64,000 nt of DNA from Allokutzneria sp. A3M-2-11 16 (GTDB taxonomy: Bacteria > Actinomycetota > Actinomycetes > Mycobacteriales > Pseudonocardiaceae). Positions 1-64,000 of this stretch are shown piece by piece. The stretch is from the NCBI RefSeq assembly GCF_024213555.1, contig NZ_JANAVO010000001.1, positions 1,860,001 through 1,924,000 on the forward strand, read 5' to 3'. The notes under the pieces are model-generated. The model saw only the letters and a program-made list of their open reading frames with translations. It was not told where the DNA came from and made no database searches. Position 1 is the first letter of the stretch. Each line of letters begins with the position of its first letter. The translations under genes were made by a program, and so were the position numbers.

Positions 1-70
1 CACCCAGAGATGAGATTCGCCGCGGCGACCCGGCAGGATGGCCGGTGCCGCTTCCGGAAGGGGGAACGCC

Positions 71-1216
71 GTGTCGACGTCAACGGCCGAGGACACCCTG
101 GCTTCGACGATGGCCCCGTTGTGGCGCGGCGCGGTGCTGTTCCGGGTCGGCACCTTTGTCTTCGCCACCATGGGGTTGCTCCTTCACCAAAGCGAGTACC
201 AGCGGCAATGGCTGGGCTGGCTGGTCCTCGGGGTGATGGCGGGCTGGACCGTCTTCACCGCGTACGCCTACAGCAGGGAGTCCGGCCGCCGGGCCCCGAT
301 CGTCGTCGTCGACGTCCTGCTCACCCTCGTTCTCATCGGCTTGTCGGCGCTCGTTCTGGATAGGGGATATCTGGAGACGCCGCGCCCGACGATCACCACG
401 GTGTGGGGCGCGAGCTGCATCGTGGTGGCCGCGATCCACGGCGGCCAGGTGGGCGGGCTCCTCGCGGGCGGGACGAACGCGCTGGTCAGCTTCCTCGTCA
501 GGGGCTACTTCACCATCGACATCGTCCGGGACACGGTGATGTTGATCGCGGTCGGCTTCGTGATCGGGATGGCGTCGACGACCGCGCGGCGCTCGGCCAT
601 GCAGCTGGACCAGGCGCTGCGGGCGCAGGCCGCGACCGCGGAGCGGGAACGGCTCGCGCGGTCGATCCACGACGGGGTGCTCCAGGTCCTGTCGCGGGTG
701 CGCAGGCGCGGGTCGGAGGTCGGCGGGGAGGCCGCGGAGCTGGCGAAGCTGGCCGGGGAACAGGAGGTCGCGCTCAGGTCGCTGATCTCGGCGGCGCCGC
801 CGGACTCCAGCGTCGACGGCGAGGTCGACCTCGGCCCGCAGCTGCAAGTGCTTGCCACGCCACAGGTTCAGGTGTCGGTGCCGGCCACTCCGGTGCGGCT
901 GCCCACCAGCACCGCGACGGAGCTGGTCGCGATCGCGCGGGAGGCGCTGGCCAACGCGGACAAGCACGCCGGGCCGGACGCGCGGGCCTGGGTGCTGCTG
1001 GAGGACCTCGGGGACGACGTGGTGCTCAGCGTCCGGGACAACGGCCCCGGCATCCCGGAAGGGCGGCTCGCCGAGGCGGAGGCGGAGGGCCGGATGGGCG
1101 TGTCCCGGTCGATCCGGGGACGGGTCGCCGACCTCGGTGGCAGCCTGGCACTGCTGACCGCTCCTGGGGACGGGGTCGAGTGGGAGATCAAGGTGCGGCG
1201 AGGGGGAACGGAATGA
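71..1216 (+). CDS. MacS-like sensor histidine kinase
   Basis: This is a membrane histidine kinase that should autophosphorylate and pass the phosphate to the response regulator encoded directly downstream. The N-terminal ~170 residues hold about five hydrophobic segments. They are followed by a dimerisation helix with an IHDGVLQVLSR motif, whose His200 is the likely phosphoacceptor, and a C-terminal HATPase domain (NADKH and DNGPGI motifs). The GTG at 71 is chosen because a GGAAGGGGG ribosome-binding site lies just upstream; an in-frame ATG at 38 has none. The stop overlaps the next start by 4 bases (ATGA), so translation is coupled. The layout (kinase, LuxR-type regulator, DUF1707 protein) resembles actinobacterial MacS systems. 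The signal sensed is unknown. Confidence 0.85.
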   Translation: MSTSTAEDTLASTMAPLWRGAVLFRVGTFVFATMGLLLHQSEYQRQWLGWLVLGVMAGWTVFTAYAYSRESGRRAPIVVVDVLLTLVLIGLSALVLDRGYLETPRPTITTVWGASCIVVAAIHGGQVGGLLAGGTNALVSFLVRGYFTIDIVRDTVMLIAVGFVIGMASTTARRSAMQLDQALRAQAATAERERLARSIHDGVLQVLSRVRRRGSEVGGEAAELAKLAGEQEVALRSLISAAPPDSSVDGEVDLGPQLQVLATPQVQVSVPATPVRLPTSTATELVAIAREALANADKHAGPDARAWVLLEDLGDDVVLSVRDNGPGIPEGRLAEAEAEGRMGVSRSIRGRVADLGGSLALLTAPGDGVEWEIKVRRGGTE

Positions 1217-1887
1217 CCGAGACAACAGCGACCGTGTCGGTGATGGTCGTCGACGACCACCCGATCTGGCGCAACGGCGTCGCGAGGGACCTGGCCGAGC
1301 GCGGGTTCGAGGTGCTGGCCACGGCCAGCGACGGCGAGGCCGCGGTGCGGATCGCCCGCACGGTGCGGCCCGCGGTCGTGCTGATGGACCTGAACATGGG
1401 GGCGAGCACCGGGGTCGAGGCCACCGGGCGGATCACCACCGAGCTGCCGGGGACCAGGGTGCTGGTGCTCTCGGCCAGCGGCGAGCACAGCGACGTGCTG
1501 GAGGCGGTCAAGGCGGGCGCGTCCGGCTACCTGCTCAAGTCCGCGTCGGTGGAGGAGCTGGTCGACGCCGTGCGGCGGACCGCGGCCGGGGACGCCGTGT
1601 TCACCGCGGGCCTGGCCGGGCTGGTGCTGGGGGAGTACCGGCGGATGGCCGCGACCGGCCCGGATGCCGACCCGGGCACGCCGCGGCTGAGCGAGCGGGA
1701 GACCGAGGTGCTGCGCCTGGTGGCCAAGGGGCTGACCGCGCGGCAGATCGCCGACCGGCTGGTGATCTCGCACCGCACCGTCGAGAACCACGTGCAGTCG
1801 ACGCTGCGCAAGCTCCAGCTGCACAACCGGGTGGAGCTGGCCCGCTACGCCATCGAGCACGGACTGGACGGGGACCCGGATGAGTGA
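1213..1887 (+). CDS. LuxR-family (NarL-type) response regulator
   Basis: This is a cytoplasmic DNA-binding response regulator of 224 residues, the partner of the upstream histidine kinase. The receiver domain comes first, with an acidic pair in MVVDDHP, the phosphoacceptor Asp59 in LMDLNMG, and the conserved Lys in YLLKSAS. A LuxR-type helix-turn-helix follows (LSERETEVLRLVAKGLTARQ and SHRTVENHV). The ATG at 1213 overlaps the kinase stop. The far longer open frame upstream of it is antisense-like shadow inside the kinase gene. The stop overlaps the start of the DUF1707 gene by 8 bases, so all three genes form one operon. The target promoters are unknown. Confidence 0.9.
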   Translation: MTETTATVSVMVVDDHPIWRNGVARDLAERGFEVLATASDGEAAVRIARTVRPAVVLMDLNMGASTGVEATGRITTELPGTRVLVLSASGEHSDVLEAVKAGASGYLLKSASVEELVDAVRRTAAGDAVFTAGLAGLVLGEYRRMAATGPDADPGTPRLSERETEVLRLVAKGLTARQIADRLVISHRTVENHVQSTLRKLQLHNRVELARYAIEHGLDGDPDE

Positions 1888-2455
1888 CCGCGACCTCCGC
1901 GTCTCCGACGCCGAGCGGGAGCACGTGCTCGGCCTGCTGCAACGCGCGGTCGGCCAGGGCAGGCTGTCGCTGTCGGACTTCTCGGAGCGCTCCACCCGCG
2001 CGGCGTCCGCCGTGGTCCGCGCGGAGCTGAACTCGGTGCTGATGGACATCCCGGGGATGGTGCTGGACACCGCGGCCGCCAAGGGCTCGTTGGAGCTGCG
2101 GCACACCGGCTCCACGATGCAGCGGACCGGGCGGTGGGTGGTGCCGAGAACGGTGGTGCTGCGCGGAAACCTGGGCACGAGCCGGCTGGACTTCACCGAG
2201 GCGGTGATCGCGGAGCCGCTGGTCACCGTGGAGATGGACAGCACCGCGGGCTCGACGACCCTGGTGCTGCCGCGCGGTGCGACGGTGAACACCGACGAGC
2301 TCGTCCCGGTGATGTCCACGGTGACCGACAAGGTGGGGCCCGGTGATCACCGCGGCGTCCCGCACTTCGTGCTCACCGGAACGCTGCGGATGGGCTCGCT
2401 GAACATCCTGCCGCCGCCGAAGAAGAAGCGCGGTCTGCGGAGGTTCTTCAGCTAG
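1880..2455 (+). CDS. DUF1707 domain protein
   Basis: This is a 191-residue protein of unknown function. Residues ~5-58 form a DUF1707 domain (LRVSDAEREHVLGLLQRAVGQGRL, with SDFSER), a short helical module common in actinobacteria and related to SHOCT-like domains. The rest is beta-rich and resembles the C-terminal half of LiaF/DUF4097-like proteins, ending in a very basic tail (PPKKKRGLRRFF). No membrane segment is visible. It is the third gene of the two-component operon (8-base overlap), so it is probably co-regulated with that system or feeds back on it; this is inference from position only. Confidence 0.75.
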   Translation: MSDRDLRVSDAEREHVLGLLQRAVGQGRLSLSDFSERSTRAASAVVRAELNSVLMDIPGMVLDTAAAKGSLELRHTGSTMQRTGRWVVPRTVVLRGNLGTSRLDFTEAVIAEPLVTVEMDSTAGSTTLVLPRGATVNTDELVPVMSTVTDKVGPGDHRGVPHFVLTGTLRMGSLNILPPPKKKRGLRRFFS

Positions 2456-2464
2456 GCCGCGTTC

Positions 2465-3289
2465 TCACAGATCTCGGGTGGCGCGCAAGGCGAACAGCAG
2501 TGGGATGCGCGGCTCGTCCTCCGGCAGTCGCCACCACCCCGGCTCCACCTGAACCATGTTCGACCAACGCGGCCACTGGAGTTCTTCGGTCTCGCGCAGC
2601 CCTTCGATCCGCAGTCCGGCTCCGGCCAACGCGGTGATCAGCGTGCCGATGCCGTGCCGCCACTCGTAGGCCCGCGTCGAGCCCGACAACGCCGGACCGT
2701 CGGTGTAGGTGTGCGTCGAGTTCTTCTCGATCGCGCCACGGCCTTCGAGGTAGTCGTTGCGCAGCAACAGGTCCGGGCCGTCGTCGGCGTGCTGGCGCGG
2801 TCCGAGCGCGTTGAACAGCGGGTGGAAGTCGACGATGTACGCCAGCCCACCGGGTTTGAGCAGGTCGGCCACCACGGCTGCCCACGCGGGCAGGTCCGGG
2901 AGGTAGCAGAGCGAGCCCTTCGCGGTGTAGACGACGTCGAACCGCCGTCCGCCAAGGGCTTCCACCGCGTCGTAGACGTTGGCGTGCACGAACTCCACGT
3001 CGTCGCCCGACCGCTGCGCGCGGGCGCGGGCCTCCTCGATCGCGGCTCCGGAGAGGTCGAGTCCGACCGCGCGAGCGCCGTGGCGGGCGAACGCGACCAC
3101 GTCCGTGCCGAGGTGGCACTGGAGGGTCAGCACGTCCCGGCCGGTCAGCTCGCCGAGGTCGGCCCACTCCCAGTCGGCGAACCACGTCTCCGGATCACGT
3201 TGGTAGAACCGGCTTTCCGCGTGGATCGGAGTGCGGGCGTCCCAGTTGGCCTGGTTCGCCCGCATCTGCTGCTCGCTGCCGCTGTCCAC
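2465..3289 (-). CDS. class I SAM-dependent methyltransferase
   Basis: This is a cytoplasmic methyltransferase of 274 residues; its substrate cannot be read from the sequence. The SAM-binding core is visible: motif I-like LTLQCHLGTDVVAFARHG (residues ~55-72), an acidic motif II (AVGLDLS), and motif post-I FDVVYTAKG. The GTG start sits six bases after a TAGGCT -10-like hexamer and lacks a Shine-Dalgarno sequence, so the mRNA is probably leaderless. An ATG eight codons downstream is a weaker alternative. It is convergent with the DUF1707 operon, with only nine bases between stop codons and no hairpin terminator. Confidence 0.8.
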   Translation of the reverse strand: MDSGSEQQMRANQANWDARTPIHAESRFYQRDPETWFADWEWADLGELTGRDVLTLQCHLGTDVVAFARHGARAVGLDLSGAAIEEARARAQRSGDDVEFVHANVYDAVEALGGRRFDVVYTAKGSLCYLPDLPAWAAVVADLLKPGGLAYIVDFHPLFNALGPRQHADDGPDLLLRNDYLEGRGAIEKNSTHTYTDGPALSGSTRAYEWRHGIGTLITALAGAGLRIEGLRETEELQWPRWSNMVQVEPGWWRLPEDEPRIPLLFALRATRDL

Positions 3290-3332
3290 GGCGCGAGCCT
3301 AGCTCGGTGGTCCCCGGGGTTGGGGGCGGTTT

Positions 3333-3372
3333 GCGATCGCTGGGGGCCGGGTCGGGGGTACTTGAAGACGCC
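3333..3372 (+). repeat. dispersed intergenic repeat, copy 1
   Basis: The element has the form GCGATCGCTGG, 14 bases, GTACTTGAAGAC. The same two words with exactly the same 14-base spacing recur at 33468-33504, and the second word recurs inverted at 33387-33401. The middle 14 bases are G-rich in both copies. It lies between ptsI and the methyltransferase gene and codes for nothing visible. Confidence 0.6.
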
Positions 3373-3388
3373 GGAACTCGGCGAGCGG

Positions 3389-5035
3389 TCAGGAGAGGTG
3401 GAGGGCTGCTCGGGCGACGGCGCGCGCGTGTGCGGGGTCCTTGGCGGAGAGCACCGCGCGGGCGGCGTGGCGGCACGCGTCCGCGGTCACCCCGGCGAGC
3501 GTGGAGCCCACGCGGGCCAGGGCGGCGGCGTTCATCGACAGGCTCGTCACGCCGAGGCCGACCAGGACGCAGCCCAGCGCGGGATCGGCCGCGGCCTCAC
3601 CGCACACGCCGACCGGCTTGCCCAGCTCCGCGCCCGCGTCGCCGACCAGGGCGATCAGCCGCAGCAGCGCGGGCTGCCACGGGTCGTTGAGCGCGGCCAG
3701 CGCGCCGAGCATGCGGTCGGCCGCGAAGACGTACTGCGCGAGGTCGTTGGTGCCGAGGCTGACGAAGTCCACCTCGGCCAGGATCTCCTTGGCGGACAGG
3801 GCCGCCGCCGGGACCTCGATCATCACGCCCGCCCTCGGCAGCCCGGCGGCGCGGACCCGCTCGGCGAACCAGGCGGCCTCCTCCGCGGTGGCCACCATCG
3901 GCGCCATCACCGAGACCTCGGCCCCGGAGTCGGCCGCCGCGCCCGCGATGGCTTCGAGCTGGCGGTCGAGCACGCCCTGCTGTTCGCGGCCGATGCGCAG
4001 GCCACGGACGCCGAGCGCGGGGTTCGGCTCGTCCTCCGGCGTGAGGAACGGCAGCGGCTTGTCCGCGCCCGCGTCCAGGGTGCGCACGACGACCGGCTTC
4101 CCCCGGAACGGCGTCAGCACCTTGGCGTAGGCGGTGCGCTGCGCTGCGACGGAGGGCTCGGTGGTCGCGGAGAGGTAGCAGAACTCCGTGCGGAACAGGC
4201 CGACGCCCTCGGCCCCCGCGGCGACCGACGTCGTGGCGTCGTCGGCGGAACCCACGTTCGCGATGATCTTGACGCGCTGGCCGTCCGCGGTGCGCCCGGT
4301 GCCGTCCCACTCCGGTTCGGCCTGCACCGTCGCGGCGACGACCTCGACCGGCCCGTCCGGGACCTCGACGGCTCCGGTGCTCCCGTCGACGACCAGTCCG
4401 ACCGCGTCCAGCGCCAGCACTCCGCGCACGGCGACGACGGCGGGGATGCCGAGCGAGCGGGCGAGGATCGCGGTGTGGCTGGTCGGCCCGCCCTCCTCGG
4501 TGACCAGGGCGAGCACCATGGCCGGGTCCAGCCCGGCGGTGTCGGCGGGCGCCAGGTCCCGCGCCACCAGCACGCTCGGGCCGGACAGCTCGGGGACGCC
4601 GGGCGGGTCGATGCCCAGCAGCTCGGCGACGATCCGGTCCCGCACGTCGCGGACGTCCTGGGCGCGCTCGGCGAGGTAGCCGCCTGCCGCCTCCAGTCCG
4701 GCGGCGAAGACGTTGGCCGCCTCGAAGACGGCGCGCGGGGCGGGCAGAGCGCGGTCGCGCACGAGCTTGGCGGCCTGCTTGGCGAGCGCCGGGTCCATGG
4801 CCATCGCCGCGGTGGTCTCCAGTACCGCGCGGGAGTCGCCTTCAACGGTCGCGGCCTTGGCGTTGAGCCGGTCGGCGACGATCGCGGCGGCGGGAGCGAT
4901 GCGGCCCGCCTCGGCCTCGGGGTCGGTGGGCGCGGGAACGGCCGATGGCTCACCGAGCGGGTCGGCGACGCGGACGACGGGGCCCGAGGCCCGGCCGGGG
5001 CTGACACCGACACCTGTGAGCTGCAACGCTGCCAT
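3389..5035 (-). CDS. ptsI: PTS enzyme I (phosphoenolpyruvate-protein phosphotransferase)
   Basis: Enzyme I takes phosphate from phosphoenolpyruvate and passes it to HPr, starting all PTS sugar uptake; it is cytoplasmic. The protein has 548 residues, close to the family norm. The phosphorylated His187 lies in GGPTSHTAILAR. The PEP-binding C-terminal barrel shows GVGLFRTEF, VRTLDAGADKPLPF, VMAPMV, GVMIEVPAA, VSLGTNDLAQY and the catalytic Cys region PVGVCGEAAADP. No ptsH or crr gene is adjacent. The ATG is seven bases after a TATGGT -10-like hexamer, suggesting a leaderless message. A DasR-type operator overlaps that start, so control by N-acetylglucosamine-linked GntR repression is likely. Confidence 0.95.
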   Translation of the reverse strand: MAALQLTGVGVSPGRASGPVVRVADPLGEPSAVPAPTDPEAEAGRIAPAAAIVADRLNAKAATVEGDSRAVLETTAAMAMDPALAKQAAKLVRDRALPAPRAVFEAANVFAAGLEAAGGYLAERAQDVRDVRDRIVAELLGIDPPGVPELSGPSVLVARDLAPADTAGLDPAMVLALVTEEGGPTSHTAILARSLGIPAVVAVRGVLALDAVGLVVDGSTGAVEVPDGPVEVVAATVQAEPEWDGTGRTADGQRVKIIANVGSADDATTSVAAGAEGVGLFRTEFCYLSATTEPSVAAQRTAYAKVLTPFRGKPVVVRTLDAGADKPLPFLTPEDEPNPALGVRGLRIGREQQGVLDRQLEAIAGAAADSGAEVSVMAPMVATAEEAAWFAERVRAAGLPRAGVMIEVPAAALSAKEILAEVDFVSLGTNDLAQYVFAADRMLGALAALNDPWQPALLRLIALVGDAGAELGKPVGVCGEAAADPALGCVLVGLGVTSLSMNAAALARVGSTLAGVTADACRHAARAVLSAKDPAHARAVARAALHLS

Positions 5036-5048
5036 GGTCTAGACCATA
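5033..5048. promoter_or_regulatory. DasR-type dre operator over the ptsI start
   Basis: ATGGTCTAGACCAT (5034-5047) is a perfect palindrome containing TGGTCTAGACCA, the core of the Streptomyces DasR-responsive element (dre). It overlaps the ptsI start codon and the probable -10 hexamer TATGGT, so a bound GntR-family repressor would block transcription initiation. The match is seen directly; regulation by DasR is inferred from the known dre consensus and its known presence at Streptomyces pts genes. Confidence 0.75.
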
Positions 5049-5174
5049 TCGAACCTCGGACCAGCGTCAATACCGGGATCGCAGCGACTGATCACCGCAG
5101 CTGGTCACCCGTTCGAGTCACCGAGGGCGACCACCGTGCAGCTGAGCGTCATCGGCAGCCTAGGCTCCGGCGAT

Positions 5175-5270
5175 ATGAACGCCGAGACCCGATCCCGCCG
5201 CATCCGCATCATCGCCGGACTCGTCCTGCTGGCCATGGTGCTGTCCCCGCTGGCGTTCCTGCTCGCCTAG
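5175..5270 (+). CDS. possible 31-residue membrane microprotein
   Basis: An ATG-to-TAG frame of 31 codons encodes a basic N-terminus (MNAETRSRRIRI) followed by one hydrophobic segment (IAGLVLLAMVLSPLAFLLA) that reaches the C-terminus. This is the shape of a single-pass small membrane protein. It sits between the divergent ptsI and the rbsD stop. A TAGGCT -10-like hexamer at 5161 is about eight bases before the ATG, which would allow a leaderless transcript. No family is recognised, and the frame could be chance in this GC-rich DNA. Confidence 0.4.
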   Translation: MNAETRSRRIRIIAGLVLLAMVLSPLAFLLA

Positions 5271-5275
5271 AACGG

Positions 5276-5665
5276 CTAGAACGGCACGCCGCAGCGCAGG
5301 ACCACGTTCGCGTAGGGGCTGGCCTCACCGGTCCGCACCACCAGCTTGGCGCCCACGAGCAGCCACTTCAGCTCCTCGTGGGGAATGCGCCGCGCCTGCG
5401 GCAGGCGGTCGGCGAGCGCCGACGCGCAGGACGGATTGCTCCCGTCGATCTCGGTGGCGACCACGGCGGACTCCACCACGAGCTCGGCCAGCAGCCCGTC
5501 GAGCACCTGGAGGAACGTGGGCACGCCGAACGAGAAGGCCAGGTCGATCACCTGCGGCCCGGCCGGGATCGGCAGCCCGCAGTCGGCGACCACCACGCGG
5601 TCGGTGTGCCCGAGCCGGGCCAGGGCCGCGCTCAGCTCCCCGTGCAGGATTCCCCTGCGCCTCAC
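5276..5665 (-). CDS. rbsD: D-ribose pyranase
   Basis: RbsD interconverts the pyranose and furanose forms of D-ribose so that ribokinase can use it; it is cytoplasmic and decameric in characterised members. The 129-residue protein keeps the family signatures: RRRGILH at the start, catalytic His20 in RLGHTD, CGLPIP, and a C-terminal TGEASPYANVVLRCGVPF. It is the last gene of the ribose operon and overlaps the rbsK stop by four bases, so it is translationally coupled to ribokinase, the next step of the pathway. Confidence 0.95.
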   Translation of the reverse strand: MRRRGILHGELSAALARLGHTDRVVVADCGLPIPAGPQVIDLAFSFGVPTFLQVLDGLLAELVVESAVVATEIDGSNPSCASALADRLPQARRIPHEELKWLLVGAKLVVRTGEASPYANVVLRCGVPF

Positions 5666-6558
5666 CCGAGCACCTCGTCGGCACGCGGGTAGGAGGGCTG
5701 CGCCCCGTGCCGCGTCACCGACGTCGCCGCGACGCGGACCGCGAAGCGCGCGGCTTCGACCATGTCCTCACCCGCGGCGAGCCTCCCCGCGAGCGCTCCG
5801 GTGAACGCGTCACCGGCTCCGGTGGTGTCCACCGGGGTCACCCGCGGCGACGGAACCGTCTGGACCCCGTCGCGATCTGCCACCACAGCGCCCTTGGCGC
5901 CGATGGTCACCACGACCGAGCGCGGCCCGACGTCCAGCAGCCGGGCGGCCAGATCCTCTGGCGCACCATCGGATCCGAGCAGCCACGCGGCCTCGTGTTC
6001 GTTGACCACCAAGGGGTTCAGCGCCGCCAGCACCTCGGCGGACAGCTCAGCGGTCGGCGACAGGTTGAGCACCGGCCGGACGCCCAGCTCCACCGCTCTT
6101 GCGACCGCGTAGTCCACTGTGGACAGTGGGATTTCCAGTGACAGCACCATGACCGCGGCATCGGCAAGCACCGCACGGGCGGCGTCCACGTCGGACTCCG
6201 ACACCGCGGAGTTCGCGCCGGGGGAAACGACGATCGAGTTCTCGCCGTCCGGGGTCACCATGATGTAGGCGTTGCCGGTCGGCCGATCGGGCCGCGCCAC
6301 GTGGGAGACGTCGACGCCCGCTCCGCGCAACGAGTCCAGCAGCAGCGCCCCGTGCTCGTCCTCGCCGACCGCGCCGAGGAAGACGACGTCCGCGCCGAGC
6401 CTGCCCGCCGCGACCGCCTGGTTGGCGCCCTTGCCGCCGGGGGAGACGACCAGGTCCGAGCCCATGACGGTCTCGCCAGGACCCGGCCGCCGGTTCAGCG
6501 CGACCACCAGGTCGGCGTTCGCCGACCCGATGACCACGACCCGCCCAGAAGAGCTCAC
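5662..6558 (-). CDS. rbsK: ribokinase
   Basis: Ribokinase phosphorylates D-ribose to ribose 5-phosphate with ATP, feeding the pentose phosphate pathway. The 298-residue PfkB-family protein shows the substrate motif GGKGANQAVAAGRLG (residues ~41-55), the anion-hole and catalytic-base motif DTTGAGDAFTGAL, and an N-terminal VVIGSANADLVV typical of RbsK. The start is the GTG at 6558, which shares a GTGA overlap with the rbsB stop. The stop overlaps rbsD by four bases. The cluster gives transport, phosphorylation and sugar mutarotation together, supporting ribose or a close pentose as the substrate. Confidence 0.95.
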   Translation of the reverse strand: MSSSGRVVVIGSANADLVVALNRRPGPGETVMGSDLVVSPGGKGANQAVAAGRLGADVVFLGAVGEDEHGALLLDSLRGAGVDVSHVARPDRPTGNAYIMVTPDGENSIVVSPGANSAVSESDVDAARAVLADAAVMVLSLEIPLSTVDYAVARAVELGVRPVLNLSPTAELSAEVLAALNPLVVNEHEAAWLLGSDGAPEDLAARLLDVGPRSVVVTIGAKGAVVADRDGVQTVPSPRVTPVDTTGAGDAFTGALAGRLAAGEDMVEAARFAVRVAATSVTRHGAQPSYPRADEVLG

Positions 6559-7487
6559 TTCTTGAACTCGGCCAGGTTCTCCTTGGTGACGACCTTGACC
6601 GGGACGTCGACCTTGGCGGTGACCGGCTCGCCCTTCGCCGCCTTCACGGCCTGCTCGACGGCGAGCTTGCCCAGCTCACGGGGCTGCTGGGCGATGGTGG
6701 CCGCCATGGTGCCCGCCTGGATCGCGGCCAGGCCGTCCTCGGTGGCGTCGAAGCCGACGACCTTCACGTCGCGACCGGCCAGCGCCTTGATCGCGCCGAG
6801 GGCCATCTCGTCGTTCTGCGCGAACAGGCCCTTCAGCGCGGCCTGCGTCGGCAGCAGGCTCGTGGTGACCTCCAGGCCCTTGCTGCGGTCGAAGTCCGCG
6901 GCCTGCTGCGCGGCGACCTTCACGCCCGCGCTCGCCTTGATGCCTTCGGTGAAGCCCTGGCCGCGGTCGCGCGCGGCGGAGGTGCCCGGGGTGCCCTGGA
7001 GCACCACCACGTCACCGGCGCCGCCGATCGCCTTGGCCAGCGCCTCGGCGGCCAGCTTGCCGCCCGCGACGTTGTCGGAGGCGATCTGCGAGGCGATCTT
7101 GGCGTTGTTCACCGCGCGGTCCACGGCGACCACCGGGATCTTCGCGTTCTCCGCCGCCTTGGCCGCCGGGGTGGCCTGGTCGGACTCGACGGCGTTGACG
7201 ATGATCGCCTTCACGCCCTGGGTCGTGAACGTCTGCACCTGGTTGACCTGGGTGGCCGGGTCGTTCTGCGCGTCCTGGACGACGAGCTTCACGCCGAGGG
7301 CCTTGGCCGCTTCCTGGGCGCCGTCGCGCAGCTGCACGAAGAACGGGTTGTTCAGCGTGGAGACGGAGAGCGCGACGGTGATCTCGCCACCGGAGCCACC
7401 GGAGCCCGCGGCACCACCGCACGCGGCGGTCAGCGCGAGTGTGGCCACGGCGACGGCCGCGAACGCGGCCCGGCGGGTGAGCTTCAT
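6555..7487 (-). CDS. rbsB: ribose-type ABC transporter substrate-binding lipoprotein (second copy)
   Basis: This is a periplasmic-binding-protein-like lipoprotein of 310 residues that should deliver sugar to the RbsA/RbsC transporter from the outer face of the membrane. The N-terminus has a basic start, a hydrophobic stretch and a lipobox ending in TAACGG. The body is Peripla_BP_4 (SVSTLNNPFFVQLRDGA, VQDAQNDPATQ, IIVNAVESDQ, FAQNDEMALGA). The ATG at 7487 is chosen because GAAAGGGAC lies correctly upstream; a GTG 18 bases earlier would bury this site in the coding region. It is a tandem duplicate of the adjacent upstream gene, with matching motifs throughout. Confidence 0.93.
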   Translation of the reverse strand: MKLTRRAAFAAVAVATLALTAACGGAAGSGGSGGEITVALSVSTLNNPFFVQLRDGAQEAAKALGVKLVVQDAQNDPATQVNQVQTFTTQGVKAIIVNAVESDQATPAAKAAENAKIPVVAVDRAVNNAKIASQIASDNVAGGKLAAEALAKAIGGAGDVVVLQGTPGTSAARDRGQGFTEGIKASAGVKVAAQQAADFDRSKGLEVTTSLLPTQAALKGLFAQNDEMALGAIKALAGRDVKVVGFDATEDGLAAIQAGTMAATIAQQPRELGKLAVEQAVKAAKGEPVTAKVDVPVKVVTKENLAEFKK

Positions 7488-7513
7488 CTGGGTTGTCCCT
7501 TTCACCTGATCAA

Positions 7514-8458
7514 CTAGTTGCGGAAACCCGCGACGTTGTCCTTGGTCACGACCTTGACCGGGACCTCGATCAACTGCCGGACCTTCTCCTTGCGGACGGT
7601 CTTCACCGCCTGCTCCACAGCCAGGCGCCCCAGTTCGCGCGGCTGCTGGGCGATCGTCGCCGCGAGGCTGCCGCCCTGCACGGCGGCCAGCGCGTCGGGC
7701 GTGCCGTCGAAGCCGACGATCATCACGTCCTTGCCCGCCCGCGCGCCGAGGGCCTTGGCCGCGCCGAGCGCCATCTCGTCGTTCTCCGCGAACACGCCCT
7801 TGAGCTTGGGCTGCGACTGCATCAGCGCGGTCATCACGTCCATGCCCTTGGCGCGGTCGAACTCGGCGCCCTTCTTGGTGACCACGCGGATGCTGCTGCG
7901 CAGGGCCATGCCCTGGGTGAAGCCCTCGTCGCGGTCGCGGCTGGCCGAGGTGCCGGAGATGCCCTGGAGGGTCACCACGTCACCGGGACCGACTGCCTTG
8001 GCCAGCGCCTCCGCGGCGAGCTGGCCGCCCTGCACGTTGTCCGAGGTCACCTCGGAGACGACCGGCCCGTCGATCGAGCGGTCCACCGCGACCAGCGGGA
8101 TCATCGCGTTCCTCGCGGCGGTGGCGATCGGGGCGGACTGGTCGGTCTCCACCGCGTTGACCAGGATCGCCTGCACCTTCTGCGTGACGAAGGACTGCAC
8201 GTCGTTGATCTGCTTGGTGGCGTCGTTCTGCGCGTCCTGCACGATCAGCTTGACGCCCATGTCCTTGGCCGCCTGCTCCGCGCCGTCCCTGAGCTGGACG
8301 AAGAACGGGTTGTTCAGCGTCGACACCGAGAACGCGATGGAGATGGCGGGCGCGCCGTCGTCGCCGGTCGAGCCTGAGTCGCACGCCGCGGTGAGCACCA
8401 GCGCGGAGGCTGCCAGGACCGCCGCTGCGACGCTCCGATGGCGACCGAAGTTCTTCAT
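7514..8458 (-). CDS. rbsB: ribose-type ABC transporter substrate-binding lipoprotein (first copy)
   Basis: This is a 314-residue sugar-binding lipoprotein with signal peptide and lipobox (LVLTAACDSG). It is clearly homologous along its full length to the gene that follows it: SVSTLNNPFFVQLRDGA and TIAQQPRELG are identical in both. The N-terminal lobe sequences differ in VSEVTSDNVQ versus ASQIASDNVA. The start at 8458 has AGGAAGGG about 12 bases upstream; a much longer open frame through rbsC is a shadow. Gaps to rbsC and to the second copy are 26 bases each. Two binding proteins for a single permease suggest different ligands or affinities, but the sequence does not show which. Confidence 0.93.
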   Translation of the reverse strand: MKNFGRHRSVAAAVLAASALVLTAACDSGSTGDDGAPAISIAFSVSTLNNPFFVQLRDGAEQAAKDMGVKLIVQDAQNDATKQINDVQSFVTQKVQAILVNAVETDQSAPIATAARNAMIPLVAVDRSIDGPVVSEVTSDNVQGGQLAAEALAKAVGPGDVVTLQGISGTSASRDRDEGFTQGMALRSSIRVVTKKGAEFDRAKGMDVMTALMQSQPKLKGVFAENDEMALGAAKALGARAGKDVMIVGFDGTPDALAAVQGGSLAATIAQQPRELGRLAVEQAVKTVRKEKVRQLIEVPVKVVTKDNVAGFRN

Positions 8459-8484
8459 CGAAAGACTGACCCTTCCTGTGGAGA

Positions 8485-9453
8485 TCACTTGTTCCGGCGG
8501 CGGAGCGTGTCGAACAGGACGGCGAGGGCGATCACCACTCCGATGACCACCTGCTGCCAGAAGGGCGTCACCTGGAGCTGGTTGAGCCCGTTGCGCAGCA
8601 CCGCGAGCACCAGGGCACCGACGAAGGTGCCCGTGGCCCTGCCGACACCGCCGGACAGCGAAGCCCCGCCGATGACGACCGCGGCGATGGCGTCCAGTTC
8701 GTAGCCCACCGCTGCCTGCGGCCCCGCCGACGCCAGGCGACCGGCCAGCAACAGCCCGGCCACCGCGGCGAAGACTCCGGCGAGGCCGTAGACCACCAGG
8801 GTGGAACGGCGCACGTTGATCCCGGACAGCCGCGCGGCGTCGGCGTTGCCGCCGACCGCGTACATGGTGCGCCCCGCGTAGGTCCGGGTCAGGATGATTC
8901 CGGTCAAACCAAACACCAGGAGCATGACCAGCAGCGGAACCGGCAGGTAGTCGCCGATCGTGCTGCCGAGCGCGGTGATCTCGTCCGGGGTGGACTTCGG
9001 GGTGCCGTCGGAGACGACCAGGGTCAGACCGCGGGCCACGCTGAGCATCGCCAGGGTCGCGATGAAGGCGGGCAGCCTGCCGTAGCTGACCATGACGCCG
9101 TTGACCAGACCGGCGGCCAGCCCGGTCACCAGGCCCGCGACCAGCGCCAGCCAGCCGGGCAGGCCCGCCTCGGTGAACGACCACGCAGCGACCATCCCGG
9201 AGAGCGCGGCGACGCTGCCGACCGACAGGTCGATCCCGCCCGAAACGATCACGAAGGTCTGCCCGAACGCGAGCACCGCCACCACGGCGGCCTGCACGCC
9301 GACGTTGAGCAGGTTCTGCGCGGTGAGGAAGTTCGGCGCCATGACCGCCAGGGCCAGCACGAGCACGATCAGCCCGCCGAGCGCCCCGTTGTCGGACAGC
9401 AGCCTGCGCAGGTCGATGCGGTCGTCGTCCCGCTCGACCAGGGTCGTCGTCAT
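8485..9453 (-). CDS. rbsC: ribose-type ABC transporter permease
   Basis: RbsC forms the membrane channel of the sugar transporter together with the RbsA ATPase. The 322-residue protein has about 8-10 hydrophobic segments and BPD_transp_2 signatures (GQTFVIVSGGIDLSVGSVAALSG, and GGASLSGGVGRATGTFVGA, the coupling-loop region). The ATG at 9453 overlaps the rbsA stop by four bases (ATGA). Starts farther upstream would extend into rbsA without membrane character. The gene sits between the ATPase and two binding-protein genes, completing one importer. Confidence 0.95.
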   Translation of the reverse strand: MTTTLVERDDDRIDLRRLLSDNGALGGLIVLVLALAVMAPNFLTAQNLLNVGVQAAVVAVLAFGQTFVIVSGGIDLSVGSVAALSGMVAAWSFTEAGLPGWLALVAGLVTGLAAGLVNGVMVSYGRLPAFIATLAMLSVARGLTLVVSDGTPKSTPDEITALGSTIGDYLPVPLLVMLLVFGLTGIILTRTYAGRTMYAVGGNADAARLSGINVRRSTLVVYGLAGVFAAVAGLLLAGRLASAGPQAAVGYELDAIAAVVIGGASLSGGVGRATGTFVGALVLAVLRNGLNQLQVTPFWQQVVIGVVIALAVLFDTLRRRNK

Positions 9454-11078
9454 GTCGCCTGCTCCCACGTCGTTTCCGCGATGCTCTCCTCGGCGGGCCG
9501 CGGGCGCCGGGTGTCGCGCTCCGCCTCCCGCCACGAGTCGGAGAAGCCCTCCGTGTGCGACCACCGGCTCGGCGTGACCGCACTGCCGGAGACCGCGAGG
9601 GCCATCACCGCGTCCTGGGTCGCCTCGGAAGCGGGCAGCTCACCGGCCACCCGGCCCGCCGACATGACCAGCACGCGATCGCTCATCCCGATCACCTCGG
9701 GCAGGTCGCTGGAGATCAGCACCACCGCGTGCCCGGCGTCGGTCAGCTCGTTGATCAGCTCGTAGATCTCCACCTTGGCGCCGACGTCGACCCCGCGCGT
9801 CGGCTCGTCCAGCACGAGCACCCGCACGTCGGCCAGCAGCCACTTGCCGATCACGACCTTCTGCTGGTTGCCGCCGGACAGTTCGCGCACCGGCTGGTCC
9901 TGTCCGGAGGACTTCACCCGGAGCCTGCCCGCCATCGCGGCGGTCCGCACCCGCTGCGCCTTCCGGTCGACGAAACCGCCCCTGGTCGCCGCGCGCATCG
10001 TGACCAGCCCGAGGTTCTCGCCGACGCTGGACGTGAGCACCAGGCCCTGGCCCTTGCGGTCCTCCGGCACCAGGCCGAGCCCGGCCCGCATCACCGCGCG
10101 CACGTCACCCGGCCTGGGGCGGCGGTCCGCGACCACGACCTCACCGGAGTCGTAACGGTCCACACCGAAGACCGCCCTGGCCACCTCGGTCCGCCCGGAG
10201 CCGACAAGTCCGGCGACTCCGAGCACCTCACCGGCCCTGACCTCGAAGGATACGTCCTCGAACGCGCCGCTCCTGGTCAGCCCGGAGACGCTGAGCAGGA
10301 TCTCGCCCGGCTCCTGGGCCCGGCGCGGGTACTGCTCGGAGATCGTGCGGCCGACCATCACCCGGACCATCTCGTCCACGCTGGAGCCCGCGGGCAGCAC
10401 GCCCACGCTCTCGCCGTCGCGGAGCACGGTGATCCGGTCGGCGATCCGCCGGATCTCTTCGAGGTGGTGGGTGATGAAGACCAGGCCGACGCCCTGTTCC
10501 CGCAGCTCGGCCATGATCTCCAGCAGCCGGTCGGTCTCGGTCTCGGTGAGCGCCGCGGTCGGCTCGTCGAGCACCAGCACCTTCGCGTCGGTGTCCAGCG
10601 CTCTGGCGATCTCCACCATCTGTTGCTGGGCGATGCCCAGCTCGCGCACCGGGGTGCCCGGATCGACCGGCAGGCCGACCCGCTCCAGCATCCCCCGGGC
10701 GCGGCGGCGGATGAGCGCGCGGTCGACGAAGCCGAAGCGCCGGGGCATCCGGCCGAGGAACAGGTTCTCCGCGACGGAGAGGTCAGGGACGAGCGTCAGC
10801 TCCTGGTGGATCACGGCGATGCCGAGCTTCGCGGCCTGCTGCGGCGAGCCGAGCCGGACCTCCCTGCCACCGACCACGATCCGGCCCGCGTCCGGGCTGT
10901 GCGCCCCCGCGAGCACCTTGACCAGCGTGGACTTGCCCGCGCCGTTCTCCCCGAGCAGCACGTGCACCTCGCCGGAGCGCAGGTCGAAGTCCACGTCGGA
11001 GAGGGCGAGCGCCCCGGTGAAGCGCTTGGTGATTCCTTCGGCTCGAAGGAGCTCGGTGCTCATCGCCTGGGGGCTCAT
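9450..11078 (-). CDS. rbsA: ribose-type ABC transporter ATP-binding protein
   Basis: RbsA carries two fused nucleotide-binding domains that power sugar uptake. In the 542-residue protein the first domain has a Walker A GENGAGKST (residues 43-51), a signature-like LGIAQQQMVEIARAL, and Walker B VLVLDEPTAAL. The second domain has the degenerate Walker A GLVGSGRTE, which is usual in this family, then LSGGNQQKVVIGKWL and VLVLDEPTRGVD. The ATG at 11078 has GGGGAGAGG upstream and shares one base with the lacI stop (TGATG). A tail of about 45 residues after the last conserved block is longer than in E. coli RbsA and is of unknown significance. Confidence 0.95.
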   Translation of the reverse strand: MSPQAMSTELLRAEGITKRFTGALALSDVDFDLRSGEVHVLLGENGAGKSTLVKVLAGAHSPDAGRIVVGGREVRLGSPQQAAKLGIAVIHQELTLVPDLSVAENLFLGRMPRRFGFVDRALIRRRARGMLERVGLPVDPGTPVRELGIAQQQMVEIARALDTDAKVLVLDEPTAALTETETDRLLEIMAELREQGVGLVFITHHLEEIRRIADRITVLRDGESVGVLPAGSSVDEMVRVMVGRTISEQYPRRAQEPGEILLSVSGLTRSGAFEDVSFEVRAGEVLGVAGLVGSGRTEVARAVFGVDRYDSGEVVVADRRPRPGDVRAVMRAGLGLVPEDRKGQGLVLTSSVGENLGLVTMRAATRGGFVDRKAQRVRTAAMAGRLRVKSSGQDQPVRELSGGNQQKVVIGKWLLADVRVLVLDEPTRGVDVGAKVEIYELINELTDAGHAVVLISSDLPEVIGMSDRVLVMSAGRVAGELPASEATQDAVMALAVSGSAVTPSRWSHTEGFSDSWREAERDTRRPRPAEESIAETTWEQAT

Positions 11079-12073
11079 CACAGCCTCTCCCCGCAGGACG
11101 CCCGGACGATGAGGCGCGCGTCGAGGTGCACTTCTCCCGGCTGCTCGCCGTTGATCAGCGCGAGCAGGCTGCGCACGGCGGCCCCGCCCATCTCCTCGGT
11201 GGGCTGGGCGACCACGGTGATCGCGGGCTCGAACAGCGGGAACCACGGCTGGTCGTCGTAGATCGCCAGGCCGACCTCGTCCGGGATGCGCCTGCCCAGC
11301 CTGCGCAGCTCCTCCAGCGCGCCGAGCCCCATCAGGTTGTCCATCGCGACCAGCACCGTAGGCGGTTCCGGCTGGCCGAGCAGCCACGACGCGGCGTTCG
11401 CGCCACTGCGGCGGCGGAAGTCCCCGTGCGTGACCAGGTCGGGTGACAGCGGATGACCGAGTGTCCGCAGTGCGTCGTTGAACGCGTGCAGCCGCTCGCG
11501 GCCGGTGCTGGTGTCCTCGGGGCCAGAGATCACCCCGATGCGGCGGTGGCCGAGCCCGACCAGGTGCGCCGCCAGCTCGCGCAGCGCCGCCGCGCCGTCG
11601 GCGTAGACGACCGGGGCGCCGCCGACGTCGATCCGCCGGTCGAGCAGCACCAGCGGCACGTTGCGCGCGCTGACCTCGCTGACCCAGCCGTCGTCGTCGG
11701 TCGCCGGGCACACCAGCAGGCCGTCCACCCTGCGGTCGAGCAGCGTGCGCACGTAGCGCTCCTGCTGCTCCACGTTCTCGTCGGCGTTGCCGAAGATCAC
11801 CACGTAGCCGTGCTTGCGCGCCTCGTCCTCGACCGCGCGGGCGATCTCGGCGAAGAACGGGTTGAGCAGGTCGCTGATGACCAGGCCGAGGGTCTGCGTC
11901 GAGTGCACCCGCAGGGAGCGGGCCAGCACGTTCGGCCGGTACTCCAGCGCGTCGACGGCGGCGAGCACCCTGGCGCGGGTTTCCGGGGTGGGGGCGGAGT
12001 GGCCGTTGAGCACCCGGGAGACGGTGGCGGTGGAGACGCCCGCGCGACGCGCGACGTCCTTCATCGTGGCCAC
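11078..12073 (-). CDS. rbsR: LacI-family regulator of the ribose operon
   Basis: This is a cytoplasmic repressor, probably relieved by ribose or a derivative. Residues 1-50 form the LacI helix-turn-helix and hinge (MKDVARRAGVSTATVSRVLNG, NVLARSLR); the rest is a periplasmic-binding-protein-like effector domain (LGLVISDLLNPFFAEI, ISGPED, AIYDDQPW). The GTG at 12073 gives the typical N-terminus MATMKDVA and has GGAGGAG eight bases upstream; the GTG at 12112 and ATG at 12091 are less likely. It is the first gene of the operon, so it is autoregulated through the two operator sites at 12130-12166. The target assignment is inferred from position. Confidence 0.9.
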   Translation of the reverse strand: MATMKDVARRAGVSTATVSRVLNGHSAPTPETRARVLAAVDALEYRPNVLARSLRVHSTQTLGLVISDLLNPFFAEIARAVEDEARKHGYVVIFGNADENVEQQERYVRTLLDRRVDGLLVCPATDDDGWVSEVSARNVPLVLLDRRIDVGGAPVVYADGAAALRELAAHLVGLGHRRIGVISGPEDTSTGRERLHAFNDALRTLGHPLSPDLVTHGDFRRRSGANAASWLLGQPEPPTVLVAMDNLMGLGALEELRRLGRRIPDEVGLAIYDDQPWFPLFEPAITVVAQPTEEMGGAAVRSLLALINGEQPGEVHLDARLIVRASCGERL

Positions 12074-12129
12074 CGTTGGCGCTCCTCCCATTGTGATCAC
12101 GGGCGTTTTCACCGTGACACAAGCCGTGC

Positions 12130-12168
12130 GTGTATTCGATTACACGACCCGGTTAATCGAATACACAA
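12130..12168 (-). promoter_or_regulatory. ribose operon promoter with two LacI-type operators
   Basis: Two CG-centred half-palindromic 16-mers, GTGTATTCGATTACAC (12130-12145) and GGTTAATCGAATACAC (12151-12166), lie 21 bases apart centre to centre. They form a perfect 13-base inverted repeat (12130-12142 and 12154-12166). A CG centre is usual for LacI-family operators, and 21 bases is two helical turns, so two dimers would bind the same face. On the minus strand TTGTGT (12163-12168) and TGTAAT (12139-12144) at 18-base spacing are a plausible promoter lying inside the sites. Confidence 0.75.
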
Positions 12169-12261
12169 GAAGGATTCCGGACTGAATCGAAACAGATGAC
12201 TTCTGTGTCGACCGAAAGGCCGACATTCAGCCCAGCGGATGACACCCACGCGACGGAACGA

Positions 12262-12298
12262 GATGACGCGGTCCGGCTCCGTAGCCGGACGCGTCATC
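12262..12298 (-). terminator. hairpin terminator downstream of the MMPL gene
   Basis: GATGACGCGGTCCGGCT, loop CCGT, then AGCCGGACGCGTCATC pair along almost their whole length with one bulged G. The hairpin lies 12 bases past the stop of the MMPL gene, before the ribose promoter region. No T tract follows, as is common for actinobacterial terminators. Confidence 0.7.
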
Positions 12299-12310
12299 CC
12301 CTCCGCGGGC

Positions 12311-14863
12311 TCACCCGATGAGCTGCGCCGTCGTCCGGTGCATCACCAGGCGCCCGGTGGCGGGCGGCACCCGCTTCAGCCACGAGTCCACGTGGGTCTT
12401 GGTCGCGATCCGCATCAGCCAGGGCAGCGGCCGGTCGATCCCGGGGTTCGCAATCTCGGTACAGGCGACGAACGCGCGGGCCATGGTCTCCTGCACCAGC
12501 CGCTCGGCGTGGTTGATGTCGCCCGCCAGGCGCAGGCAGTACTGGAACAGCTCCGGCCGCAGCGGCTCCAGGCGGTGCAGGAAGTCGCGCTTGGCGTTGC
12601 GCACCGTGTGGATCAGCTCCGGCTCCAGCACCACCGAGGCCACCGCGATGGCGCGCTCGGCGAACCGGGGCATCCGGGTGGTGGAGGTGGTCTCCAGCGC
12701 CTTGGCCGCCGCGGGCACCAGCTCGTCCAGCTCGTCGCGCTCCTGGAGGCCGATCCGCTGCTGCAACCGCCGCAGCGAGGCGGGCGCCCACCAGGTGAAC
12801 TCGCCCTGGAGCTTCACCAGGGCCGGGACCAGCAGCATCCGCACGATGGTGGCGTCCAGCGCGAGCGCGAGGATCATGCCGATCCCGATGAAGCGCATCA
12901 GCGCCATGTCGGAGAACGAGAACGCGCCGGTGACCACGATCAGCAGCACGGCGGCCGCGCTGATCACCTTGCCGGTCTTGCCGAGGCCGATGCTCACGGC
13001 CTCCTCGGTGGTCGCGCCGCGTTCGCGGGCCTCGACCATCCGGGACATCAGGAAGACCTCGTAGTCGGTGGACAGGCCGAAGACCACGGCCGCCATCAGC
13101 ACGACGACGCCCGCCTCCAGCGGCCCCGGCTCCACGCCGAGCAGATCGGCGCCGTGGCCGTCCTGGAACACCCAGACCAGCGCGCCGAAGGTCGCGGTCA
13201 GGCTCACCGCGCTCATTACAACGGCCTTGATCGGCATCATCACCGAGCCGAAGGCCAGGAACATCAGCACCATGGTCGCGCCGACCACCAGGCCGATCAT
13301 CCACGGCAGCTGGGCGGCGGTGGCGGCGAGGCTGTCCACCACCTCCGCGGTGCGGCCACCCACCATGACCTCGGTGTTCTGCGGCTCGGAGAGGTTGCGC
13401 AGGTCCGCGACGGCGGTCTTGGCCTCGGAGCTGAGCGAGCCACCGGGCAGCTTCGCGCTGATCGTGGCGACGTCACCGGCGGCCTGGCCGGGCCGCACCT
13501 CGGTGACGCCGGGGACCTTGCCGACCTCGCCGATGAACTTCTGCACGGTCTCCGGCGTCGGCGCCTTGCCCTGGTAGCCGCGCAGCACGATCTGCGCGCC
13601 GTCCGCGCCGAGCTGCGGGAACTCCCGCATCAGCTGCTCGGCGGACTGGCGGGCGGAGTTCTCCTGGGGCAGCACCTTCTCGGTGACCGCGCCGAAGTTG
13701 ACGCCGAGGAACGGGGCGCCGAGCACGAACAGCAGCGCCAGGATCGGCGCGGCGACGAAGACCGGGCGCTTCATCACCCAGTCGGCGAGCTTGCGCCAGC
13801 CCGGCCACTCGCGGTGCTGCACGGCGCCCTTGCCGCGCCGCCACGGCATGGACAGCGAGTCCACCCGGCGGCCGAGCACCGCGAACACCGCGGGCAGCAG
13901 GGTCAGCGAGAGCACGGCGGCGATGCCCACCGCGGCCATGCCGCCGTAGCCGACGGACTTGAGGAACGCCTGCGGGAAGAGCAGCAGACCGCCGAGCGCG
14001 ATCACCAGCAGGGTGGAGGAGAAGGCGACGGTGCGGCCCGCCGTCGCGACGGTGCGCTGCACGGCGTCCTCGGTGGAACGACCGCCCGCCAGCTCCTCGC
14101 GGAACCGGCCGACCATGAACAGCCCGTAGTCGATCGCGAGCCCGAGCCCGAGCAGCGTGGCCACGTTCACCGCGAAGGTGTTCACGTCGCCGAAGACGGT
14201 GAGCAGCCGGAGCACACCGAGCGCGCCGAGGATGGTCAGGCCGCCGATGGCCACCGGCAGCGAGGCCGCGACCAGGCCGCCGAAGAACAGCACCAGCAGC
14301 ACCAGCGTCACCGGCAGCGAGATCAGCTCGGCCCGCACCAGGTCGCTGTGCGAGGTCTCGTTGATCTCCTTGCCGAGCGCGTAGTAGCCGGTCACGGTGC
14401 TCTGCGCGCCGTCGACCGAGATCATCTCGCGGACCTCGTCGAACGCGGCCAGCTTCTCGTCCTCGTTGGCGCCCGCGAGGGTGAACACCGCGACGCCGCG
14501 ACGCTTGTCCGGGGTGGCGAACTGCGGGTTCGGCAGCTGCCAGTAGGAGACGACCTTGGCGACCTTGTCCTTCGGCAGGGTGCTCAGCCTGCTGTTGATC
14601 CGCTGGCCCAGGTTCGGGTCGTCCACGGTCGAGCCCTGCGGCACGGTGTAGATCGCGACGAAGTCACCACCCGGCTTGCCGAGCGAGCTCTCCACCGCCT
14701 TGGTCGCCTGCACGGCCTCGCTGGTCGGGTCCTCGTAGCCGCCCTGGGAGAGCCGGTCGAAGACCCCGCTGCCCCACGCACCGCCCAGCAGCGCGATCAG
14801 CAGCACGGCCGCGACGACCAGCCAGCGTTGGCGGTGAACGATCGAACCCCAAGCAGCGAACAC
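12311..14863 (-). CDS. MMPL/RND-family exporter with a C-terminal sigma-region-2-like domain
   Basis: Residues 1 to ~710 form an MMPL-type RND exporter with about 12 membrane segments, two extracytoplasmic loops and the family stretch GLSTDYEVFLMSRMVEAR; members export lipids or drugs using the proton gradient. After the point where the paralogue at 15107-17281 is nearly finished, 141 more residues follow. Within these, residues ~761-831 resemble ECF sigma region 2: LFQYCLRLAGD, AERLVQETMARAF and PWLMRIATKTHVDSWLKR. No region 4 follows. The frame runs through without interruption. The GTG at 14863 has GGAGGGG upstream and gives the same N-terminus as the paralogue; an ATG 24 codons earlier is less likely. 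The role of the extra domain is unknown. Confidence 0.85.
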   Translation of the reverse strand: MFAAWGSIVHRQRWLVVAAVLLIALLGGAWGSGVFDRLSQGGYEDPTSEAVQATKAVESSLGKPGGDFVAIYTVPQGSTVDDPNLGQRINSRLSTLPKDKVAKVVSYWQLPNPQFATPDKRRGVAVFTLAGANEDEKLAAFDEVREMISVDGAQSTVTGYYALGKEINETSHSDLVRAELISLPVTLVLLVLFFGGLVAASLPVAIGGLTILGALGVLRLLTVFGDVNTFAVNVATLLGLGLAIDYGLFMVGRFREELAGGRSTEDAVQRTVATAGRTVAFSSTLLVIALGGLLLFPQAFLKSVGYGGMAAVGIAAVLSLTLLPAVFAVLGRRVDSLSMPWRRGKGAVQHREWPGWRKLADWVMKRPVFVAAPILALLFVLGAPFLGVNFGAVTEKVLPQENSARQSAEQLMREFPQLGADGAQIVLRGYQGKAPTPETVQKFIGEVGKVPGVTEVRPGQAAGDVATISAKLPGGSLSSEAKTAVADLRNLSEPQNTEVMVGGRTAEVVDSLAATAAQLPWMIGLVVGATMVLMFLAFGSVMMPIKAVVMSAVSLTATFGALVWVFQDGHGADLLGVEPGPLEAGVVVLMAAVVFGLSTDYEVFLMSRMVEARERGATTEEAVSIGLGKTGKVISAAAVLLIVVTGAFSFSDMALMRFIGIGMILALALDATIVRMLLVPALVKLQGEFTWWAPASLRRLQQRIGLQERDELDELVPAAAKALETTSTTRMPRFAERAIAVASVVLEPELIHTVRNAKRDFLHRLEPLRPELFQYCLRLAGDINHAERLVQETMARAFVACTEIANPGIDRPLPWLMRIATKTHVDSWLKRVPPATGRLVMHRTTAQLIG

Positions 14864-15106
14864 GAGCCCCTCCGGATGGCAGCAGTCCGGCAACCACAAC
14901 CGTCCGGCCAGTCCGGCCTCTGAGCAGCAGATCAATCACTCTCAGTAGGAGATCCCGAACTTTTTACGCCAAACGGTGGAACGCGACAGAAGCTACTCGG
15001 GGGTATCCGCTAACGATAGCGTCACAGAAAGAAGTCTGATGTTGAAAGTAGCCTTTTCCAGGTGCAGGCAAACACGGTTGGGTGAAGCCTCTGTGGATCT
15101 TGCTTG
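14864..15106. other. intergenic region between the two MMPL genes
   Basis: These 243 bases must hold the promoter of the first MMPL gene. No coding frame is convincing. A small inverted repeat CGCTA-ACGA-TAGCG is present near 15009-15022, and CCAAACGGTGGAAC near 14970 shares AAACGGTG with the TetR operators at 17351-17406 but is too degenerate to call. No consensus -35/-10 pair stands out. Confidence 0.4.
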
Positions 15107-17281
15107 TCAGGCCACAGGCTGGGGAGTCCTGGACGTTGCGGTGTCCTCCGGAAGGTCGTCGGACTCCTGGAGGCCGACTCGCTGCTGAAGCCTCCGAAGC
15201 GGCCCCGGCGCCCACCACGCCGCGTTGCCGAGCAGCCGCATGACGGCGGGGACCAGCAGCATCCGCACGACGGTCGCGTCCAGCACCAGCGCGAGGATCA
15301 TGCCGACGCCGACGAACCGCATCATCGCCACGTCGGAGAAGGCGAACGCGCCGGTGACCACGATCAGCAGGACGGCGGCCGCGCTGATCACCCGCCCGGT
15401 CTTGGCGATGCCGGTGGCGACCGCTTCGGCATTGCTCGCGCCCTTCGCCCTCGCCTCGACCATCCGGGACATCAGGAAGACCTCGTAGTCGGTGGACAGG
15501 CCGAACACGACGGCCGCCATCAGCACCACGATCCCGGCCTCCAGCGGCCCGGGGGTCACCCCGATCAGGTCGGCGAGGTGGCCGTCCTGGAACACCCACA
15601 CCAGCACGCCGAAGGTCGCCGACAGGCTCAGCGCGCTCATCACCACGGCCTTGACCGGCAGCAGCACCGAACCGAACGCGAGGAACATCAGCAGCAGCGT
15701 CGCGCCGATCACCACGACGGCCATCAGCGGCAGCTGCTCGATGATCGCGTCCAGCGAGTCGGTCACCTGCGCGGTGATCCCGCCGACCAGGAGGTCGGTA
15801 TTCGGCGGCGGTGACACGGAGCGGATCGCGGTGACCGCGTCCTTGGCGGCGCTGCCCATCGAGTCGCCGGGCAGCTTCGCGCTCAGCGTGACGACGTCCT
15901 TGGCCGCCCCGGTCACCTGGACGGCGCTGACCCCGGGCACGTTGTCCACGGAGGCGGCGAAGCTCGCCACCGCACGCTGGTCGGGCGCGGAGCCGTCACG
16001 GCTCTTGATCACCAGCTGCGCGCCGTCGTTGGCCAGGCCGGGGAAGTTCGTGTTCAGCGTCTCGGTGGCCTGGCGGGTGGCGTTGGAGGCGGGCAGCACC
16101 TTCTCGGTGACCGCGCCGAAGCTCGCGCCGAGGAACGGCGCGCCGAGCAGCAGCAGAACGGCCACGATCGGCACCGCGACCAGGGCGGGGCGACGCATCA
16201 CCCCGGTGGCCAGCCGGTGCCAGCCGCGACCCTCCTCCGCGGCGGCGCGCTTGTTCTTCCGCCACGGCAGGCCGAGCGCGTCCACCTTCTTGCCGAGCAC
16301 GGCCAGCAGCGCGGGCAGCAGGGTCAGCGAGACCAGCGCCGCGATGCCCACCGCCGCCATGCCGCCGTACGCGACGGACTTGAGGAAGCCCTGCGGGAAC
16401 AGCAGGAGCCCGGCCAGCGCGATGATCAGCAGCGTCGCCGAGAACGCGACGGTGCGGCCCGCGGTGGCCACGGTGCGGCGCACGGCGTCCGGGGTCGCGC
16501 GGCCCGCCGCGATCTCCTCGCGGAAGCGCCCGACCATGAACAGCCCATAGTCGATCGCGAGGCCGAGCCCGAGCAGCGAGGCGACGTTCACCGCGAACGT
16601 GCTGACCTCGGCGAAGGAGGAGATGACCCGGATGACGCCGAGCGAACCGAGGATCGCCAGGCCGCCGACGGCCACCGGCAGCGAGGCCGCGACCAGGCCG
16701 CCGAAGATCACCACGAGCAGGATCAGGGTGAGCGGGACGGAGACGAGCTCGGCCTTGATCAGGTCGGTCTGGGTGGTCTCGTTGATCGCTGCGGCCATCG
16801 GCACGAACCCGGAGATCTCCGCGCGCACGCCCTCGACCTGGAGCTTGTCCCGCAGCTCGGGGTACTGGCTGATCTTCTCGTTCTCGTCGCCGGAGCGGAG
16901 CGTGACCACGGCGATCCCGCGCTTCTTCTCCGCGTCGGCGAACTGCGGCGCCCTGGTGTCCCAGTAGGACAGCACGCGCTCCACCTTGTCGGTGGGCAGC
17001 GCGCGCAGCCGCTCGGTGATCTTGGTGGCGACCGCCGCGTCGTCCACGGTGCCGGTCGGCACGGTGTAGACGACCGCGAGGTCGCCGCCCTGGCGGCCGA
17101 GGGCCTCCTTGGCGGTGGCGCTCGCCCGCGCCGCCTCGCTGCCCGGGTCCTCGTAGCCGCCCTGCGAGAGCTGGCCGAAGACCCCGGCTCCCCAGGCCCC
17201 GCCGATGACCGTGAACAGCACGATCGCGATGGCCACCAGCCAGCGGCGGCGGTGGACGACGGAACCCCACGAGACGAACAC
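15107..17281 (-). CDS. MMPL/RND-family exporter
   Basis: This is a 724-residue inner-membrane exporter, a paralogue of the neighbouring MMPL protein and of ordinary length for the short actinobacterial MMPL group. Visible features are the N-terminal segment (WGSVVHRRRWLVAIAIVLFTVIGGAWG), the DYGLFMVGRFREE stretch after TM4-5, and GLSTDYEVFLMSRMVEAR in the second half. The GTG at 17281 has GGAGGG seven bases upstream. It is transcribed away from a TetR regulator gene, and the shared 143-base region holds a paired operator, so it is probably the main target of that repressor and exports whatever the repressor senses. The substrate is unknown. Confidence 0.92.
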   Translation of the reverse strand: MFVSWGSVVHRRRWLVAIAIVLFTVIGGAWGAGVFGQLSQGGYEDPGSEAARASATAKEALGRQGGDLAVVYTVPTGTVDDAAVATKITERLRALPTDKVERVLSYWDTRAPQFADAEKKRGIAVVTLRSGDENEKISQYPELRDKLQVEGVRAEISGFVPMAAAINETTQTDLIKAELVSVPLTLILLVVIFGGLVAASLPVAVGGLAILGSLGVIRVISSFAEVSTFAVNVASLLGLGLAIDYGLFMVGRFREEIAAGRATPDAVRRTVATAGRTVAFSATLLIIALAGLLLFPQGFLKSVAYGGMAAVGIAALVSLTLLPALLAVLGKKVDALGLPWRKNKRAAAEEGRGWHRLATGVMRRPALVAVPIVAVLLLLGAPFLGASFGAVTEKVLPASNATRQATETLNTNFPGLANDGAQLVIKSRDGSAPDQRAVASFAASVDNVPGVSAVQVTGAAKDVVTLSAKLPGDSMGSAAKDAVTAIRSVSPPPNTDLLVGGITAQVTDSLDAIIEQLPLMAVVVIGATLLLMFLAFGSVLLPVKAVVMSALSLSATFGVLVWVFQDGHLADLIGVTPGPLEAGIVVLMAAVVFGLSTDYEVFLMSRMVEARAKGASNAEAVATGIAKTGRVISAAAVLLIVVTGAFAFSDVAMMRFVGVGMILALVLDATVVRMLLVPAVMRLLGNAAWWAPGPLRRLQQRVGLQESDDLPEDTATSRTPQPVA

Positions 17282-17350
17282 GATCGAGCCCTCCAGGAAA
17301 CTGGTGGTCCAGCGAGCGCTGCGGCTACCGTGCGAGAGCCGGCGCAGTCA

Positions 17351-17406
17351 GTAAACGGTGTTCACCCACCAGTTCGTCACCGTACGCGACGGTGAACACC
17401 GTTTAC
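17351..17406. promoter_or_regulatory. paired TetR-type operators between the MMPL and TetR genes
   Basis: GTAAACGGTGTTCACC (17351-17366) and GGTGAACACCGTTTAC (17391-17406) are a perfect 16-base inverted repeat. Each arm is itself a near-palindrome of the form GTRAAC-NNN-GTTYAC, so there are two sites about 41 bases apart. A smaller TCACCGT/ACGGTGA repeat lies between them. The position between divergent exporter and TetR genes supports control of both. Confidence 0.8.
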
Positions 17407-17424
17407 AACCCGATGGAGTGAGGT

Positions 17425-18153
17425 ATGACCGAGAGCACTCGGCGCGAAAAGCTTCGGGCGGACACCGAACGGGAGATCCTGGCCTGCGCCCGTCGCCTGC
17501 TCGTGGAGGACGGCAGCCACGCCGTCACCCTGCGCGCCATCGCCCGCGAACTCGGCATCACCGCGCCCGCGCTGTACCGCTACTACGACTCGCGGGCCGA
17601 CCTGCTGCGGCACGTCTGCGACGACATCTCCGCCGACCTCGCCGCGACGCTCAACCCACAGCTCAGCGCGATCCCCATCTCCCAGCCGACCGAGCGGGTG
17701 TTCGCGGTGTGCCGAGGCTTCCGGCAGTGGGCGCTGGCCCATCCCCGGGAGTTCACCCTCGTCTTCGCCACCAGCCCCGAGGAGACCGGAACCCCCGCCA
17801 ACCGCCCCGCCCAGGACCACTTCGGCCGGGTGTTCCTGGAGGTGGCGGGCCCGCTGCTGAGCGAGCACAAGATCTACCCGTCTGGGTCGCTGGATGTGCC
17901 GGAGCGGCTGCGCGGCGAGCTGACTGCCTACCGCGACGACCTCGCCGCCAGCCTGGCCGCGGCCGGTCACCAGGTGGCGGGGGAGAAGCTCCAGCTCGGC
18001 ACGATCTACCTGATCCTGCAGTGGTGGGCGCGGATGTACGGCCACGTGGCACTGGAGGTCTTCGGCCGCTTCCCGTTCGCGGTCAACGACGCCGAACCGC
18101 TCTTCGAGTCCATGCTCACCGAACTCGCCTCGGTCGTCGGCTTCTCTAGCTGA
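17425..18153 (+). CDS. TetR-family transcriptional regulator
   Basis: This is a 242-residue repressor. The N-terminal ~65 residues are a TetR helix-turn-helix (EILACARRLLVEDGSHAVTLRAIARE, then ITAPALYRYYDSRADLL). The C-terminal half is a ligand-binding domain of the WHG/TetR_C_13 type (HPREFTLVFATSP). The ATG at 17425 follows GGAGTGAGGT. Divergent placement beside the MMPL exporter and the paired palindromes between them suggest it represses both itself and the exporter until an exported compound binds. Its 3' end overlaps the convergent peptidase gene by eight bases. Confidence 0.92.
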   Translation: MTESTRREKLRADTEREILACARRLLVEDGSHAVTLRAIARELGITAPALYRYYDSRADLLRHVCDDISADLAATLNPQLSAIPISQPTERVFAVCRGFRQWALAHPREFTLVFATSPEETGTPANRPAQDHFGRVFLEVAGPLLSEHKIYPSGSLDVPERLRGELTAYRDDLAASLAAAGHQVAGEKLQLGTIYLILQWWARMYGHVALEVFGRFPFAVNDAEPLFESMLTELASVVGFSS

Positions 18154-19684
18154 ACGGAACGGCGTTCGGCTTGCAGGTGGTGCCGGGCTTGGGCAGCGCG
18201 CCCGTCGTGAGGTAGTCGGAGGTGGCGGCGATCGCGCACGTGGACTGCTGCGCGGTGATGTGCCCCCAGCCCTCCGAGATCAGCAGGCGGCTGTTCAGGG
18301 TCCGGCTCAGCTCGACGGCCCCGGCGAGCGGCGTCGCGGGGTCGAAGCGGTTGTTGATGATCAGCGCGGGCTTCTCGGTCTTCGCCGTCCACGGGCCGGT
18401 GTAGCGCTCCTTCGGCTTCGCCTGCCACGACGCGCACTGGCTGGTCTCGTAGGCGCGCAGCGTCGCGAAGTGAGGTGCGATCCGCTCCCGGCGCTCGGCC
18501 GCCGCCCACCACGCCAACGCGAACTTCGACGTGTCATCGTCGTTGCAGGTGAAGGCGCTGTAGGCGGGAGTCAGCTCGTTGTACGGGTTGTCCGGCTCGT
18601 ATTCGTCCAAATAGGACACGACCTGAGCGAGGTCGGCACCGGCCTCGCCAGCGAGCGCACGATGCGTCAGGTCGAGCATGTAGTCGATCGTGGACCACGC
18701 GTTCGTTTGGTACAGCCGACCACCGACGTAGACGACGAGCTTGGAGTACGTCAGCGAGACCTTCTTGCCCTCCGGCGTGGTCAACGCCAGCGGCTTCGCC
18801 CGCAGCTTGGCGAGCAGCTCGTCGTAGGCGCGCGGCCCGTGCTTGGCGAACTGGCAAGCCTTGCCCTGCGCGCACAACCGCAGGAACTCGCGCATGGTGT
18901 CGCGGGTCGAGGTGTCCGAACCGATCCGCTCGGACGGCACGGAACCGATCGGCCCCTTGGTGGTGCTCGCCGGGTTCAGGACGCTGTCCAGCACGAACGA
19001 GCCGACGCGCGCGGGGAACAGGTTCGCGTAGACGGTGCCGAGCGCGACGCCGTAGGACTGGCCGAGGAAGTTCAGCCGCAGCTCGCCGAGCGCCGCGCGC
19101 ACCAGGTCGAGATCCCTTGCCACGACAGCGGTCGAGAGGTGATCGAGCAGCTTTCCGGTGTGCTCGCGGCACTCCGCGGCGAACTCGGCGTCCTTGGCGG
19201 CGCGCTTCATCACCTCGGACGGGCTCACCGGAATGGTGGGCACTCCGGCGCCGAACGCGGCCGCCGCCTCCGGAGTCGCGAAGCACTTCACGGCGGGGAC
19301 CGCCTTGCCGACACCGCGTTGGTCGAGCGCGATCACGTCGTACCGGTCCCATACCCGGTCGTCCCACGGCGCCGCCAGCTGCTTGGCCTTGATCAGTTCG
19401 AGGTACTGGATGGTGGAGAAGCCCGGACCGCCGCGGTTGACCACCAACGAGCCCAGCCGCTCCGCGGGCTTGCGCGCGGGTGCCTTGACGAGCGCGAGCG
19501 CGACGCGTGGACCGTTGGGATCGGCGTGGTCCATGGGCACCTCAAGCGACGCGCACTTGAGATCGGCGTTGCCCGCACAGTCCTTCCAGGACAACGAGTT
19601 CGCCTGCGCGGGCGCGACCCCGGACAACAACGCCGAAACCGCCAGGCCCACCACCGCGAACGCGCGGTACCGCCCCCCGATCAT
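18146..19684 (-). CDS. secreted alpha/beta-hydrolase, tripeptidyl aminopeptidase-like
   Basis: This is an exported serine peptidase of the S33/TAP type, about 512 residues. It has a signal peptide (MIGGRYRAFAVVGLAVSALLSGVAPAQA). The oxyanion region NRGGPGFS, nucleophile elbow GQSYG, and the late Asp and His (NNRFDPATPLAGA, GWGHI) make a catalytic triad, and the C-terminus matches the TAP-like domain that characterises this family. Known relatives release tripeptides from secreted proteins or cleave proline-terminated substrates. The ATG at 19684 is chosen because it starts the signal peptide. Two perfect palindromes lie directly upstream and probably control it. Confidence 0.88.
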   Translation of the reverse strand: MIGGRYRAFAVVGLAVSALLSGVAPAQANSLSWKDCAGNADLKCASLEVPMDHADPNGPRVALALVKAPARKPAERLGSLVVNRGGPGFSTIQYLELIKAKQLAAPWDDRVWDRYDVIALDQRGVGKAVPAVKCFATPEAAAAFGAGVPTIPVSPSEVMKRAAKDAEFAAECREHTGKLLDHLSTAVVARDLDLVRAALGELRLNFLGQSYGVALGTVYANLFPARVGSFVLDSVLNPASTTKGPIGSVPSERIGSDTSTRDTMREFLRLCAQGKACQFAKHGPRAYDELLAKLRAKPLALTTPEGKKVSLTYSKLVVYVGGRLYQTNAWSTIDYMLDLTHRALAGEAGADLAQVVSYLDEYEPDNPYNELTPAYSAFTCNDDDTSKFALAWWAAAERRERIAPHFATLRAYETSQCASWQAKPKERYTGPWTAKTEKPALIINNRFDPATPLAGAVELSRTLNSRLLISEGWGHITAQQSTCAIAATSDYLTTGALPKPGTTCKPNAVPFS

Positions 19685-19700
19685 GCTCCCGACCGTACCG

Positions 19701-19749
19701 AACCAATGCGGCATTGGTTACGTCTCGCGTAACCAATGCCGCATTGGTT
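19701..19749. promoter_or_regulatory. two perfect 19-base palindromic operators
   Basis: AACCAATGCGGCATTGGTT (19701-19719) and AACCAATGCCGCATTGGTT (19731-19749) are each exact palindromes around one central base, 30 bases apart centre to centre. They lie just upstream of the peptidase start and within 20 bases of the leuS stop. The form is typical of a TetR-family operator pair. No regulator gene adjoins them, so the protein that binds is unknown. Confidence 0.8.
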
Positions 19750-19766
19750 CCGTAAAGAACGCAGGG

Positions 19767-22625
19767 TTACAGCACGACGTTCACCAGGCGGCCGGGGACC
19801 ACGATCACCTTGCGGGGCTCGCCGCCCGCCAGCGCGGCGACGATCTTCTCCTCGGCCAGCGCGGCCGCCTTGACCTGGTCCACCCCGGCGTCGGCCGGGA
19901 CGACCACGCGCGAGCGGACCTTGCCGTTGACCTGGATCGGGTACTCGACGGAGTCCTCGACCAGGTACCGCTCCTCGGCGACCGGGAACGGCCCGTGCGC
20001 CAGGGACTCCTTGACCCCCAGGCGGTTCCACAGCTCCTCGGCGACGTGCGGGCACAGCGGCGCCAGCATCAGCACCATCGCCTCGGCCACCTGGCGCGGC
20101 GTGCCCGCCTCGGCGGAGTAGCGCTTGGTGACGTGGTTGTTCAGCTCGATCAGCTTCGCCGCGGCGGTGTTGTTGCGCATGTTCTGGTAGTCCTCGCGGA
20201 CCCCGGCGATCGCCTTGTGCAGCGCGCGCAGCGTCTCCTCGTCCGGCGCCGCGTCGGTGACGCGCAGCGCGCCCGACTCCTCGTCGACCAGGTTGCGCCA
20301 CAGCCGCTGCAGGAACCGTTGCGCGCCAACGACGTCCTTCGTCGCCCACGGGCGCGACAGCTCCAGCGGACCCATCGACATCTCGTACAGCCGGAAGGTG
20401 TCGGCGCCGTAGTTGTCGCACATCTCGTCCGGCGTGACGACGTTCTTCAGGCTCTTGCCCATCTTGCCGTACTCGCGGTTGACCTCCTGGTCTCCCAGGA
20501 AGTACTTGCCGTCGCGCTCGACAACGTCCTCGGCGGGCACGTACGAGCCGCGCGCGTCGGTGTAGGCGTAGGCCTGGATGTAGCCCTGGTTGAACAGCTT
20601 CCGGTAGGGCTCCTCGGCCGTGACGTGCCCCAGGTCGAACAGCACCTTCTGCCAGAACCGCGAGTACAGCAGGTGCAGCACCGCGTGCTCGACGCCGCCG
20701 ATGTACAGGTCGACGCCACCGGGGTCGCCCGCGCCGTGCCTGGCCTCGTCCTTGCCGACCCAGTACTGCTCGGCACCCGGGTCGCACAGCGTTTCCGCGT
20801 TGTACGGGTCGATGTAGCGCAGCTGGTACCAGCACGAACCGGCCCAGTTGGGCATCGTGTTGATGTCGCGGCGGTAGGTCTGCTTGCCCTCACCCAGGTC
20901 CAGTTCGACCTCGGCCCACTCGGTCGCGCGGCCCAGCGGCGCGAACGGCTCGCTCTGCGCGTCCTCGGGATCGAAGGTCTTCGGCGAGTAGTCGTCGACC
21001 TCGGGCAGCTCGATCGGCAGCATGCTCTCCGGCAGCGCGCGCGGAACCCCGTCCGCGCCGTAGACGATCGGGAACGGCTCGCCCCAGTAGCGCTGCCGCG
21101 AGAACAGCCAGTCGCGCAGCTTGTACTGGACGGTGCCCTCGCCGACCCCGCGCTCCTCCAGCCACGCGATCATCCGCGACTTGGCCTCGTCGACCTCCAT
21201 GCCGTCCAGGAAGCCGGAGTTGATCGCGGGTCCGTCTCCGGTGAACGCCTTGCCCTCGAAGCCCTCGGTGGGCTGGACGGTGCGGATGATGGGCAGCCCG
21301 AACGCCTCGGCGAAGTCCCAGTCGCGGGTGTCCTGACCGGGCACCGCCATGATCGCGCCGGTGCCGTAGCCGCTCAGCACGTAGTCGGCCACGAAGACCG
21401 GGACCTTGGCCCCGTTGGCCGGGTTCTCCGCGTAGGCGCCGACGAAGACACCGGTCTTGTCCTTGTTCTCCTGCCGCTCCAGCTCGGACTTCATCGAGGC
21501 GGCGCGGCGGTAGGCGGCGATCGCCTCGGCCGGGGTCGCGGCCCCTCCGGTCCACCGGCTGTCCACATCGGACGGCCACGCGTCCGGCAGCAGCGAGTCC
21601 ACCAGCGGGTGCTCGGGCGCCAGCACCATGTAGGTCGCGCCGAACAGGGTGTCCGGGCGGGTGGTGAAGACCTCGATCGCGTGCTCGCCCGCGGTGAAGC
21701 TGACCCGCGCGCCCTGGGAGCGGCCGATCCAGTTGCGCTGCATGGCCTTGACCTTGTCCGGCCAGTCCAGCCGGTCCAGGTCGTCCACCAGGCGGTCGGA
21801 GTAGGCGGTGATCCGCATCATCCACTGGCGCAGGTTGCGGCGGAACACCGGGAAGTTGCCGCGCTCGCTGCGGCCGTCCGCGGTGACCTCCTCGTTGGCC
21901 AGCACCGTTCCCAGGCCGGGGCACCAGTTCACCGGCGCCTCGGACAGGTAGGCCAGCCGGAAGGAGTTCAGCTCGCGCTGCCGGTCCGACGCGCTCAGCT
22001 CGGCCCACGCTCGGCCGTCCGCGGTGGCGCGCTCACCCGCGGCGAACTCCGCCTCCAGCTCGGCGATCGGCCGGGCCCGGTTCACCCGGGTGTCGAACCA
22101 GGAGTTGTAGATCTGCAGGAAGATCCACTGGGTCCACCTGTAGTAGCCGGGGTCGATCGTGGAGATCCGCCGCCGGTCGTCGTGGCCCAGGCCCAGCCTG
22201 CGGATCTGCCGCAGGTAGGTCTCGATGTTGGCCTCGGTGGTCTTGCGCGGGTGCTGCCCGGTCTGCACCGCGTACTGCTCCGCGGGCAGGCCGAACGCGT
22301 CGAAGCCCATGGTGTGCAGGACGTTGCGGCCGTTCATCCGGTGGAAGCGGGCGAACACGTCGGTGCCGATGAAGCCCAGCGGGTGGCCGACGTGCAGCCC
22401 GGCCCCGGAGGGGTAGGGGAACATGTCCTGGACGAACAGCTTCTCGCGGCCCGCCGCGGCGTCCGGGTCGGCCAGGGAACCGGAGGGGTTCGGCGCGTGG
22501 AAGGTCCCGTTGTCCTCCCAGTGGTCCTGCCAGCGCCGCTCGATCCGGCCAGCCAGCGCCGCGGTGTACCGCTGCGCCGGTACCGCGTCCTGGGTGCCGC
22601 TCTCGGCGGCTGCCTCGGTGCTCAT
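19767..22625 (-). CDS. leuS: leucyl-tRNA synthetase
   Basis: LeuRS charges tRNA-Leu with leucine and edits mischarged products. The 952-residue class I synthetase shows the HIGH-type motif in [16 protein letters not shown] (residues ~69-84), the KMSKS-type motif as [14 protein letters not shown], and the inserted editing domain ([21 protein letters not shown]). The ATG at 22625 has GGAAGGAAAGGGAA upstream. The leader of more than 150 bases contains a short leucine-codon frame and a terminator-like hairpin, which together suggest transcription attenuation responding to charged tRNA-Leu. Confidence 0.97.
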
Positions 22626-22683
22626 CGTCGTTCCCTTTCCTTCCCGGGTGCGGGCGTCCCCGCGCGAACACTTTCTGGCCCTA

Positions 22684-22724
22684 GCAACAACAAACCCCCC
22701 AGCCCAGGGAGGGCATGAGGGGTT
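22684..22724 (-). terminator. leuS leader terminator (probable attenuator)
   Basis: On the minus strand AACCCCTCATGCCC (22711-22724) pairs with GGGCTGGGGGGTT (22693-22705) around a TCCCT loop with small internal bulges. It is followed by a T-rich tract (TTTGTTGTT). It lies between the leader frame at 22747-22785 and leuS, the usual place for an attenuator terminator. It could instead only end transcripts from the Uma2 gene. Confidence 0.65.
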
Positions 22725-22746
22725 GCCGCGCGAACCGTTCCGACGG

Positions 22747-22785
22747 TCAGCGCGGCTGGCTAAGGAGCAGAAAACCAGTGCTCAC
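22747..22785 (-). CDS. leucine-rich leader peptide of leuS
   Basis: A 12-codon frame reads [12 protein letters not shown] with three adjacent Leu codons (CTG CTC CTT). Its GTG begins about seven bases after a TACTCT -10 hexamer at 22792-22797, so the GTG would be at or near the first transcribed base, a leaderless start. The frame ends about 20 bases before the terminator hairpin structure begins. The design is that of an attenuator: ribosome stalling at Leu codons when charged tRNA-Leu is scarce would favour read-through into leuS. This is inferred from layout alone. Confidence 0.6.
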
Positions 22786-22791
22786 GCATAC

Positions 22792-22797
22792 AGAGTA
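22792..22797 (-). promoter_or_regulatory. -10 element of the leuS leader
   Basis: TACTCT on the minus strand fits the actinobacterial -10 consensus TANNNT and puts the start of transcription at the leader GTG. The -35 region is weak (GGTAAG at 18-base spacing). Confidence 0.45.
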
Positions 22798-22839
22798 CTC
22801 CCGGCCTCAACCCCCTTACCGCCCGGGCTGCCGCGCCGG

Positions 22840-23445
22840 TCAGCGGCTCCGCCGCTCCGGAGGGAGGATGTCGTGCACGTTCAGCTTGACCACGACCTCG
22901 TCGGTCACCGACACCTCAGCGGTGGCGGCGCCATCGGCGAAGGCCACCTGCCGGTAGCCACCGCCGTCCAACTCGTAGCAGAAGATCGTCGGAGTCCGTG
23001 CCGCAGAGAATTCGACCCGCCAGTAGCGGGGGATGCCGGCAGCGGCGTACGCGGTCGGTTTCTCCAGTCGATCGGTCCTGACCGTCGACGGTGACACCAC
23101 TTCCACGGCGAGCAGGATCTCCTCGGCAGGCGTCACCACGGAGTCGGTCAATCCGCAGACCGCGACATCGGGAATGTAGCCACGGTCACCGACGCGGACG
23201 TTGATGCCGGTGACCGCGACGAGCCCGAGCCACTTGACCGCGTTCTGCAGAACGACCCTCAGCTCGTCCGCGACGTAGTTGTGCAGCATGGCCGGAGCTG
23301 GGCTCATGACGTAGTGCCCGTCGACAAGCTCAACGCGGTAACCCTCCACCGGCTCGAGGTTCAGCCAGTCGTCCAGGGTGTAGGGACCCAACTCCACGGC
23401 GCTGGACATCTCATTCACCGCCTCTCGCTGGTCTTCTTCGTCCAC
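22840..23445 (-). CDS. Uma2-family (DUF820) putative restriction-like endonuclease
   Basis: This is a cytoplasmic protein of about 201 residues with the PD-(D/E)XK-like fold of Uma2 proteins. Visible core residues are the Asp in YIPDVAVCG and the Glu in LLAVEVVSPST followed by a Lys in RLEKPTAYAAAGIPRYW. Family function is unknown, although many copies occur per genome in actinobacteria and cyanobacteria. The GTG at 23445 follows GGGAG; an ATG at 23409 gives the more usual N-terminus and may be the true start. A good promoter, TTGACT and GAGAAT at 18-base spacing, precedes it. No partner gene is nearby. Confidence 0.8.
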   Translation of the reverse strand: MDEEDQREAVNEMSSAVELGPYTLDDWLNLEPVEGYRVELVDGHYVMSPAPAMLHNYVADELRVVLQNAVKWLGLVAVTGINVRVGDRGYIPDVAVCGLTDSVVTPAEEILLAVEVVSPSTVRTDRLEKPTAYAAAGIPRYWRVEFSAARTPTIFCYELDGGGYRQVAFADGAATAEVSVTDEVVVKLNVHDILPPERRSR

Positions 23446-23486
23446 GTCAATTCTCCCGTTTGCCAAAATGGGAAGTCAAACACTCT

Positions 23487-25829
23487 CTAGGTAGCGCTCG
23501 GAACAAATCCGGATGCGACGAGTTTTGCCTCGTCAACGGGCTTCCCGTCGATCCGGATCGCGTCCACGTACACACCTCGACCCTGCATTTCCGCGTTGTT
23601 CTTTTGCCACCACCGCAAATGCACGGCGGTTGCGGGCAGGGTGGTCGACGCCCGCGCCCACGAGCGTCCCAGGAATCCCGAAACGGTGCCCGACGAGGAC
23701 CACGCACCATCTCCGTCGCGCAAGGAGAACGGCAGCGGTTGCCAGGAAACGCCGTCCGCGGACGTCTCCAACGTGAACGTGTCCCCGGGCTCGGTGTCGA
23801 CCCACAGGCCGAACTCCACAGCCGAGGAGCCCTTGACGGCTGCCGTCAAGGTGGAGGTCGGCGAGGCGGCGAACCACGAGGTGGGCCCGGAGAGCGGCCG
23901 GACCGGCACGGATCGAGCCACGGCGTCCGCGACGGCCTGACGACGGGGGTTCACGGACGGGCCGGAGGACGTGGGGTGCACGCGATTGGTCATCAAGATC
24001 AGGATCGAGCGCGTATCCGGATCGATGACCAGCGAGGTTCCCGTGAAACCGGTGTGCCCCACGGTGGACGGCGCCGCCATCGCGCCCATGAACGAGTGCT
24101 TGTAGATGTCGAGCCCGAGCCCTCGGTCAGCACCCGCGAACGCGGCGTTCCAGTTCGTGGTCATCGCGCGCACGCTCTCCTCGGAGAGAACGCGCGCGGA
24201 GCCGTAGCGCCCGCCGTTGAGCAGCATCTGCGCGAACACGGCGAGATCGGCGGCGGTGCTGAAAACGCCCGCGTGACCGGCAGTTCCGCCGAGGTACCAG
24301 GACGTCGAGTCGTGCACGACGCCCCAGATCAACCCGCGCGCCGCCGTCACCTGGGTCGGCGCGATACGGCCGCGCAAGGACGATGGCGGGGTGAACATGG
24401 TGTCGCGCAGGCGAAGCGGCTCGGTGATCCCCTCCGACACGAGTTCCGGCAGCGCGCGGCCGGACACCCGCTCCAGCACCTTGCCGACGATGATCAGGCT
24501 CAGGTCGGAGTACTCGTAACGGGTCCCGGGCGTCGCGCGCAGACCGACGCGGTAGATCGCCGCGAGCCGCTCCGGGATCGTCGGGTACGAGCCGACCGCG
24601 AGCCCGGCGGGCAGGCCGGAGGTGTGCGTCAGCACGTGCCGCAGCGTCACGGTCTCCTTGCCGTTGACGGCGAACTCCGGCAGGTAGCGGGCGACCGGCG
24701 CGTCCAGGTCGACGCGACCGCGCTCGGCGAACTGGAGCGCGACGACGCTGGTGAACAGCTTCGAGATCGACGCGACGTCGAAGATCGTGTCCGGCCGCAT
24801 CGGAAGCCGCGAAGCCGGTGGCAGCTCACCGTTCTCGTTGTGCCGCAACGCGTCCCCGAACGCCGAGTGCTCGAAGACCACTCCGTTCCGCGCGCCGAGC
24901 ACAACCGCGCCGGGATAGGGCCCGCCCTGCGCGATCGGAGCGAGCGGCGGCACGGCGGCGGTGCCCCTGCGCAGGACCTGGTTCGCGCTGCCCCAAGGCG
25001 AACGCGGCCTTGGCAGCACCAGTTCGCCGAGCACGGGAAGGTGATCGGAGACGGGACTGACCAGCACGTCCATCGACCGGAACCGCGCGGAGGACGCGGT
25101 GATGTAGTCAATGCGCTTCTCCGGCGGATCGACGGGATACGTGAGCCCGCCGGAGCGACCGTGCACCGCGAGCCACCCGTCGCTCAGCTCTGTCCACAGT
25201 GGACTGAGCTCCGGCGCGTCCGGGCCCGCGTTGAAGTCACCGACGAGAATCCTCGGCGCGCCACGGTCCTGGCCGAGCACCTTCAGCGTGTCCGCGACCT
25301 GCATCCGGCGCACGGCGGGATCGCCGCGGTAGTCCAGGTGGGTCGTGTAGACGTGCGTCCGCACGCCGCGGACGTCGAGCACGATCTCCGGGAAGCCCGG
25401 CATCAGCTCGGGAACCGGATTGCCGCTCTGCGTGGACAGCCGCGTGATCTTGTGGTTCTCCGCCGACAGGATCGGGAAGCGGCTCAGCAGCATGACACCG
25501 AACTGCCTGCGCGGCTTGCCCGGCTCCAAGGGGTCGAGGTCGTAGATCGGCGCGAAGAACTTGTGCATCCCCAGCTCGGACGCGAGCGACGAAGCCTGGT
25601 CGGCCCAGTTGCTCCGCGCCGACCAGTGCACGTCGACCTCCTGCAGGCCGACGACATCGGCCTTGGTGGCGCGGATGGTCTGCGCGACCCGGGTGAGGTC
25701 GAGCCGGTTGTCCACGCCGATGCCGGTGTGGATGTTGAACGACAGCACGCGCAACGCAGCCGGGGAGGCGACTGCGGGCGTTCCCGTGAGCAGCAGCGCC
25801 GCGATGACAAGGAGAACGAGGCGCCGCAT
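23487..25829 (-). CDS. secreted EEP-fold hydrolase fused to a serine beta-lactamase/AmiE-like domain
   Basis: The 780-residue exported protein starts with a signal peptide (LVLLVIAALLLTGTPAVA). Residues ~26-275 form an endonuclease/exonuclease/phosphatase domain with its catalytic set: LSFNIHTG, VGLQEVD, TTHLDYRG, VGDFNAGPD and SDHLPVLGEL. Residues ~295-655 form a serine hydrolase of the beta-lactamase/AmiE type, with SxxK in ASISKLF, YSD and HTGFTG. A beta-rich C-terminal domain follows. It is coupled to nagZ (TGATG). In Bacillus the neighbour of NagZ is AmiE, which removes peptide from MurNAc; the same role is plausible for the second domain, while the substrate of the first is unknown. Confidence 0.85.
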   Translation of the reverse strand: MRRLVLLVIAALLLTGTPAVASPAALRVLSFNIHTGIGVDNRLDLTRVAQTIRATKADVVGLQEVDVHWSARSNWADQASSLASELGMHKFFAPIYDLDPLEPGKPRRQFGVMLLSRFPILSAENHKITRLSTQSGNPVPELMPGFPEIVLDVRGVRTHVYTTHLDYRGDPAVRRMQVADTLKVLGQDRGAPRILVGDFNAGPDAPELSPLWTELSDGWLAVHGRSGGLTYPVDPPEKRIDYITASSARFRSMDVLVSPVSDHLPVLGELVLPRPRSPWGSANQVLRRGTAAVPPLAPIAQGGPYPGAVVLGARNGVVFEHSAFGDALRHNENGELPPASRLPMRPDTIFDVASISKLFTSVVALQFAERGRVDLDAPVARYLPEFAVNGKETVTLRHVLTHTSGLPAGLAVGSYPTIPERLAAIYRVGLRATPGTRYEYSDLSLIIVGKVLERVSGRALPELVSEGITEPLRLRDTMFTPPSSLRGRIAPTQVTAARGLIWGVVHDSTSWYLGGTAGHAGVFSTAADLAVFAQMLLNGGRYGSARVLSEESVRAMTTNWNAAFAGADRGLGLDIYKHSFMGAMAAPSTVGHTGFTGTSLVIDPDTRSILILMTNRVHPTSSGPSVNPRRQAVADAVARSVPVRPLSGPTSWFAASPTSTLTAAVKGSSAVEFGLWVDTEPGDTFTLETSADGVSWQPLPFSLRDGDGAWSSSGTVSGFLGRSWARASTTLPATAVHLRWWQKNNAEMQGRGVYVDAIRIDGKPVDEAKLVASGFVPSAT

Positions 25830-27508
25830 CAGATCCTCCAGGTCAACCCGTGGCCGAACGGGAAGTGGCCGGGCACGGTCACGGGGAGCTTGCCGCTCGG
25901 GCTGACCTCGCCGTAGATGACGCGCACCGCCGACTCCAGCGCCGGACGCGCGTACGAGTACGTCGCCACGTACGTCCCCAACAGCGAAGCGGCTTCATAG
26001 GGTTCGCGGACGCCGATCACCACGACGCGCTTCCCGGTGCCCTGCAAGGCCTTGACCAGCCGTTGCTGTTCGGCGGACGCGTTGTTGGTGATCACCACGT
26101 TGAGCTCGGTCGCCGCCGCGACAGCAGCTTCGATCTGCGCCTGAGTGGGCTTCGCCCCGGTCGGCAGCACGGTCGTGGCCGCGCCTCTGCCCGCCAAAGA
26201 CCGCGCGAGCTTGGCCGGAGCGGGCTCCGCCGTCGTGCCCCATCCGGTGACCAGGACCTTCCCGGGCTTGTCTGGCAAGGGCAGCACGGAGTTGCGCAGC
26301 ACCGTCGTGCCGCGGTCGGCGACCTCCTGCGCGACGCGGAGGCTCGCGGGCACCCCGACCACCGGGTTCGGGTCGACGAAGCGGTTCGCGTACAGACCGC
26401 GCTTGCGCTTGAGGTCCAGGATGCGGCGCACGGACTCGTCGATCCGCGCCTCCGTCAGCTCCCCGTCGCGCACCGCCTTGAGCACGGCGTTGTAGGCGAG
26501 GTCGATGTTCGGCGGCTTGAGCAGCTGGTCGACGCCCGCCTTCAGCGCGAGCACCGGAACCCGGGCGTCGCCGTACTTCTGCCGCACGCCTGCCATGCCC
26601 AGGGAGTCGGTGACCACCACGCCCTGGAAACCGAGCTTCTCGCGGAGCAGGCCGGTGATGATCGGCTTGGACAGCGTCGCCGGATCACGGGAGGGATCGA
26701 GCGCGGGCACCACCAGGTGACCGGTCATGATCGAGTCGATCCCGCTGTCGATGGCCGCGCGGAACGGGGGAGCGTCCAGCCGTTCCCACTGCTCCCGGCT
26801 GTGGTTGATCACCGGGATGCCGGTGTGGCTGTCCACGTTGGTGTCGCCGTGCCCGGGGAAGTGCTTGGCGGTCGCGACCACGCCGCCCTGCTGGTAGCCC
26901 TCGACCTGGGCGGCGGTCAGCCGCGCGGCGAGCGTCGGGTCCTCGGCGAAGGACCGCGCGCCGATCACCGGGTTGAGCGGGTTGACGTTGACGTCGGCGT
27001 CCGGGGCGTAGTTCTGGTTGATGCCCATCGCCCGCAGCTCGCGCCCGGCGATCAGCCCGGCGTCGCGGGCGAGCACAGGGGAGCGGGAGGCGCCGAGCGC
27101 CATGCTGCCGGGGAACTGCGTCGCGGGTTCGCCGACGCGGTAGACCACGCCGTGCTCCTGGTCGGTGCTGATCAGCAACGGCAGCCGGGACGCGGCCTGG
27201 AGCCCGTTGGACAGCCCGGCGGTCTGCGCGGGGTTGGCGGTGTTGCCCGCCCACGAGAAGTAGATGACGCCGCCGAGGTGGTACTTCTCGATCAGCTGCT
27301 TGGCGTTGTCGACGCCGAGTTCCTTGCGGTTCGCGGCCACGTGCGCCGGATCGGTCGTGTCGGCCGTCGCGCCGTAGGCGTAGGTGACGAAGAGCTGGCC
27401 GACCTTCTCTTCGAGGCTCATCCGCGGCGCCCCGGCCGCCGGCGCCGGGCTGGCGACGGCGGCCGAGAGCGCGGCGACGAGGCCGATCAGGTGAAGTCTT
27501 TTCGCCAT
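25829..27508 (-). CDS. nagZ: secreted beta-N-acetylhexosaminidase (GH3, NagZ-like)
   Basis: This GH3 enzyme of 559 residues should remove N-acetylglucosamine from peptidoglycan fragments outside the cell. It has a signal peptide ending near AGAPRMSLEEK, the NagZ fingerprint KHFPGHGDTNVDSHTGIP (~residues 216-233) with the catalytic His-Asp pair, and the nucleophile Asp in VVTDSLGM. A C-terminal GH3_C-like domain is present, as in B. subtilis NagZ and unlike the short E. coli enzyme. The ATG at 27508 follows GGGAGAG. Its stop is coupled to the fused hydrolase gene, forming a wall-recycling pair. Confidence 0.92.
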   Translation of the reverse strand: MAKRLHLIGLVAALSAAVASPAPAAGAPRMSLEEKVGQLFVTYAYGATADTTDPAHVAANRKELGVDNAKQLIEKYHLGGVIYFSWAGNTANPAQTAGLSNGLQAASRLPLLISTDQEHGVVYRVGEPATQFPGSMALGASRSPVLARDAGLIAGRELRAMGINQNYAPDADVNVNPLNPVIGARSFAEDPTLAARLTAAQVEGYQQGGVVATAKHFPGHGDTNVDSHTGIPVINHSREQWERLDAPPFRAAIDSGIDSIMTGHLVVPALDPSRDPATLSKPIITGLLREKLGFQGVVVTDSLGMAGVRQKYGDARVPVLALKAGVDQLLKPPNIDLAYNAVLKAVRDGELTEARIDESVRRILDLKRKRGLYANRFVDPNPVVGVPASLRVAQEVADRGTTVLRNSVLPLPDKPGKVLVTGWGTTAEPAPAKLARSLAGRGAATTVLPTGAKPTQAQIEAAVAAATELNVVITNNASAEQQRLVKALQGTGKRVVVIGVREPYEAASLLGTYVATYSYARPALESAVRVIYGEVSPSGKLPVTVPGHFPFGHGLTWRI

Positions 27509-27551
27509 GGAGACTCTCCCGGTGAGTTGCTGACAACTCCGGGAGTGGACG

Positions 27552-28646
27552 CTACGGCCAGCGCAGCGCGAGCGCGATCACCTGAGTGGCCTCCTCCCGC
27601 GTGAAGTTGTCGTCCCCCACCAGCACCAACGACCGTTCACCCGTGGCCAGCGGCGGACCCCAGGTGAGGCCCTCGATGTTGAACACCGCCTTCAGCGGCA
27701 GCTCGGCCAGGTCCAGCAGGAGTCGTTTGCTCACCGGCCTGACCTGCGCTTTCGCCAGGGAGTCCACGTTCTTCACGTCGGTCGCGCCGAGCGTGGAGAT
27801 CTCGTACACCCGCGCCTTGTAGCCCGGCCCCGGCACGTAGGTCCGCTCCAGCACCAGGTAGCGGCTGGGGTCAACGGGGTCAGCCAGGATCGACGCGATA
27901 CCGGTGTCCGCGTGCCACGGGCTGCTCGGATCGGACTCCGCGTACAGCGGCTCCTGCTTGTAGGCGAACTGCGCGAGCACCCCACCGCCGCGCGAGTGCA
28001 GGGTGATCCGGGACAGCGCGCCCGCCTTCGTCGTCGGCACCGGGCCGTCCTCCAGCAGCGGCCCCTCCATCGCGCTGGTCAGCACCGCGCCGCGGCGGCT
28101 GAACGTGATCGCTTCGAGCACCAGGTTCTGCTGCGGTCCGCGCTCCGGCTTGACCTGGTAGTTCGACGGAAGCGGCAGTTCGCCCGCGTGCGCCCCGCTC
28201 CGCTCCGCACGCTGGATGGCCGGCTGGATCGTCGGGTTGGCGCGGTTGCCCTCCTGGCTGAGCCAGTACTGCCCGGTCCACGGGTCGACCCGGATCTCCT
28301 CGGGATCGATCGCGTTCAGCGGGTAGGTCGAGCCGTCCGGGCGCCGCAGCGGCTGGGTACCGGTGAAGCGCACCGAGCGCAGCGCGGTCCGGTCCATCTC
28401 GATCCGCGCCCGGTAGAACCGCGCGGGCTGCAGGTAGGACCGATCATCGCTGATCAGCACGTACTCGCCGGACCTGGGGTCGTAGTCGACGCCGGAGAGC
28501 CCGCCGACCGAGGTGCCCTGGAAGTCGAGCTTGAACGGGACGATCTGCTCGCCGAGGAACCGCACACCGGGCGCGGCCGTGGCGACCGCGGGGGTGAGCA
28601 GCGAGGCCAGCAACGCGAACGCGGCGGCCAGTGATCGAGTTCTCAT
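27552..28646 (-). CDS. secreted phytase-like/esterase-like protein, copy 2
   Basis: This is an exported protein of 364 residues with a signal peptide (LAAAFALLASLLTPAVATA). The mature part matches the phytase-like domain PF13449, a beta-propeller-type fold: GLSGVDYDPRSGEYVLISDDRS, DPEEIRVDPWTG, NIEGLTWGP and VLVGDDNF. The activity of this family is poorly defined; some members are called esterase-like. It lies 45 bases after a paralogue and 43 bases before nagZ on the same strand, so all may be co-transcribed. The paralogue shares the same motifs in the same order. Confidence 0.85.
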   Translation of the reverse strand: MRTRSLAAAFALLASLLTPAVATAAPGVRFLGEQIVPFKLDFQGTSVGGLSGVDYDPRSGEYVLISDDRSYLQPARFYRARIEMDRTALRSVRFTGTQPLRRPDGSTYPLNAIDPEEIRVDPWTGQYWLSQEGNRANPTIQPAIQRAERSGAHAGELPLPSNYQVKPERGPQQNLVLEAITFSRRGAVLTSAMEGPLLEDGPVPTTKAGALSRITLHSRGGGVLAQFAYKQEPLYAESDPSSPWHADTGIASILADPVDPSRYLVLERTYVPGPGYKARVYEISTLGATDVKNVDSLAKAQVRPVSKRLLLDLAELPLKAVFNIEGLTWGPPLATGERSLVLVGDDNFTREEATQVIALALRWP

Positions 28647-28691
28647 GATCTCGACCGAACTGACCGCCGCGTCGCGGCGCAGTTACCCGGT

Positions 28692-29825
28692 TCAGCGAAC
28701 TGCCAGGGCAATCACCTGAGTCACCTGGTTCTTCGCGAAGTTGTCGTCGCTGACCAGCACGAGCGTCCGCTCACCGGTCGGCAGCCGCGGACCCCAGCTC
28801 ATCCCCTCGACGTTGTCCACGGCGGACAGCTTCAGCGAGGCGAGATCGACCAGCAGCTTCTTGCGCACCGGCTTGACCTGCTTGTCGCCCTTCAGCGAGC
28901 CGACCTGCTTCACGTCGGTGGCGCCGGAGGTGTCCACCTCGTAGATGCGGATGCTGTTCGCCGGTGCGGCGCCGGTGGAGAACGAGCGCTCCATGACCAG
29001 GAACTTCGTCGGGTCGTACTGGTTCACGGCGAGGATCGCGTCGACGCCGTTGACGAAGAAGCCGCCCGCCGGGTTCGGCGCGGCGTGCACCTTGTCCAGC
29101 GGGTAGGCGTACTGCGACAGCACCCGCCCGGCGAACCGGTCCTGGACGGTGATCCTGCTCAGCGCGCCGTCGGTCAGCGTCGCCTCCGGGCCGTCCTGGA
29201 ACAGCGGCCCCTCCATCGAGCTGACCACCAGCGCACCACCCGCGGCGAAGGTCAGGCCCTCCAGCACGGCGTTGCGGCGCGGGCCCACCTCCTGCGCGGA
29301 CATCTTCAGGTTCGGGGCCAGCGGCAGCGCCCGGGCGAACCGGCCGTCCTTGTGCGCGGCGAGCACGGTCGGGTCGACGAGCACCGGCTTCTCGCCGGTG
29401 ATGCGATCTCCCTCACTGGTCCACAGGTAGTTCCCGGTCCACGGGTCGATCCGGATGTCCTCGGGGTCGGTCGCCCCGGCGGGGTCCTTGCCGTAGGCCG
29501 GGTAGGTCGAACCGTCCGGGCGGAGGAACGGCTTGGTCCCGGTCAGCTCGAACCCGCGCAGCCCGTCCTTGGTGATGTCGATCTTGGCGGTGTAGAACCG
29601 CGCGGGCTGCCGGTCGGACCTGTCGTCGCAGATCAGGACGTACGAGCCGGTCTTCGGGTCGTAGTCGATGCCGGAGAGCCCGCCCACCGTGGTGCCCTGG
29701 TAGTCCTGGGCGAACGGGACGATGTGCTCACCGAGCAGCCGCACCCCGGCGGGGCGGGCGGTGGCCGGTGCCGCCGAGGCGACCAGGAGCGCGGTGACAG
29801 CCACCGGGAGAAGACGTCGCAGCAT
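28692..29825 (-). CDS. secreted phytase-like/esterase-like protein, copy 1
   Basis: This is a 377-residue exported PF13449 protein with a signal peptide (LLPVAVTALLVASAAPATA). It shows GLSGIDYDPKTGSYVLICDDRSDRQPARFY, DPEDIRIDPWTGNYLW, NVEGMSWGPRLPTGERTLVLVSDDNF. The start is placed at the ATG at 29825, which gives a normal signal peptide; upstream codons back to 29888 look non-coding. It is the first of two tandem copies. Its promoter must lie in the 76 bases shared with the divergent SdpI-like gene. The enzymatic substrate is unknown. Confidence 0.85.
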   Translation of the reverse strand: MLRRLLPVAVTALLVASAAPATARPAGVRLLGEHIVPFAQDYQGTTVGGLSGIDYDPKTGSYVLICDDRSDRQPARFYTAKIDITKDGLRGFELTGTKPFLRPDGSTYPAYGKDPAGATDPEDIRIDPWTGNYLWTSEGDRITGEKPVLVDPTVLAAHKDGRFARALPLAPNLKMSAQEVGPRRNAVLEGLTFAAGGALVVSSMEGPLFQDGPEATLTDGALSRITVQDRFAGRVLSQYAYPLDKVHAAPNPAGGFFVNGVDAILAVNQYDPTKFLVMERSFSTGAAPANSIRIYEVDTSGATDVKQVGSLKGDKQVKPVRKKLLVDLASLKLSAVDNVEGMSWGPRLPTGERTLVLVSDDNFAKNQVTQVIALAVR

Positions 29826-29901
29826 GACGCGTAGCACACCCCATTCGGATGACGGCAAGGTTGCTGAGCGGTGGAGCGTAGAGGACACCTACTCTCGTGG
29901 C

Positions 29902-30348
29902 GTGACGAACGCTGCTGGGATCGACGCACCCGCCCCCTTCATCGTGCAGACCGCGCTGGGCGCGGTGCTCGTCGTGGCGGGGCTGGCCGTCGCGGTGATC
30001 GGCGCGCTCGGGCTGCTCGGCAGGCTGCCGCGCAACCGCTTCGCCGGGGTCCGCACCGAGGCGAGCATGCGGGACGACGACACGTTCCGCGCCGCGAACC
30101 GGGTCGCCGGGCTGCCCTTCCTCGCCGCCGGTGTCGTCGCGGCCGCCGCCGGTGGGATCGCGATGATCACCCCGGACGCGCTGGCCACGGTGATCATCAT
30201 GGTGATCGGCGTCGTCGGGCTGTTCGGGATGATGATGGCCGGTGGCGCCATCGGCACCCAGGCAGCGGCCTCGGTGCCGGAGAAGCCCGCGGGCGGTTGC
30301 GGCGGGTGCTGCGGCGGCGGCTGCGCTAAGGCGCTGCTGGGCGGCTGA
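29902..30348 (+). CDS. SdpI-like membrane protein with Cys-rich tail
   Basis: The 148-residue protein has three hydrophobic segments (QTALGAVLVVAGLAVAVIG, LPFLAAGVVAAAAGGIAM, ATVIIMVIGVVGLFGMMMA) and the SdpI-family loop GRLPRNRFAGVRTEASMRDDDTFRAANRVAG. SdpI is an immunity and signalling protein in Bacillus; actinobacterial relatives are mostly uncharacterised. The C-terminus is unusual: GGCGGCCGGGCAK places four Cys in nine residues, which could bind metal. The GTG at 29902 lies six bases past a TACTCT hexamer (29890-29895), indicating a leaderless mRNA. The 3' end overlaps the convergent ADP-ribosylglycohydrolase gene by 23 bases. Confidence 0.75.
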   Translation: MTNAAGIDAPAPFIVQTALGAVLVVAGLAVAVIGALGLLGRLPRNRFAGVRTEASMRDDDTFRAANRVAGLPFLAAGVVAAAAGGIAMITPDALATVIIMVIGVVGLFGMMMAGGAIGTQAAASVPEKPAGGCGGCCGGGCAKALLGG

Positions 30349-31363
30349 GCAGCCGGTACGCCTCGTCGGCGAGACCGCGGACGACCTCGCCGAGCTCCAC
30401 TCCGGCCTGCCAGCGCGGCGGGATCACCCCGACGCCGTCGCGGGCGCCGAGCAGGTTCCCGCAGATCGCCCCGGTGGAGTCCGAGTCGCCGGAGTGGTTG
30501 ACCGACAGCAGCAGCGCGTCCTCGAAGTCCTCGCCGACGAGCGCGCAGCACACCGAGATCGCCAGCGCCTCCTCACCGACCCAGCCACCGCCGAGGGACT
30601 CCAGCGCCTCCGGCGTCGGCCTGCCCCGCGCCGCGAGCTCGCGGGCCCTGGTCAGCGCGTTCAGCGTCTCCTCGTGCCTGGGGTGCTTGCGCAGCTCCGC
30701 CGTGGCGCTGCCGAGCGCGGTCTCCAGGTCCGCCCCGCGCAGCAGCAGGCTCGTCATGGCGGAGAGCACGCCCGCGGACAGGTAGCCGGAAGGATGTCCG
30801 TGGGTGAGCGCGGCGATCGCGGCCCCCAACCAGAACGAGTCGCTGACGTAGGAGCTGAAGATCCCGGCGGGCGCCGCGCGCATGACCCCGCCGCAGCCCT
30901 TGGAGTCGTTGATCGGGTCCGTGGTGGTCCCGACCTTGCCGTAGGCGCTGGCGCGGAGCGCGGTCAGGCAGGTGTTGCCGGGCGCCCGTTGGCTGTGCAG
31001 GGCCTCCACCCGCACCAGGCCGCCCTGCGGCGTCGCCTCGACGTCCTTGATGGACCTGCCGGCTTCCTCCCACGGAATGCCCTGGGTGTGCAGCCACCGC
31101 AGATAGGCGCGCAGCACGGCCGGGACCGGGTTGGTCGCGCGGTCCGAGAGCAGCAGCCCTTCCAGCGTGAACAGCGTCATCTGGGTGTCGTCGGTGATCG
31201 CGCCGCCGTCGATGCCGTAGCAGGCGTCGAAGTCCCGCGAGCCCTGGTCGCCGTAGCGGGCGCGGATGTCGCGCAACGACATGAACTCCACCGGCGCGCC
31301 GAGCGCGTCGCCGACGGCCCCGCCGAGCAGGCAGCCCAGCAGCCGGTCCTTGGTCAGTTGCAC
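30326..31363 (-). CDS. ADP-ribosylglycohydrolase family protein
   Basis: The 345-residue protein belongs to the DraG/ARH family, which removes ADP-ribose from proteins or metabolites with a two-metal centre. Key motifs are GGAVGDALGAPVEF near the N-terminus, DDTQMTLFTLEGLL, a central GCGGVMRAAP, and the C-terminal metal site HSGDSDSTGAICGNLLGA. The GTG at 31363 follows GGAGGA by six bases and overlaps the yqgE stop by ten bases, so the two genes are coupled. No ADP-ribosyltransferase gene is visible in the window, so the substrate is open. Confidence 0.9.
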   Translation of the reverse strand: MQLTKDRLLGCLLGGAVGDALGAPVEFMSLRDIRARYGDQGSRDFDACYGIDGGAITDDTQMTLFTLEGLLLSDRATNPVPAVLRAYLRWLHTQGIPWEEAGRSIKDVEATPQGGLVRVEALHSQRAPGNTCLTALRASAYGKVGTTTDPINDSKGCGGVMRAAPAGIFSSYVSDSFWLGAAIAALTHGHPSGYLSAGVLSAMTSLLLRGADLETALGSATAELRKHPRHEETLNALTRARELAARGRPTPEALESLGGGWVGEEALAISVCCALVGEDFEDALLLSVNHSGDSDSTGAICGNLLGARDGVGVIPPRWQAGVELGEVVRGLADEAYRLLSRPAAP

Positions 31364-31935
31364 TTGACGTCCTCCGGATAGGTGGCCAGCAGCGACAACG
31401 GCATGCCCTGTCGACGCAGCACCCGGCCCCACAGATCCGCCCCGGGCGGATTGAGCACGTCATCGGGGAGCGCGGGCACCACGAACCAGTCGTCCCGCTC
31501 GATCTCCTCCTCCAGCTGGCCGGAGCTCCAGCCGGAGTACCCGGCGAACACCCGCAGGCCGCGCACCCTCGGCACCAGCTCCTCGGGCTCGGTGTCCAGG
31601 TCCACCAGCGCCACCGGCCCGCTCACCTTGATCAGCCCGTCCAGCGCGGCCACGTCCTCGCCCGCCCGTAACGCCGCGAGGCACAGGGCCGTCTTCTGCT
31701 CGACCGGCCCGCCGACGAAGATCGCCTGCGGTTTGCTGGCGTGCTCGCCCCAGGTGGGCAGCACGTCGTGCACGGCGATCTCGCTCGGCCGGTTCAGCAC
31801 GACACCGAGGGTGCCCTCGTCGCGGTGGTCTATGACGTAGACGACCGTCCGGCGGAAATTGGGATCGACCAGGCTGGGTGTCGCGACGAGAAGCGTGCCC
31901 GGCTCGACCTCTACCTCGGCTTGCACGCCGGACAT
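31354..31935 (-). CDS. YqgE/AlgH family protein (UPF0301)
   Basis: The 193-residue cytoplasmic protein shows the family blocks GTLLVATPSLVDPNFRRTVV, VVLNRPS, FVGGPVEQKTALCLA and VFAGYSGWSSGQLEEEI. YqgE/AlgH proteins are widespread but lack a settled function; AlgH was first linked to alginate control in Pseudomonas. The ATG at 31935 is chosen because upstream residues have no family match and contain low-quality coding. It is divergent from the MFS gene and coupled to the ADP-ribosylglycohydrolase gene. Confidence 0.9.
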   Translation of the reverse strand: MSGVQAEVEVEPGTLLVATPSLVDPNFRRTVVYVIDHRDEGTLGVVLNRPSEIAVHDVLPTWGEHASKPQAIFVGGPVEQKTALCLAALRAGEDVAALDGLIKVSGPVALVDLDTEPEELVPRVRGLRVFAGYSGWSSGQLEEEIERDDWFVVPALPDDVLNPPGADLWGRVLRRQGMPLSLLATYPEDVKCN

Positions 31936-32028
31936 GATCCCACCCGCCGTCCCCGCCCCCGACAACCGCGTTCCCCTGAACGGGCCGGAGGCTCGTGTTC
32001 GGCGTCCCCGGCCCCGTACCCTCGTTCC

Positions 32029-33354
32029 GTGACGACCGCCACGGGGGACCCGGCCGCCGCGGAAGCCTCCATGAAGCCGCCCCGGCTCGGCCTGCGCCGG
32101 CTTCTCAGCACCCCCGGCTACGCCCGGCTGTTGATCACCCGCTTCCTCGCCCACTGGGGCGACGGCGTGTTCCAGGCCGGGATCGGCGGCGCCGTGCTGT
32201 TCAACCCGGAGCGCGAGGCCGATCCGCTGGCCATCGCCGCGGGCTTCGCCGTGATCCTGCTGCCGTACTCGCTGGTCGGGCCGTTCGCGGGCGCGCTGCT
32301 GGACCGGTGGGACCGGCGGCAGGTGCTGCTGGTGGCGAACCTCGTCCGCGGCGCGCTGATCCTGCTGGTCGCGGTCGCGGTGGGCACCGGGGTCGCCGGG
32401 CTGCCGCTGTACGCGAGCGCGCTGCTGGTGATGGGCGTGAGCCGGTTCGTCGGGGCCGGGCTGTCCGCGTCGCTGCCGCACACCATGGACGAGGAGCACC
32501 TCGTCGAGGCGAACGCGATCCTGGCGACCGGCGGTGCCGCGATGGCCGCCGTCGGCGGTGGCTGCGCGTTCGCCCTTCGGGCGATCTTCGGCGGCGACGA
32601 CTTCGGCTCGGCGTGGGTGACCGCGTGCGCGGTCGTCGGCTCGGTGCTCGCCGCGCTGGCCGCGTCCGGCTTCGCCAAGGGGTCGCTCGGCCCCGACGAG
32701 CGCGATGAGCCCGCGAAGGCCGTCACCGCGATCGCGCACGGCCTGATCGACAGCGGCAAGGTCGCCGCCCGCACCCGCAGTGTGGCCACCGGGTTCAGCG
32801 CGCTGATCGCGCACCGGATCGGTTTCGGCACCTCGATGCTGCTCGGCCTGCTGCTGATGCGCTTCGCCTTCACCGACGTGGGCTGGCTCAAGGCCGGGAT
32901 CGCCGGGGTCGGCGAGGCGTTGGCCGCGGGCGCGATCGGCCTCGTGCTGGCCGCGTTCATCACCGCGCCCGCCGTGCACCGCTTCGGCCGCAAGGCCACC
33001 GTCTGCGGCGCGCTGTTCGTTTCCGCCGCCGCGCAGCTCGGCCTCGGCCTGCCGATGACGCTGCCGAGCATCCTCGGCGCGGTGCTGGTCGTCGCGTGCT
33101 GCAGCCAGGTGATCAAGCTCTGCGTCGACTCCGCCGTGCAGCACGACGTCGGCGACGAGGCGCGGGGCCGGGTGTTCGCGCTCTACGACGCGCTGTTCAA
33201 CCTGACCTTCGTCAGCGCCATCACGGTGACCGCGCTGCTCGTGGCGCCCGACGGCAGGTCCCCCGAGCTGATGTCCGCCGGAGCCTGCGCGTACCTCATC
33301 GGCCTCGGCGCCTACCTGGTCATCGACCGCCGCATGGCCCGCCGCGCCGCCTGA
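32029..33354 (+). CDS. major facilitator superfamily transporter
   Basis: This is a 12-helix inner-membrane transporter of about 441 residues. The loop 2-3 MFS signature is seen as GALLDRWDRRQVLL, with the corresponding mid-protein loop VHRFGRKATVCGALF. The GTG at 32029 is six bases after a TACCCT hexamer (32017-32022) and lacks a Shine-Dalgarno sequence, so the mRNA is likely leaderless; an ATG at 32071 is possible. It is close to the MFS_1/MFS_3 exporters by general layout, but the substrate cannot be inferred. It converges on a PASTA lipoprotein gene across an inverted repeat. Confidence 0.85.
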   Translation: MTTATGDPAAAEASMKPPRLGLRRLLSTPGYARLLITRFLAHWGDGVFQAGIGGAVLFNPEREADPLAIAAGFAVILLPYSLVGPFAGALLDRWDRRQVLLVANLVRGALILLVAVAVGTGVAGLPLYASALLVMGVSRFVGAGLSASLPHTMDEEHLVEANAILATGGAAMAAVGGGCAFALRAIFGGDDFGSAWVTACAVVGSVLAALAASGFAKGSLGPDERDEPAKAVTAIAHGLIDSGKVAARTRSVATGFSALIAHRIGFGTSMLLGLLLMRFAFTDVGWLKAGIAGVGEALAAGAIGLVLAAFITAPAVHRFGRKATVCGALFVSAAAQLGLGLPMTLPSILGAVLVVACCSQVIKLCVDSAVQHDVGDEARGRVFALYDALFNLTFVSAITVTALLVAPDGRSPELMSAGACAYLIGLGAYLVIDRRMARRAA

Positions 33355-33386
33355 CGCCCGCCCCGAACTCGCCCCCTGGTTGGGGC

Positions 33387-33504
33387 GTCTTCAAGTACAC
33401 CGAACCCCCGCCCAACGCGTCTTCAACCGCAGCAAACCCACGCGGACGCGGAGGTTCGCCGTCGTTAGCGATCGCTGGATCGGGGGTCGGGTGTACTTGA
33501 AGAC
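33387..33504. repeat. inverted pair of the dispersed repeat between convergent genes
   Basis: GTCTTCAAGTACACC (33387-33401) and GGTGTACTTGAAGAC (33490-33504) are exact complements, and the similarity runs to 24 bases per arm with two mismatches; the spacer is 70 bases. The right arm, together with GCGATCGCTGG at 33468-33478, matches the copy at 3333-3369 with the same internal spacing. It lies between the convergent MFS and PASTA genes and might also act as a bidirectional terminator. Confidence 0.7.
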
Positions 33505-33521
33505 CGGCGAACCTGGGTGCG

Positions 33522-33872
33522 CTAGTCGTCCTTCTTCTTGGACTTCAGCAGGACCTTCGTCGTCTTCGGCACGACGGCGCCCGCCGCGGGCTCCTGCGTG
33601 ACGACGACCCAGTTCCTGTCGTTGACCAGCAGCCGCTTCCGCCCGGTCGCGTCCTCCTCGGTGAGGTTGCGCAGCCCGGCGGCCTGCATCGTGTCCTGCG
33701 CCTTCTGGTGCTCCATGCCGACCACGTTCGGCACGGTCACGTCGCCCGCCGCCACCGCCGTCTTCGTCGCGGTCGTGGTGGTGGGAGCGACGGAGGCCGG
33801 TGGCGCGCTCGTCGGCTTGCAGCCGGACAAGGCGACAACGGCCAGCGCCACGACAACGGTCGTCCTGATCAC
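33522..33872 (-). CDS. PASTA-domain lipoprotein
   Basis: This small exported protein of 116 residues has a lipoprotein signal peptide (VIRTTVVVALAVVALSGCKP, lipobox LSGC). A Thr-rich linker and one PASTA domain follow (VTVPNVVGMEHQKAQDTMQAAG, then VVTQEPAAGAVVPKTTKVLL). PASTA domains bind peptidoglycan or muropeptides, usually on Ser/Thr kinases and penicillin-binding proteins; here there is no kinase. The tail is Lys-rich (KSKKKDD). The GTG at 33872 follows GAGGGGGT. A role at the cell wall is inferred. Confidence 0.8.
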   Translation of the reverse strand: MIRTTVVVALAVVALSGCKPTSAPPASVAPTTTTATKTAVAAGDVTVPNVVGMEHQKAQDTMQAAGLRNLTEEDATGRKRLLVNDRNWVVVTQEPAAGAVVPKTTKVLLKSKKKDD

Positions 33873-33892
33873 GCGACCCCCTCGGTCGTACC

Positions 33893-35341
33893 TCAGGAGC
33901 CCCCGTCGCCCAGCCCCTTGTCGCGGGCCCACGCCTTCAGTTCGGCCTCGGCCTCGTCCCGGCTGAGCGGCCCCCGGTCGAGGCGCAGCTCCTTGAGGTG
34001 CTTCCAAGCCTGGCCCACCAGCGGACCGGGGGACAGCCCCAACACGCGCATGATCTCGTTGCCGTCGAGGTCCGGCCGGACCCGGTTCAGGTCCTCCGCC
34101 TCGGCGATCCTGGCGATCCGCTCCTCAAGACCGTCGTAGGTCCGCTGCAGCGCGCCCGCCTTGCGGCGGTTGCGGGTGGTGCAGTCCGCGCGCACGAGCT
34201 TGTGCAGGCGGGAAAGCAGATCACCCGCGTCGGTGACATAGCGGCGAACCGCGGAATCGGTCCACTCACCCCGGCCGTAGCCGTGGAAGCGCAAATGCAG
34301 ATAGACCAGCTGCGCGACGTCCTCGACGATTTCTTTGGAGTACTTCAGCGCGCGCAGCCGCTTGCGCGCCATTTTCGCGCCGACCACCTCGTGGTGGTGG
34401 AAGCTCACCCCACCGCCGGACTCGAAACGCCTGGTAGCGGGCTTGCCGATGTCGTGGAGCAGCGCGGCGAGGCGCAGCACCAGGTCCGGGCCGTCCTCTT
34501 CGAGGTCAATCGCTTGATCAAGAACAACCAGCGAGTGGTGGTAGACGTCCTTGTGCTGATGGTGTTCATCGATTTCCAGCCGCATAGCGGGGACCTCTGG
34601 CAACACGTGGTCGGCGAGACCCGTGTCCACCAGCAGTTCCACGCCCCTGCGCGCGTGCTCCCCGCAGAGCAGCTTCGACAGCTCCGCCTGCACGCGCTCA
34701 GCGGTGATGCGGTTGATCTCCTCGGCCATCCCGCGCATCGCCTCGACCACCCTCGGCGCGACGTCAAAGCCGAGCTGGGCGACGAACCGGGCGGCGCGCA
34801 GCATGCGCAGCGGGTCGTCGGCGAAGGACTCCTCCGGCGGCGCCGGGGTGTCGAGCACCTTCCCGGCCAGGGCTTCCCGGCCGCCGTGCAGGTCGACGAA
34901 GCGGTGCTCGGGCAGCTCAACGGCCATCGCGTTGACGGTGAAGTCCCGCCGCAGCAGGTCGCCGTCGATGGTGTCGCCGAACACCACCTCGGGATTGCGG
35001 CTCACCCGATCGTAGGTATCGGCGCGGAAGGTGGTGATCTCCAGCGTGCTGCCGTTCTTGACCACCCCGAGGGTGCCGAAGGCGATGCCGGTGTCCCACA
35101 CCGCGTCCGCCCAGCCCTCGACGAGCCGCTGCACCTGCTCGGGGCGCGCGTCGGTGGTGAAGTCCAGGTCGTTGCCCGCCCGGCCGAGCAGCAGGTCGCG
35201 CACGCTGCCGCCGACGAGGAACAGCCGGTGGCCCGCCGCGGCGAAGCGCTCGGCGAGCTCGTCGGCGACGGGGGCTATCCGAAGCGGTTGCACGGGAACG
35301 TCCTGCTCGGTGGCTGCGGAGGGGGCTGCTGGTCCGGACAC
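33893..35341 (-). CDS. pcnA: CCA tRNA nucleotidyltransferase
   Basis: The enzyme adds or repairs the CCA end of tRNAs using CTP and ATP. The ~482-residue protein has the nucleotidyltransferase motif [27 protein letters not shown], the [10 protein letters not shown] block, an arginine-rich neck region, and an HD domain ([22 protein letters not shown]). The GTG at 35341 is preferred: it lies eight bases after a TATGCT hexamer, and the stretch back to the ATG at 35389 uses rare ATA and other A/T-ending codons. It is divergent from the NUDIX gene, matching the conserved origin-flanking order of actinobacteria. Confidence 0.93.
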
Positions 35342-35421
35342 GAGAAGCGAGCATATGGCAGTGGGCCCGCTCGCTTCGCGGCTCGTCATGGCCGGAACGC
35401 CCCGCCACTACCATCGCCGGT

Positions 35422-35931
35422 ATGCCTTCCCCTTCCGGCCGTTCCGGCGGTACCAAGCCGGGTCGTCGGAACCGACGGACTCCGAAGCGGCCCCTGCGGA
35501 CCGTCGACGAGGTCTCGGCGGGCGGGCTGGTGCTGGACGCGCATCGGACGAGCGCCGCGCTCATCGGCAGGCTCGACCGCAGGGGGCGGCTGCTCTGGTC
35601 GCTGCCCAAGGGCCACATCGAGGCCGGTGAGACGGCCGAGCAGGCCGCGGTGCGCGAGGTCGCCGAGGAGACCGGTATCCGGGGCAGGATCCTGATGCCA
35701 CTGGGCACCATCGACTACTGGTTCGTCGCCGAGGACCGGCGAGTGCACAAGACCGTGCACCACTTCCTGCTGGAAGCGGTGGGCGGAGAGCTTTCCGATG
35801 AGGACGTGGAGGTCACCGAGGTGGCGTGGGTGCCGCTGGGTGAGCTGGACGCGCAGCTCGCGTACGTCGACGAGCGCCGACTGGTGCGCCGGGCGGCCGA
35901 GCTGCTGGGTGATGGTCAGGAGTCGGCGTGA
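35422..35931 (+). CDS. NUDIX hydrolase
   Basis: The 169-residue enzyme hydrolyses a nucleoside diphosphate linked to another moiety. The complete Nudix box is present ([23 protein letters not shown], residues ~65-87). The N-terminal ~25 residues are basic and low in complexity ([18 protein letters not shown]). It corresponds by position to MutT4 of Mycobacterium, but the substrate is not certain. An TACCAT hexamer at 35408-35413 lies just upstream of the ATG, so the mRNA has little or no leader. The stop overlaps the next gene by four bases (GTGA), starting the envelope operon. Confidence 0.9.
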
Positions 35932-38099
35932 AACGCCTGTTGGCGGCCCTGGGAGTGGCTGTTTTCCTACTCGGTACGACGCCGCTGGCGCATGCGCAGC
36001 GCGGGACCGGTGACAACGGTGCCGACGTGCCCAAGCACGGCAGGCTCGACCTCGACGCGATCACGCCGAGGGTGGTGACCGCGGAGACGACCGAGATCAG
36101 GGTCACCGGGAAGCTGACCAACATCAGCGACCGCAAGGTGAGCCGGATCGAGGCGCGCGTCCAGGTGGGCCAGGCGCTGGCCAGCGACGACAAGGCGCAC
36201 GCCGCGCTCACCGGCACGGTCGCCACCGACCAGTCCTCGCGCTGGTCCAGGGTCGCCGACGTGCTCGATCCCGGGCAGAGCGCGCGGGTGGACTTCGTCG
36301 TGCCGCTGGACGTGCTGCGGATCACCGCGCCCGGCGTGTACCCGTTGCTGGTCAACCTCAACGGCTACCCGGAGTACGGCGGCCAGGCCCGGATCGCGGA
36401 GAACCGGATGCTGCTGCCGGTGCTGGGCACTCCCGGCGGAGCCGCGACCCCCGCCGCGCCCGCGACGATCACCATGATCTGGCCGATCATGGACCGGCCG
36501 CACCTGCTGCCGGTGTTCGACGCCCTCCGGGACAAGCGCAGGGTTCTGCGCGACGACGAGCTGGCCAAGGCGCTGCAGCCCGGCGGGCGGCTGTCCAACC
36601 TGGTCGAGGCGGTCGAGGAGGCCGCGCCGAAGAGCTCCCCGGTCGGCAACTCGCTGTGCTTCGCCATCGATCCCGACCTGATCGACACCGTGTCCGCGAT
36701 GACGGAGAACTACGCCGTCCGCAGCGGCACGCGGATCGTCGACCGCTCACCGTCGGCCGCCGCGAAGCAGTGGCTGGACCGGCTCAAGGACGTGGTGCAG
36801 GGCCGGTGCGTGCTCACGCTGCCCTTCGCCGACGTCGACCTGGTCGCGCTGTCCAGGGCCGGGCTGACCGACCTGGAGAAGCTGGCCAGGGAGAAGGACT
36901 CGCTCGTCACCGAGGCGCTCAACGCCGTGCCGGTGCAGCACGTGGCCTGGCCCGCGGACGGTGTGCTCGACGCCAGGGCGCTCGCCGACCTGGACGAGAC
37001 CGTCGTGGTGATGGACCAGCGCGGACTCCAGCAGAACCCGCCCGCCAGCCAGCCGGTCCGGGTGACCGCGGCCAAGCAGGGCGTGCAGACCGGCCCGAGC
37101 GTGCTGATCGCCGATCCCATCGTGAACACCGCGTTCGAGCGGGCGGGCCAGAGCGGGTCGCTGCGCATGCAGAACGCGCTGGCCGCGATCGCCTACCGGG
37201 CCGGCGCGGTCGGCAAGACCGGTGGCAGCGTGCTGGTGACGCCGCCGAGGCAGTGGACGGAGTCCGCCGAGGAGCTGACCGCGCTGTTGCGCGCGACCGC
37301 TCAGCTGGTCGACGGCGAACGGCTGGCGAAGCCGAAGCGGCTGACCGACCTGGCCGCGGTGTTCAACCCGGGCCGCACGGTGCCGCTGAACTACCCGCCG
37401 CCGGGCGGGGCGCGGGAGATCTCGCCGGAGCTGACCAACCGGGTGCTGGAAGCCCGGAACACCGTCCGCGACATGCTGAACTACATGGAGGAGGACCCGG
37501 CGCGGAAGATCCGGCCGAGCGCGCTCACCGACCCGCTCCAGCTGGGCCTGCTGCGCGCGATGTCCTCCGCCTGGCGCACCGACCCGGTCGGCGGCGAGGC
37601 GGCCAACGCCGAGGTCACGGAGCAGGTCACCGCGCTCACCAGCCAGGTCGACGTGGTGGAGCCGCCGACGTCCTACGCGCTGGCGTCCTCGTCGAGCCCG
37701 CTGCCGCTGACGCTGCTGAACAACCTGCCGGTGGCGATGAAGGTCCGGCTGAACTTCTCCGACACCCCGGGCCTGCGCACCGAGCCCCTCGAAGAGAAGC
37801 TGGCCCCCGGCGGCGGCCGCCAGATCAAGGTCAACGCCGAGGTGAACCGGTCCGGGCAGTTCACCGTCACCGCCTGGCTGACCACGCCGAAGGGGGGCCT
37901 GCAGCTGGGCCAGCCCAAGCGGCTCACCCTGCGGTCGGCCGCCTACGGCAGCGTCACCCTCGGCATCACCCTCACCGCCGGGCTGCTGATGGTCGGGATG
38001 ATGGGCATGCGCGTCTACAAGCGGCTGCGCTACGGCCCGACCATGAAGAAGCCGGTCGAGGACATGAACGAGCGACTCCCGCAATCGGAAGGCACCTGA
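35928..38099 (+). CDS. DUF6049 family secreted/membrane protein
   Basis: This 723-residue protein is the positional homologue of Mycobacterium Rv3909. It has a signal peptide ([20 protein letters not shown]), a long extracytoplasmic domain with an early beta-sandwich ([16 protein letters not shown]), and one C-terminal membrane helix ([19 protein letters not shown]) with a short basic tail inside. Function is unknown. Conservation next to murJ suggests a part in wall precursor export. GTGA overlap with the NUDIX gene and TGATG-like overlap with murJ show one operon. Confidence 0.85.
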
Positions 38100-39757
38100 T
38101 GACCGCCAGCACGACCGGCGCGAACGGTCCGGCACCCGTCCCGGCGAAGGCCGAACCGTCCCTGGCCAAGGCCAGCGGTTCGATGGCGATCGCCACCCTG
38201 GTCAGCCGGATCACCGGGTTCGGCTCGCGGGCCCTGCTGCTGTGGATCATCGGTTCCGGCGTCATCACCGACTCCTACAACGCGGCGCTGACCGTCCCGA
38301 TGCAGATCTACGAGCTGCTGCTCGGCGGCGTGCTGACCAGCGTCCTGGTGCCGCTGCTGGTGCGGGCGCAGAAGGACGACGCGGACGGCGGCCTCGCGTA
38401 CACGCAGCGGCTGCTGACCATGGGCCCGGTGCTGGCGGCCGGCGCGGCGATCGTGGCCGTCGCCTGTGCGCCGCTGCTGACCAGCATCTACGTCGACGGC
38501 TCGACCAACCGCGCCAACCCGGAGCTGGCGACCGCGTTCGCCTACCTGCTGCTGCCGGAGATCGTGTTCTTCGCGATCGGCGCGCTGTTCATGGCGGTGC
38601 TCAACGCGCGCGGGGTGTTCGGCCCGACCGCGTGGGCGCCGGTGATGAACAACGTGGTCGTCGTGATCACGCTCGGTGTCTACGCGCTGCTGCCGGGGGA
38701 GCTGACCCTCGACCCGGTGCGGATGACGGACGCGCACGTGCTCGTGCTCGGTGCGGGAACGACGCTCGGCATCGCGGTGCAGGCGTTCGTCATGCTCCCG
38801 GCGATGCGCAAGGCCGGTGTGCGGTTCCGCTGGCGCTGGGGCTGGGACAAGCGCCTCACCGAGTTCGCCGGACTGGCCGGCTGGACCTCGCTGTACGCGG
38901 CCTTCGGGATCGCGGGCATCGTGGTGAACACCCGCGTGGCCACGGCCGCCGCCGAGGGCTCGCTCACCAACTACAGCCTGGCGTGGCAGCTGTTCCAGCT
39001 GCCCTACGGCATCCTCGGCGTCTCGCTGCTGACCGCGATCATGCCGAGGATGAGCCGCAACGCGGCGGACGGCAACATCAAGGCGGTCAAGAACGACCTC
39101 GGACTCGGCACCCGGCTGATGGCGCTGATGCTGGTCCCGGTCAGCGGTGCGCTCACCGTCATCGGCAGCGATATCGGCGTCTCGATCTTCAACCTCGGCA
39201 AGACCTCCTACGAGCAGGCGTACAGCCTGGGCTCGACGCTCGCCGTGTCCGCCTTCGGCCTGCTGCCGTACGCGGTGAACCTGTTGCAGATGCGCGTCTT
39301 CCAGTCGATGAAGGACGCCCGCACGCCCGCGCTGATCATGCTGATCATGATGGTGTTCAAAATCCCCGCCATCCTGCTGTGCCCCAGGCTGCTCGCCCCG
39401 GAAGACGTGGTGCTCGGCCTCGCGGTGATCAACTCGGCGACCTTCCTGCTCGGCTGGATCATCGGCGACATCTGGCTGCGCATCCGGATCGGCAGGCTGG
39501 AGACGGGCAAGACGCTGCGCAGCGTCGGGCTCGCGGTGTTCGCGACGACGATCGGCGGCGCGATCATGTTCAGCGCGTCGGTGCTCGTCGACTGGATCGT
39601 TCCGGTCGGCTCGTCCGACTACTGGTACTCCTTCGTGTCCCTCATCACAGCCGGACCACTCGGTCTGATCGCCACCTTCGCAGTCCTTGCGGCACTGGAC
39701 ATCAAGGAGCTGCGGCCCGCGCTCAACCGGATCGGCCGAATCGTTCGCCGCAAGTGA
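38099..39757 (+). CDS. murJ: lipid II flippase MurJ
   Basis: MurJ moves lipid II across the cytoplasmic membrane for peptidoglycan synthesis. The 552-residue protein has about 14 membrane segments and MviN motifs (LVSRITGFGSRALLLW, DSYNAALTVPMQIYELLLGGVLTSVLVPLL, PYGILGVSLLTAIMPRMSR). The ATG at 38099 shares one base with the stop of the DUF6049 gene. Unlike M. tuberculosis Rv3910, where MurJ is fused to a pseudokinase and an extracellular domain, this protein stops after the membrane part; the other domains are a separate gene next door. Confidence 0.95.
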   Translation: MTASTTGANGPAPVPAKAEPSLAKASGSMAIATLVSRITGFGSRALLLWIIGSGVITDSYNAALTVPMQIYELLLGGVLTSVLVPLLVRAQKDDADGGLAYTQRLLTMGPVLAAGAAIVAVACAPLLTSIYVDGSTNRANPELATAFAYLLLPEIVFFAIGALFMAVLNARGVFGPTAWAPVMNNVVVVITLGVYALLPGELTLDPVRMTDAHVLVLGAGTTLGIAVQAFVMLPAMRKAGVRFRWRWGWDKRLTEFAGLAGWTSLYAAFGIAGIVVNTRVATAAAEGSLTNYSLAWQLFQLPYGILGVSLLTAIMPRMSRNAADGNIKAVKNDLGLGTRLMALMLVPVSGALTVIGSDIGVSIFNLGKTSYEQAYSLGSTLAVSAFGLLPYAVNLLQMRVFQSMKDARTPALIMLIMMVFKIPAILLCPRLLAPEDVVLGLAVINSATFLLGWIIGDIWLRIRIGRLETGKTLRSVGLAVFATTIGGAIMFSASVLVDWIVPVGSSDYWYSFVSLITAGPLGLIATFAVLAALDIKELRPALNRIGRIVRRK

Positions 39758-39855
39758 ACCGCGCTTTTCCCGTACCCTGAGTGACGACTGAGCGGGCCGC
39801 GCACGCAGGGGCGACGGCCGTCCTTGACGGCGCGCGGCAAGAGGGAGAGTGCGGG

Positions 39856-41415
39856 GTGACTGGCACGCCGTCCGAGCACAAGGCACCGCGTCGGGAGGCG
39901 GCAGGGGCCCTGGTTCCCGGTGTCGCGATCGCGGGCGGCCGGTACCGGTTGCTCACGCACATCGGCTCCGACACCCGGGTGCCCGCGCAGTTCTGGCGCG
40001 GCCGGGACAACTCGCTCGGCCGGGACGTCGCGCTCACGCTGCTCGTCGGTGATCCCCGCGACCCGGACAGCGCCTCCCGCGCCCGGCGCACCCTCGAACG
40101 CTCCATGCACCAGGCCGGTTTCACCCACCCCGGCGTCGCCAGGGTGATCGACGTGCTGTGGCAGGGCAACGGCCTTGACCCGGCGGAGGGCCTCTACGGC
40201 ATCGTCGTCGCCGAGTGGACCCTGGGCACCGACCTGATCGACCTCGTCGCCGAGGGGCCGCTGCCCGCGGGCACCGCGTCGAAGCTGCTCGAACCGCTGG
40301 CGGGCGCGGTCGAGGCCGCGCACCACATCGGGCTCGTGCTCGGCACCGACCACCCGCTGCGGCTGCGCGTGACGGCGGACGGCAAGCTCCGGCTGGCCTT
40401 CCCCGGCCCGCACCCCGAGGCCGACGCCCGCCAGGACGTCCGCGGCCTCGGCGCCGCGCTCTACCTCCTGCTCACCGGCCGCTGGGCGCTGCACGAGGGC
40501 ACCAACGGCCTCCCAGTCGCCCCCACGGGCCCTGACGGCACCGTGGTCTCGCCGCAGGCCCTGCGCCCCACGCTGCCGCACGAGATCTCCACGGTCGCCG
40601 TCCGGAGCCTGGTGGACACCAGCATCGGCGGCCTGCGCACCGGCGCGGCGATCCTGCGCGTGCTGGAGCAGACCGCGGCCGACGAGGCCGAGCTCGCCGC
40701 TATCAAGGCGGAGGACGAGCGGCTGGCCGCGGAGCGGGCGGAGTCCGCCGACGACATCGCCAAGGACAAGCGCCTCCGCAAGCGCAGGCTCGCGCTGAGC
40801 TTCACCGCGCTGGCCGCCGCGACGGTCGGAGTCTTCGCCTACCTGGCGTTCCAGGTGATCGGGATGTTCCAGCAGCAGCCGAGCCACTCGGGCCCCACGG
40901 TGGCGTTCAGCCAGTCGCCGACGCCGAACCCGCAGCCGGGCAACCCGCCGCCCCCGGTCAATCCGCCGAAGGCGGGCGGCCCCGCGTCGGTCGCTTCGGT
41001 GAGCGTCTACAACGTCTCCGGCGAGCCCGACAACGTGAACCGGATCAAGCGGGTGATCGACGGTGACCCGCGGTCGAGCTGGAAGACGATGACCTACCGG
41101 CAGCCGTTCCCGGCGCCGAAGCCGGGCGTCGGCGTGATGGTCACCCTCGACGAGGCTGTGAAGCTGGCCAAGGTCGTCGTGGACTCGCCGAGCGACGGCA
41201 CCACGGTCGAGGTGCGCAGCGCGAACTCCGACGACGCCAGGCTCGAGGACACCAAGGTGATCGGCTCCGGAACGCTCGCCTCCGGGGACACCGAGATCCA
41301 GCTGAACCCCGACGGCAGCACCAGGTACGTGCTGCTCTGGATCACCGGGCTGGCCGGCAGCGAGGGCCGCAACGTCTCCGAACTCTCCGAGCTGACCTTC
41401 CTTCGAGCGGAGTAA
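39856..41415 (+). CDS. membrane pseudokinase (MurJ partner)
   Basis: The 519-residue protein has a cytoplasmic kinase-like domain (residues ~30-280) that lacks the usual catalytic residues: the VAIK Lys is replaced (DVALTLL), and no HRD or DFG motif is found. A single membrane helix follows (LALSFTALAAATVGVFAYLAFQVIGMF), then a Pro-rich linker and a C-terminal extracellular beta-sandwich resembling a discoidin-type carbohydrate-binding fold. These domains match the C-terminal part of M. tuberculosis Rv3910, which recruits FhaA to MurJ. The GTG at 39856 follows GAGGGAGAG; TACCCT at 39773-39778 gives the gene its own promoter. Confidence 0.85.
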   Translation: MTGTPSEHKAPRREAAGALVPGVAIAGGRYRLLTHIGSDTRVPAQFWRGRDNSLGRDVALTLLVGDPRDPDSASRARRTLERSMHQAGFTHPGVARVIDVLWQGNGLDPAEGLYGIVVAEWTLGTDLIDLVAEGPLPAGTASKLLEPLAGAVEAAHHIGLVLGTDHPLRLRVTADGKLRLAFPGPHPEADARQDVRGLGAALYLLLTGRWALHEGTNGLPVAPTGPDGTVVSPQALRPTLPHEISTVAVRSLVDTSIGGLRTGAAILRVLEQTAADEAELAAIKAEDERLAAERAESADDIAKDKRLRKRRLALSFTALAAATVGVFAYLAFQVIGMFQQQPSHSGPTVAFSQSPTPNPQPGNPPPPVNPPKAGGPASVASVSVYNVSGEPDNVNRIKRVIDGDPRSSWKTMTYRQPFPAPKPGVGVMVTLDEAVKLAKVVVDSPSDGTTVEVRSANSDDARLEDTKVIGSGTLASGDTEIQLNPDGSTRYVLLWITGLAGSEGRNVSELSELTFLRAE

Positions 41416-41434
41416 CACCCGGCAGGGTGAACGC

Positions 41435-41450
41435 CGTTTCACGTGGAACG
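41435..41450. other. parS site in the sigM promoter region
   Basis: CGTTTCACGTGGAACG contains GTTTCACGTGGAAC, which differs at one base from the bacterial ParB-binding consensus GTTTCACGTGAAAC. It is about 8.5 kb from parB and only 14 bases before the sigM start, so bound ParB could affect sigM transcription. Confidence 0.75.
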
Positions 41451-41463
41451 TTATTCTCGCCGC

Positions 41464-42081
41464 GTGACAGCCGCTGCCAGTTCGGACGGTGCTCTCATAG
41501 CGGCACACGCCGCGGGCGATCCCCACGCGTTCACCGAGTTGGTGCGCAGGCATCGGGATCGGTTGTGGGCGGTTGCCCTGCGCACCCTCCGCGATCCGGA
41601 AGAGGCGGCCGACGCGCTCCAGGAGGCGTTCATCTCCGCCTTCCGCGCCGCCGGCTCGTTCCGCGCCGAGTCCCAGGTGACCACCTGGCTGCATCGGATC
41701 GTCGTGAACGCCTGCCTCGACCGGATCCGCCGCCGCCAGGCCAGACCCACGGTGCCGTTGCCCGAGGCGGGCCCGGGAGAACCCGCGGTCACCAGGGACG
41801 CGATGGCCGACCGGGAGACCTCGCTCGCCGTCCAGTCGGCGCTGGCGGAGCTCCCGGCCGAACAGCGATCCGCCATCGTCCTGGTGGACGTCGAGGGCTA
41901 CTCCGTGGCCGAGACGGCGAAGATCCTGGGCATCGCGGAGGGCACGGTGAAGAGCCGCTGCGCCAGGGGCCGGGGGAAACTGGCCAAAGTGCTGGGGCAT
42001 CTGCGGAACCCCGACGCGGGTGACAACGTCTCACATGATGCTGGGGCCAGGCAGGCACGGCGCCATGGGGAGGGAAGATGA
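41464..42081 (+). CDS. sigM: ECF sigma factor SigM
   Basis: This ECF sigma factor of 205 residues directs RNA polymerase to envelope or oxidative-stress promoters. Region 2 is seen as DPHAFTELVRRHRDRLW, DALQEAFISAFRAAG and TTWLHRIVVNACLDRIRRR; region 4 as ALAELPAEQRSAIVLVDVEGYSVAETA and GTVKSRCARGRGKLA. The GTG at 41464 directly follows the promoter segment and a parS site. The stop overlaps the anti-sigma gene by four bases. The place beside trxB/trxA and the conserved order identify it as SigM; its regulon is inferred. Confidence 0.93.
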   Translation: MTAAASSDGALIAAHAAGDPHAFTELVRRHRDRLWAVALRTLRDPEEAADALQEAFISAFRAAGSFRAESQVTTWLHRIVVNACLDRIRRRQARPTVPLPEAGPGEPAVTRDAMADRETSLAVQSALAELPAEQRSAIVLVDVEGYSVAETAKILGIAEGTVKSRCARGRGKLAKVLGHLRNPDAGDNVSHDAGARQARRHGEGR

Positions 42082-42878
42082 CCGGCAACGAGCGGCGTTC
42101 ACGGACGCCTGATGGACCGCCGTGGTCCGTTGACCTCCTTGCTGACCTGCACGCGGGTGTTCTCGACGTCGACGTCGCGGCCGAACTGCGGCCGCGGGTG
42201 GAACGGGACCCGGAGGCCAGGGCGGTGCTCGCCGCGCTGGACGCGACCACCGCCGACCTCGCGGCGCTGCCGCCGGTGACCATGCCGCCGGAGGTCTCCG
42301 CGCGCATCGAGGCGGCGATCCAGCAGGAGGTCCGCGCCGCCATGGCGAACGTCGGCCTCCAGGTGTCCGCACCCGGACCGGCTCCGCGGGGCAACGTGGT
42401 CTCGCTCGACCACGCCCGGCGCAGGCGCAGGAAACAGCTCGGCTGGGGCGGCGGCGTGCTCGCCGCGGCCGCGGCCGTCTTCGGCATCGTGGTGATGACG
42501 CTTCCCGGCAACACGACCGCGGGCACGCCCCAGGCGCAGCCCGGCGTCACTCCGAGTTCTTCCGCGCCGGGGCCAGGGGACGGGCCCTTGACGCTCAAGG
42601 ACTCCGACCTCGCCACGGTCCCGCCCGGCGTCACCGGTGCCAGCGACCTCGGCCCGCTCAGCGACAAGGCGAAGCTCTCCGCCTGCCTGCAGGCCAACGG
42701 CTACCCGGCCACCACGGTCCCGCTCGGCGCCCGTCAGGTGACGCTGGACGGCAAACAGGGCGTGCTGCTGATCCTGGGCGATCCCGCCATGGTGGGCAGG
42801 CAGCGGCTGCTCGTCGTGGGGCCGAACTGCTCGGCTGGCAACCCGGACAAGCTCGCCGAGAAGACCGTCGGACGCTAG
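42078..42878 (+). CDS. anti-sigma factor for SigM
   Basis: The 266-residue single-pass membrane protein should hold SigM at the membrane until a signal arrives. The N-terminal ~115 residues are cytoplasmic and helical, ending in a basic stretch (HARRRRRKQ). One membrane helix follows (LGWGGGVLAAAAAVFGIVVMTLPG), then an extracytoplasmic domain with two Cys (SACLQANGYP and VGPNCSAG) that may form a disulfide. No zinc HxxxCxxC motif is seen. It is coupled to sigM by an ATGA overlap and matches the position of mycobacterial Rv3912. Confidence 0.85.
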   Translation: MTGNERRSRTPDGPPWSVDLLADLHAGVLDVDVAAELRPRVERDPEARAVLAALDATTADLAALPPVTMPPEVSARIEAAIQQEVRAAMANVGLQVSAPGPAPRGNVVSLDHARRRRRKQLGWGGGVLAAAAAVFGIVVMTLPGNTTAGTPQAQPGVTPSSSAPGPGDGPLTLKDSDLATVPPGVTGASDLGPLSDKAKLSACLQANGYPATTVPLGARQVTLDGKQGVLLILGDPAMVGRQRLLVVGPNCSAGNPDKLAEKTVGR

Positions 42879-42918
42879 TTCCGCCGCCGTTCACTGTGAC
42901 GTGAACGGCGGCGGGAAC
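42878..42918 (+). terminator. terminator after the sigM operon
   Basis: GTTCCGCCGCCGTTCAC, a TGTGAC loop and GTGAACGGCGGCGGGAAC pair almost perfectly directly after the anti-sigma stop codon. No T tract follows. It separates sigM/anti-sigma from trxB. Confidence 0.75.
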
Positions 42919-42980
42919 AGCCCCACCTAGGATCGCGTTGAGCCCGGTACCGGGAGATCAGCCAGACGCGGAGGCCCTAG

Positions 42981-43943
42981 GTGAGTGCAGACGTCCGAAA
43001 CCTGATCATCGTGGGTTCCGGCCCGGCCGGATACACCGCGGCCGTCTACGCGGCACGCGCCCAGCTGGACCCGCTGGTGTTCGAGGGCAGCCAGTTCGGC
43101 GGCGCGCTGATGACCACCACCGAGGTGGAGAACTACCCCGGCTTCCGCGACGGCATCATGGGCCCGGACCTGATGGAGCAGATGCGCGCCCAGGCCGAGC
43201 GCTTCGGGGCGGAGCTGCGGGCCGAGGACGTCGAAGAGCTGGACCTGACCGGCGAGATCAAGACGGTCCTGGCAAACGGCGTCCGCTACCAGGCCCGCTC
43301 GGTGGTCCTGGCGATGGGCGCGGCAGCCCGCTACCTGCACGTTCCCGGGGAGCAGGCGCTGCTCGGGCACGGCGTGTCCGCGTGCGCCACCTGCGACGGG
43401 TTCTTCTTCCGCGACCAGGACATCGCGGTCGTCGGCGGCGGTGACTCGGCGATGGAGGAGGCCACCTTCCTGACCCGCTTCGCCAAGTCGGTGACGATCA
43501 TCCACCGGCGGGAGGAGTTCCGTTCCTCGCGGATCATGCTGGAGCGCGCGCGGGCCAACGAGAAGATCAAGTGGCTCACCAACGCGGCCGTCACCGAGGT
43601 GCTCGGGGAGACCAGCGTCACCGGCGTCCGGGTCACCGACACGGTGACCGGCGCGGAGTCCCTGCTGCCGGTGACCGGCCTGTTCGTGGCGATCGGGCAC
43701 GACCCGCGCAGCGAGCTGGTCCGCGGCCAGGTGGACACCGACTCCGACGGCTACGTGGACGTGCGGCACCCGAGCACCGCCACCAAGATCGACGGCGTCT
43801 TCGCCTGCGGCGACCTGGTCGACCACACCTACCGGCAGGCGATCACCGCGGCCGGGTCCGGCTGCTCGGCCGCGATCGACGCCGAGCGCTGGCTGGCTGA
43901 GCACGCCCCCGCCGCCGAAGCCGTCCCCGCGGCCGCCAACTGA
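42981..43943 (+). CDS. trxB: thioredoxin reductase
   Basis: TrxB reduces thioredoxin with NADPH through FAD and a redox-active disulfide. The 320-residue protein has the FAD motif [10 protein letters not shown] (residues 12-21), the active-site pair Cys135/Cys138 in CATCDG, the NADPH motif [10 protein letters not shown], and the C-terminal [21 protein letters not shown]. The GTG at 42981 follows GGAGG. It is followed at 34 bases by trxA, giving a reductase-thioredoxin pair beside sigM, which in mycobacteria responds to oxidative stress. Confidence 0.96.
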
Positions 43944-43977
43944 TCAGCAGACCCGCAGCGACTACCCAGGAGAGAAC

Positions 43978-44301
43978 ATGGCGAACACCGTGACCGTCAC
44001 CGAGGCGACCTTCGCCGACGAGGTCCTGAAGAGCAGCAAGCCCGTGCTGGTGGACTTCTGGGCGACCTGGTGCGGACCGTGCAAGATGGTCGCGCCGGTG
44101 CTGGAGGAGATCGCCGCGGAAAAGGCGGACCAGCTCACCATCGCCAAGCTGGACATCGACGCCAACGCGGGCATCGCGCGGGACTACCAGATCATGTCCG
44201 TGCCGACGCTGATCCTGTTCAAGGACGGCCAGCCGGTGCAGAAGATCGTCGGCGCCAAGCCGAAGGCCGCGCTGCTCAAGGAGATCACCGACCACATCTG
44301 A
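43978..44301 (+). CDS. trxA: thioredoxin
   Basis: Thioredoxin is the general cytoplasmic disulfide reductant. The 107-residue protein has the classic active site WCGPCK (Cys32, Cys35), with VLVDFWA before it and the cis-Pro loop SVPTL. The ATG at 43978 follows AGGAGAG. It lies in an operon with trxB and is closed by a hairpin 28 bases after the stop. Confidence 0.97.
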   Translation: MANTVTVTEATFADEVLKSSKPVLVDFWATWCGPCKMVAPVLEEIAAEKADQLTIAKLDIDANAGIARDYQIMSVPTLILFKDGQPVQKIVGAKPKAALLKEITDHI

Positions 44302-44328
44302 GGTCGCTCGCCGATCGTCGCCATGCAA

Positions 44329-44368
44329 CCCCGGTCCACCCAGATCCGTCTTAGATGGGTGGGCCGGG
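44329..44368 (+). terminator. terminator after trxA
   Basis: CCCCGGTCCACCCA and TGGGTGGGCCGGGG flank a 12-13 base loop, giving a stable stem shortly after the trxA stop. It is followed by TTCGCCTGTTG, weakly T-rich. Confidence 0.8.
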
Positions 44369-44496
44369 GTTCGCCTGTTGTGGGCGTCCGGCCACTCCCT
44401 GTAGCCCGAAGAAGGCCGCGTGGAGTAGCAGGGCACAATATGGCTTTCACGATCCGCGCCGCGTCTCTCGGCGCCTGAAATACAAGCGAGGGGTGC

Positions 44497-45645
44497 ATGC
44501 TGCTGCTCCGCCGCGGTGACGATGGTCCAGCCGTTGCCGAGATCCGAGCCACCCTCGTCACGCTGAAGCTGCTGCCTCCCGCGACCGGCTCCGGCCGCCC
44601 GGACGTCTTCGACGACGCCGTCGAGCACGCGGTGCGCACCTTCCAGCAGCAGCGCGGGCTGATCACCGACGGCATCGTCGGTCCCGCCACCTACCGCAGC
44701 CTCTGCGACGCCCGGTGGCGCCTCGGCGACCGCAACCTGGCCTACCTGGTGTCCAACCCGATGTGCGGGGACGACGTCTACGCGCTCCAGGAACGGATGC
44801 TGGAGCTCGGCTACAACGCCGGTCGGGCCGACGGGGTCTTCGGCAGCCAGACCGAGCACGCGCTGCGCAACTTCCAGCGCGACTACGGCCTGGTCGTGGA
44901 CGGCATGTGCGGTCCTGGCACGCTGCGCGCCCTGCGCCAGCTGTCCCCGCGCGCCCGCGGCGGCCGCCAGGTCTTCCTGCGCGAACAGGAGAACCTGCGC
45001 AACTCCGGCCCCCGGCTGAGCGGCAAGCGCATCGTGATCGACCCGGGCCACGGCGGCCAGGACCGCGGCGTGTTCGTCGCCGGTGTCGCCGAGGCCGACC
45101 TGGTCTGGGACCTCGCCCGCAGGCTCGAGGGCCGCATGGTCGCCACCGGCATGGAGGCGCTGCTCTCCCGCGGTGAGCAGGTGTGCCCCGCCGAGGCCGA
45201 CCGCGCCCAGTTCGCCAACAAGGCCGGCGCCGACCTGTTCCTGTCGCTGCACACCGACGCGAACCGGTCCCCGCTGGCCGAGGGCGTGTCGACCTACCAC
45301 TTTGGCACCGGCCAGGGCACCACGTCGTCCACCGTGGGGGAGGCGCTGGCCGGTTTCATCCAGCGCGAGCTCACCGCGCGGACCGGCCTGCTGGACTGCA
45401 ACACCCACCCCAAGACCTGGGAGACGCTGCGGCTGACCCGCTGCCCCGCGGTGCGGGTCGAGGTGGGTTACCTGACCAACGAGAACGACCGCCGCCGCCT
45501 GCTCGACCCGGCGTTCCGCGACATCGTGGCCGAGGGCATCCTCGTCGCGGTGAAGCGGCTCTACCTGCTCGGTGAGAACGACCAGCCGACCGGCACGTTC
45601 ACCTTCAAGGACCTGCTCCAGTACGAGTTGGCCAAGGCGGACTGA
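44497..45645 (+). CDS. cwlM: CwlM-like peptidoglycan regulator/amidase
   Basis: The 382-residue protein has two N-terminal peptidoglycan-binding domains (residues ~1-70 and ~85-150; FQQQRGLITDGIVGPATY and FQRDYGLVVDGMCGPGTL) and an amidase_3 domain (VIDPGHGGQDRG, LHTDAN, VRVEVGYLTN). It has no signal peptide. In mycobacteria the cytoplasmic homologue CwlM, when phosphorylated, activates MurA and so gates peptidoglycan synthesis; the same role is likely given the identical position. Zn-ligand residues appear present, so residual amidase activity cannot be excluded. The ATG at 44497 follows GCGAGGGG. Confidence 0.9.
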   Translation: MLLLRRGDDGPAVAEIRATLVTLKLLPPATGSGRPDVFDDAVEHAVRTFQQQRGLITDGIVGPATYRSLCDARWRLGDRNLAYLVSNPMCGDDVYALQERMLELGYNAGRADGVFGSQTEHALRNFQRDYGLVVDGMCGPGTLRALRQLSPRARGGRQVFLREQENLRNSGPRLSGKRIVIDPGHGGQDRGVFVAGVAEADLVWDLARRLEGRMVATGMEALLSRGEQVCPAEADRAQFANKAGADLFLSLHTDANRSPLAEGVSTYHFGTGQGTTSSTVGEALAGFIQRELTARTGLLDCNTHPKTWETLRLTRCPAVRVEVGYLTNENDRRRLLDPAFRDIVAEGILVAVKRLYLLGENDQPTGTFTFKDLLQYELAKAD

Positions 45646-45658
45646 GCCCACGACGCGA

Positions 45659-45688
45659 AGAAGCCCCGGCCACGAGGCCGGGGCTTCT
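45659..45688. terminator. bidirectional terminator between cwlM and the GNAT gene
   Basis: AGAAGCCCCGGCC, loop ACGA, GGCCGGGGCTTCT form a perfect 13-base stem. It sits between the convergent stops of cwlM and the acetyltransferase gene and so can serve both strands. Confidence 0.85.
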
Positions 45689-45703
45689 CGTCGTTGGTGG
45701 GCC

Positions 45704-46339
45704 TCAGCGCAGGCTGGACTCGGAGAGCGAAGCGGTGCTGGTGATGCTGACCTCGCCGAGCAGCCGCTCCAACGCGGCCTCGACGTCTTCCTTCCAGGTC
45801 AGGCCGGTGCGCAGCTCCAGGCGCAGCCGCGGCCAGCGCGGGTGCTCCCGCACCGTCTTGAACCCGACGCTGACCAGGAAGCCGGACGGGATCACACAGC
45901 TGTCCCTGTCCTTCTCCTGGGCGCTGCCGAACGCCTCGATCGCCCTCACGCCGCGGCGGGTGAGGTCCTTGGCCACGGCCTGGATGAGCATCCGGCCCAG
46001 CCCGGTGCCCTCGAACTCCGGCAGCACCTTCAGCGAGGTGAGCATGACCGCGTCCGGGCTGACCGGGGCGGTGGGGAAGGCGGCGGCGCGGGGGACGGCG
46101 TTGGGCGGCGCGTAGAGCACGAAACCCGCTGGCACGTTGTCGCTGTAGGCGATCCGGCCGCAGGAACCCCATTCCAGCAGGACGCTGGAGACCCAGGCTT
46201 CCTTCTCGAGCTCGGTCTGGCCGAACTCCTCGGCCTGCTCCTTGATATGCGGGGCCAGCTCCCAGAACACACAGCCCCGGCAGTGCCGAGGCAGATGGTC
46301 CAGGTTGTCCAGCGTGACGCTGTCGACGCGTCGCGACAC
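45704..46339 (-). CDS. GNAT family acetyltransferase
   Basis: The 211-residue cytoplasmic protein has the GNAT acetyl-CoA motif in EFEGTGLGRMLIQAVAKDL and a conserved N-terminal HCRGCVFWEL with two Cys that is characteristic of the actinobacterial homologues found beside cwlM (Rv3916c position). The GTG at 46339 follows GGGGAGG; longer starts to 46438 would replace this good site. The acceptor substrate is unknown. The gene is divergent from an aminotransferase gene that is not part of the usual conserved block. Confidence 0.85.
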   Translation of the reverse strand: MSRRVDSVTLDNLDHLPRHCRGCVFWELAPHIKEQAEEFGQTELEKEAWVSSVLLEWGSCGRIAYSDNVPAGFVLYAPPNAVPRAAAFPTAPVSPDAVMLTSLKVLPEFEGTGLGRMLIQAVAKDLTRRGVRAIEAFGSAQEKDRDSCVIPSGFLVSVGFKTVREHPRWPRLRLELRTGLTWKEDVEAALERLLGEVSITSTASLSESSLR

Positions 46340-46513
46340 CTGACCTCCCCGCAGAAGGACGTCACTCGCCTTCTCCGACGAGAACGCTAACCAGCATAGG
46401 CGCGCCGGGCCCACGGCCGAAAGTGACATAGCCAGCATGGTGGGGCCGCCCCGACCGGCGTCTTTCTAGACTAGACCGACGTTGTCGGTGTGCACGGCCC
46501 CAGGGAGCGCCGC

Positions 46514-47857
46514 ATGAACCTACCGGGACAGGGACCTGAGCAGCAAAGCAACCCTTCGGTTGTGGCAGCTGCGGGTCGCAGCCTCGACCCGCACGTTCAG
46601 CGCTACGCGGCCAGGACCGCGGGCATGACCGCGTCGGAGATCCGCGCCCTGTTCGCCGTCGCCAGCCGCCCCGAGGTGGTCTCGCTGGCGGGCGGGATGC
46701 CGTACCTGGCCGCGCTGCCGATGGACTCGCTGGCCACCGACGTGGCCGAGCTGATCGCGACCGAGGGCCAGCAGGCCCTCCAGTACGGCTCCGCCCAGGG
46801 CATTCCGCAGCTGCGCGAGCAGATCTGCGAGGTCATGGCGTTGGAGGGCATCTCGGCCCACCCGGACGACGTCGTGGTGACCGTCGGCTCGCAGAGCGCG
46901 CTGGACATGGTGACCAGGATCTTCTGCGATCCGGGCGACGTGGTGCTCGCCGAGGCCCCGTCCTACGTCGGCGCGCTCGGCACCTTCACCGCCTACCAGG
47001 CCGAGGTCGTGCACGTCGAGATCGACGACAACGGCCTGATCCCGTCCGCGCTCAGCGCCGCGCTGGACGCCGTGCGGGCCGGCGGCAGGCGGGTGAAGTT
47101 CCTCTACACGATCCCCAACTTCCACAACCCCGGCGGCGTGACCCTCTCGGTGGAGCGCCGCCCGGAGATCCTGCGCATCTGCGCCGAGCACAACGTGCTG
47201 ATCATCGAGGACAACCCGTACGGGCTGCTCGGGTTCGACGGGCAGACCTACCCGGCGCTGCGCGCGAGCGAGCCGGACAACGTGGTGTACCTCGGCTCGT
47301 TCTCCAAGACGTTCGCGCCCGGGCTCCGGGTGGGCTGGGCGCTCGCGCCGCACGCCGTGCGGGAGAAGCTGGTGCTGGCCGCCGAGTCCGCGACGCTGTG
47401 CCCGCCGACGATCACCCAGGCCGTGGTGGCGAAGTACCTGGCCAAGCACGACTGGAAGGGCCAGATCAAGGTCTACCAGCAGGCCTACCGCGAGCGCCGG
47501 GACGCGATGCTCACCGCGCTCGAACAGCACCTGCCCGCTGGCTGCACCTGGACCAGGCCGGACGGCGGCTTCTACGTGTGGCTGACCGTGCCGGAAGGCA
47601 TCGACACGAAGGCGATGCTGCCGAGGGCGGTGACCCAGCGCGTGGCCTACGTGCCGGGCACGGCGTTCTACGGCGACGGGTTCGGCAGCAGGAAGATGCG
47701 GTTGTCGTTCTGCTACCCGACCCCGGAGCGGATCCGGGAGGGGGTGCGGCGGCTGGCGACGGTGCTCGAAGGCGAGCTCGAACTGCTGCGCACGTTCGGA
47801 ACGGTGACGACGCGGCAGCTCAGCGGCCCGCAGTCGCCCGCGCCGGATACTGCCTGA
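46514..47857 (+). CDS. PLP-dependent aminotransferase (Aro8/2-aminoadipate type)
   Basis: The 447-residue enzyme is a fold-type I aminotransferase. The PLP lysine lies in GSFSKTFAPGLRVGW, with other PLP contacts in YTIPNFHNPGGVT, EDNPYG and RLSFCYP. There is no N-terminal GntR domain, so it is not a MocR regulator. Relatives use aromatic amino acids, leucine or 2-aminoadipate; the exact substrate is unclear. The ATG at 46514 follows AGGGAGCG. It is followed by a cluster of DnaA boxes and a D-Ala-D-Ala ligase gene, and both genes are an addition to the conserved cwlM-parB interval. Confidence 0.87.
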   Translation: MNLPGQGPEQQSNPSVVAAAGRSLDPHVQRYAARTAGMTASEIRALFAVASRPEVVSLAGGMPYLAALPMDSLATDVAELIATEGQQALQYGSAQGIPQLREQICEVMALEGISAHPDDVVVTVGSQSALDMVTRIFCDPGDVVLAEAPSYVGALGTFTAYQAEVVHVEIDDNGLIPSALSAALDAVRAGGRRVKFLYTIPNFHNPGGVTLSVERRPEILRICAEHNVLIIEDNPYGLLGFDGQTYPALRASEPDNVVYLGSFSKTFAPGLRVGWALAPHAVREKLVLAAESATLCPPTITQAVVAKYLAKHDWKGQIKVYQQAYRERRDAMLTALEQHLPAGCTWTRPDGGFYVWLTVPEGIDTKAMLPRAVTQRVAYVPGTAFYGDGFGSRKMRLSFCYPTPERIREGVRRLATVLEGELELLRTFGTVTTRQLSGPQSPAPDTA

Positions 47858-47864
47858 CACGGAG

Positions 47865-47938
47865 TTGTCCACAGCTGTCCACCGATAGTGGCTAGTTGTC
47901 CCCAGAATGGGGCCGAGTTGTCCACAGGGTTGTCCACT
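47865..47938 (+). other. cluster of DnaA-box-like 9-mers upstream of ddl
   Basis: Five 9-mers in one orientation lie within 74 bases: TTGTCCACA (47865 and 47918), CTGTCCACC (47875), TTGTCCCCA (47896) and TTGTCCACT (47930). TTGTCCACA is the preferred actinobacterial DnaA box. They fill the gap before the ddl start, so DnaA could act on the ddl promoter or be titrated here. Confidence 0.65.
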
Positions 47939-47962
47939 GCCAGGTCATCACGAGGAGTAAGG

Positions 47963-48910
47963 GTGTCGGATCGCTGGATCGCCGTGTTGTCCGGCGGGCT
48001 CTCGCACGAGCGCGAGGTCTCCCTGCGGTCGGGACGGAGGCTCTCAGCGGCCCTACGCGGCACCGGTCTGGTCGTCGAGGAGTGGGACGCCGACGGCACG
48101 CTGCTGAGCCGTCTGCGGGGCTCTCGGCCCGACGCGGTGGTGGTCGCGCTGCACGGCGGCGAGGGCGAGAACGGCGCCGTGCAGTCGGTGCTGGAGCTGA
48201 CCGGCGTCCCGTTCGTCGGAACCGACTCGAAGGCGTGCCGCCGGGCCTGGGACAAGCCGACCGCCAAGGCCGAGCTCGCCCGCTCCGGGCTGGCAACGCC
48301 GGACTGGGTGGTGCTGCCGCACAGCACCTTCCGGGTGCTCGGGGCACAGTCGGTGCTCGACTCGCTGGTCGACCGGCTCGGCCTGCCGCTGATCCTCAAG
48401 CCGGACCAGGGCGGCTCGGCCCTGGGGGCCCGCGTGGTGCGCGACGCGACGGAACTGCCCGCGGCGATGGTCGGCTGCCTGGCCTACGGCGACACCGTCA
48501 TGGCCGAGCGCTACATCGAGGGCGTCGAGGTCGCGGTGAGCGTCGTCGACAGCCTGGACGGACCGGTGGCCCTGCCCGCGGTGGAGATCGTCCCGGAGAG
48601 CGGCCTCTACGACTACGCGGCGCGCTACACCGCCGGGCTCACCCACTACCACGCGCCCGCGCGGCTCGCCGAGGCCGAGGCGAAGTCGGTGGGGGAGCTG
48701 GCCGTCGCGGCGCACCGGCTGCTCGGTCTGCGGGACGTGTCGCGGACGGACGCGATCGTGGCCGCGGACGGCACCGTGCACTTCCTCGAAGTGAATGTCT
48801 CGCCCGGACTGACCGAGACCTCGCTGCTGCCAATGGCGGTCGAGGCGTCCGGGCGTTCGCTCGGCGAGGTCTTCGCCGGACTCGTCGAGAAGGCCATCGC
48901 TCGCGGCTGA
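47963..48910 (+). CDS. ddl: D-alanine--D-alanine ligase
   Basis: The 315-residue ATP-grasp enzyme joins two D-alanines for the peptidoglycan stem. It keeps the family residues in order: GGLSHEREVSLRSG, LHGGEGENGAVQSVLEL, GVPFVGT, KPDQGGSALGARVV, YDYAARYTAG and the metal site FLEVNVSPGLTETSLLPMA. The Tyr in YDYAARY is as in D-Ala-adding ligases. The GTG at 47963 follows GAGGAGTAAGG. It lies next to cwlM and parB, linking wall precursor supply with the segregation locus. Another ddl elsewhere in the genome cannot be excluded. Confidence 0.88.
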   Translation: MSDRWIAVLSGGLSHEREVSLRSGRRLSAALRGTGLVVEEWDADGTLLSRLRGSRPDAVVVALHGGEGENGAVQSVLELTGVPFVGTDSKACRRAWDKPTAKAELARSGLATPDWVVLPHSTFRVLGAQSVLDSLVDRLGLPLILKPDQGGSALGARVVRDATELPAAMVGCLAYGDTVMAERYIEGVEVAVSVVDSLDGPVALPAVEIVPESGLYDYAARYTAGLTHYHAPARLAEAEAKSVGELAVAAHRLLGLRDVSRTDAIVAADGTVHFLEVNVSPGLTETSLLPMAVEASGRSLGEVFAGLVEKAIARG

Positions 48911-48919
48911 CACGGCAAA

Positions 48920-48965
48920 GGGGCCTCCGGACGCTCATCGCGTCTCGGAGGCCCCATTTTCATTT
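48920..48965. terminator. terminator between ddl and parB
   Basis: GGGGCCTCCG and CGGAGGCCCC form a perfect stem (48920-48929, 48946-48955), followed by the T-rich ATTTTCATTT. It closes ddl and lies 33 bases from the convergent parB stop. Confidence 0.85.
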
Positions 48966-48997
48966 CGTCACCGTGACAAAACGACCCAGTGTGACGG

Positions 48998-49969
48998 CTA
49001 GGCCCCGTTTTGTGTCCGATTTGCCCCATTCGGCTGCATCATCGCCACGATGCGTTCGAGGTCGTCCACCGAGCCGAACTCGACCACGATCCGGCCCTTG
49101 CGCTTGCCGAGTTCGACCTTCACCCGGGTCTCGAAACTGTCCGACAGTCGCTCGGCCAGATCCTGGAGACCGGGCGCGTGCATCGGCTTGCGGGCAGCGG
49201 GCTTCGGCTTGGCGGGCAGCTCGCTCTTCGCGAGGGTGACCGCCTCCTCGGTGGCCCGCACCGACATGCCCTCGGCGACGATGCGCGCCGCCAGCTCCTC
49301 CTGGCCGCCGGAATCCTCCAGGCCGAGCAGGGCGCGGGCGTGCCCGGCGGAGAGCACCCCGGCCGCCACCCGCCGCTGCACGGGGAGGGGGAGCTTCAGC
49401 AACCGGATCATGTTGGTGATGACCGGGCGGCTGCGGCCGATCCGCGAGGCCAGTTCCTCGTGGGTGACCTCGAACTCCTCCAGCAGCTGCTGGTAGGCCG
49501 CCGCCTCTTCGAGCGGGTTCAGCTGGACGCGGTGGATGTTCTCCAGCAGCGCGTCCCGGAGCATCGCGTCGTCGGCGGTCTGCCGGACGATGGCCGGGAT
49601 CTTGGTCAGCCCGGCCTGCTTGGACGCACGCAGCCGCCGCTCGCCCATGACGAGCTCGTAGGAGTTGCGGGAGAGCTCGCGCACGACGATCGGCTGCATG
49701 AGGCCGAACTCGCGGATCGAGTGCTCCAGCTCGGCCAGCGCCTCGTCGTCGAAGACCTGGCGCGGCTGCTTCGCGTTGGTCTTGATCTCCGGGATCGGCA
49801 CCTCGCGGTAGACCGCGCCCGCGACCTTCCCGGTGAACTCCTCCGGCTTCCCGCCCTCGCGGTTGGCCACGGCGAGTCCGCCGCCCGCCGCCGCTCCGGC
49901 ACCGCCCGGGGGGCCCTGGGGGATCAGGGCGGCGAGCCCCCGTCCGAGGCCGCCTTTCCGTTCGCTCAT
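48998..49969 (-). CDS. parB: chromosome partitioning protein ParB
   Basis: ParB binds parS sites, spreads as a CTP-dependent clamp, and loads condensin for chromosome segregation. The 323-residue protein starts with the ParA-interacting motif [14 protein letters not shown]. It then shows the CTP-binding ParB domain ([37 protein letters not shown]), a helix-turn-helix ([21 protein letters not shown]), and a C-terminal dimerisation part. The ATG at 49969 overlaps the parA stop by four bases. Four parS sites are in this window. Confidence 0.96.
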
Positions 49970-50862
49970 GTCCGCTCCATCTGCGTGCCCCGGATGGCCA
50001 GCTCGCGACCGGCGTCGAGGTAGCTCATCGCTCCACGTGAACCCGGATCGTAAGCGAGCACCGTCTGTCCGAAGCCCGGCGCCTCCGAGACCTTCACGCT
50101 TCTGGGGATGACCGTCTTCAGCACGTGGTCCCCGAAGTGCGACCGGACCTCGGCGGTGACCTGGTCGGCCAGCTTGGTGCGCCCGTCGTACATCGTCAGC
50201 AGGATCGTGGAGACGTCCAGCGTCGGGTTCAGGTGCGCCTGCACCAGCTCGATGTTGCGCAGCAGCTGGCCGAGTCCCTCCAGGGCGTAGTACTCGCACT
50301 GGATCGGGATGAGCACCTCGCGGGCCGCCACGAGCGCGTTCACCGTGAGCAGGCCGAGCGACGGCGGGCAGTCGATGAAGACGTAGTCCGGGCGGAGCTC
50401 GTCCAGCGCCTCGGGGGAGAGGGCCTCCTTGAGCCGCCCCTCCCGGTTCGGCATGGAGACCAGTTCGATCTCCGCGCCGGCCAGGTCGATGGTGGCCGGG
50501 ACGCAGTAGAGGTTGTCGGACTGGCTGCTGACCGCGGCCGCGTCGGACACCGAGATCTCGCCGATCAACACCTCGTAGATGGACGGGGTGCCGGAGCGGT
50601 GCTCGACGCCCAGGGCGGTGCTGGCGTTGCCCTGCGGGTCGAGGTCGATCACGAGGACCTTCAGGCCGTGTATGGCCAAGGCCGCGGCCAGGTTGACGGT
50701 GCTCGTGGTCTTACCGACGCCGCCCTTCTGGTTGGCGACGGTGAGGATCCGGCGCCGGGCGGGCTGGGGGAGTTGCTGCGCGTCGGGGTGGAGCACCTTG
50801 GTGGCCCTGGCGGCCTCCTCGGCGATCGGGGTCCACCCGGAGAACTGGTCGGAGGTCGTCAC
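49966..50862 (-). CDS. parA: chromosome partitioning ATPase ParA
   Basis: ParA is a Walker-type ATPase that moves ParB-parS complexes along the nucleoid. The protein of ~298 residues has the deviant Walker A KGGVGKTT, then [28 protein letters not shown], and the C-terminal [13 protein letters not shown]. The GTG at 50862 is chosen for its GGAGAGGGG upstream site. A longer form is possible: in frame upstream the codons for VPRET are created by a parS site, exactly as the N-terminal VSRET of mycobacterial ParA, so a start at the GTG at 50937 or farther should be considered. Confidence 0.93.
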
Positions 50863-50916
50863 CGCGTGTTGCCCCTCTCCGGCATTCGGCGCGCTGTGCG
50901 CCCCGTACGAACCCAC

Positions 50917-50932
50917 TGTTTCACGTGGAACA
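50917..50932. other. parS site upstream of (or within) parA
   Basis: TGTTTCACGTGGAACA matches the parS consensus with one changed base. It lies between the rsmG stop and the parA start chosen here, and in the parA frame it encodes VPRET. Confidence 0.85.
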
Positions 50933-50959
50933 TCCACCGCTCCGTTCTGCGACTCACGC

Positions 50960-51673
50960 TCACCGATCCTTCCTCCTGCGCCGCCGGGCATCACGGCCGC
51001 GGTCGACCTCGACCCGCGGTACGAGCACCACCGTGGTCGGCACCTCCAACACCCCGTCGCCCCGGGTGACAACCTCCGGGTCGCCACCACCGGCCGCCTT
51101 CACCTCGCGGGCGTCCCGCTCGATCTCCTCGGCCGCGCTGGCGCCCTTGAGTGCCACCAGCAGACCACCGGTCCGCGCCAGCGGCAGGCACCACGCCGCG
51201 AGCTTGGCCAGCGGTGCGACCGCCCGGGCAGTCACCACATCGGCGCCCCCGTGGGCCGTCCGCACCGCCTTCTCCTCGGCGCGGCCACGGACGACGGTGA
51301 CCGAGGACAGTCCCAGGTCGTCCGTCACGTCCTCCAGCCAGCCCACCCGGCGAGCCATCGGCTCCAGCAGCGTCAGCCGCAGATCCGGCCGGACGATCGC
51401 CAGCGGGATGCCCGGCAGTCCGGCTCCGGAGCCGACGTCAACCACGCGCGCGCCCTCCGGGAAGAGATCGCTGATCACCGCCGAGTTCATCAGGTGCCGA
51501 TCCCACAGCCGGTCCACCTCGCGGGGACCGATGAGTCCGAGCTCGACGCCGCGCTGCGCCAGCAGGTCGTGGAACCGTACCGCGAGCTCCAGGCGCGACC
51601 CGAACACCTGATCCGCTCCGGACGGGGGGCCTGTGGGTGTCGGCGCGGACGGACGCTGTTCGGTTTCGTTCAT
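50960..51673 (-). CDS. rsmG: 16S rRNA (guanine527-N7) methyltransferase
   Basis: RsmG methylates G527 of 16S rRNA; its loss is known to give low-level streptomycin resistance. The 237-residue protein shows the SAM motif [30 protein letters not shown] before it, and VTARAVAPL. The C-terminus is extended and very basic (RRRRRKDR). The ATG at 51673 follows GGAGAGAG. It is upstream of parA on the same strand, with two parS sites just before it, the standard order at actinobacterial origins. Confidence 0.95.
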
Positions 51674-51693
51674 CTCTCTCCAGCTCGCGGTTG

Positions 51694-51754
51694 CGTTTCA
51701 CGTGAAACATGGCGCTCCGCGTGGCGAACGCATCGCCGTGTTTCACGTGAAACG
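51694..51754. other. two perfect parS sites upstream of rsmG
   Basis: GTTTCACGTGAAAC occurs exactly at 51695-51708 and 51740-51753, 45 bases apart. This is the full palindromic ParB-binding consensus. The pair lies just upstream of the rsmG-parA-parB operon and about 5 kb from oriC. Confidence 0.93.
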
Positions 51755-52086
51755 AGTATCGGGGGTCCGCCCGGGGCCACCCGCTCCGGCTCGCCGCTCA
51801 TGCGCCAACGGGCGCGGCGAACGCGCCACCGGCCAAGCATCACGGGTCCGAAGCGAGAAGGGAAGCGGATGGCGGGCGAGGTGAACCTCGTTACGCGCCG
51901 CGTAGCGAGGGTGGCTTTCGCCCGGTGCGGGTTCCCCCGAAAACAAGGGTCCTCTGCGGCGGGTGAGGCGGTCAAGCTGAGCGGGGGCTTGGGCGGAGAT
52001 TCGCTCGCCAGTTCCTTCGTCCGGGGCAGCCTGGCATACGAAAGGGCCCCGCGGTCGGCGACCACGGGGCCCTTCGGGGTGCTGCG
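51755..52086. other. non-coding stretch between rsmG and khpB
   Basis: No gene is supported here; a 131-codon minus-strand frame has poor codon usage and lacks a start signal. The stretch holds a 12-base stem at 51886-51910 (CCTCGTTACGCG, CGCGTAGCGAGG, one mismatch) of unknown role and the khpB terminator near its end. The rsmG promoter must be in its first part, next to the parS pair. Confidence 0.5.
52039..52076 (-). terminator. terminator after khpB
   Basis: CGAAAGGGCCCCG and CGGGGCCCTTCG pair with one bulged A around a 13-base loop. The hairpin lies 11 bases past the khpB stop and ends the rpmH-rnpA-yidD-yidC-khpB operon. Confidence 0.85.
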
Positions 52087-52629
52087 TCAGGAAGTGCGGA
52101 ACACGACCACGCGGCGGTTGGGCTCCTCGCCCTCGCTCTCGCTGTGCACGCCGGTCACGCTCGCGACCGCGTCGTGCACGACCTTGCGCTCGAACGGGGT
52201 CATCGGGCGCATGCGGATGGACTTCTCGGTCTCCAGGACCTTCTCCGCGGTGGACCGGCCGAGCTCGCTCAGCTCCTCCCGGCGCTTGGCCCGCCAGCCC
52301 GCGACGTCGAGCATCAGCCGGCTGCGCACCCCGGTGGCCTGCTGCACCGCGAGGCGGGTCAGCTCCTGGAGGGATTCCAGTCCCTCGCCGCGGCGACCGA
52401 CCAGCTTCTCCAGATCCTCACCACCGTCGATGCTCACCACGGCGCGACCGGCCTCGACGTCGAGGTCGATGTCCCCGTCGTAGTCGAGCAGGTCGAGCAA
52501 CCGCTCCAGGTAGTCCCCGGCGACGTCGCCCTCGCGCACGAGCAGCGACTCGCCGCCCTCGGCCTCAGCGGCTGAACCGGTGGCGTCGGTTCGCACGTCC
52601 GCATCCGCGGCCTGCAAGGTCTCCGACAC
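52087..52629 (-). CDS. khpB: KhpB/Jag RNA-binding protein
   Basis: This cytoplasmic protein of 180 residues has a KH domain (VVSIDGGEDLEKLVGRRGEGLESLQELTRLA) and a C-terminal R3H domain (RPMTPFERKVVHDAVASV, with ...GEEPNRRVVV). Jag/KhpB proteins bind RNA and influence cell-wall synthesis and division in Gram-positive bacteria. The GTG at 52629 follows GAGAGGAG. It is 27 bases after yidC in the conserved operon. Confidence 0.93.
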   Translation of the reverse strand: MSETLQAADADVRTDATGSAAEAEGGESLLVREGDVAGDYLERLLDLLDYDGDIDLDVEAGRAVVSIDGGEDLEKLVGRRGEGLESLQELTRLAVQQATGVRSRLMLDVAGWRAKRREELSELGRSTAEKVLETEKSIRMRPMTPFERKVVHDAVASVTGVHSESEGEEPNRRVVVFRTS

Positions 52630-52656
52630 GGTTTCTCCTCTCAACTGGCAGCCGCC

Positions 52657-53694
52657 TCAGCGGCGCTTGCGACTCTGCTTCTTGCCGCGGGAACGGTCGT
52701 CGATGATCCCAGGGACCGTGCCCGGCTTCGGCCGGGTGGAGTCCTTCTTGGGAGCAGAGCCGTTCGCGGCGGGCTTCTCCGTCTCGGCGTCGGTGTCGTC
52801 GCCCTCGGCCTTCGCGGTGGTGTCCGCGGTGGTGTCCGCGGCGGGGCGCTTGCGGCTCGGCTTCTGGCCCGGCTTCGGGGCGAGGTTCTGCCGCTTCGAG
52901 ATCGCGTCCTGCTTCTTCTGCTCTTCCTCGCGGTCGATGCGGTGGTAGACCACGTACTGCTGCATCAGCGTCCAGAGGTTGTTGCTCAGCCAGTAGAGCA
53001 GCATGCCCATGGGCAGGAAGAGACCGGCGACGAGCACGCCCAGCGGGAAGACGTAGAGCGCCAGCTTGTTCATGATCGCGGTCTGCTGGTTGGCCGCGGC
53101 GGGGTTCTGCCGGGCGACCGAGTGCCGCGAGGTGAGGTGGGTCAGCGCGCTCGCCACGATCATGATCGGGATCGTCACGGCGACCTGGTCCGCGCGGACC
53201 GTGCCGTACTGGCCCAGCGTCTCGGCGGCCGCGGTCAGCGAGGACGAGAAGTTCGCGCCGAACAGCTTGGCGGCGAGGTAGGACTTGACCTCCTCGGCAC
53301 CGAAGAAGAAGTTCTTCGTCGCGTTGGCCTGGAAGCCCTGGAGCACGTTGGTCAGACCGAAGAAGACCGGGATCTGCACCAGCATCGGCAGGCAGCCGCC
53401 GAGCGGGTTGAAGCCGTGCTCGGACTGGAGCTTCTGCATCTCCGCCGCGAGGCGCTGCCGGTCGTTGCCGTACTTCTCCCGCAGCTTCTGCATCTGCGGA
53501 GCGAACTCCTGCATCTGCTTCATGGAGCGCACGTACTTGACGAACGGCTTGAAGAGGATGGCCCGCAGGGTGAAGACCAGGAACATGATGGACAGCGCCC
53601 AGGCGATGCCGCTGGAGGCTCCGAACAAAGCCCCGAAGACCTTGTGCCAGACCCACATGATGCCTGACACCGGGTAGTTGATGAAATCCAGCAC
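52657..53694 (-). CDS. yidC: membrane protein insertase YidC
   Basis: YidC inserts proteins into the cytoplasmic membrane, alone or with SecYEG. The 345-residue protein has about five membrane segments, the conserved FNPLGGCLPMLVQIPVFFGLTNVL region, and the hydrophilic-groove part FKPFVKYVRSMKQMQEFAPQM. The tail of about 90 residues is charged and low in complexity, with a TTADTTA repeat and a basic end (SRKRR), as is usual for actinobacterial YidC. The GTG at 53694 follows GAGGAG. The start is four bases from the yidD stop. Confidence 0.95.
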   Translation of the reverse strand: MLDFINYPVSGIMWVWHKVFGALFGASSGIAWALSIMFLVFTLRAILFKPFVKYVRSMKQMQEFAPQMQKLREKYGNDRQRLAAEMQKLQSEHGFNPLGGCLPMLVQIPVFFGLTNVLQGFQANATKNFFFGAEEVKSYLAAKLFGANFSSSLTAAAETLGQYGTVRADQVAVTIPIMIVASALTHLTSRHSVARQNPAAANQQTAIMNKLALYVFPLGVLVAGLFLPMGMLLYWLSNNLWTLMQQYVVYHRIDREEEQKKQDAISKRQNLAPKPGQKPSRKRPAADTTADTTAKAEGDDTDAETEKPAANGSAPKKDSTRPKPGTVPGIIDDRSRGKKQSRKRR

Positions 53695-53698
53695 GAAG

Positions 53699-54022
53699 CT
53701 ACTCCTCGGCGGGGATGTGGTGAACCCGCTCCTGGTCAGTGGACTCGCCACGTGACCCTCGGCGCGGTGGAACGGGGTCCATGCCTCCAGGGTGCCAGGG
53801 GCCGCAGCGGAGCAGTCGGCGCGCGGCGAGCCAGGAGCCCCGGAGCGCGCCGTGCACGGTGATCGCCTCGACGGCGTACGTGCTGCAGCTTGGGTAGAAG
53901 CGACAGGACGGGGGGAGCAGGGGGGAGATCCATCTGCGGTACCCGCGGACGGGGAGCAGCAGCACGCGTCCGGCGAGACCAGGTCGGCCCGAGTCGGCCT
54001 CGGGTGGCTGGTGCTCGGTCAT
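53699..54022 (-). CDS. yidD: membrane protein insertion efficiency factor YidD
   Basis: YidD assists YidC-dependent insertion at the inner face of the membrane. The 107-residue protein contains the family core [40 protein letters not shown], with the conserved Cys-rich FYPSCS. The C-terminal ~25 residues are variable. The ATG at 54022 overlaps the rnpA stop by four bases, so it is coupled to rnpA. Confidence 0.95.
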
Positions 54023-54426
54023 GACGACGGTCCGCGTGACATCCGGCGCAGCTTGCGCAGCGCCGCGTCGAGATCGGCGGCCAGCTCGGTGCTCGTGGCC
54101 GTGGCCGCGGGCGCGAGCGCGCGGACGACGAGCTGGGAACCGGTCGGCAGCTCGGCCAGCCGCGGCCCCAGCAGGTGCCGGAGCCTGCGGCTGACGCGGT
54201 GCCGCACGACGGAGTTGCCGACCGCCTTGCTCACGACAAAGCCCACTCGCGACGGGAGACCCCCGTCTGGAGTGGGCTGCGTCGCGTCAACCGCTTCGGC
54301 CATGCCTACCTCCCGCTCGGGCAGCAGAGCGTGCACCACGAGCCGGGAACGTCCACTGCGCCGTCCCCGGCGCATCACCAGACCGAAGTCCTGGCGACGC
54401 CTGAGCCGGGAGACCGCGGGGAGCAC
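54019..54426 (-). CDS. rnpA: ribonuclease P protein component
   Basis: RnpA is the protein partner of the RNase P ribozyme, which matures tRNA 5' ends. The 135-residue protein shows [19 protein letters not shown] at the N-terminus and the RNR signature region [17 protein letters not shown] variable insertion ([20 protein letters not shown]) lies between these. The GTG at 54426 is 15 bases after the rpmH stop, the standard arrangement. Confidence 0.95.
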
Positions 54427-54440
54427 GGCGTAGGCGGCGG

Positions 54441-54578
54441 TCAGGCCGACAGCTCAGCGCGTCCCTTGCGGCGGCGAGCAGCCAGGATGGCGCGGCCGGC
54501 GCGGGTGCGCATGCGCAGCCGGAACCCGTGGGTCTTGGCGCGACGACGGTTGTTGGGCTGGAAGGTGCGCTTGCTCAC
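54441..54578 (-). CDS. rpmH: 50S ribosomal protein L34
   Basis: This 45-residue, very basic protein of the large ribosomal subunit reads [18 protein letters not shown], then [19 protein letters not shown], which is the full L34 pattern. The GTG at 54578 has GGAGATCC upstream. It heads the minus-strand operon that leads away from the origin, opposite dnaA. Confidence 0.97.
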
Positions 54579-55120
54579 GGACGGATCTCCCGGTTGCTCA
54601 TTACTGGCAGGTCTGTGGTCGTCCCACGCCTACCGAGGTAAGGAAGGTGCTGCCCCGCGACGCCGTTGACTCGTGAAGCCAAATGTCGGGGCGCAGCGCA
54701 ACGCTCCCGCTGCGCGCGGGAGACCGTTCGAGGGTACGCACCGGACATCCGCACATCAAATCCGGGGGCGTCCACCACCACCGAGCTACGGACTGCACAC
54801 GGTCGGTTGACTTCGCCGCAACCGATCGCGGGCGTGCCCTTGTGGCTCGTCCCGGGCGTTGCTAGCGTGCCTGTCCGCGCTCGGGGAGCCAGGCTCCACG
54901 GAGTTCGCCGAACACCCTGTACAGGCATTCGGGCACCACACATGGGCCGGGGGCCGTTCGAGGTAGCGGGGCATCCCGCCGTACCTTCATGCACAGTTGT
55001 GGATAATCCTGTGGACGCCCTTATCCTCACCGACTCCGCGTCGCGACTCGGGTACGGGCAGGCGGGTGGATCCCGCCGGCCCGACGGGTCGTGTGCGAGC
55101 GAGGGGAGGGGAGCGCAGCA
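54579..55120. other. rpmH-dnaA intergenic region
   Basis: These 542 bases separate the divergent rpmH and dnaA genes and must hold their promoters; no gene is supported. Its dnaA-proximal part contains DnaA boxes (54998-55017) and a purine-rich ribosome-binding region (GAGGGGAGGGGAG) just before dnaA. No clear -35/-10 pair is certain. Confidence 0.6.
54998..55017 (+). promoter_or_regulatory. DnaA boxes in the dnaA promoter region
   Basis: TGTGGATAA (54998-55006), the exact reverse complement of the classical DnaA box TTATCCACA, and CTGTGGACG (55009-55017) lie about 110 bases before dnaA. Such boxes let DnaA repress its own gene. Confidence 0.75.
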
Positions 55121-56650
55121 GTGTCCGACAACCATGATCTGGCTCTGATCTGGGACCGGGTCGTCCAGGAACTGTCCGCGGGAACCCTGACCCGGCAGCA
55201 GCGCGCGTGGATGCAGATCACCAGGCCGATCGGCCTGCTGGACGGCACCGCCCTGCTCGCCGCCCCGAGCGATTTCGCCAAGGACGCCATCGAGCGCAGC
55301 CTGCGCGGCCCGATCACCGCGGCGCTGTCCCGCCACCTCGGCGGGACCGTCTCGCTCGCGGTGAAGGTGGACACCGCCCAGCCGACCGCGCCGGTGGTCA
55401 GCCCGCCGCCCGGCATCGCGGTGCCGCCGGAGACCGCCTCCGAGATCACCCGCCCGCTCCCGGTCATCACCGAGGACGGCGAGGAGGAGGTCGACGAGGA
55501 GCGCGAGGCGCTGGCCACGGTCAACGAGATTTGGCCGACGTTCAACGGCCAGGCACCCGAGGGCGGGCTCGCGGGCCAGCCGTTCACCGCGCCCCGGCAC
55601 GGCCCGCCGACCTCGCAGACCAAGCTCAACGAGAAGTACACCTTCGACACGTTCGTCATCGGCGCCTCCAACCGCTTCGCCCACGCGGCGGCGGTCGCGG
55701 TGGCCGAGGCACCCGCGCGCGCCTACAACCCCCTGTTCGTCTGGGGGGAGTCCGGGCTGGGCAAGACCCACCTGCTGCACGCGGTCGGGCACTACGCGCA
55801 GCGGCTGTTCCCCGGGATGCGCGTGCGCTACGTGTCCACGGAGGAGTTCACCAACGACTTCATCAACTCCCTGCGCGACGACCGCAAGGTCGCCTTCCAG
55901 CGCCGCTACCGGGACGTCGACATCCTGCTCGTCGACGACATCCAGTTCCTGGAGGGCAAGGAAGGCACGCAGGAGGAGTTCTTCCACACCTTCAACACGC
56001 TGCACAACGCGAACAAGCAGATCGTGGTCTCCTCGGACCGGCCGCCCAAGCGGCTGGAGACGCTGGAGGACCGGCTGCGCACGCGCTTCGAGTGGGGCCT
56101 GATCACCGACGTCCAGCCGCCCGAGCTGGAGACGCGGATCGCGATCCTCCGCAAGAAGGCCGCCCAGGACCGGCTGAACGTGCCCGCCGAGGTGCTGGAG
56201 TTCATCGCGGCCCGGGTCGAGCGCAACATCCGCGAGCTGGAGGGCGCGCTGATCCGGGTGACGGCCTTCGCCTCGCTCAACCGGCAGCAGGTGGACACCC
56301 AGCTCGCCGAGATCGTGCTGCGCGACCTGATCCCCGACTCGCACGCGCCGGAGATCACCGCGCCGACGATCATGGCGGTCACCGCGGAATTCTTCACGCT
56401 GACCATCGACGACCTCTGCGGCCCCGGGAAGACCAAGGCGCTCGCCGGTGCCCGGCAGATCGCGATGTACCTGTGCCGCGAGCTCACCGACCTGTCGCTG
56501 CCGAAGATCGGGCAGACCTTCGGCGGCCGCGACCACACCACCGTGATGCACGCGGACAAGAAGATCCGCAAGGAGATGGCGGAGCGGCGGCGCACCTACG
56601 ACCAGGTGCAGGAGCTGACCTCGCGCATCAAGATGCGCGCCAAGGGCTGA
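55121..56650 (+). CDS. dnaA: chromosomal replication initiator DnaA
   Basis: DnaA binds 9-mer boxes in oriC, opens the DNA and recruits the helicase. The 509-residue protein has an N-terminal oligomerisation domain (residues ~1-90), an acidic linker ([13 protein letters not shown]), an AAA+ domain with Walker [16 protein letters not shown] and Walker [16 protein letters not shown], and the C-terminal box-binding domain with the signature [15 protein letters not shown]. The GTG at 55121 follows a strong purine-rich site. The gene is followed by oriC. Confidence 0.97.
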
Positions 56651-57556
56651 CCCCGGCGCGCACTCCCACCCCCGCACCGCCCGTACGGGCTCGCTGACGC
56701 ACGCGCGCGTGCCGGGGTCGCCCCAGCTCGTCCTCGCGCTCGGCCCACCTTCTTTATTCAGGATGGGGAGCGCGGCGCCGGGGGTGGCCGAGACCGGCCT
56801 CCCGGCGTTCTCCGGGGGTGTGATCCCCTGTCCCCTGGCGGTTGAAGCCGGGCCGACGCGCGCCCTCGTCCCGTAACCCACACCCGGAGAAACCCTCCGC
56901 CGACGCGCCTCGGCGACAGCCGTCCCACGGTCAGGGGCGGCGTTCTTTATTGGCCCTGTGGGCTGCCGAACGGACCAGCGGCCCCAGAAAAGTCGCCGAT
57001 TTTGTCCCCCATCCAGGGAGATCCGGGCCACGCTCGGGCTGTGTGGAACCTGGGGGCAACCCCACCCACATCTGGGGAGCGTTCTGTGGACAGCTGGGGA
57101 CAGATGTGGATTGCGGGGGTGGCAAGAAAATCCATCCACACCCGGCCCGAGTTATCCACCGGTCCACGCCACGATCAATCCACACTGGAGAACCGACTCG
57201 GACCTGCGAAGACGACGGCTGTCCACACAATCCACAGCCCCTATTACTGCTGTTGGTTTTCCCTTGAAGAAGAAGAACAAAGAAAAAGCAGGGGGCTGGG
57301 GATCTGGGGATGGCTCGCCCACCGAGGGGGTCGGGGACGTCCAGGCCGAGATGACGCATCCGCCGTCGACGCTCTACCGTGGTGCCACCGCACACCAGCC
57401 GCCGGTCGGTCCCGGTCCTCAGCCGGCATCGGCCGCTCGCTCGCCACCAGAGGTTTATTGGCGATGTGGAGCGTCGAAGCCGGTCAGGTGCGCGGAAAAC
57501 GCGTGGTTGCCCCGTCGCCGCGTCGGCGGCGCGTGCCGAACCCGAAAGGAAGCCCC
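56651..57556. other. chromosomal origin of replication (oriC)
   Basis: The 906 bases between dnaA and dnaN have no gene and carry many DnaA-box-like 9-mers in both orientations, for example CTGTGGACA (57084), CTGGGGACA (57094), ATGTGGATT (57104), TTATCCACC (57152), CTGTCCACA (57219) and CAATCCACA (57228). Right after the last boxes, 57237-57292 is rich in A/T and A-runs (GAAGAAGAAGAACAAAGAAA) and is the best candidate for the unwinding element. TTCTTTATT at two places (56752, 56943) adds minor AT-rich patches. Confidence 0.88.
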
Positions 57557-58690
57557 ATGAAGATCCGCGTCGAGCGCGACGGCCTTGCCGACGCCGTCGC
57601 CTGGGTCGCTCGCAGCCTGCCCTCGCGGCCGCCGGTGCCGGTCCTCGGCGGTGTGCTGCTGGACGCGGGCTCGGGCGAGGACTCCAGCGAGACCCTGACC
57701 ATCTCCGGCTTCGACTACGAGGTCTCCGCCCAGGTCGGCGTCCCCGCGATGGTCGCGACCGGCGGCAAGACGCTGGTCTCCGGGCGGTTGCTGGCCGACA
57801 TCACCAAATCGTTGCCGAACCAGCCCGTCGAGATCGCCGTCGACGGCAGCCGGGTGAGCATCACCTGCGGCAGCTCGAAGTTCAGCCTGCCGACCATGCC
57901 GGTCGAGGACTACCCGTCGCTGCCGAACATGCCGCAGCTGGCCGGTCTGCTCCAGGCCGAGGTGTTCGCCGGGGCGGTCAGCCAGGTCGCGGTCGCCGCG
58001 GGCAAGGACGACACGCTGCCGATGCTGACCGGCGTCCGCCTGGAGATCGCCGACTCCAAGCTCACCCTCGTCGCCACCGACCGCTTCCGGCTGGCCATGC
58101 GCGAGTTCGAGTGGGAGCCGTCGGGCGCGGTGGAGACCGCGGTGCTGGTCCCGGCGCGCACCATGGCCGACGCGGCCAAGACCCTCGGCGGGTCCGGCAA
58201 CAAGATCGAGCTGTCCCTCGGCTCGACCGACGGACTGCTCGGCCTCGCCGGTTCCGGCCGCCGCACCACCACCCGGCTGCTGGACGCGGAGTTCCCGAAG
58301 TACCGCCAGCTGCTGCCGAGCGAGCACAGCGCCGCGGCCGTCATCGAGGTGGCGAAGCTGGTCGAGGCGATCAAGCGCGTCTCGCTGGTCGCCGAGCGCG
58401 GCACCCAGGTGCGGCTGGAGTTCAGCGAGTCCGGCCTGCGGTTGACCGCGGGCGGCGACGACGAGGGCAGCGCGGAGGAGGAGCTCGCCGTCGAGCTCAC
58501 CGGCGAGCCGCTGACCATCGCGTTCAACCCCGGCTACCTGCTGGACGGCCTCGGCGCGCTGCACACCGACCGCGCCCAGCTGGAGTTCACCAGCTCCAAG
58601 CGCCCCGCGCTGATCAAGCCGGTCGGCGAGGACGGCAACCTGCTGCCCGGCTACGTGTACCTGCTGATGCCGGTTCGGCTGCCGGACTGA
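57557..58690 (+). CDS. dnaN: DNA polymerase III beta sliding clamp
   Basis: The beta clamp is a ring that tethers DNA polymerase III. The 377-residue protein has the three clamp repeats; visible signatures are [51 protein letters not shown] and the C-terminal hydrophobic-pocket end [13 protein letters not shown]. The ATG at 57557 follows GAAAGGAAG. Its place just beyond oriC is the usual one. Confidence 0.97.
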
Positions 58691-58744
58691 CGGATACCCC
58701 TTACCCGCAACGCTTTCAGCCCCCGTTCGAAAAGGATGGCATCG

Positions 58745-59632
58745 GTGCAGCTCGGACTCGTCGGTCTCGGCAAGATGGGCTTCAACATGCGCGAGCGGCT
58801 GCGCCGCGCCGGGCACGACGTGGTCGGCTACGACCGCAACCCGGACGTCAGCGACGCCTCCTCGCTCGCCGATCTGGTCGCGAGGCTGGACGGCCCGCGG
58901 GTCGTCTGGATCATGGTTCCGGCCGGGGGGCCGACCCGGCAGACCGTGGAGGAGCTCGGCGAGCTGCTCAGCGAGGGCGACCTGGTCGTCGAGGGCGGCA
59001 ACTCCCGCTTCACCGATGACCAGGAGCACGCGAAGTTCCTGGCGGACAAGGGGATCGGTTACCTCGACTGCGGGGTCTCCGGTGGCGTGTGGGGACTGGA
59101 CAACGGCTACGGCCTGATGGTCGGCGGCGACAAGTCCAATGTGGACAAAGCGATGCCGATCTTCGACGCGCTCCGTCCGGACGGGCCCCGCGAGGAGGGC
59201 TTCGCGCACGCGGGTGCCGTCGGTGCCGGGCACTTCTCGAAGATGGTGCACAACGGCATCGAGTACGGCCTGATGCAGGCCTACGCCGAGGGCTTCGAGC
59301 TGCTGGACGCCTCGAAGGTCGTCACCGACGTGCCCTCGGTGATCAAGGCGTGGCAGCGCGGAACGGTCGTCCGGTCCTGGCTGCTCGACCTGCTGGTGCG
59401 GGCGCTGGACTCGGACCCGGAGCTGGACGACCTGCGCGGCTACGTCGAGGACTCCGGCGAGGGCCGGTGGACCATCGAGGAGGCGATCAACCTCGCGGTG
59501 CCCGCCCCGGTGATCTCCGCGGCGCTGTTCGCGCGGTTCGCCTCCCGGCAGGACGACTCGCCCGCGATGCGCGCGGTGGCCGCGCTGCGCAACCAGTTCG
59601 GCGGGCACGCCGTGCACAAGGCCGGAAGCTGA
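58745..59632 (+). CDS. gnd: 6-phosphogluconate dehydrogenase (decarboxylating)
   Basis: The enzyme oxidises 6-phosphogluconate to ribulose 5-phosphate and CO2. At about 295 residues it is the short GntZ/YqeC-type form. It has the dinucleotide motif LGLVGLGKMGFNM, the substrate motif LDCGVSGGVWGLDNG, and the catalytic Lys in FSKMVHNGIEYG. The GTG at 58745 is preferred because AAAAGGA lies eight bases upstream and gives the standard N-terminus; an ATG at 58736 is an alternative. Its presence between dnaN and recF is a common actinobacterial arrangement. Confidence 0.93.
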   Translation: MQLGLVGLGKMGFNMRERLRRAGHDVVGYDRNPDVSDASSLADLVARLDGPRVVWIMVPAGGPTRQTVEELGELLSEGDLVVEGGNSRFTDDQEHAKFLADKGIGYLDCGVSGGVWGLDNGYGLMVGGDKSNVDKAMPIFDALRPDGPREEGFAHAGAVGAGHFSKMVHNGIEYGLMQAYAEGFELLDASKVVTDVPSVIKAWQRGTVVRSWLLDLLVRALDSDPELDDLRGYVEDSGEGRWTIEEAINLAVPAPVISAALFARFASRQDDSPAMRAVAALRNQFGGHAVHKAGS

Positions 59633-59644
59633 CCCCCGACCCGC

Positions 59645-60799
59645 GTGTACGTCAGACACCTCCAGGTCACCGACTTCCGCTCCTGGGCGCACGCCGACGT
59701 GCCCCTCGAACCGGGCCCCAGCGTGCTGATCGGGGCGAACGGCCAGGGCAAGACCAACCTGGTCGAGGCCATCGGCTACGTGGCCACCCTGTCCTCGCAC
59801 CGGGTGGCCACCGATGCCCCGCTCGTCCGGATCGGCGCACCGCGCGCCGTCGTCCGCACCGCCGTCGTGCACAGCGGGCGGGAACTGCTGGTCGAGCTGG
59901 AGATCACGCCGGGCAAGGCCAACCGCGCCCGGATCAACCGCGCCCCCGCGGGCAAACCGCGCGATGTGCTGGGCATCCTCCGGACGGTGCTCTTCGCGCC
60001 GGAGGACCTGGCGCTCGTCCGGGGCGATCCCGGGGAGCGCAGGCGCTTCGCCGATGACCTGCTGGTGGCGCGCACACCTCGGCTGGCGGGGTTGCGCTCC
60101 GACTACGAGCGGGTGCTCAAGCAGCGCGGCGCGCTGCTGAAGAGCTCGGGTGCCGCGCGCCGGGCCGGGCGGGGCGGCGACATCAGCACGCTGGAGGTCT
60201 GGGACGGGCACCTGGCCCGGCACGGCGCCCAGCTGCTGGCCTACCGGCTGAACCTGGTCGCCGACCTGGAACCGCTGGTCGCGGCCGCCTACGCGGGGGT
60301 GGCGCCGGAATCGCGGCCCGCGCAGATCCGCTACCGCAGCACCCTGGGCGCGGACCTGCCGGAGGGCTACGGTGTGCCCGGCGGGCCGAGGGCCGACGCC
60401 GAGCAGCTGGAGACGCTGCTGCTGGAGTCGATGGCCAAGGTCCGCTCCCAGGAGCTGGACCGCGGGGTGTGCCTGGTCGGGCCGCACCGCGACGACGTCG
60501 AGCTGATCCTCGGTGACGCGCCTGCGAAGGGCTACGCCAGTCACGGCGAGTCGTGGTCGTTCGCGCTGGCCCTGCGGCTGGGCGCCTACGAGGTGCTGCG
60601 CGGGGACGGGGTCGAGCCGGTGCTCGTGCTGGACGACGTCTTCGCCGAGCTGGACCGGCGGCGACGGCAGCGGCTGGCTACGGTCGCGGCGGCGGCGGAG
60701 CAGGTGCTGGTGACCGCCGCGGTCGCCGAGGACGTGCCGGCCGAGCTCGACGCGGTCCGCTACGACGTGGGGGAAGGAGAGATCCACCGTGTCCGATGA
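59645..60799 (+). CDS. recF: DNA replication and repair protein RecF
   Basis: RecF is an SMC-like ATPase that loads RecA at gaps. The 384-residue protein has Walker [15 protein letters not shown] (residues ~30-43), the ABC signature-like [15 protein letters not shown], and Walker [21 protein letters not shown]. The GTG at 59645 gives the normal N-terminus [13 protein letters not shown]. Its 3' end overlaps dciA by 11 bases. Confidence 0.96.
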
Positions 60800-61460
60800 G
60801 CAGGGGGACGGCCGTCGCACATCTGGGGATAACCCTGTGGACAGTGTGGACAACTCGGTCACGCGTCGAGGCGGGACGGCACCGGACCCAGGGATAAACC
60901 CGGGTGGTTCTACCCGGCAGGGTGGTGACACGGCCGGAACCGAGCACGCACTGCGAGGATCCGACCTCGCCAAGGCCGCCCTGGAGGCCGCGAAGGCCCA
61001 GGCGAAGGCGCGAGGTGTCCCCAAGGGCCGGTCGGGCTCGAAGAGCACGGCCCGGTCGGGCGGCTCGCGCAGGCGCCGCCGCTGGTCCGGGCCCGGGGCC
61101 GACGACCGCGATCCACAGCCGCTCGGCAGGCTCGCGTCGCGGATCGTCGCCGACCGCGGCTGGCAGGGGCAGCTCGCCGGGGGACACGTGTTCAGCCGCT
61201 GGGCCGCCCTGGTCGGGGACGAGGTCGCCGAGCACGCCAAACCGATCACGCTGCAGGACGGTGAGCTCACCGTCCAGGCCAGTTCGACCGCATGGGCGAC
61301 ACAGTTGCGGTTGCTGCAGCGCCAGTTGCTCACGAAGATCGCCGCAGGCGTCGGAAACAACGTCGTGCGCAGGCTGAAGGTCCAGGGACCGGCTGCGCCG
61401 AGCTGGCGGTACGGCCCGCGCCATGCACCCGGCCGCGGCCCGCGCGACACGTACGGTTGA
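60789..61460 (+). CDS. dciA: DciA-family protein (DUF721), helicase-loading factor
   Basis: DciA proteins help load the replicative helicase in bacteria that lack DnaC. In this 223-residue protein the DUF721 domain lies at residues ~110-205 ([56 protein letters not shown]). The first ~100 residues are disordered, basic and Gly/Arg-rich. Its GTG at 60789 follows GAAGGAGAG and overlaps recF. Codons 12-22 are written almost entirely as DnaA boxes, an unusual feature described separately. Confidence 0.9.
60824..60853 (+). other. three DnaA-box-like 9-mers inside the dciA start
   Basis: TGGGGATAA (60824), CTGTGGACA (60835) and TGTGGACAA (60845) lie head to tail at 10-11 base steps, one helical turn. 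The last is the exact complement of TTGTCCACA. They fall inside dciA codons 12-22 and near the recF stop. Confidence 0.6.
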
Positions 61461-61594
61461 AATCAGCCGCCAAGGAGAGCGCCGCAGGCGTGTCGAACCA
61501 GTGTCGCAGCACTCAGGACGTGGTGAAGTTCGCGCAAATCGCCCTGTGACGTTCTCAGGGGTGTCCTAGTGCCCGTTCTGTCGGCGCCGCCCGG

Positions 61595-61600
61595 TAAGAT
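61595..61600 (+). promoter_or_regulatory. probable -10 element of gyrB
   Basis: TAAGAT fits the actinobacterial -10 consensus and lies about 80 bases before the gyrB start; the -35 region is poor (CCCGTT at 17 bases). The 221-base gap between dciA and gyrB contains no gene. Confidence 0.4.
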
Positions 61601-61603
61601 TGA

Positions 61604-63640
<2,037 letters not shown>

Positions 63641-63693
63641 TCGGCTCCGCCCGACCCGCCCGGCCCGAACGCTGACGCACGAGAAGGACTGCA

Positions 63694-64000
63694 ATGACTG
63701 AAACTCTGCCGCCGGAGCACGACCGGACCGAGCCGGTCGACATCCAGCAGGAGATGCAGAACTCCTACATCAACTACGCGATGAGCGTCATCGTCGGCCG
63801 GGCGCTGCCGGACGTGCGGGACGGCCTCAAGCCGGTGCACCGCCGCGTGCTCTACTCGATGTTCGACTCGGGTTTCCGCCCGGACCGCGGCTACAACAAG
63901 TGCTCGCGCGTCGTCGGCGACGTCATGGGCAACTACCACCCGCACGGTGACTCCTCGATCTACGACACCCTGGTGCGGCTGGCCCAGCCGTGGGCGCTGC
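63694..64000 (+). CDS. gyrA: DNA gyrase subunit A, N-terminal part
   Basis: Only the first 102 codons are inside the window; the gene runs off its end. The visible part reads [38 protein letters not shown], the definite GyrA N-terminus. The quinolone-resistance region is complete: [11 protein letters not shown], with Ser87 and Asp91 at the positions of E. coli Ser83 and Asp87, so no classic resistance change is present there. The ATG at 63694 follows GAGAAGGAC. The catalytic Tyr lies beyond the edge. Confidence 0.96.

Follow-up and report, generated by a model that had tools for sequence, protein, structure and literature searches.

MmpL3 and other exporters of the MMPL-RND class harbor MMPL domains, Asp-Tyr pairs in both halves, and an extra domain after the last transmembrane segment. 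All of these features recur in the product of a fused gene found in a 64,000-nucleotide stretch of Allokutzneria DNA (the window). In MmpL3, the Tyr-Asp pairs are named for proton relay, and the C-terminal domain is suggested to be highly disordered (PMC10171966). The fused protein differs from MmpL3 in its score against the NCBIfam equivalog NF052608 (657 bits, below the cut-off of 1400) and in its tail, the last 141 residues, for which a sigma2 fold is predicted.

The tail is most similar to ECF sigma factors that carry C-terminal extensions. SigX5 and PRK08241 are its best NCBIfam sigma models, and the ECF56 factor SigG1 (7qh5) is a PDB match both by sequence (E 0.0062) and by fold. In contrast to these factors, the tail lacks region 4 and the extension, and in its region 2.2 the acidic residue is exchanged for an arginine. 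A sigma domain and a transmembrane part are also combined in one protein in the membrane-tethered groups ECF36, ECF48, ECF52, and ECF53; these are described as sigma factors fused to their own anti-sigma part, whereas here an exporter precedes a lone sigma2 domain (PMC8999054). Elsewhere in the genome of the window, a sigma factor (L080, G000:C11:2885033-2885239) lies in a 706 aa open frame with a CxxC stretch, a hydrophobic segment, and a proline-rich region, and resembles by eye the membrane-tethered ECF52 type.

PhyR is an anti-anti-sigma factor that works by sigma mimicry. The idea of a sigma-like domain as a decoy is what it would share with the fused protein, and the PhyR-NepR structure 3t0y ranks 34th among the fold matches of the tail (probability 0.44). 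Unlike PhyR, the fused protein has neither a receiver domain nor a sigma4 part, and PhyR_sigma2 is not matched in it at E ≤1, MMPL and Sigma70_r2 being the only domains found. A mechanism in common with PhyR is thus far only hypothesized. T4 gp55 is not known to be a membrane protein. It resembles the tail in having a sigma2 homology domain without sigma4 but differs, as characterized in PMC7892883, in its acidic residues contacting the clamp helices and in its helix-loop-helix.

The Fused Gene and Its Neighborhood

The frame at 12311-14935 on the minus strand is open across 874 codons. The gene probably starts not at 14935 but at the GTG at 14863, behind GGAGGGG, which gives a product of 850 aa. 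The 24 codons upstream of this GTG do not look conserved as protein, because their dN/dS is 1.5 and 1.1 in two genome pairs and undefined in the third. The features of the locus, in window positions, are as follows.

12311-14863, minus strand: fused gene, MMPL exporter and sigma region 2-like domain, 850 aa, probable GTG start
14867-14873, minus strand: GGAGGGG, a ribosome-binding-site-like sequence ahead of the GTG start
12749-14863, minus strand: MmpL3-like MMPL body, residues 1-705, with both Asp-Tyr pairs (D245/Y246 and D600/Y601)
12578-12748, minus strand: linker, residues 706-762, dN/dS 0.30-0.67
12371-12577, minus strand: sigma region 2-like core, residues 763-831 (69 codons), dN/dS 0.04-0.08
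12500-12502, minus strand: codon of Arg788, where 34 of 34 free sigma2 domains compared have D or E
12314-12370, minus strand: C-terminal end, residues 832-850 (19 codons), zero amino acid changes across three genomes
12256-12304, minus strand: strong terminator-like hairpin directly 3′ of the stop codon, in all three genomes
15107-17281, minus strand: unfused MMPL paralog in tandem, upstream, 63% identical, 243 bases before the fused GTG start
17425-18153, plus strand: TetR-family regulator, divergent from the MMPL pair
11078-12112, minus strand: LacI-family regulator, downstream, at the head of a sugar-transport cluster

Pfam MMPL is matched in two stretches of the whole protein (E 2.3e-68, 231 bits against a cut-off of 20.5), and the same protein matches Sigma70_r2 with E 2.7e-5, while MMPL is the only Pfam match of the paralog at 15107-17281. 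The fusion of an exporter to sigma region 2 that the initial annotation had read from the sequence is thereby borne out. The exporter part appears intact, with an Asp-Tyr pair in each half (DY at residues 269 and 624, counted along the 874-codon frame). Its hydropathy profile, examined for the 12 transmembrane helices of MMPL-RND exporters, shows overlapping peaks. By analogy with MmpL3, the C terminus of the fused pump would lie on the cytoplasmic side.

The hairpin that follows the stop codon has a minimum free energy of about −37 kcal/mol, with z-scores of −4.66, −5.96, and −4.51 in the three genomes. The transcription unit of the fused gene plausibly ends there, since a strong hairpin stands just after the stop in each of them. 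The hairpin has no T run and is absent from the list of a consensus terminator scan; the promoter and terminator scan returned zero promoter-like sites and one terminator-like site, where 1.5 were expected. Positions 12130-12166, in the gap separating the fused gene from lacI, hold a perfect 13-base inverted repeat with an 11-base spacer. It is identical downstream in three genomes, had no match in 100 shuffles, and is possibly a LacI operator.

Several minor features were observed around the locus. The transport cluster downstream of lacI contains two adjacent sugar-binding-protein-like open reading frames on the minus strand (6555-7505 and about 7514-8500), which by eye look alike around the beginning of the mature part. 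An antisense open frame of 894 codons (12239-14923, plus strand) covers the fused gene, and an off-frame minus-strand translation is 84% identical in G034. Long antisense or off-frame frames are easily mistaken for genes in G+C-rich DNA.

The Sigma Region 2 Domain

By profile and predicted fold, the tail is a sigma region 2 domain of ECF type with its fold presumably kept. In the whole protein, the Pfam Sigma70_r2 score of 24.3 bits is barely above the cut-off of 24, and for the 141-residue tail alone it rises to 28.4 bits (E 1.4e-6). Thirty-six NCBIfam families match the tail at E ≤1, the best 25 of which are all sigma-factor models, headed by PRK08241 (E 2.5e-12) and SigX5 (E 4.8e-10). The best sequence match in the PDB is SigW (5wuq, E 2e-5). 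The core occupies residues 763-831 of the 850-residue protein, a correction of the earlier placement at about 761-831. Region 4 had been called absent, and this is what was found: the Pfam search at E ≤1 matched region 2 only, and inspection by eye of the three minus-strand frames downstream disclosed no sigma4 remnant.

An AlphaFold model of the tail was computed from an input of the tail, the L006 sequence, and one true sigma2 row from the window. Its mean pLDDT is 68.9; residues 51-90 and 101-120 are better modeled, at block means of 84-94. A Foldseek search with this model gave 119 matches, the top 16 of which are ECF sigma chains representing about five different proteins (SigH, SigW, SigR, SigE, and SigL). 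The best match has a probability of 1.00 over 80 aligned columns with a weak E-value of 0.017; no match reached E ≤0.001, and the true sigma2 row may have helped the model. The full-length AlphaFold model is uninformative (pLDDT 41).

The genome of the window has 55 Sigma70_r2 matches at E ≤1e-5, and the fused domain, at 28.8 bits, is the weakest. The tail was aligned with 34 free sigma2 domains, 30 of them from the 54 other matches in this genome (those returned as loci, a few not of ECF type) and four from relatives. At the position of Arg788, the free domains have Asp (32 of 34) or Glu (2 of 34) and never Arg; Arg788 is identical in the three genomes, in agreement with the claim that the acidic residue of the DLVQE motif is replaced by Arg. 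The clamp-binding motif retains Gln791 and Glu792, which agree with 28 and 25 of the 34 free domains, respectively. Lys822 stands where 30 of the 34 have Asn or Arg, and Leu829 where 24 have Arg.

On the basis of the D-L-I/V-Q-E motif shared by sigma32 and the tail, we take Arg788 to be at the position of sigma32 D77. In the sigma32 open complex, D77, E81, I84, and M87 are reported to lie opposite a part of beta-prime containing R275, R278, and R281, and the interface residues listed toward the beta-prime clamp helices include D77 and E81 (PMC10216364). Reversal of the charge at Arg788 should therefore weaken RNA polymerase binding, although retention of Gln791-Glu792 makes some binding possible. 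Because region 4 was not found and the charge is reversed at an RNA polymerase interface residue, the tail is presumably a pseudo-sigma2 and not a working sigma factor.

Conservation among Allokutzneria Genomes

Three genomes of the genus were compared, namely those of the window (G000), G034, and G068; the relative L006 is not counted as a fourth. The fusion is present in all three of the Allokutzneria genomes examined, where it had been proposed to look for it. In the three pairwise comparisons, dN/dS of the sigma2 part (69 codons) is 0.039, 0.059, and 0.082. The corresponding values are 0.08-0.16 in the MMPL body and 0.30-0.67 in the linker. The sigma2 part has 1.5, 2.5, and 3.0 non-synonymous versus 11.5, 12.5, and 11.0 synonymous differences. 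Binomial comparison with equal rates gives p values of 1.6e-5, 1.5e-6, and 5.6e-5, for which the counts were rounded to 2/13, 2/15, and 3/14 in pairs that are not independent.

The tail looks like a translated and maintained domain, since its dN/dS is low, its last 19 codons are invariant, and the hairpin is shared. Purifying selection among three such close species fits a docking surface or mere fold stability alike. A frameshift or assembly error separating the two parts, which would have undone the fusion, is very unlikely: frame, stop, and hairpin are common to the three genomes, and an indel of 3 bases in the linker is in frame.

Distribution and Origin

Allokutzneria is a small group of soil bacteria. 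Among the genomes searched, the fusion is restricted to this one genus. A profile of the tail matched four of 390 genomes of the family at E ≤1e-11, three of them the fusions and the fourth a free sigma factor (G008). In 396 genomes of the phylum, five matched at E ≤1e-8, namely the gene of the window and four frames of 348-425 aa, one of which (G303) is a sigma factor by its look. With the whole protein as query, 153 of 297 family genomes match at E ≤1e-100. Thirty of these exporter loci were read. In the 27 from other genera the protein stops 32-69 residues past the WW motif, and in the three fused ones it continues for 160-161. A query across the junction had matches in 146 of the 396 phylum genomes, and among the matches listed only the gene of the window covers query residues 1-291. 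The furthest of the others, in G611, contains a stop and extends to residue 204, the point in the query at which the sigma2 core starts.

No other fusion was thus found in the 390 family and 396 phylum genomes, with a sensitivity that reaches near relatives only. The phylum sets sample the group evenly, and only three rows, nearly identical to one another, went into the tail profile, so fusions that are distant or arose independently could be missed. G056 was considered as a further fusion and rejected: its match reaches query residue 816 through two stop codons, its open frame is 733, and it is also absent from the four tail-profile matches in the family. Ten plasmid records match, none across more than 80% of the query; three have annotated sigma factors under the match, and seven have no annotation there. 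Of 62 pattern stretches in viral contigs, none was confirmed.

The order leuS-tetR-mmpL is found in five relatives (G001, G010, G016, G124, and G029), with one mmpL in the stretch read. In G034, L006, and the window, a second, fused mmpL copy lies between the first mmpL and the lacI sugar-transport cluster; leuS is outside the sequence piece of L006. In a tree of 23 rows, the fused copies group together (100/100) and separately from the unfused paralogs of the same genomes. A motif filter had dropped 10 of the 27 loci of unfused relatives, including the close L014 and L017, and the alignment rows of L008 and L009 begin one residue short. The fused clade is placed beside L016 (93/93, not starred), a neighbor that is not firmly placed.

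The closest free sigma factor found is L039 of G008, which is 42% identical over tail residues 39-125 and has regions 2 and 4 as well as a C-terminal extension. Its alignment with the tail has only a one-residue gap around region 2.3; three other rows are without two further residues. A donor within the same genome was rejected, as the best other match is 38% identical (E 2.1e-6), and in the relatives L053, L054, L056, and L058 no donor sigma gene adjoining mmpL was noticed by eye. It is proposed that a tandem second exporter copy in the leuS-tetR-mmpL order gained the sigma2 half of an ECF sigma factor. This gain would predate the split of the three Allokutzneria species, and by profile its source would be closest to factors of the SigX5/PRK08241 type that carry C-terminal extensions. 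The free sigma gene of G008 (L057 8020-9282, minus strand) lies, by eye, between a DNA polymerase III alpha-like gene and an acetyltransferase-like and two P450-like genes, and no anti-sigma gene was evident next to it.

Proposed Role of the Tail

The explanation favored here, which is considered somewhat probable, is that an exporter copy acquired a pseudo-sigma2 as a cytoplasmic docking domain. The sigma2 part would keep its fold and serve as a docking site on the pump. Its most likely specific partner would be an anti-sigma factor, bound through sigma mimicry as in PhyR, and the pump would hold or release this factor according to pump state or abundance. The anti-sigma factor is the leading guess for the partner, with RNA polymerase or a structural role as possible alternatives. 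Class I anti-sigma factors are described as contacting regions 2.1 and 2.2 of sigma2, on a face that also binds polymerase (PMC7406223). Because anti-sigma contacts at this face are weakly conserved, the altered face of the tail fits a decoy better than a polymerase tether. Against docking stands the gene neighborhood: neither a sigma nor an anti-sigma gene was spotted next to the fused gene (flanking genes by profile, others by eye). The control of ECF41 factors by their own C-terminal domain is also counted against it (PMC8999054). SigG1 has the anti-sigma partner RsfG, and its truncated forms are reported to have failed to bind RsfG in two-hybrid tests (PMC7730460), which makes it less likely that sigma2 by itself would suffice as a decoy there.

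Two other functions may be weighed against the docking domain. The sigma2 fold may simply provide a stable cytoplasmic C-terminal domain for assembly, localization, or phospho-control, with no link to transcription. The cytoplasmic C-terminal domain of MmpL3 is described as being involved in localization, protein interactions, and phosphoregulation (PMC10171966); together with the loss of common sigma residues from the tail and the fast-changing linker, this speaks for a structural role, which leaves unexplained, as weak objections, both the choice of a sigma2 domain and its near-invariance across the three genomes. Such a role is possible but rather doubtful. The initial annotation had also suggested tethering of core RNA polymerase, whereby the sigma2 domain would bind the beta-prime clamp helices and recruit or block the polymerase at the membrane. 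T4 gp55 offers a precedent, in that its sigma2 homology domain without sigma4 is reported to bind the clamp helices and support initiation (PMC7892883). Gln791 and Glu792 would favor a tether, but the charge reversal makes it less likely: Arg, found in none of the 34 free domains, stands where sigma32 has D77, and the interface of that residue takes in arginines of beta-prime (PMC10216364). In gp55, moreover, substituting acidic residues at this interface disrupts binding (PMC7892883). Tethering is thus considered unlikely.

Finally, the tail could be a recent, non-functional read-through into a sigma pseudogene, as might be expected of the weakest of the 55 Sigma70_r2 matches in the genome and of a fusion confined to one genus in the searches made. 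This reading is largely contradicted by the dN/dS of 0.04-0.08, by the lack of internal stop codons, and by the identical stop and hairpin in the three genomes, and is regarded as highly improbable.

The initial annotation knew of no described protein of this architecture, and none was found in a search of the open-licence literature (by title or abstract opening, mostly without subscription journals). If RNA polymerase or an anti-sigma factor binds to the tail, one protein would link envelope export to gene expression, with the transporter acting as its own transcriptional signaling device, and a sigma region 2 domain would have been turned into a protein-binding module on a pump. Even with a structural role, the fusion would illustrate, within one genus, the recruitment of a transcription-factor domain to an exporter.

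The only other Sigma70_r2 match in the window at E ≤1e-5 falls about 29 kb from the fused gene, in a gene for a SigM-type ECF sigma factor (41443-42081, plus strand; NCBIfam PRK09643, 282.5 bits against a cut-off of 190). Adjoining it on its 3′ side is a putative anti-sigma factor gene (42078-42878, plus strand), which scores 39.6 bits, below the cut-off of 100.
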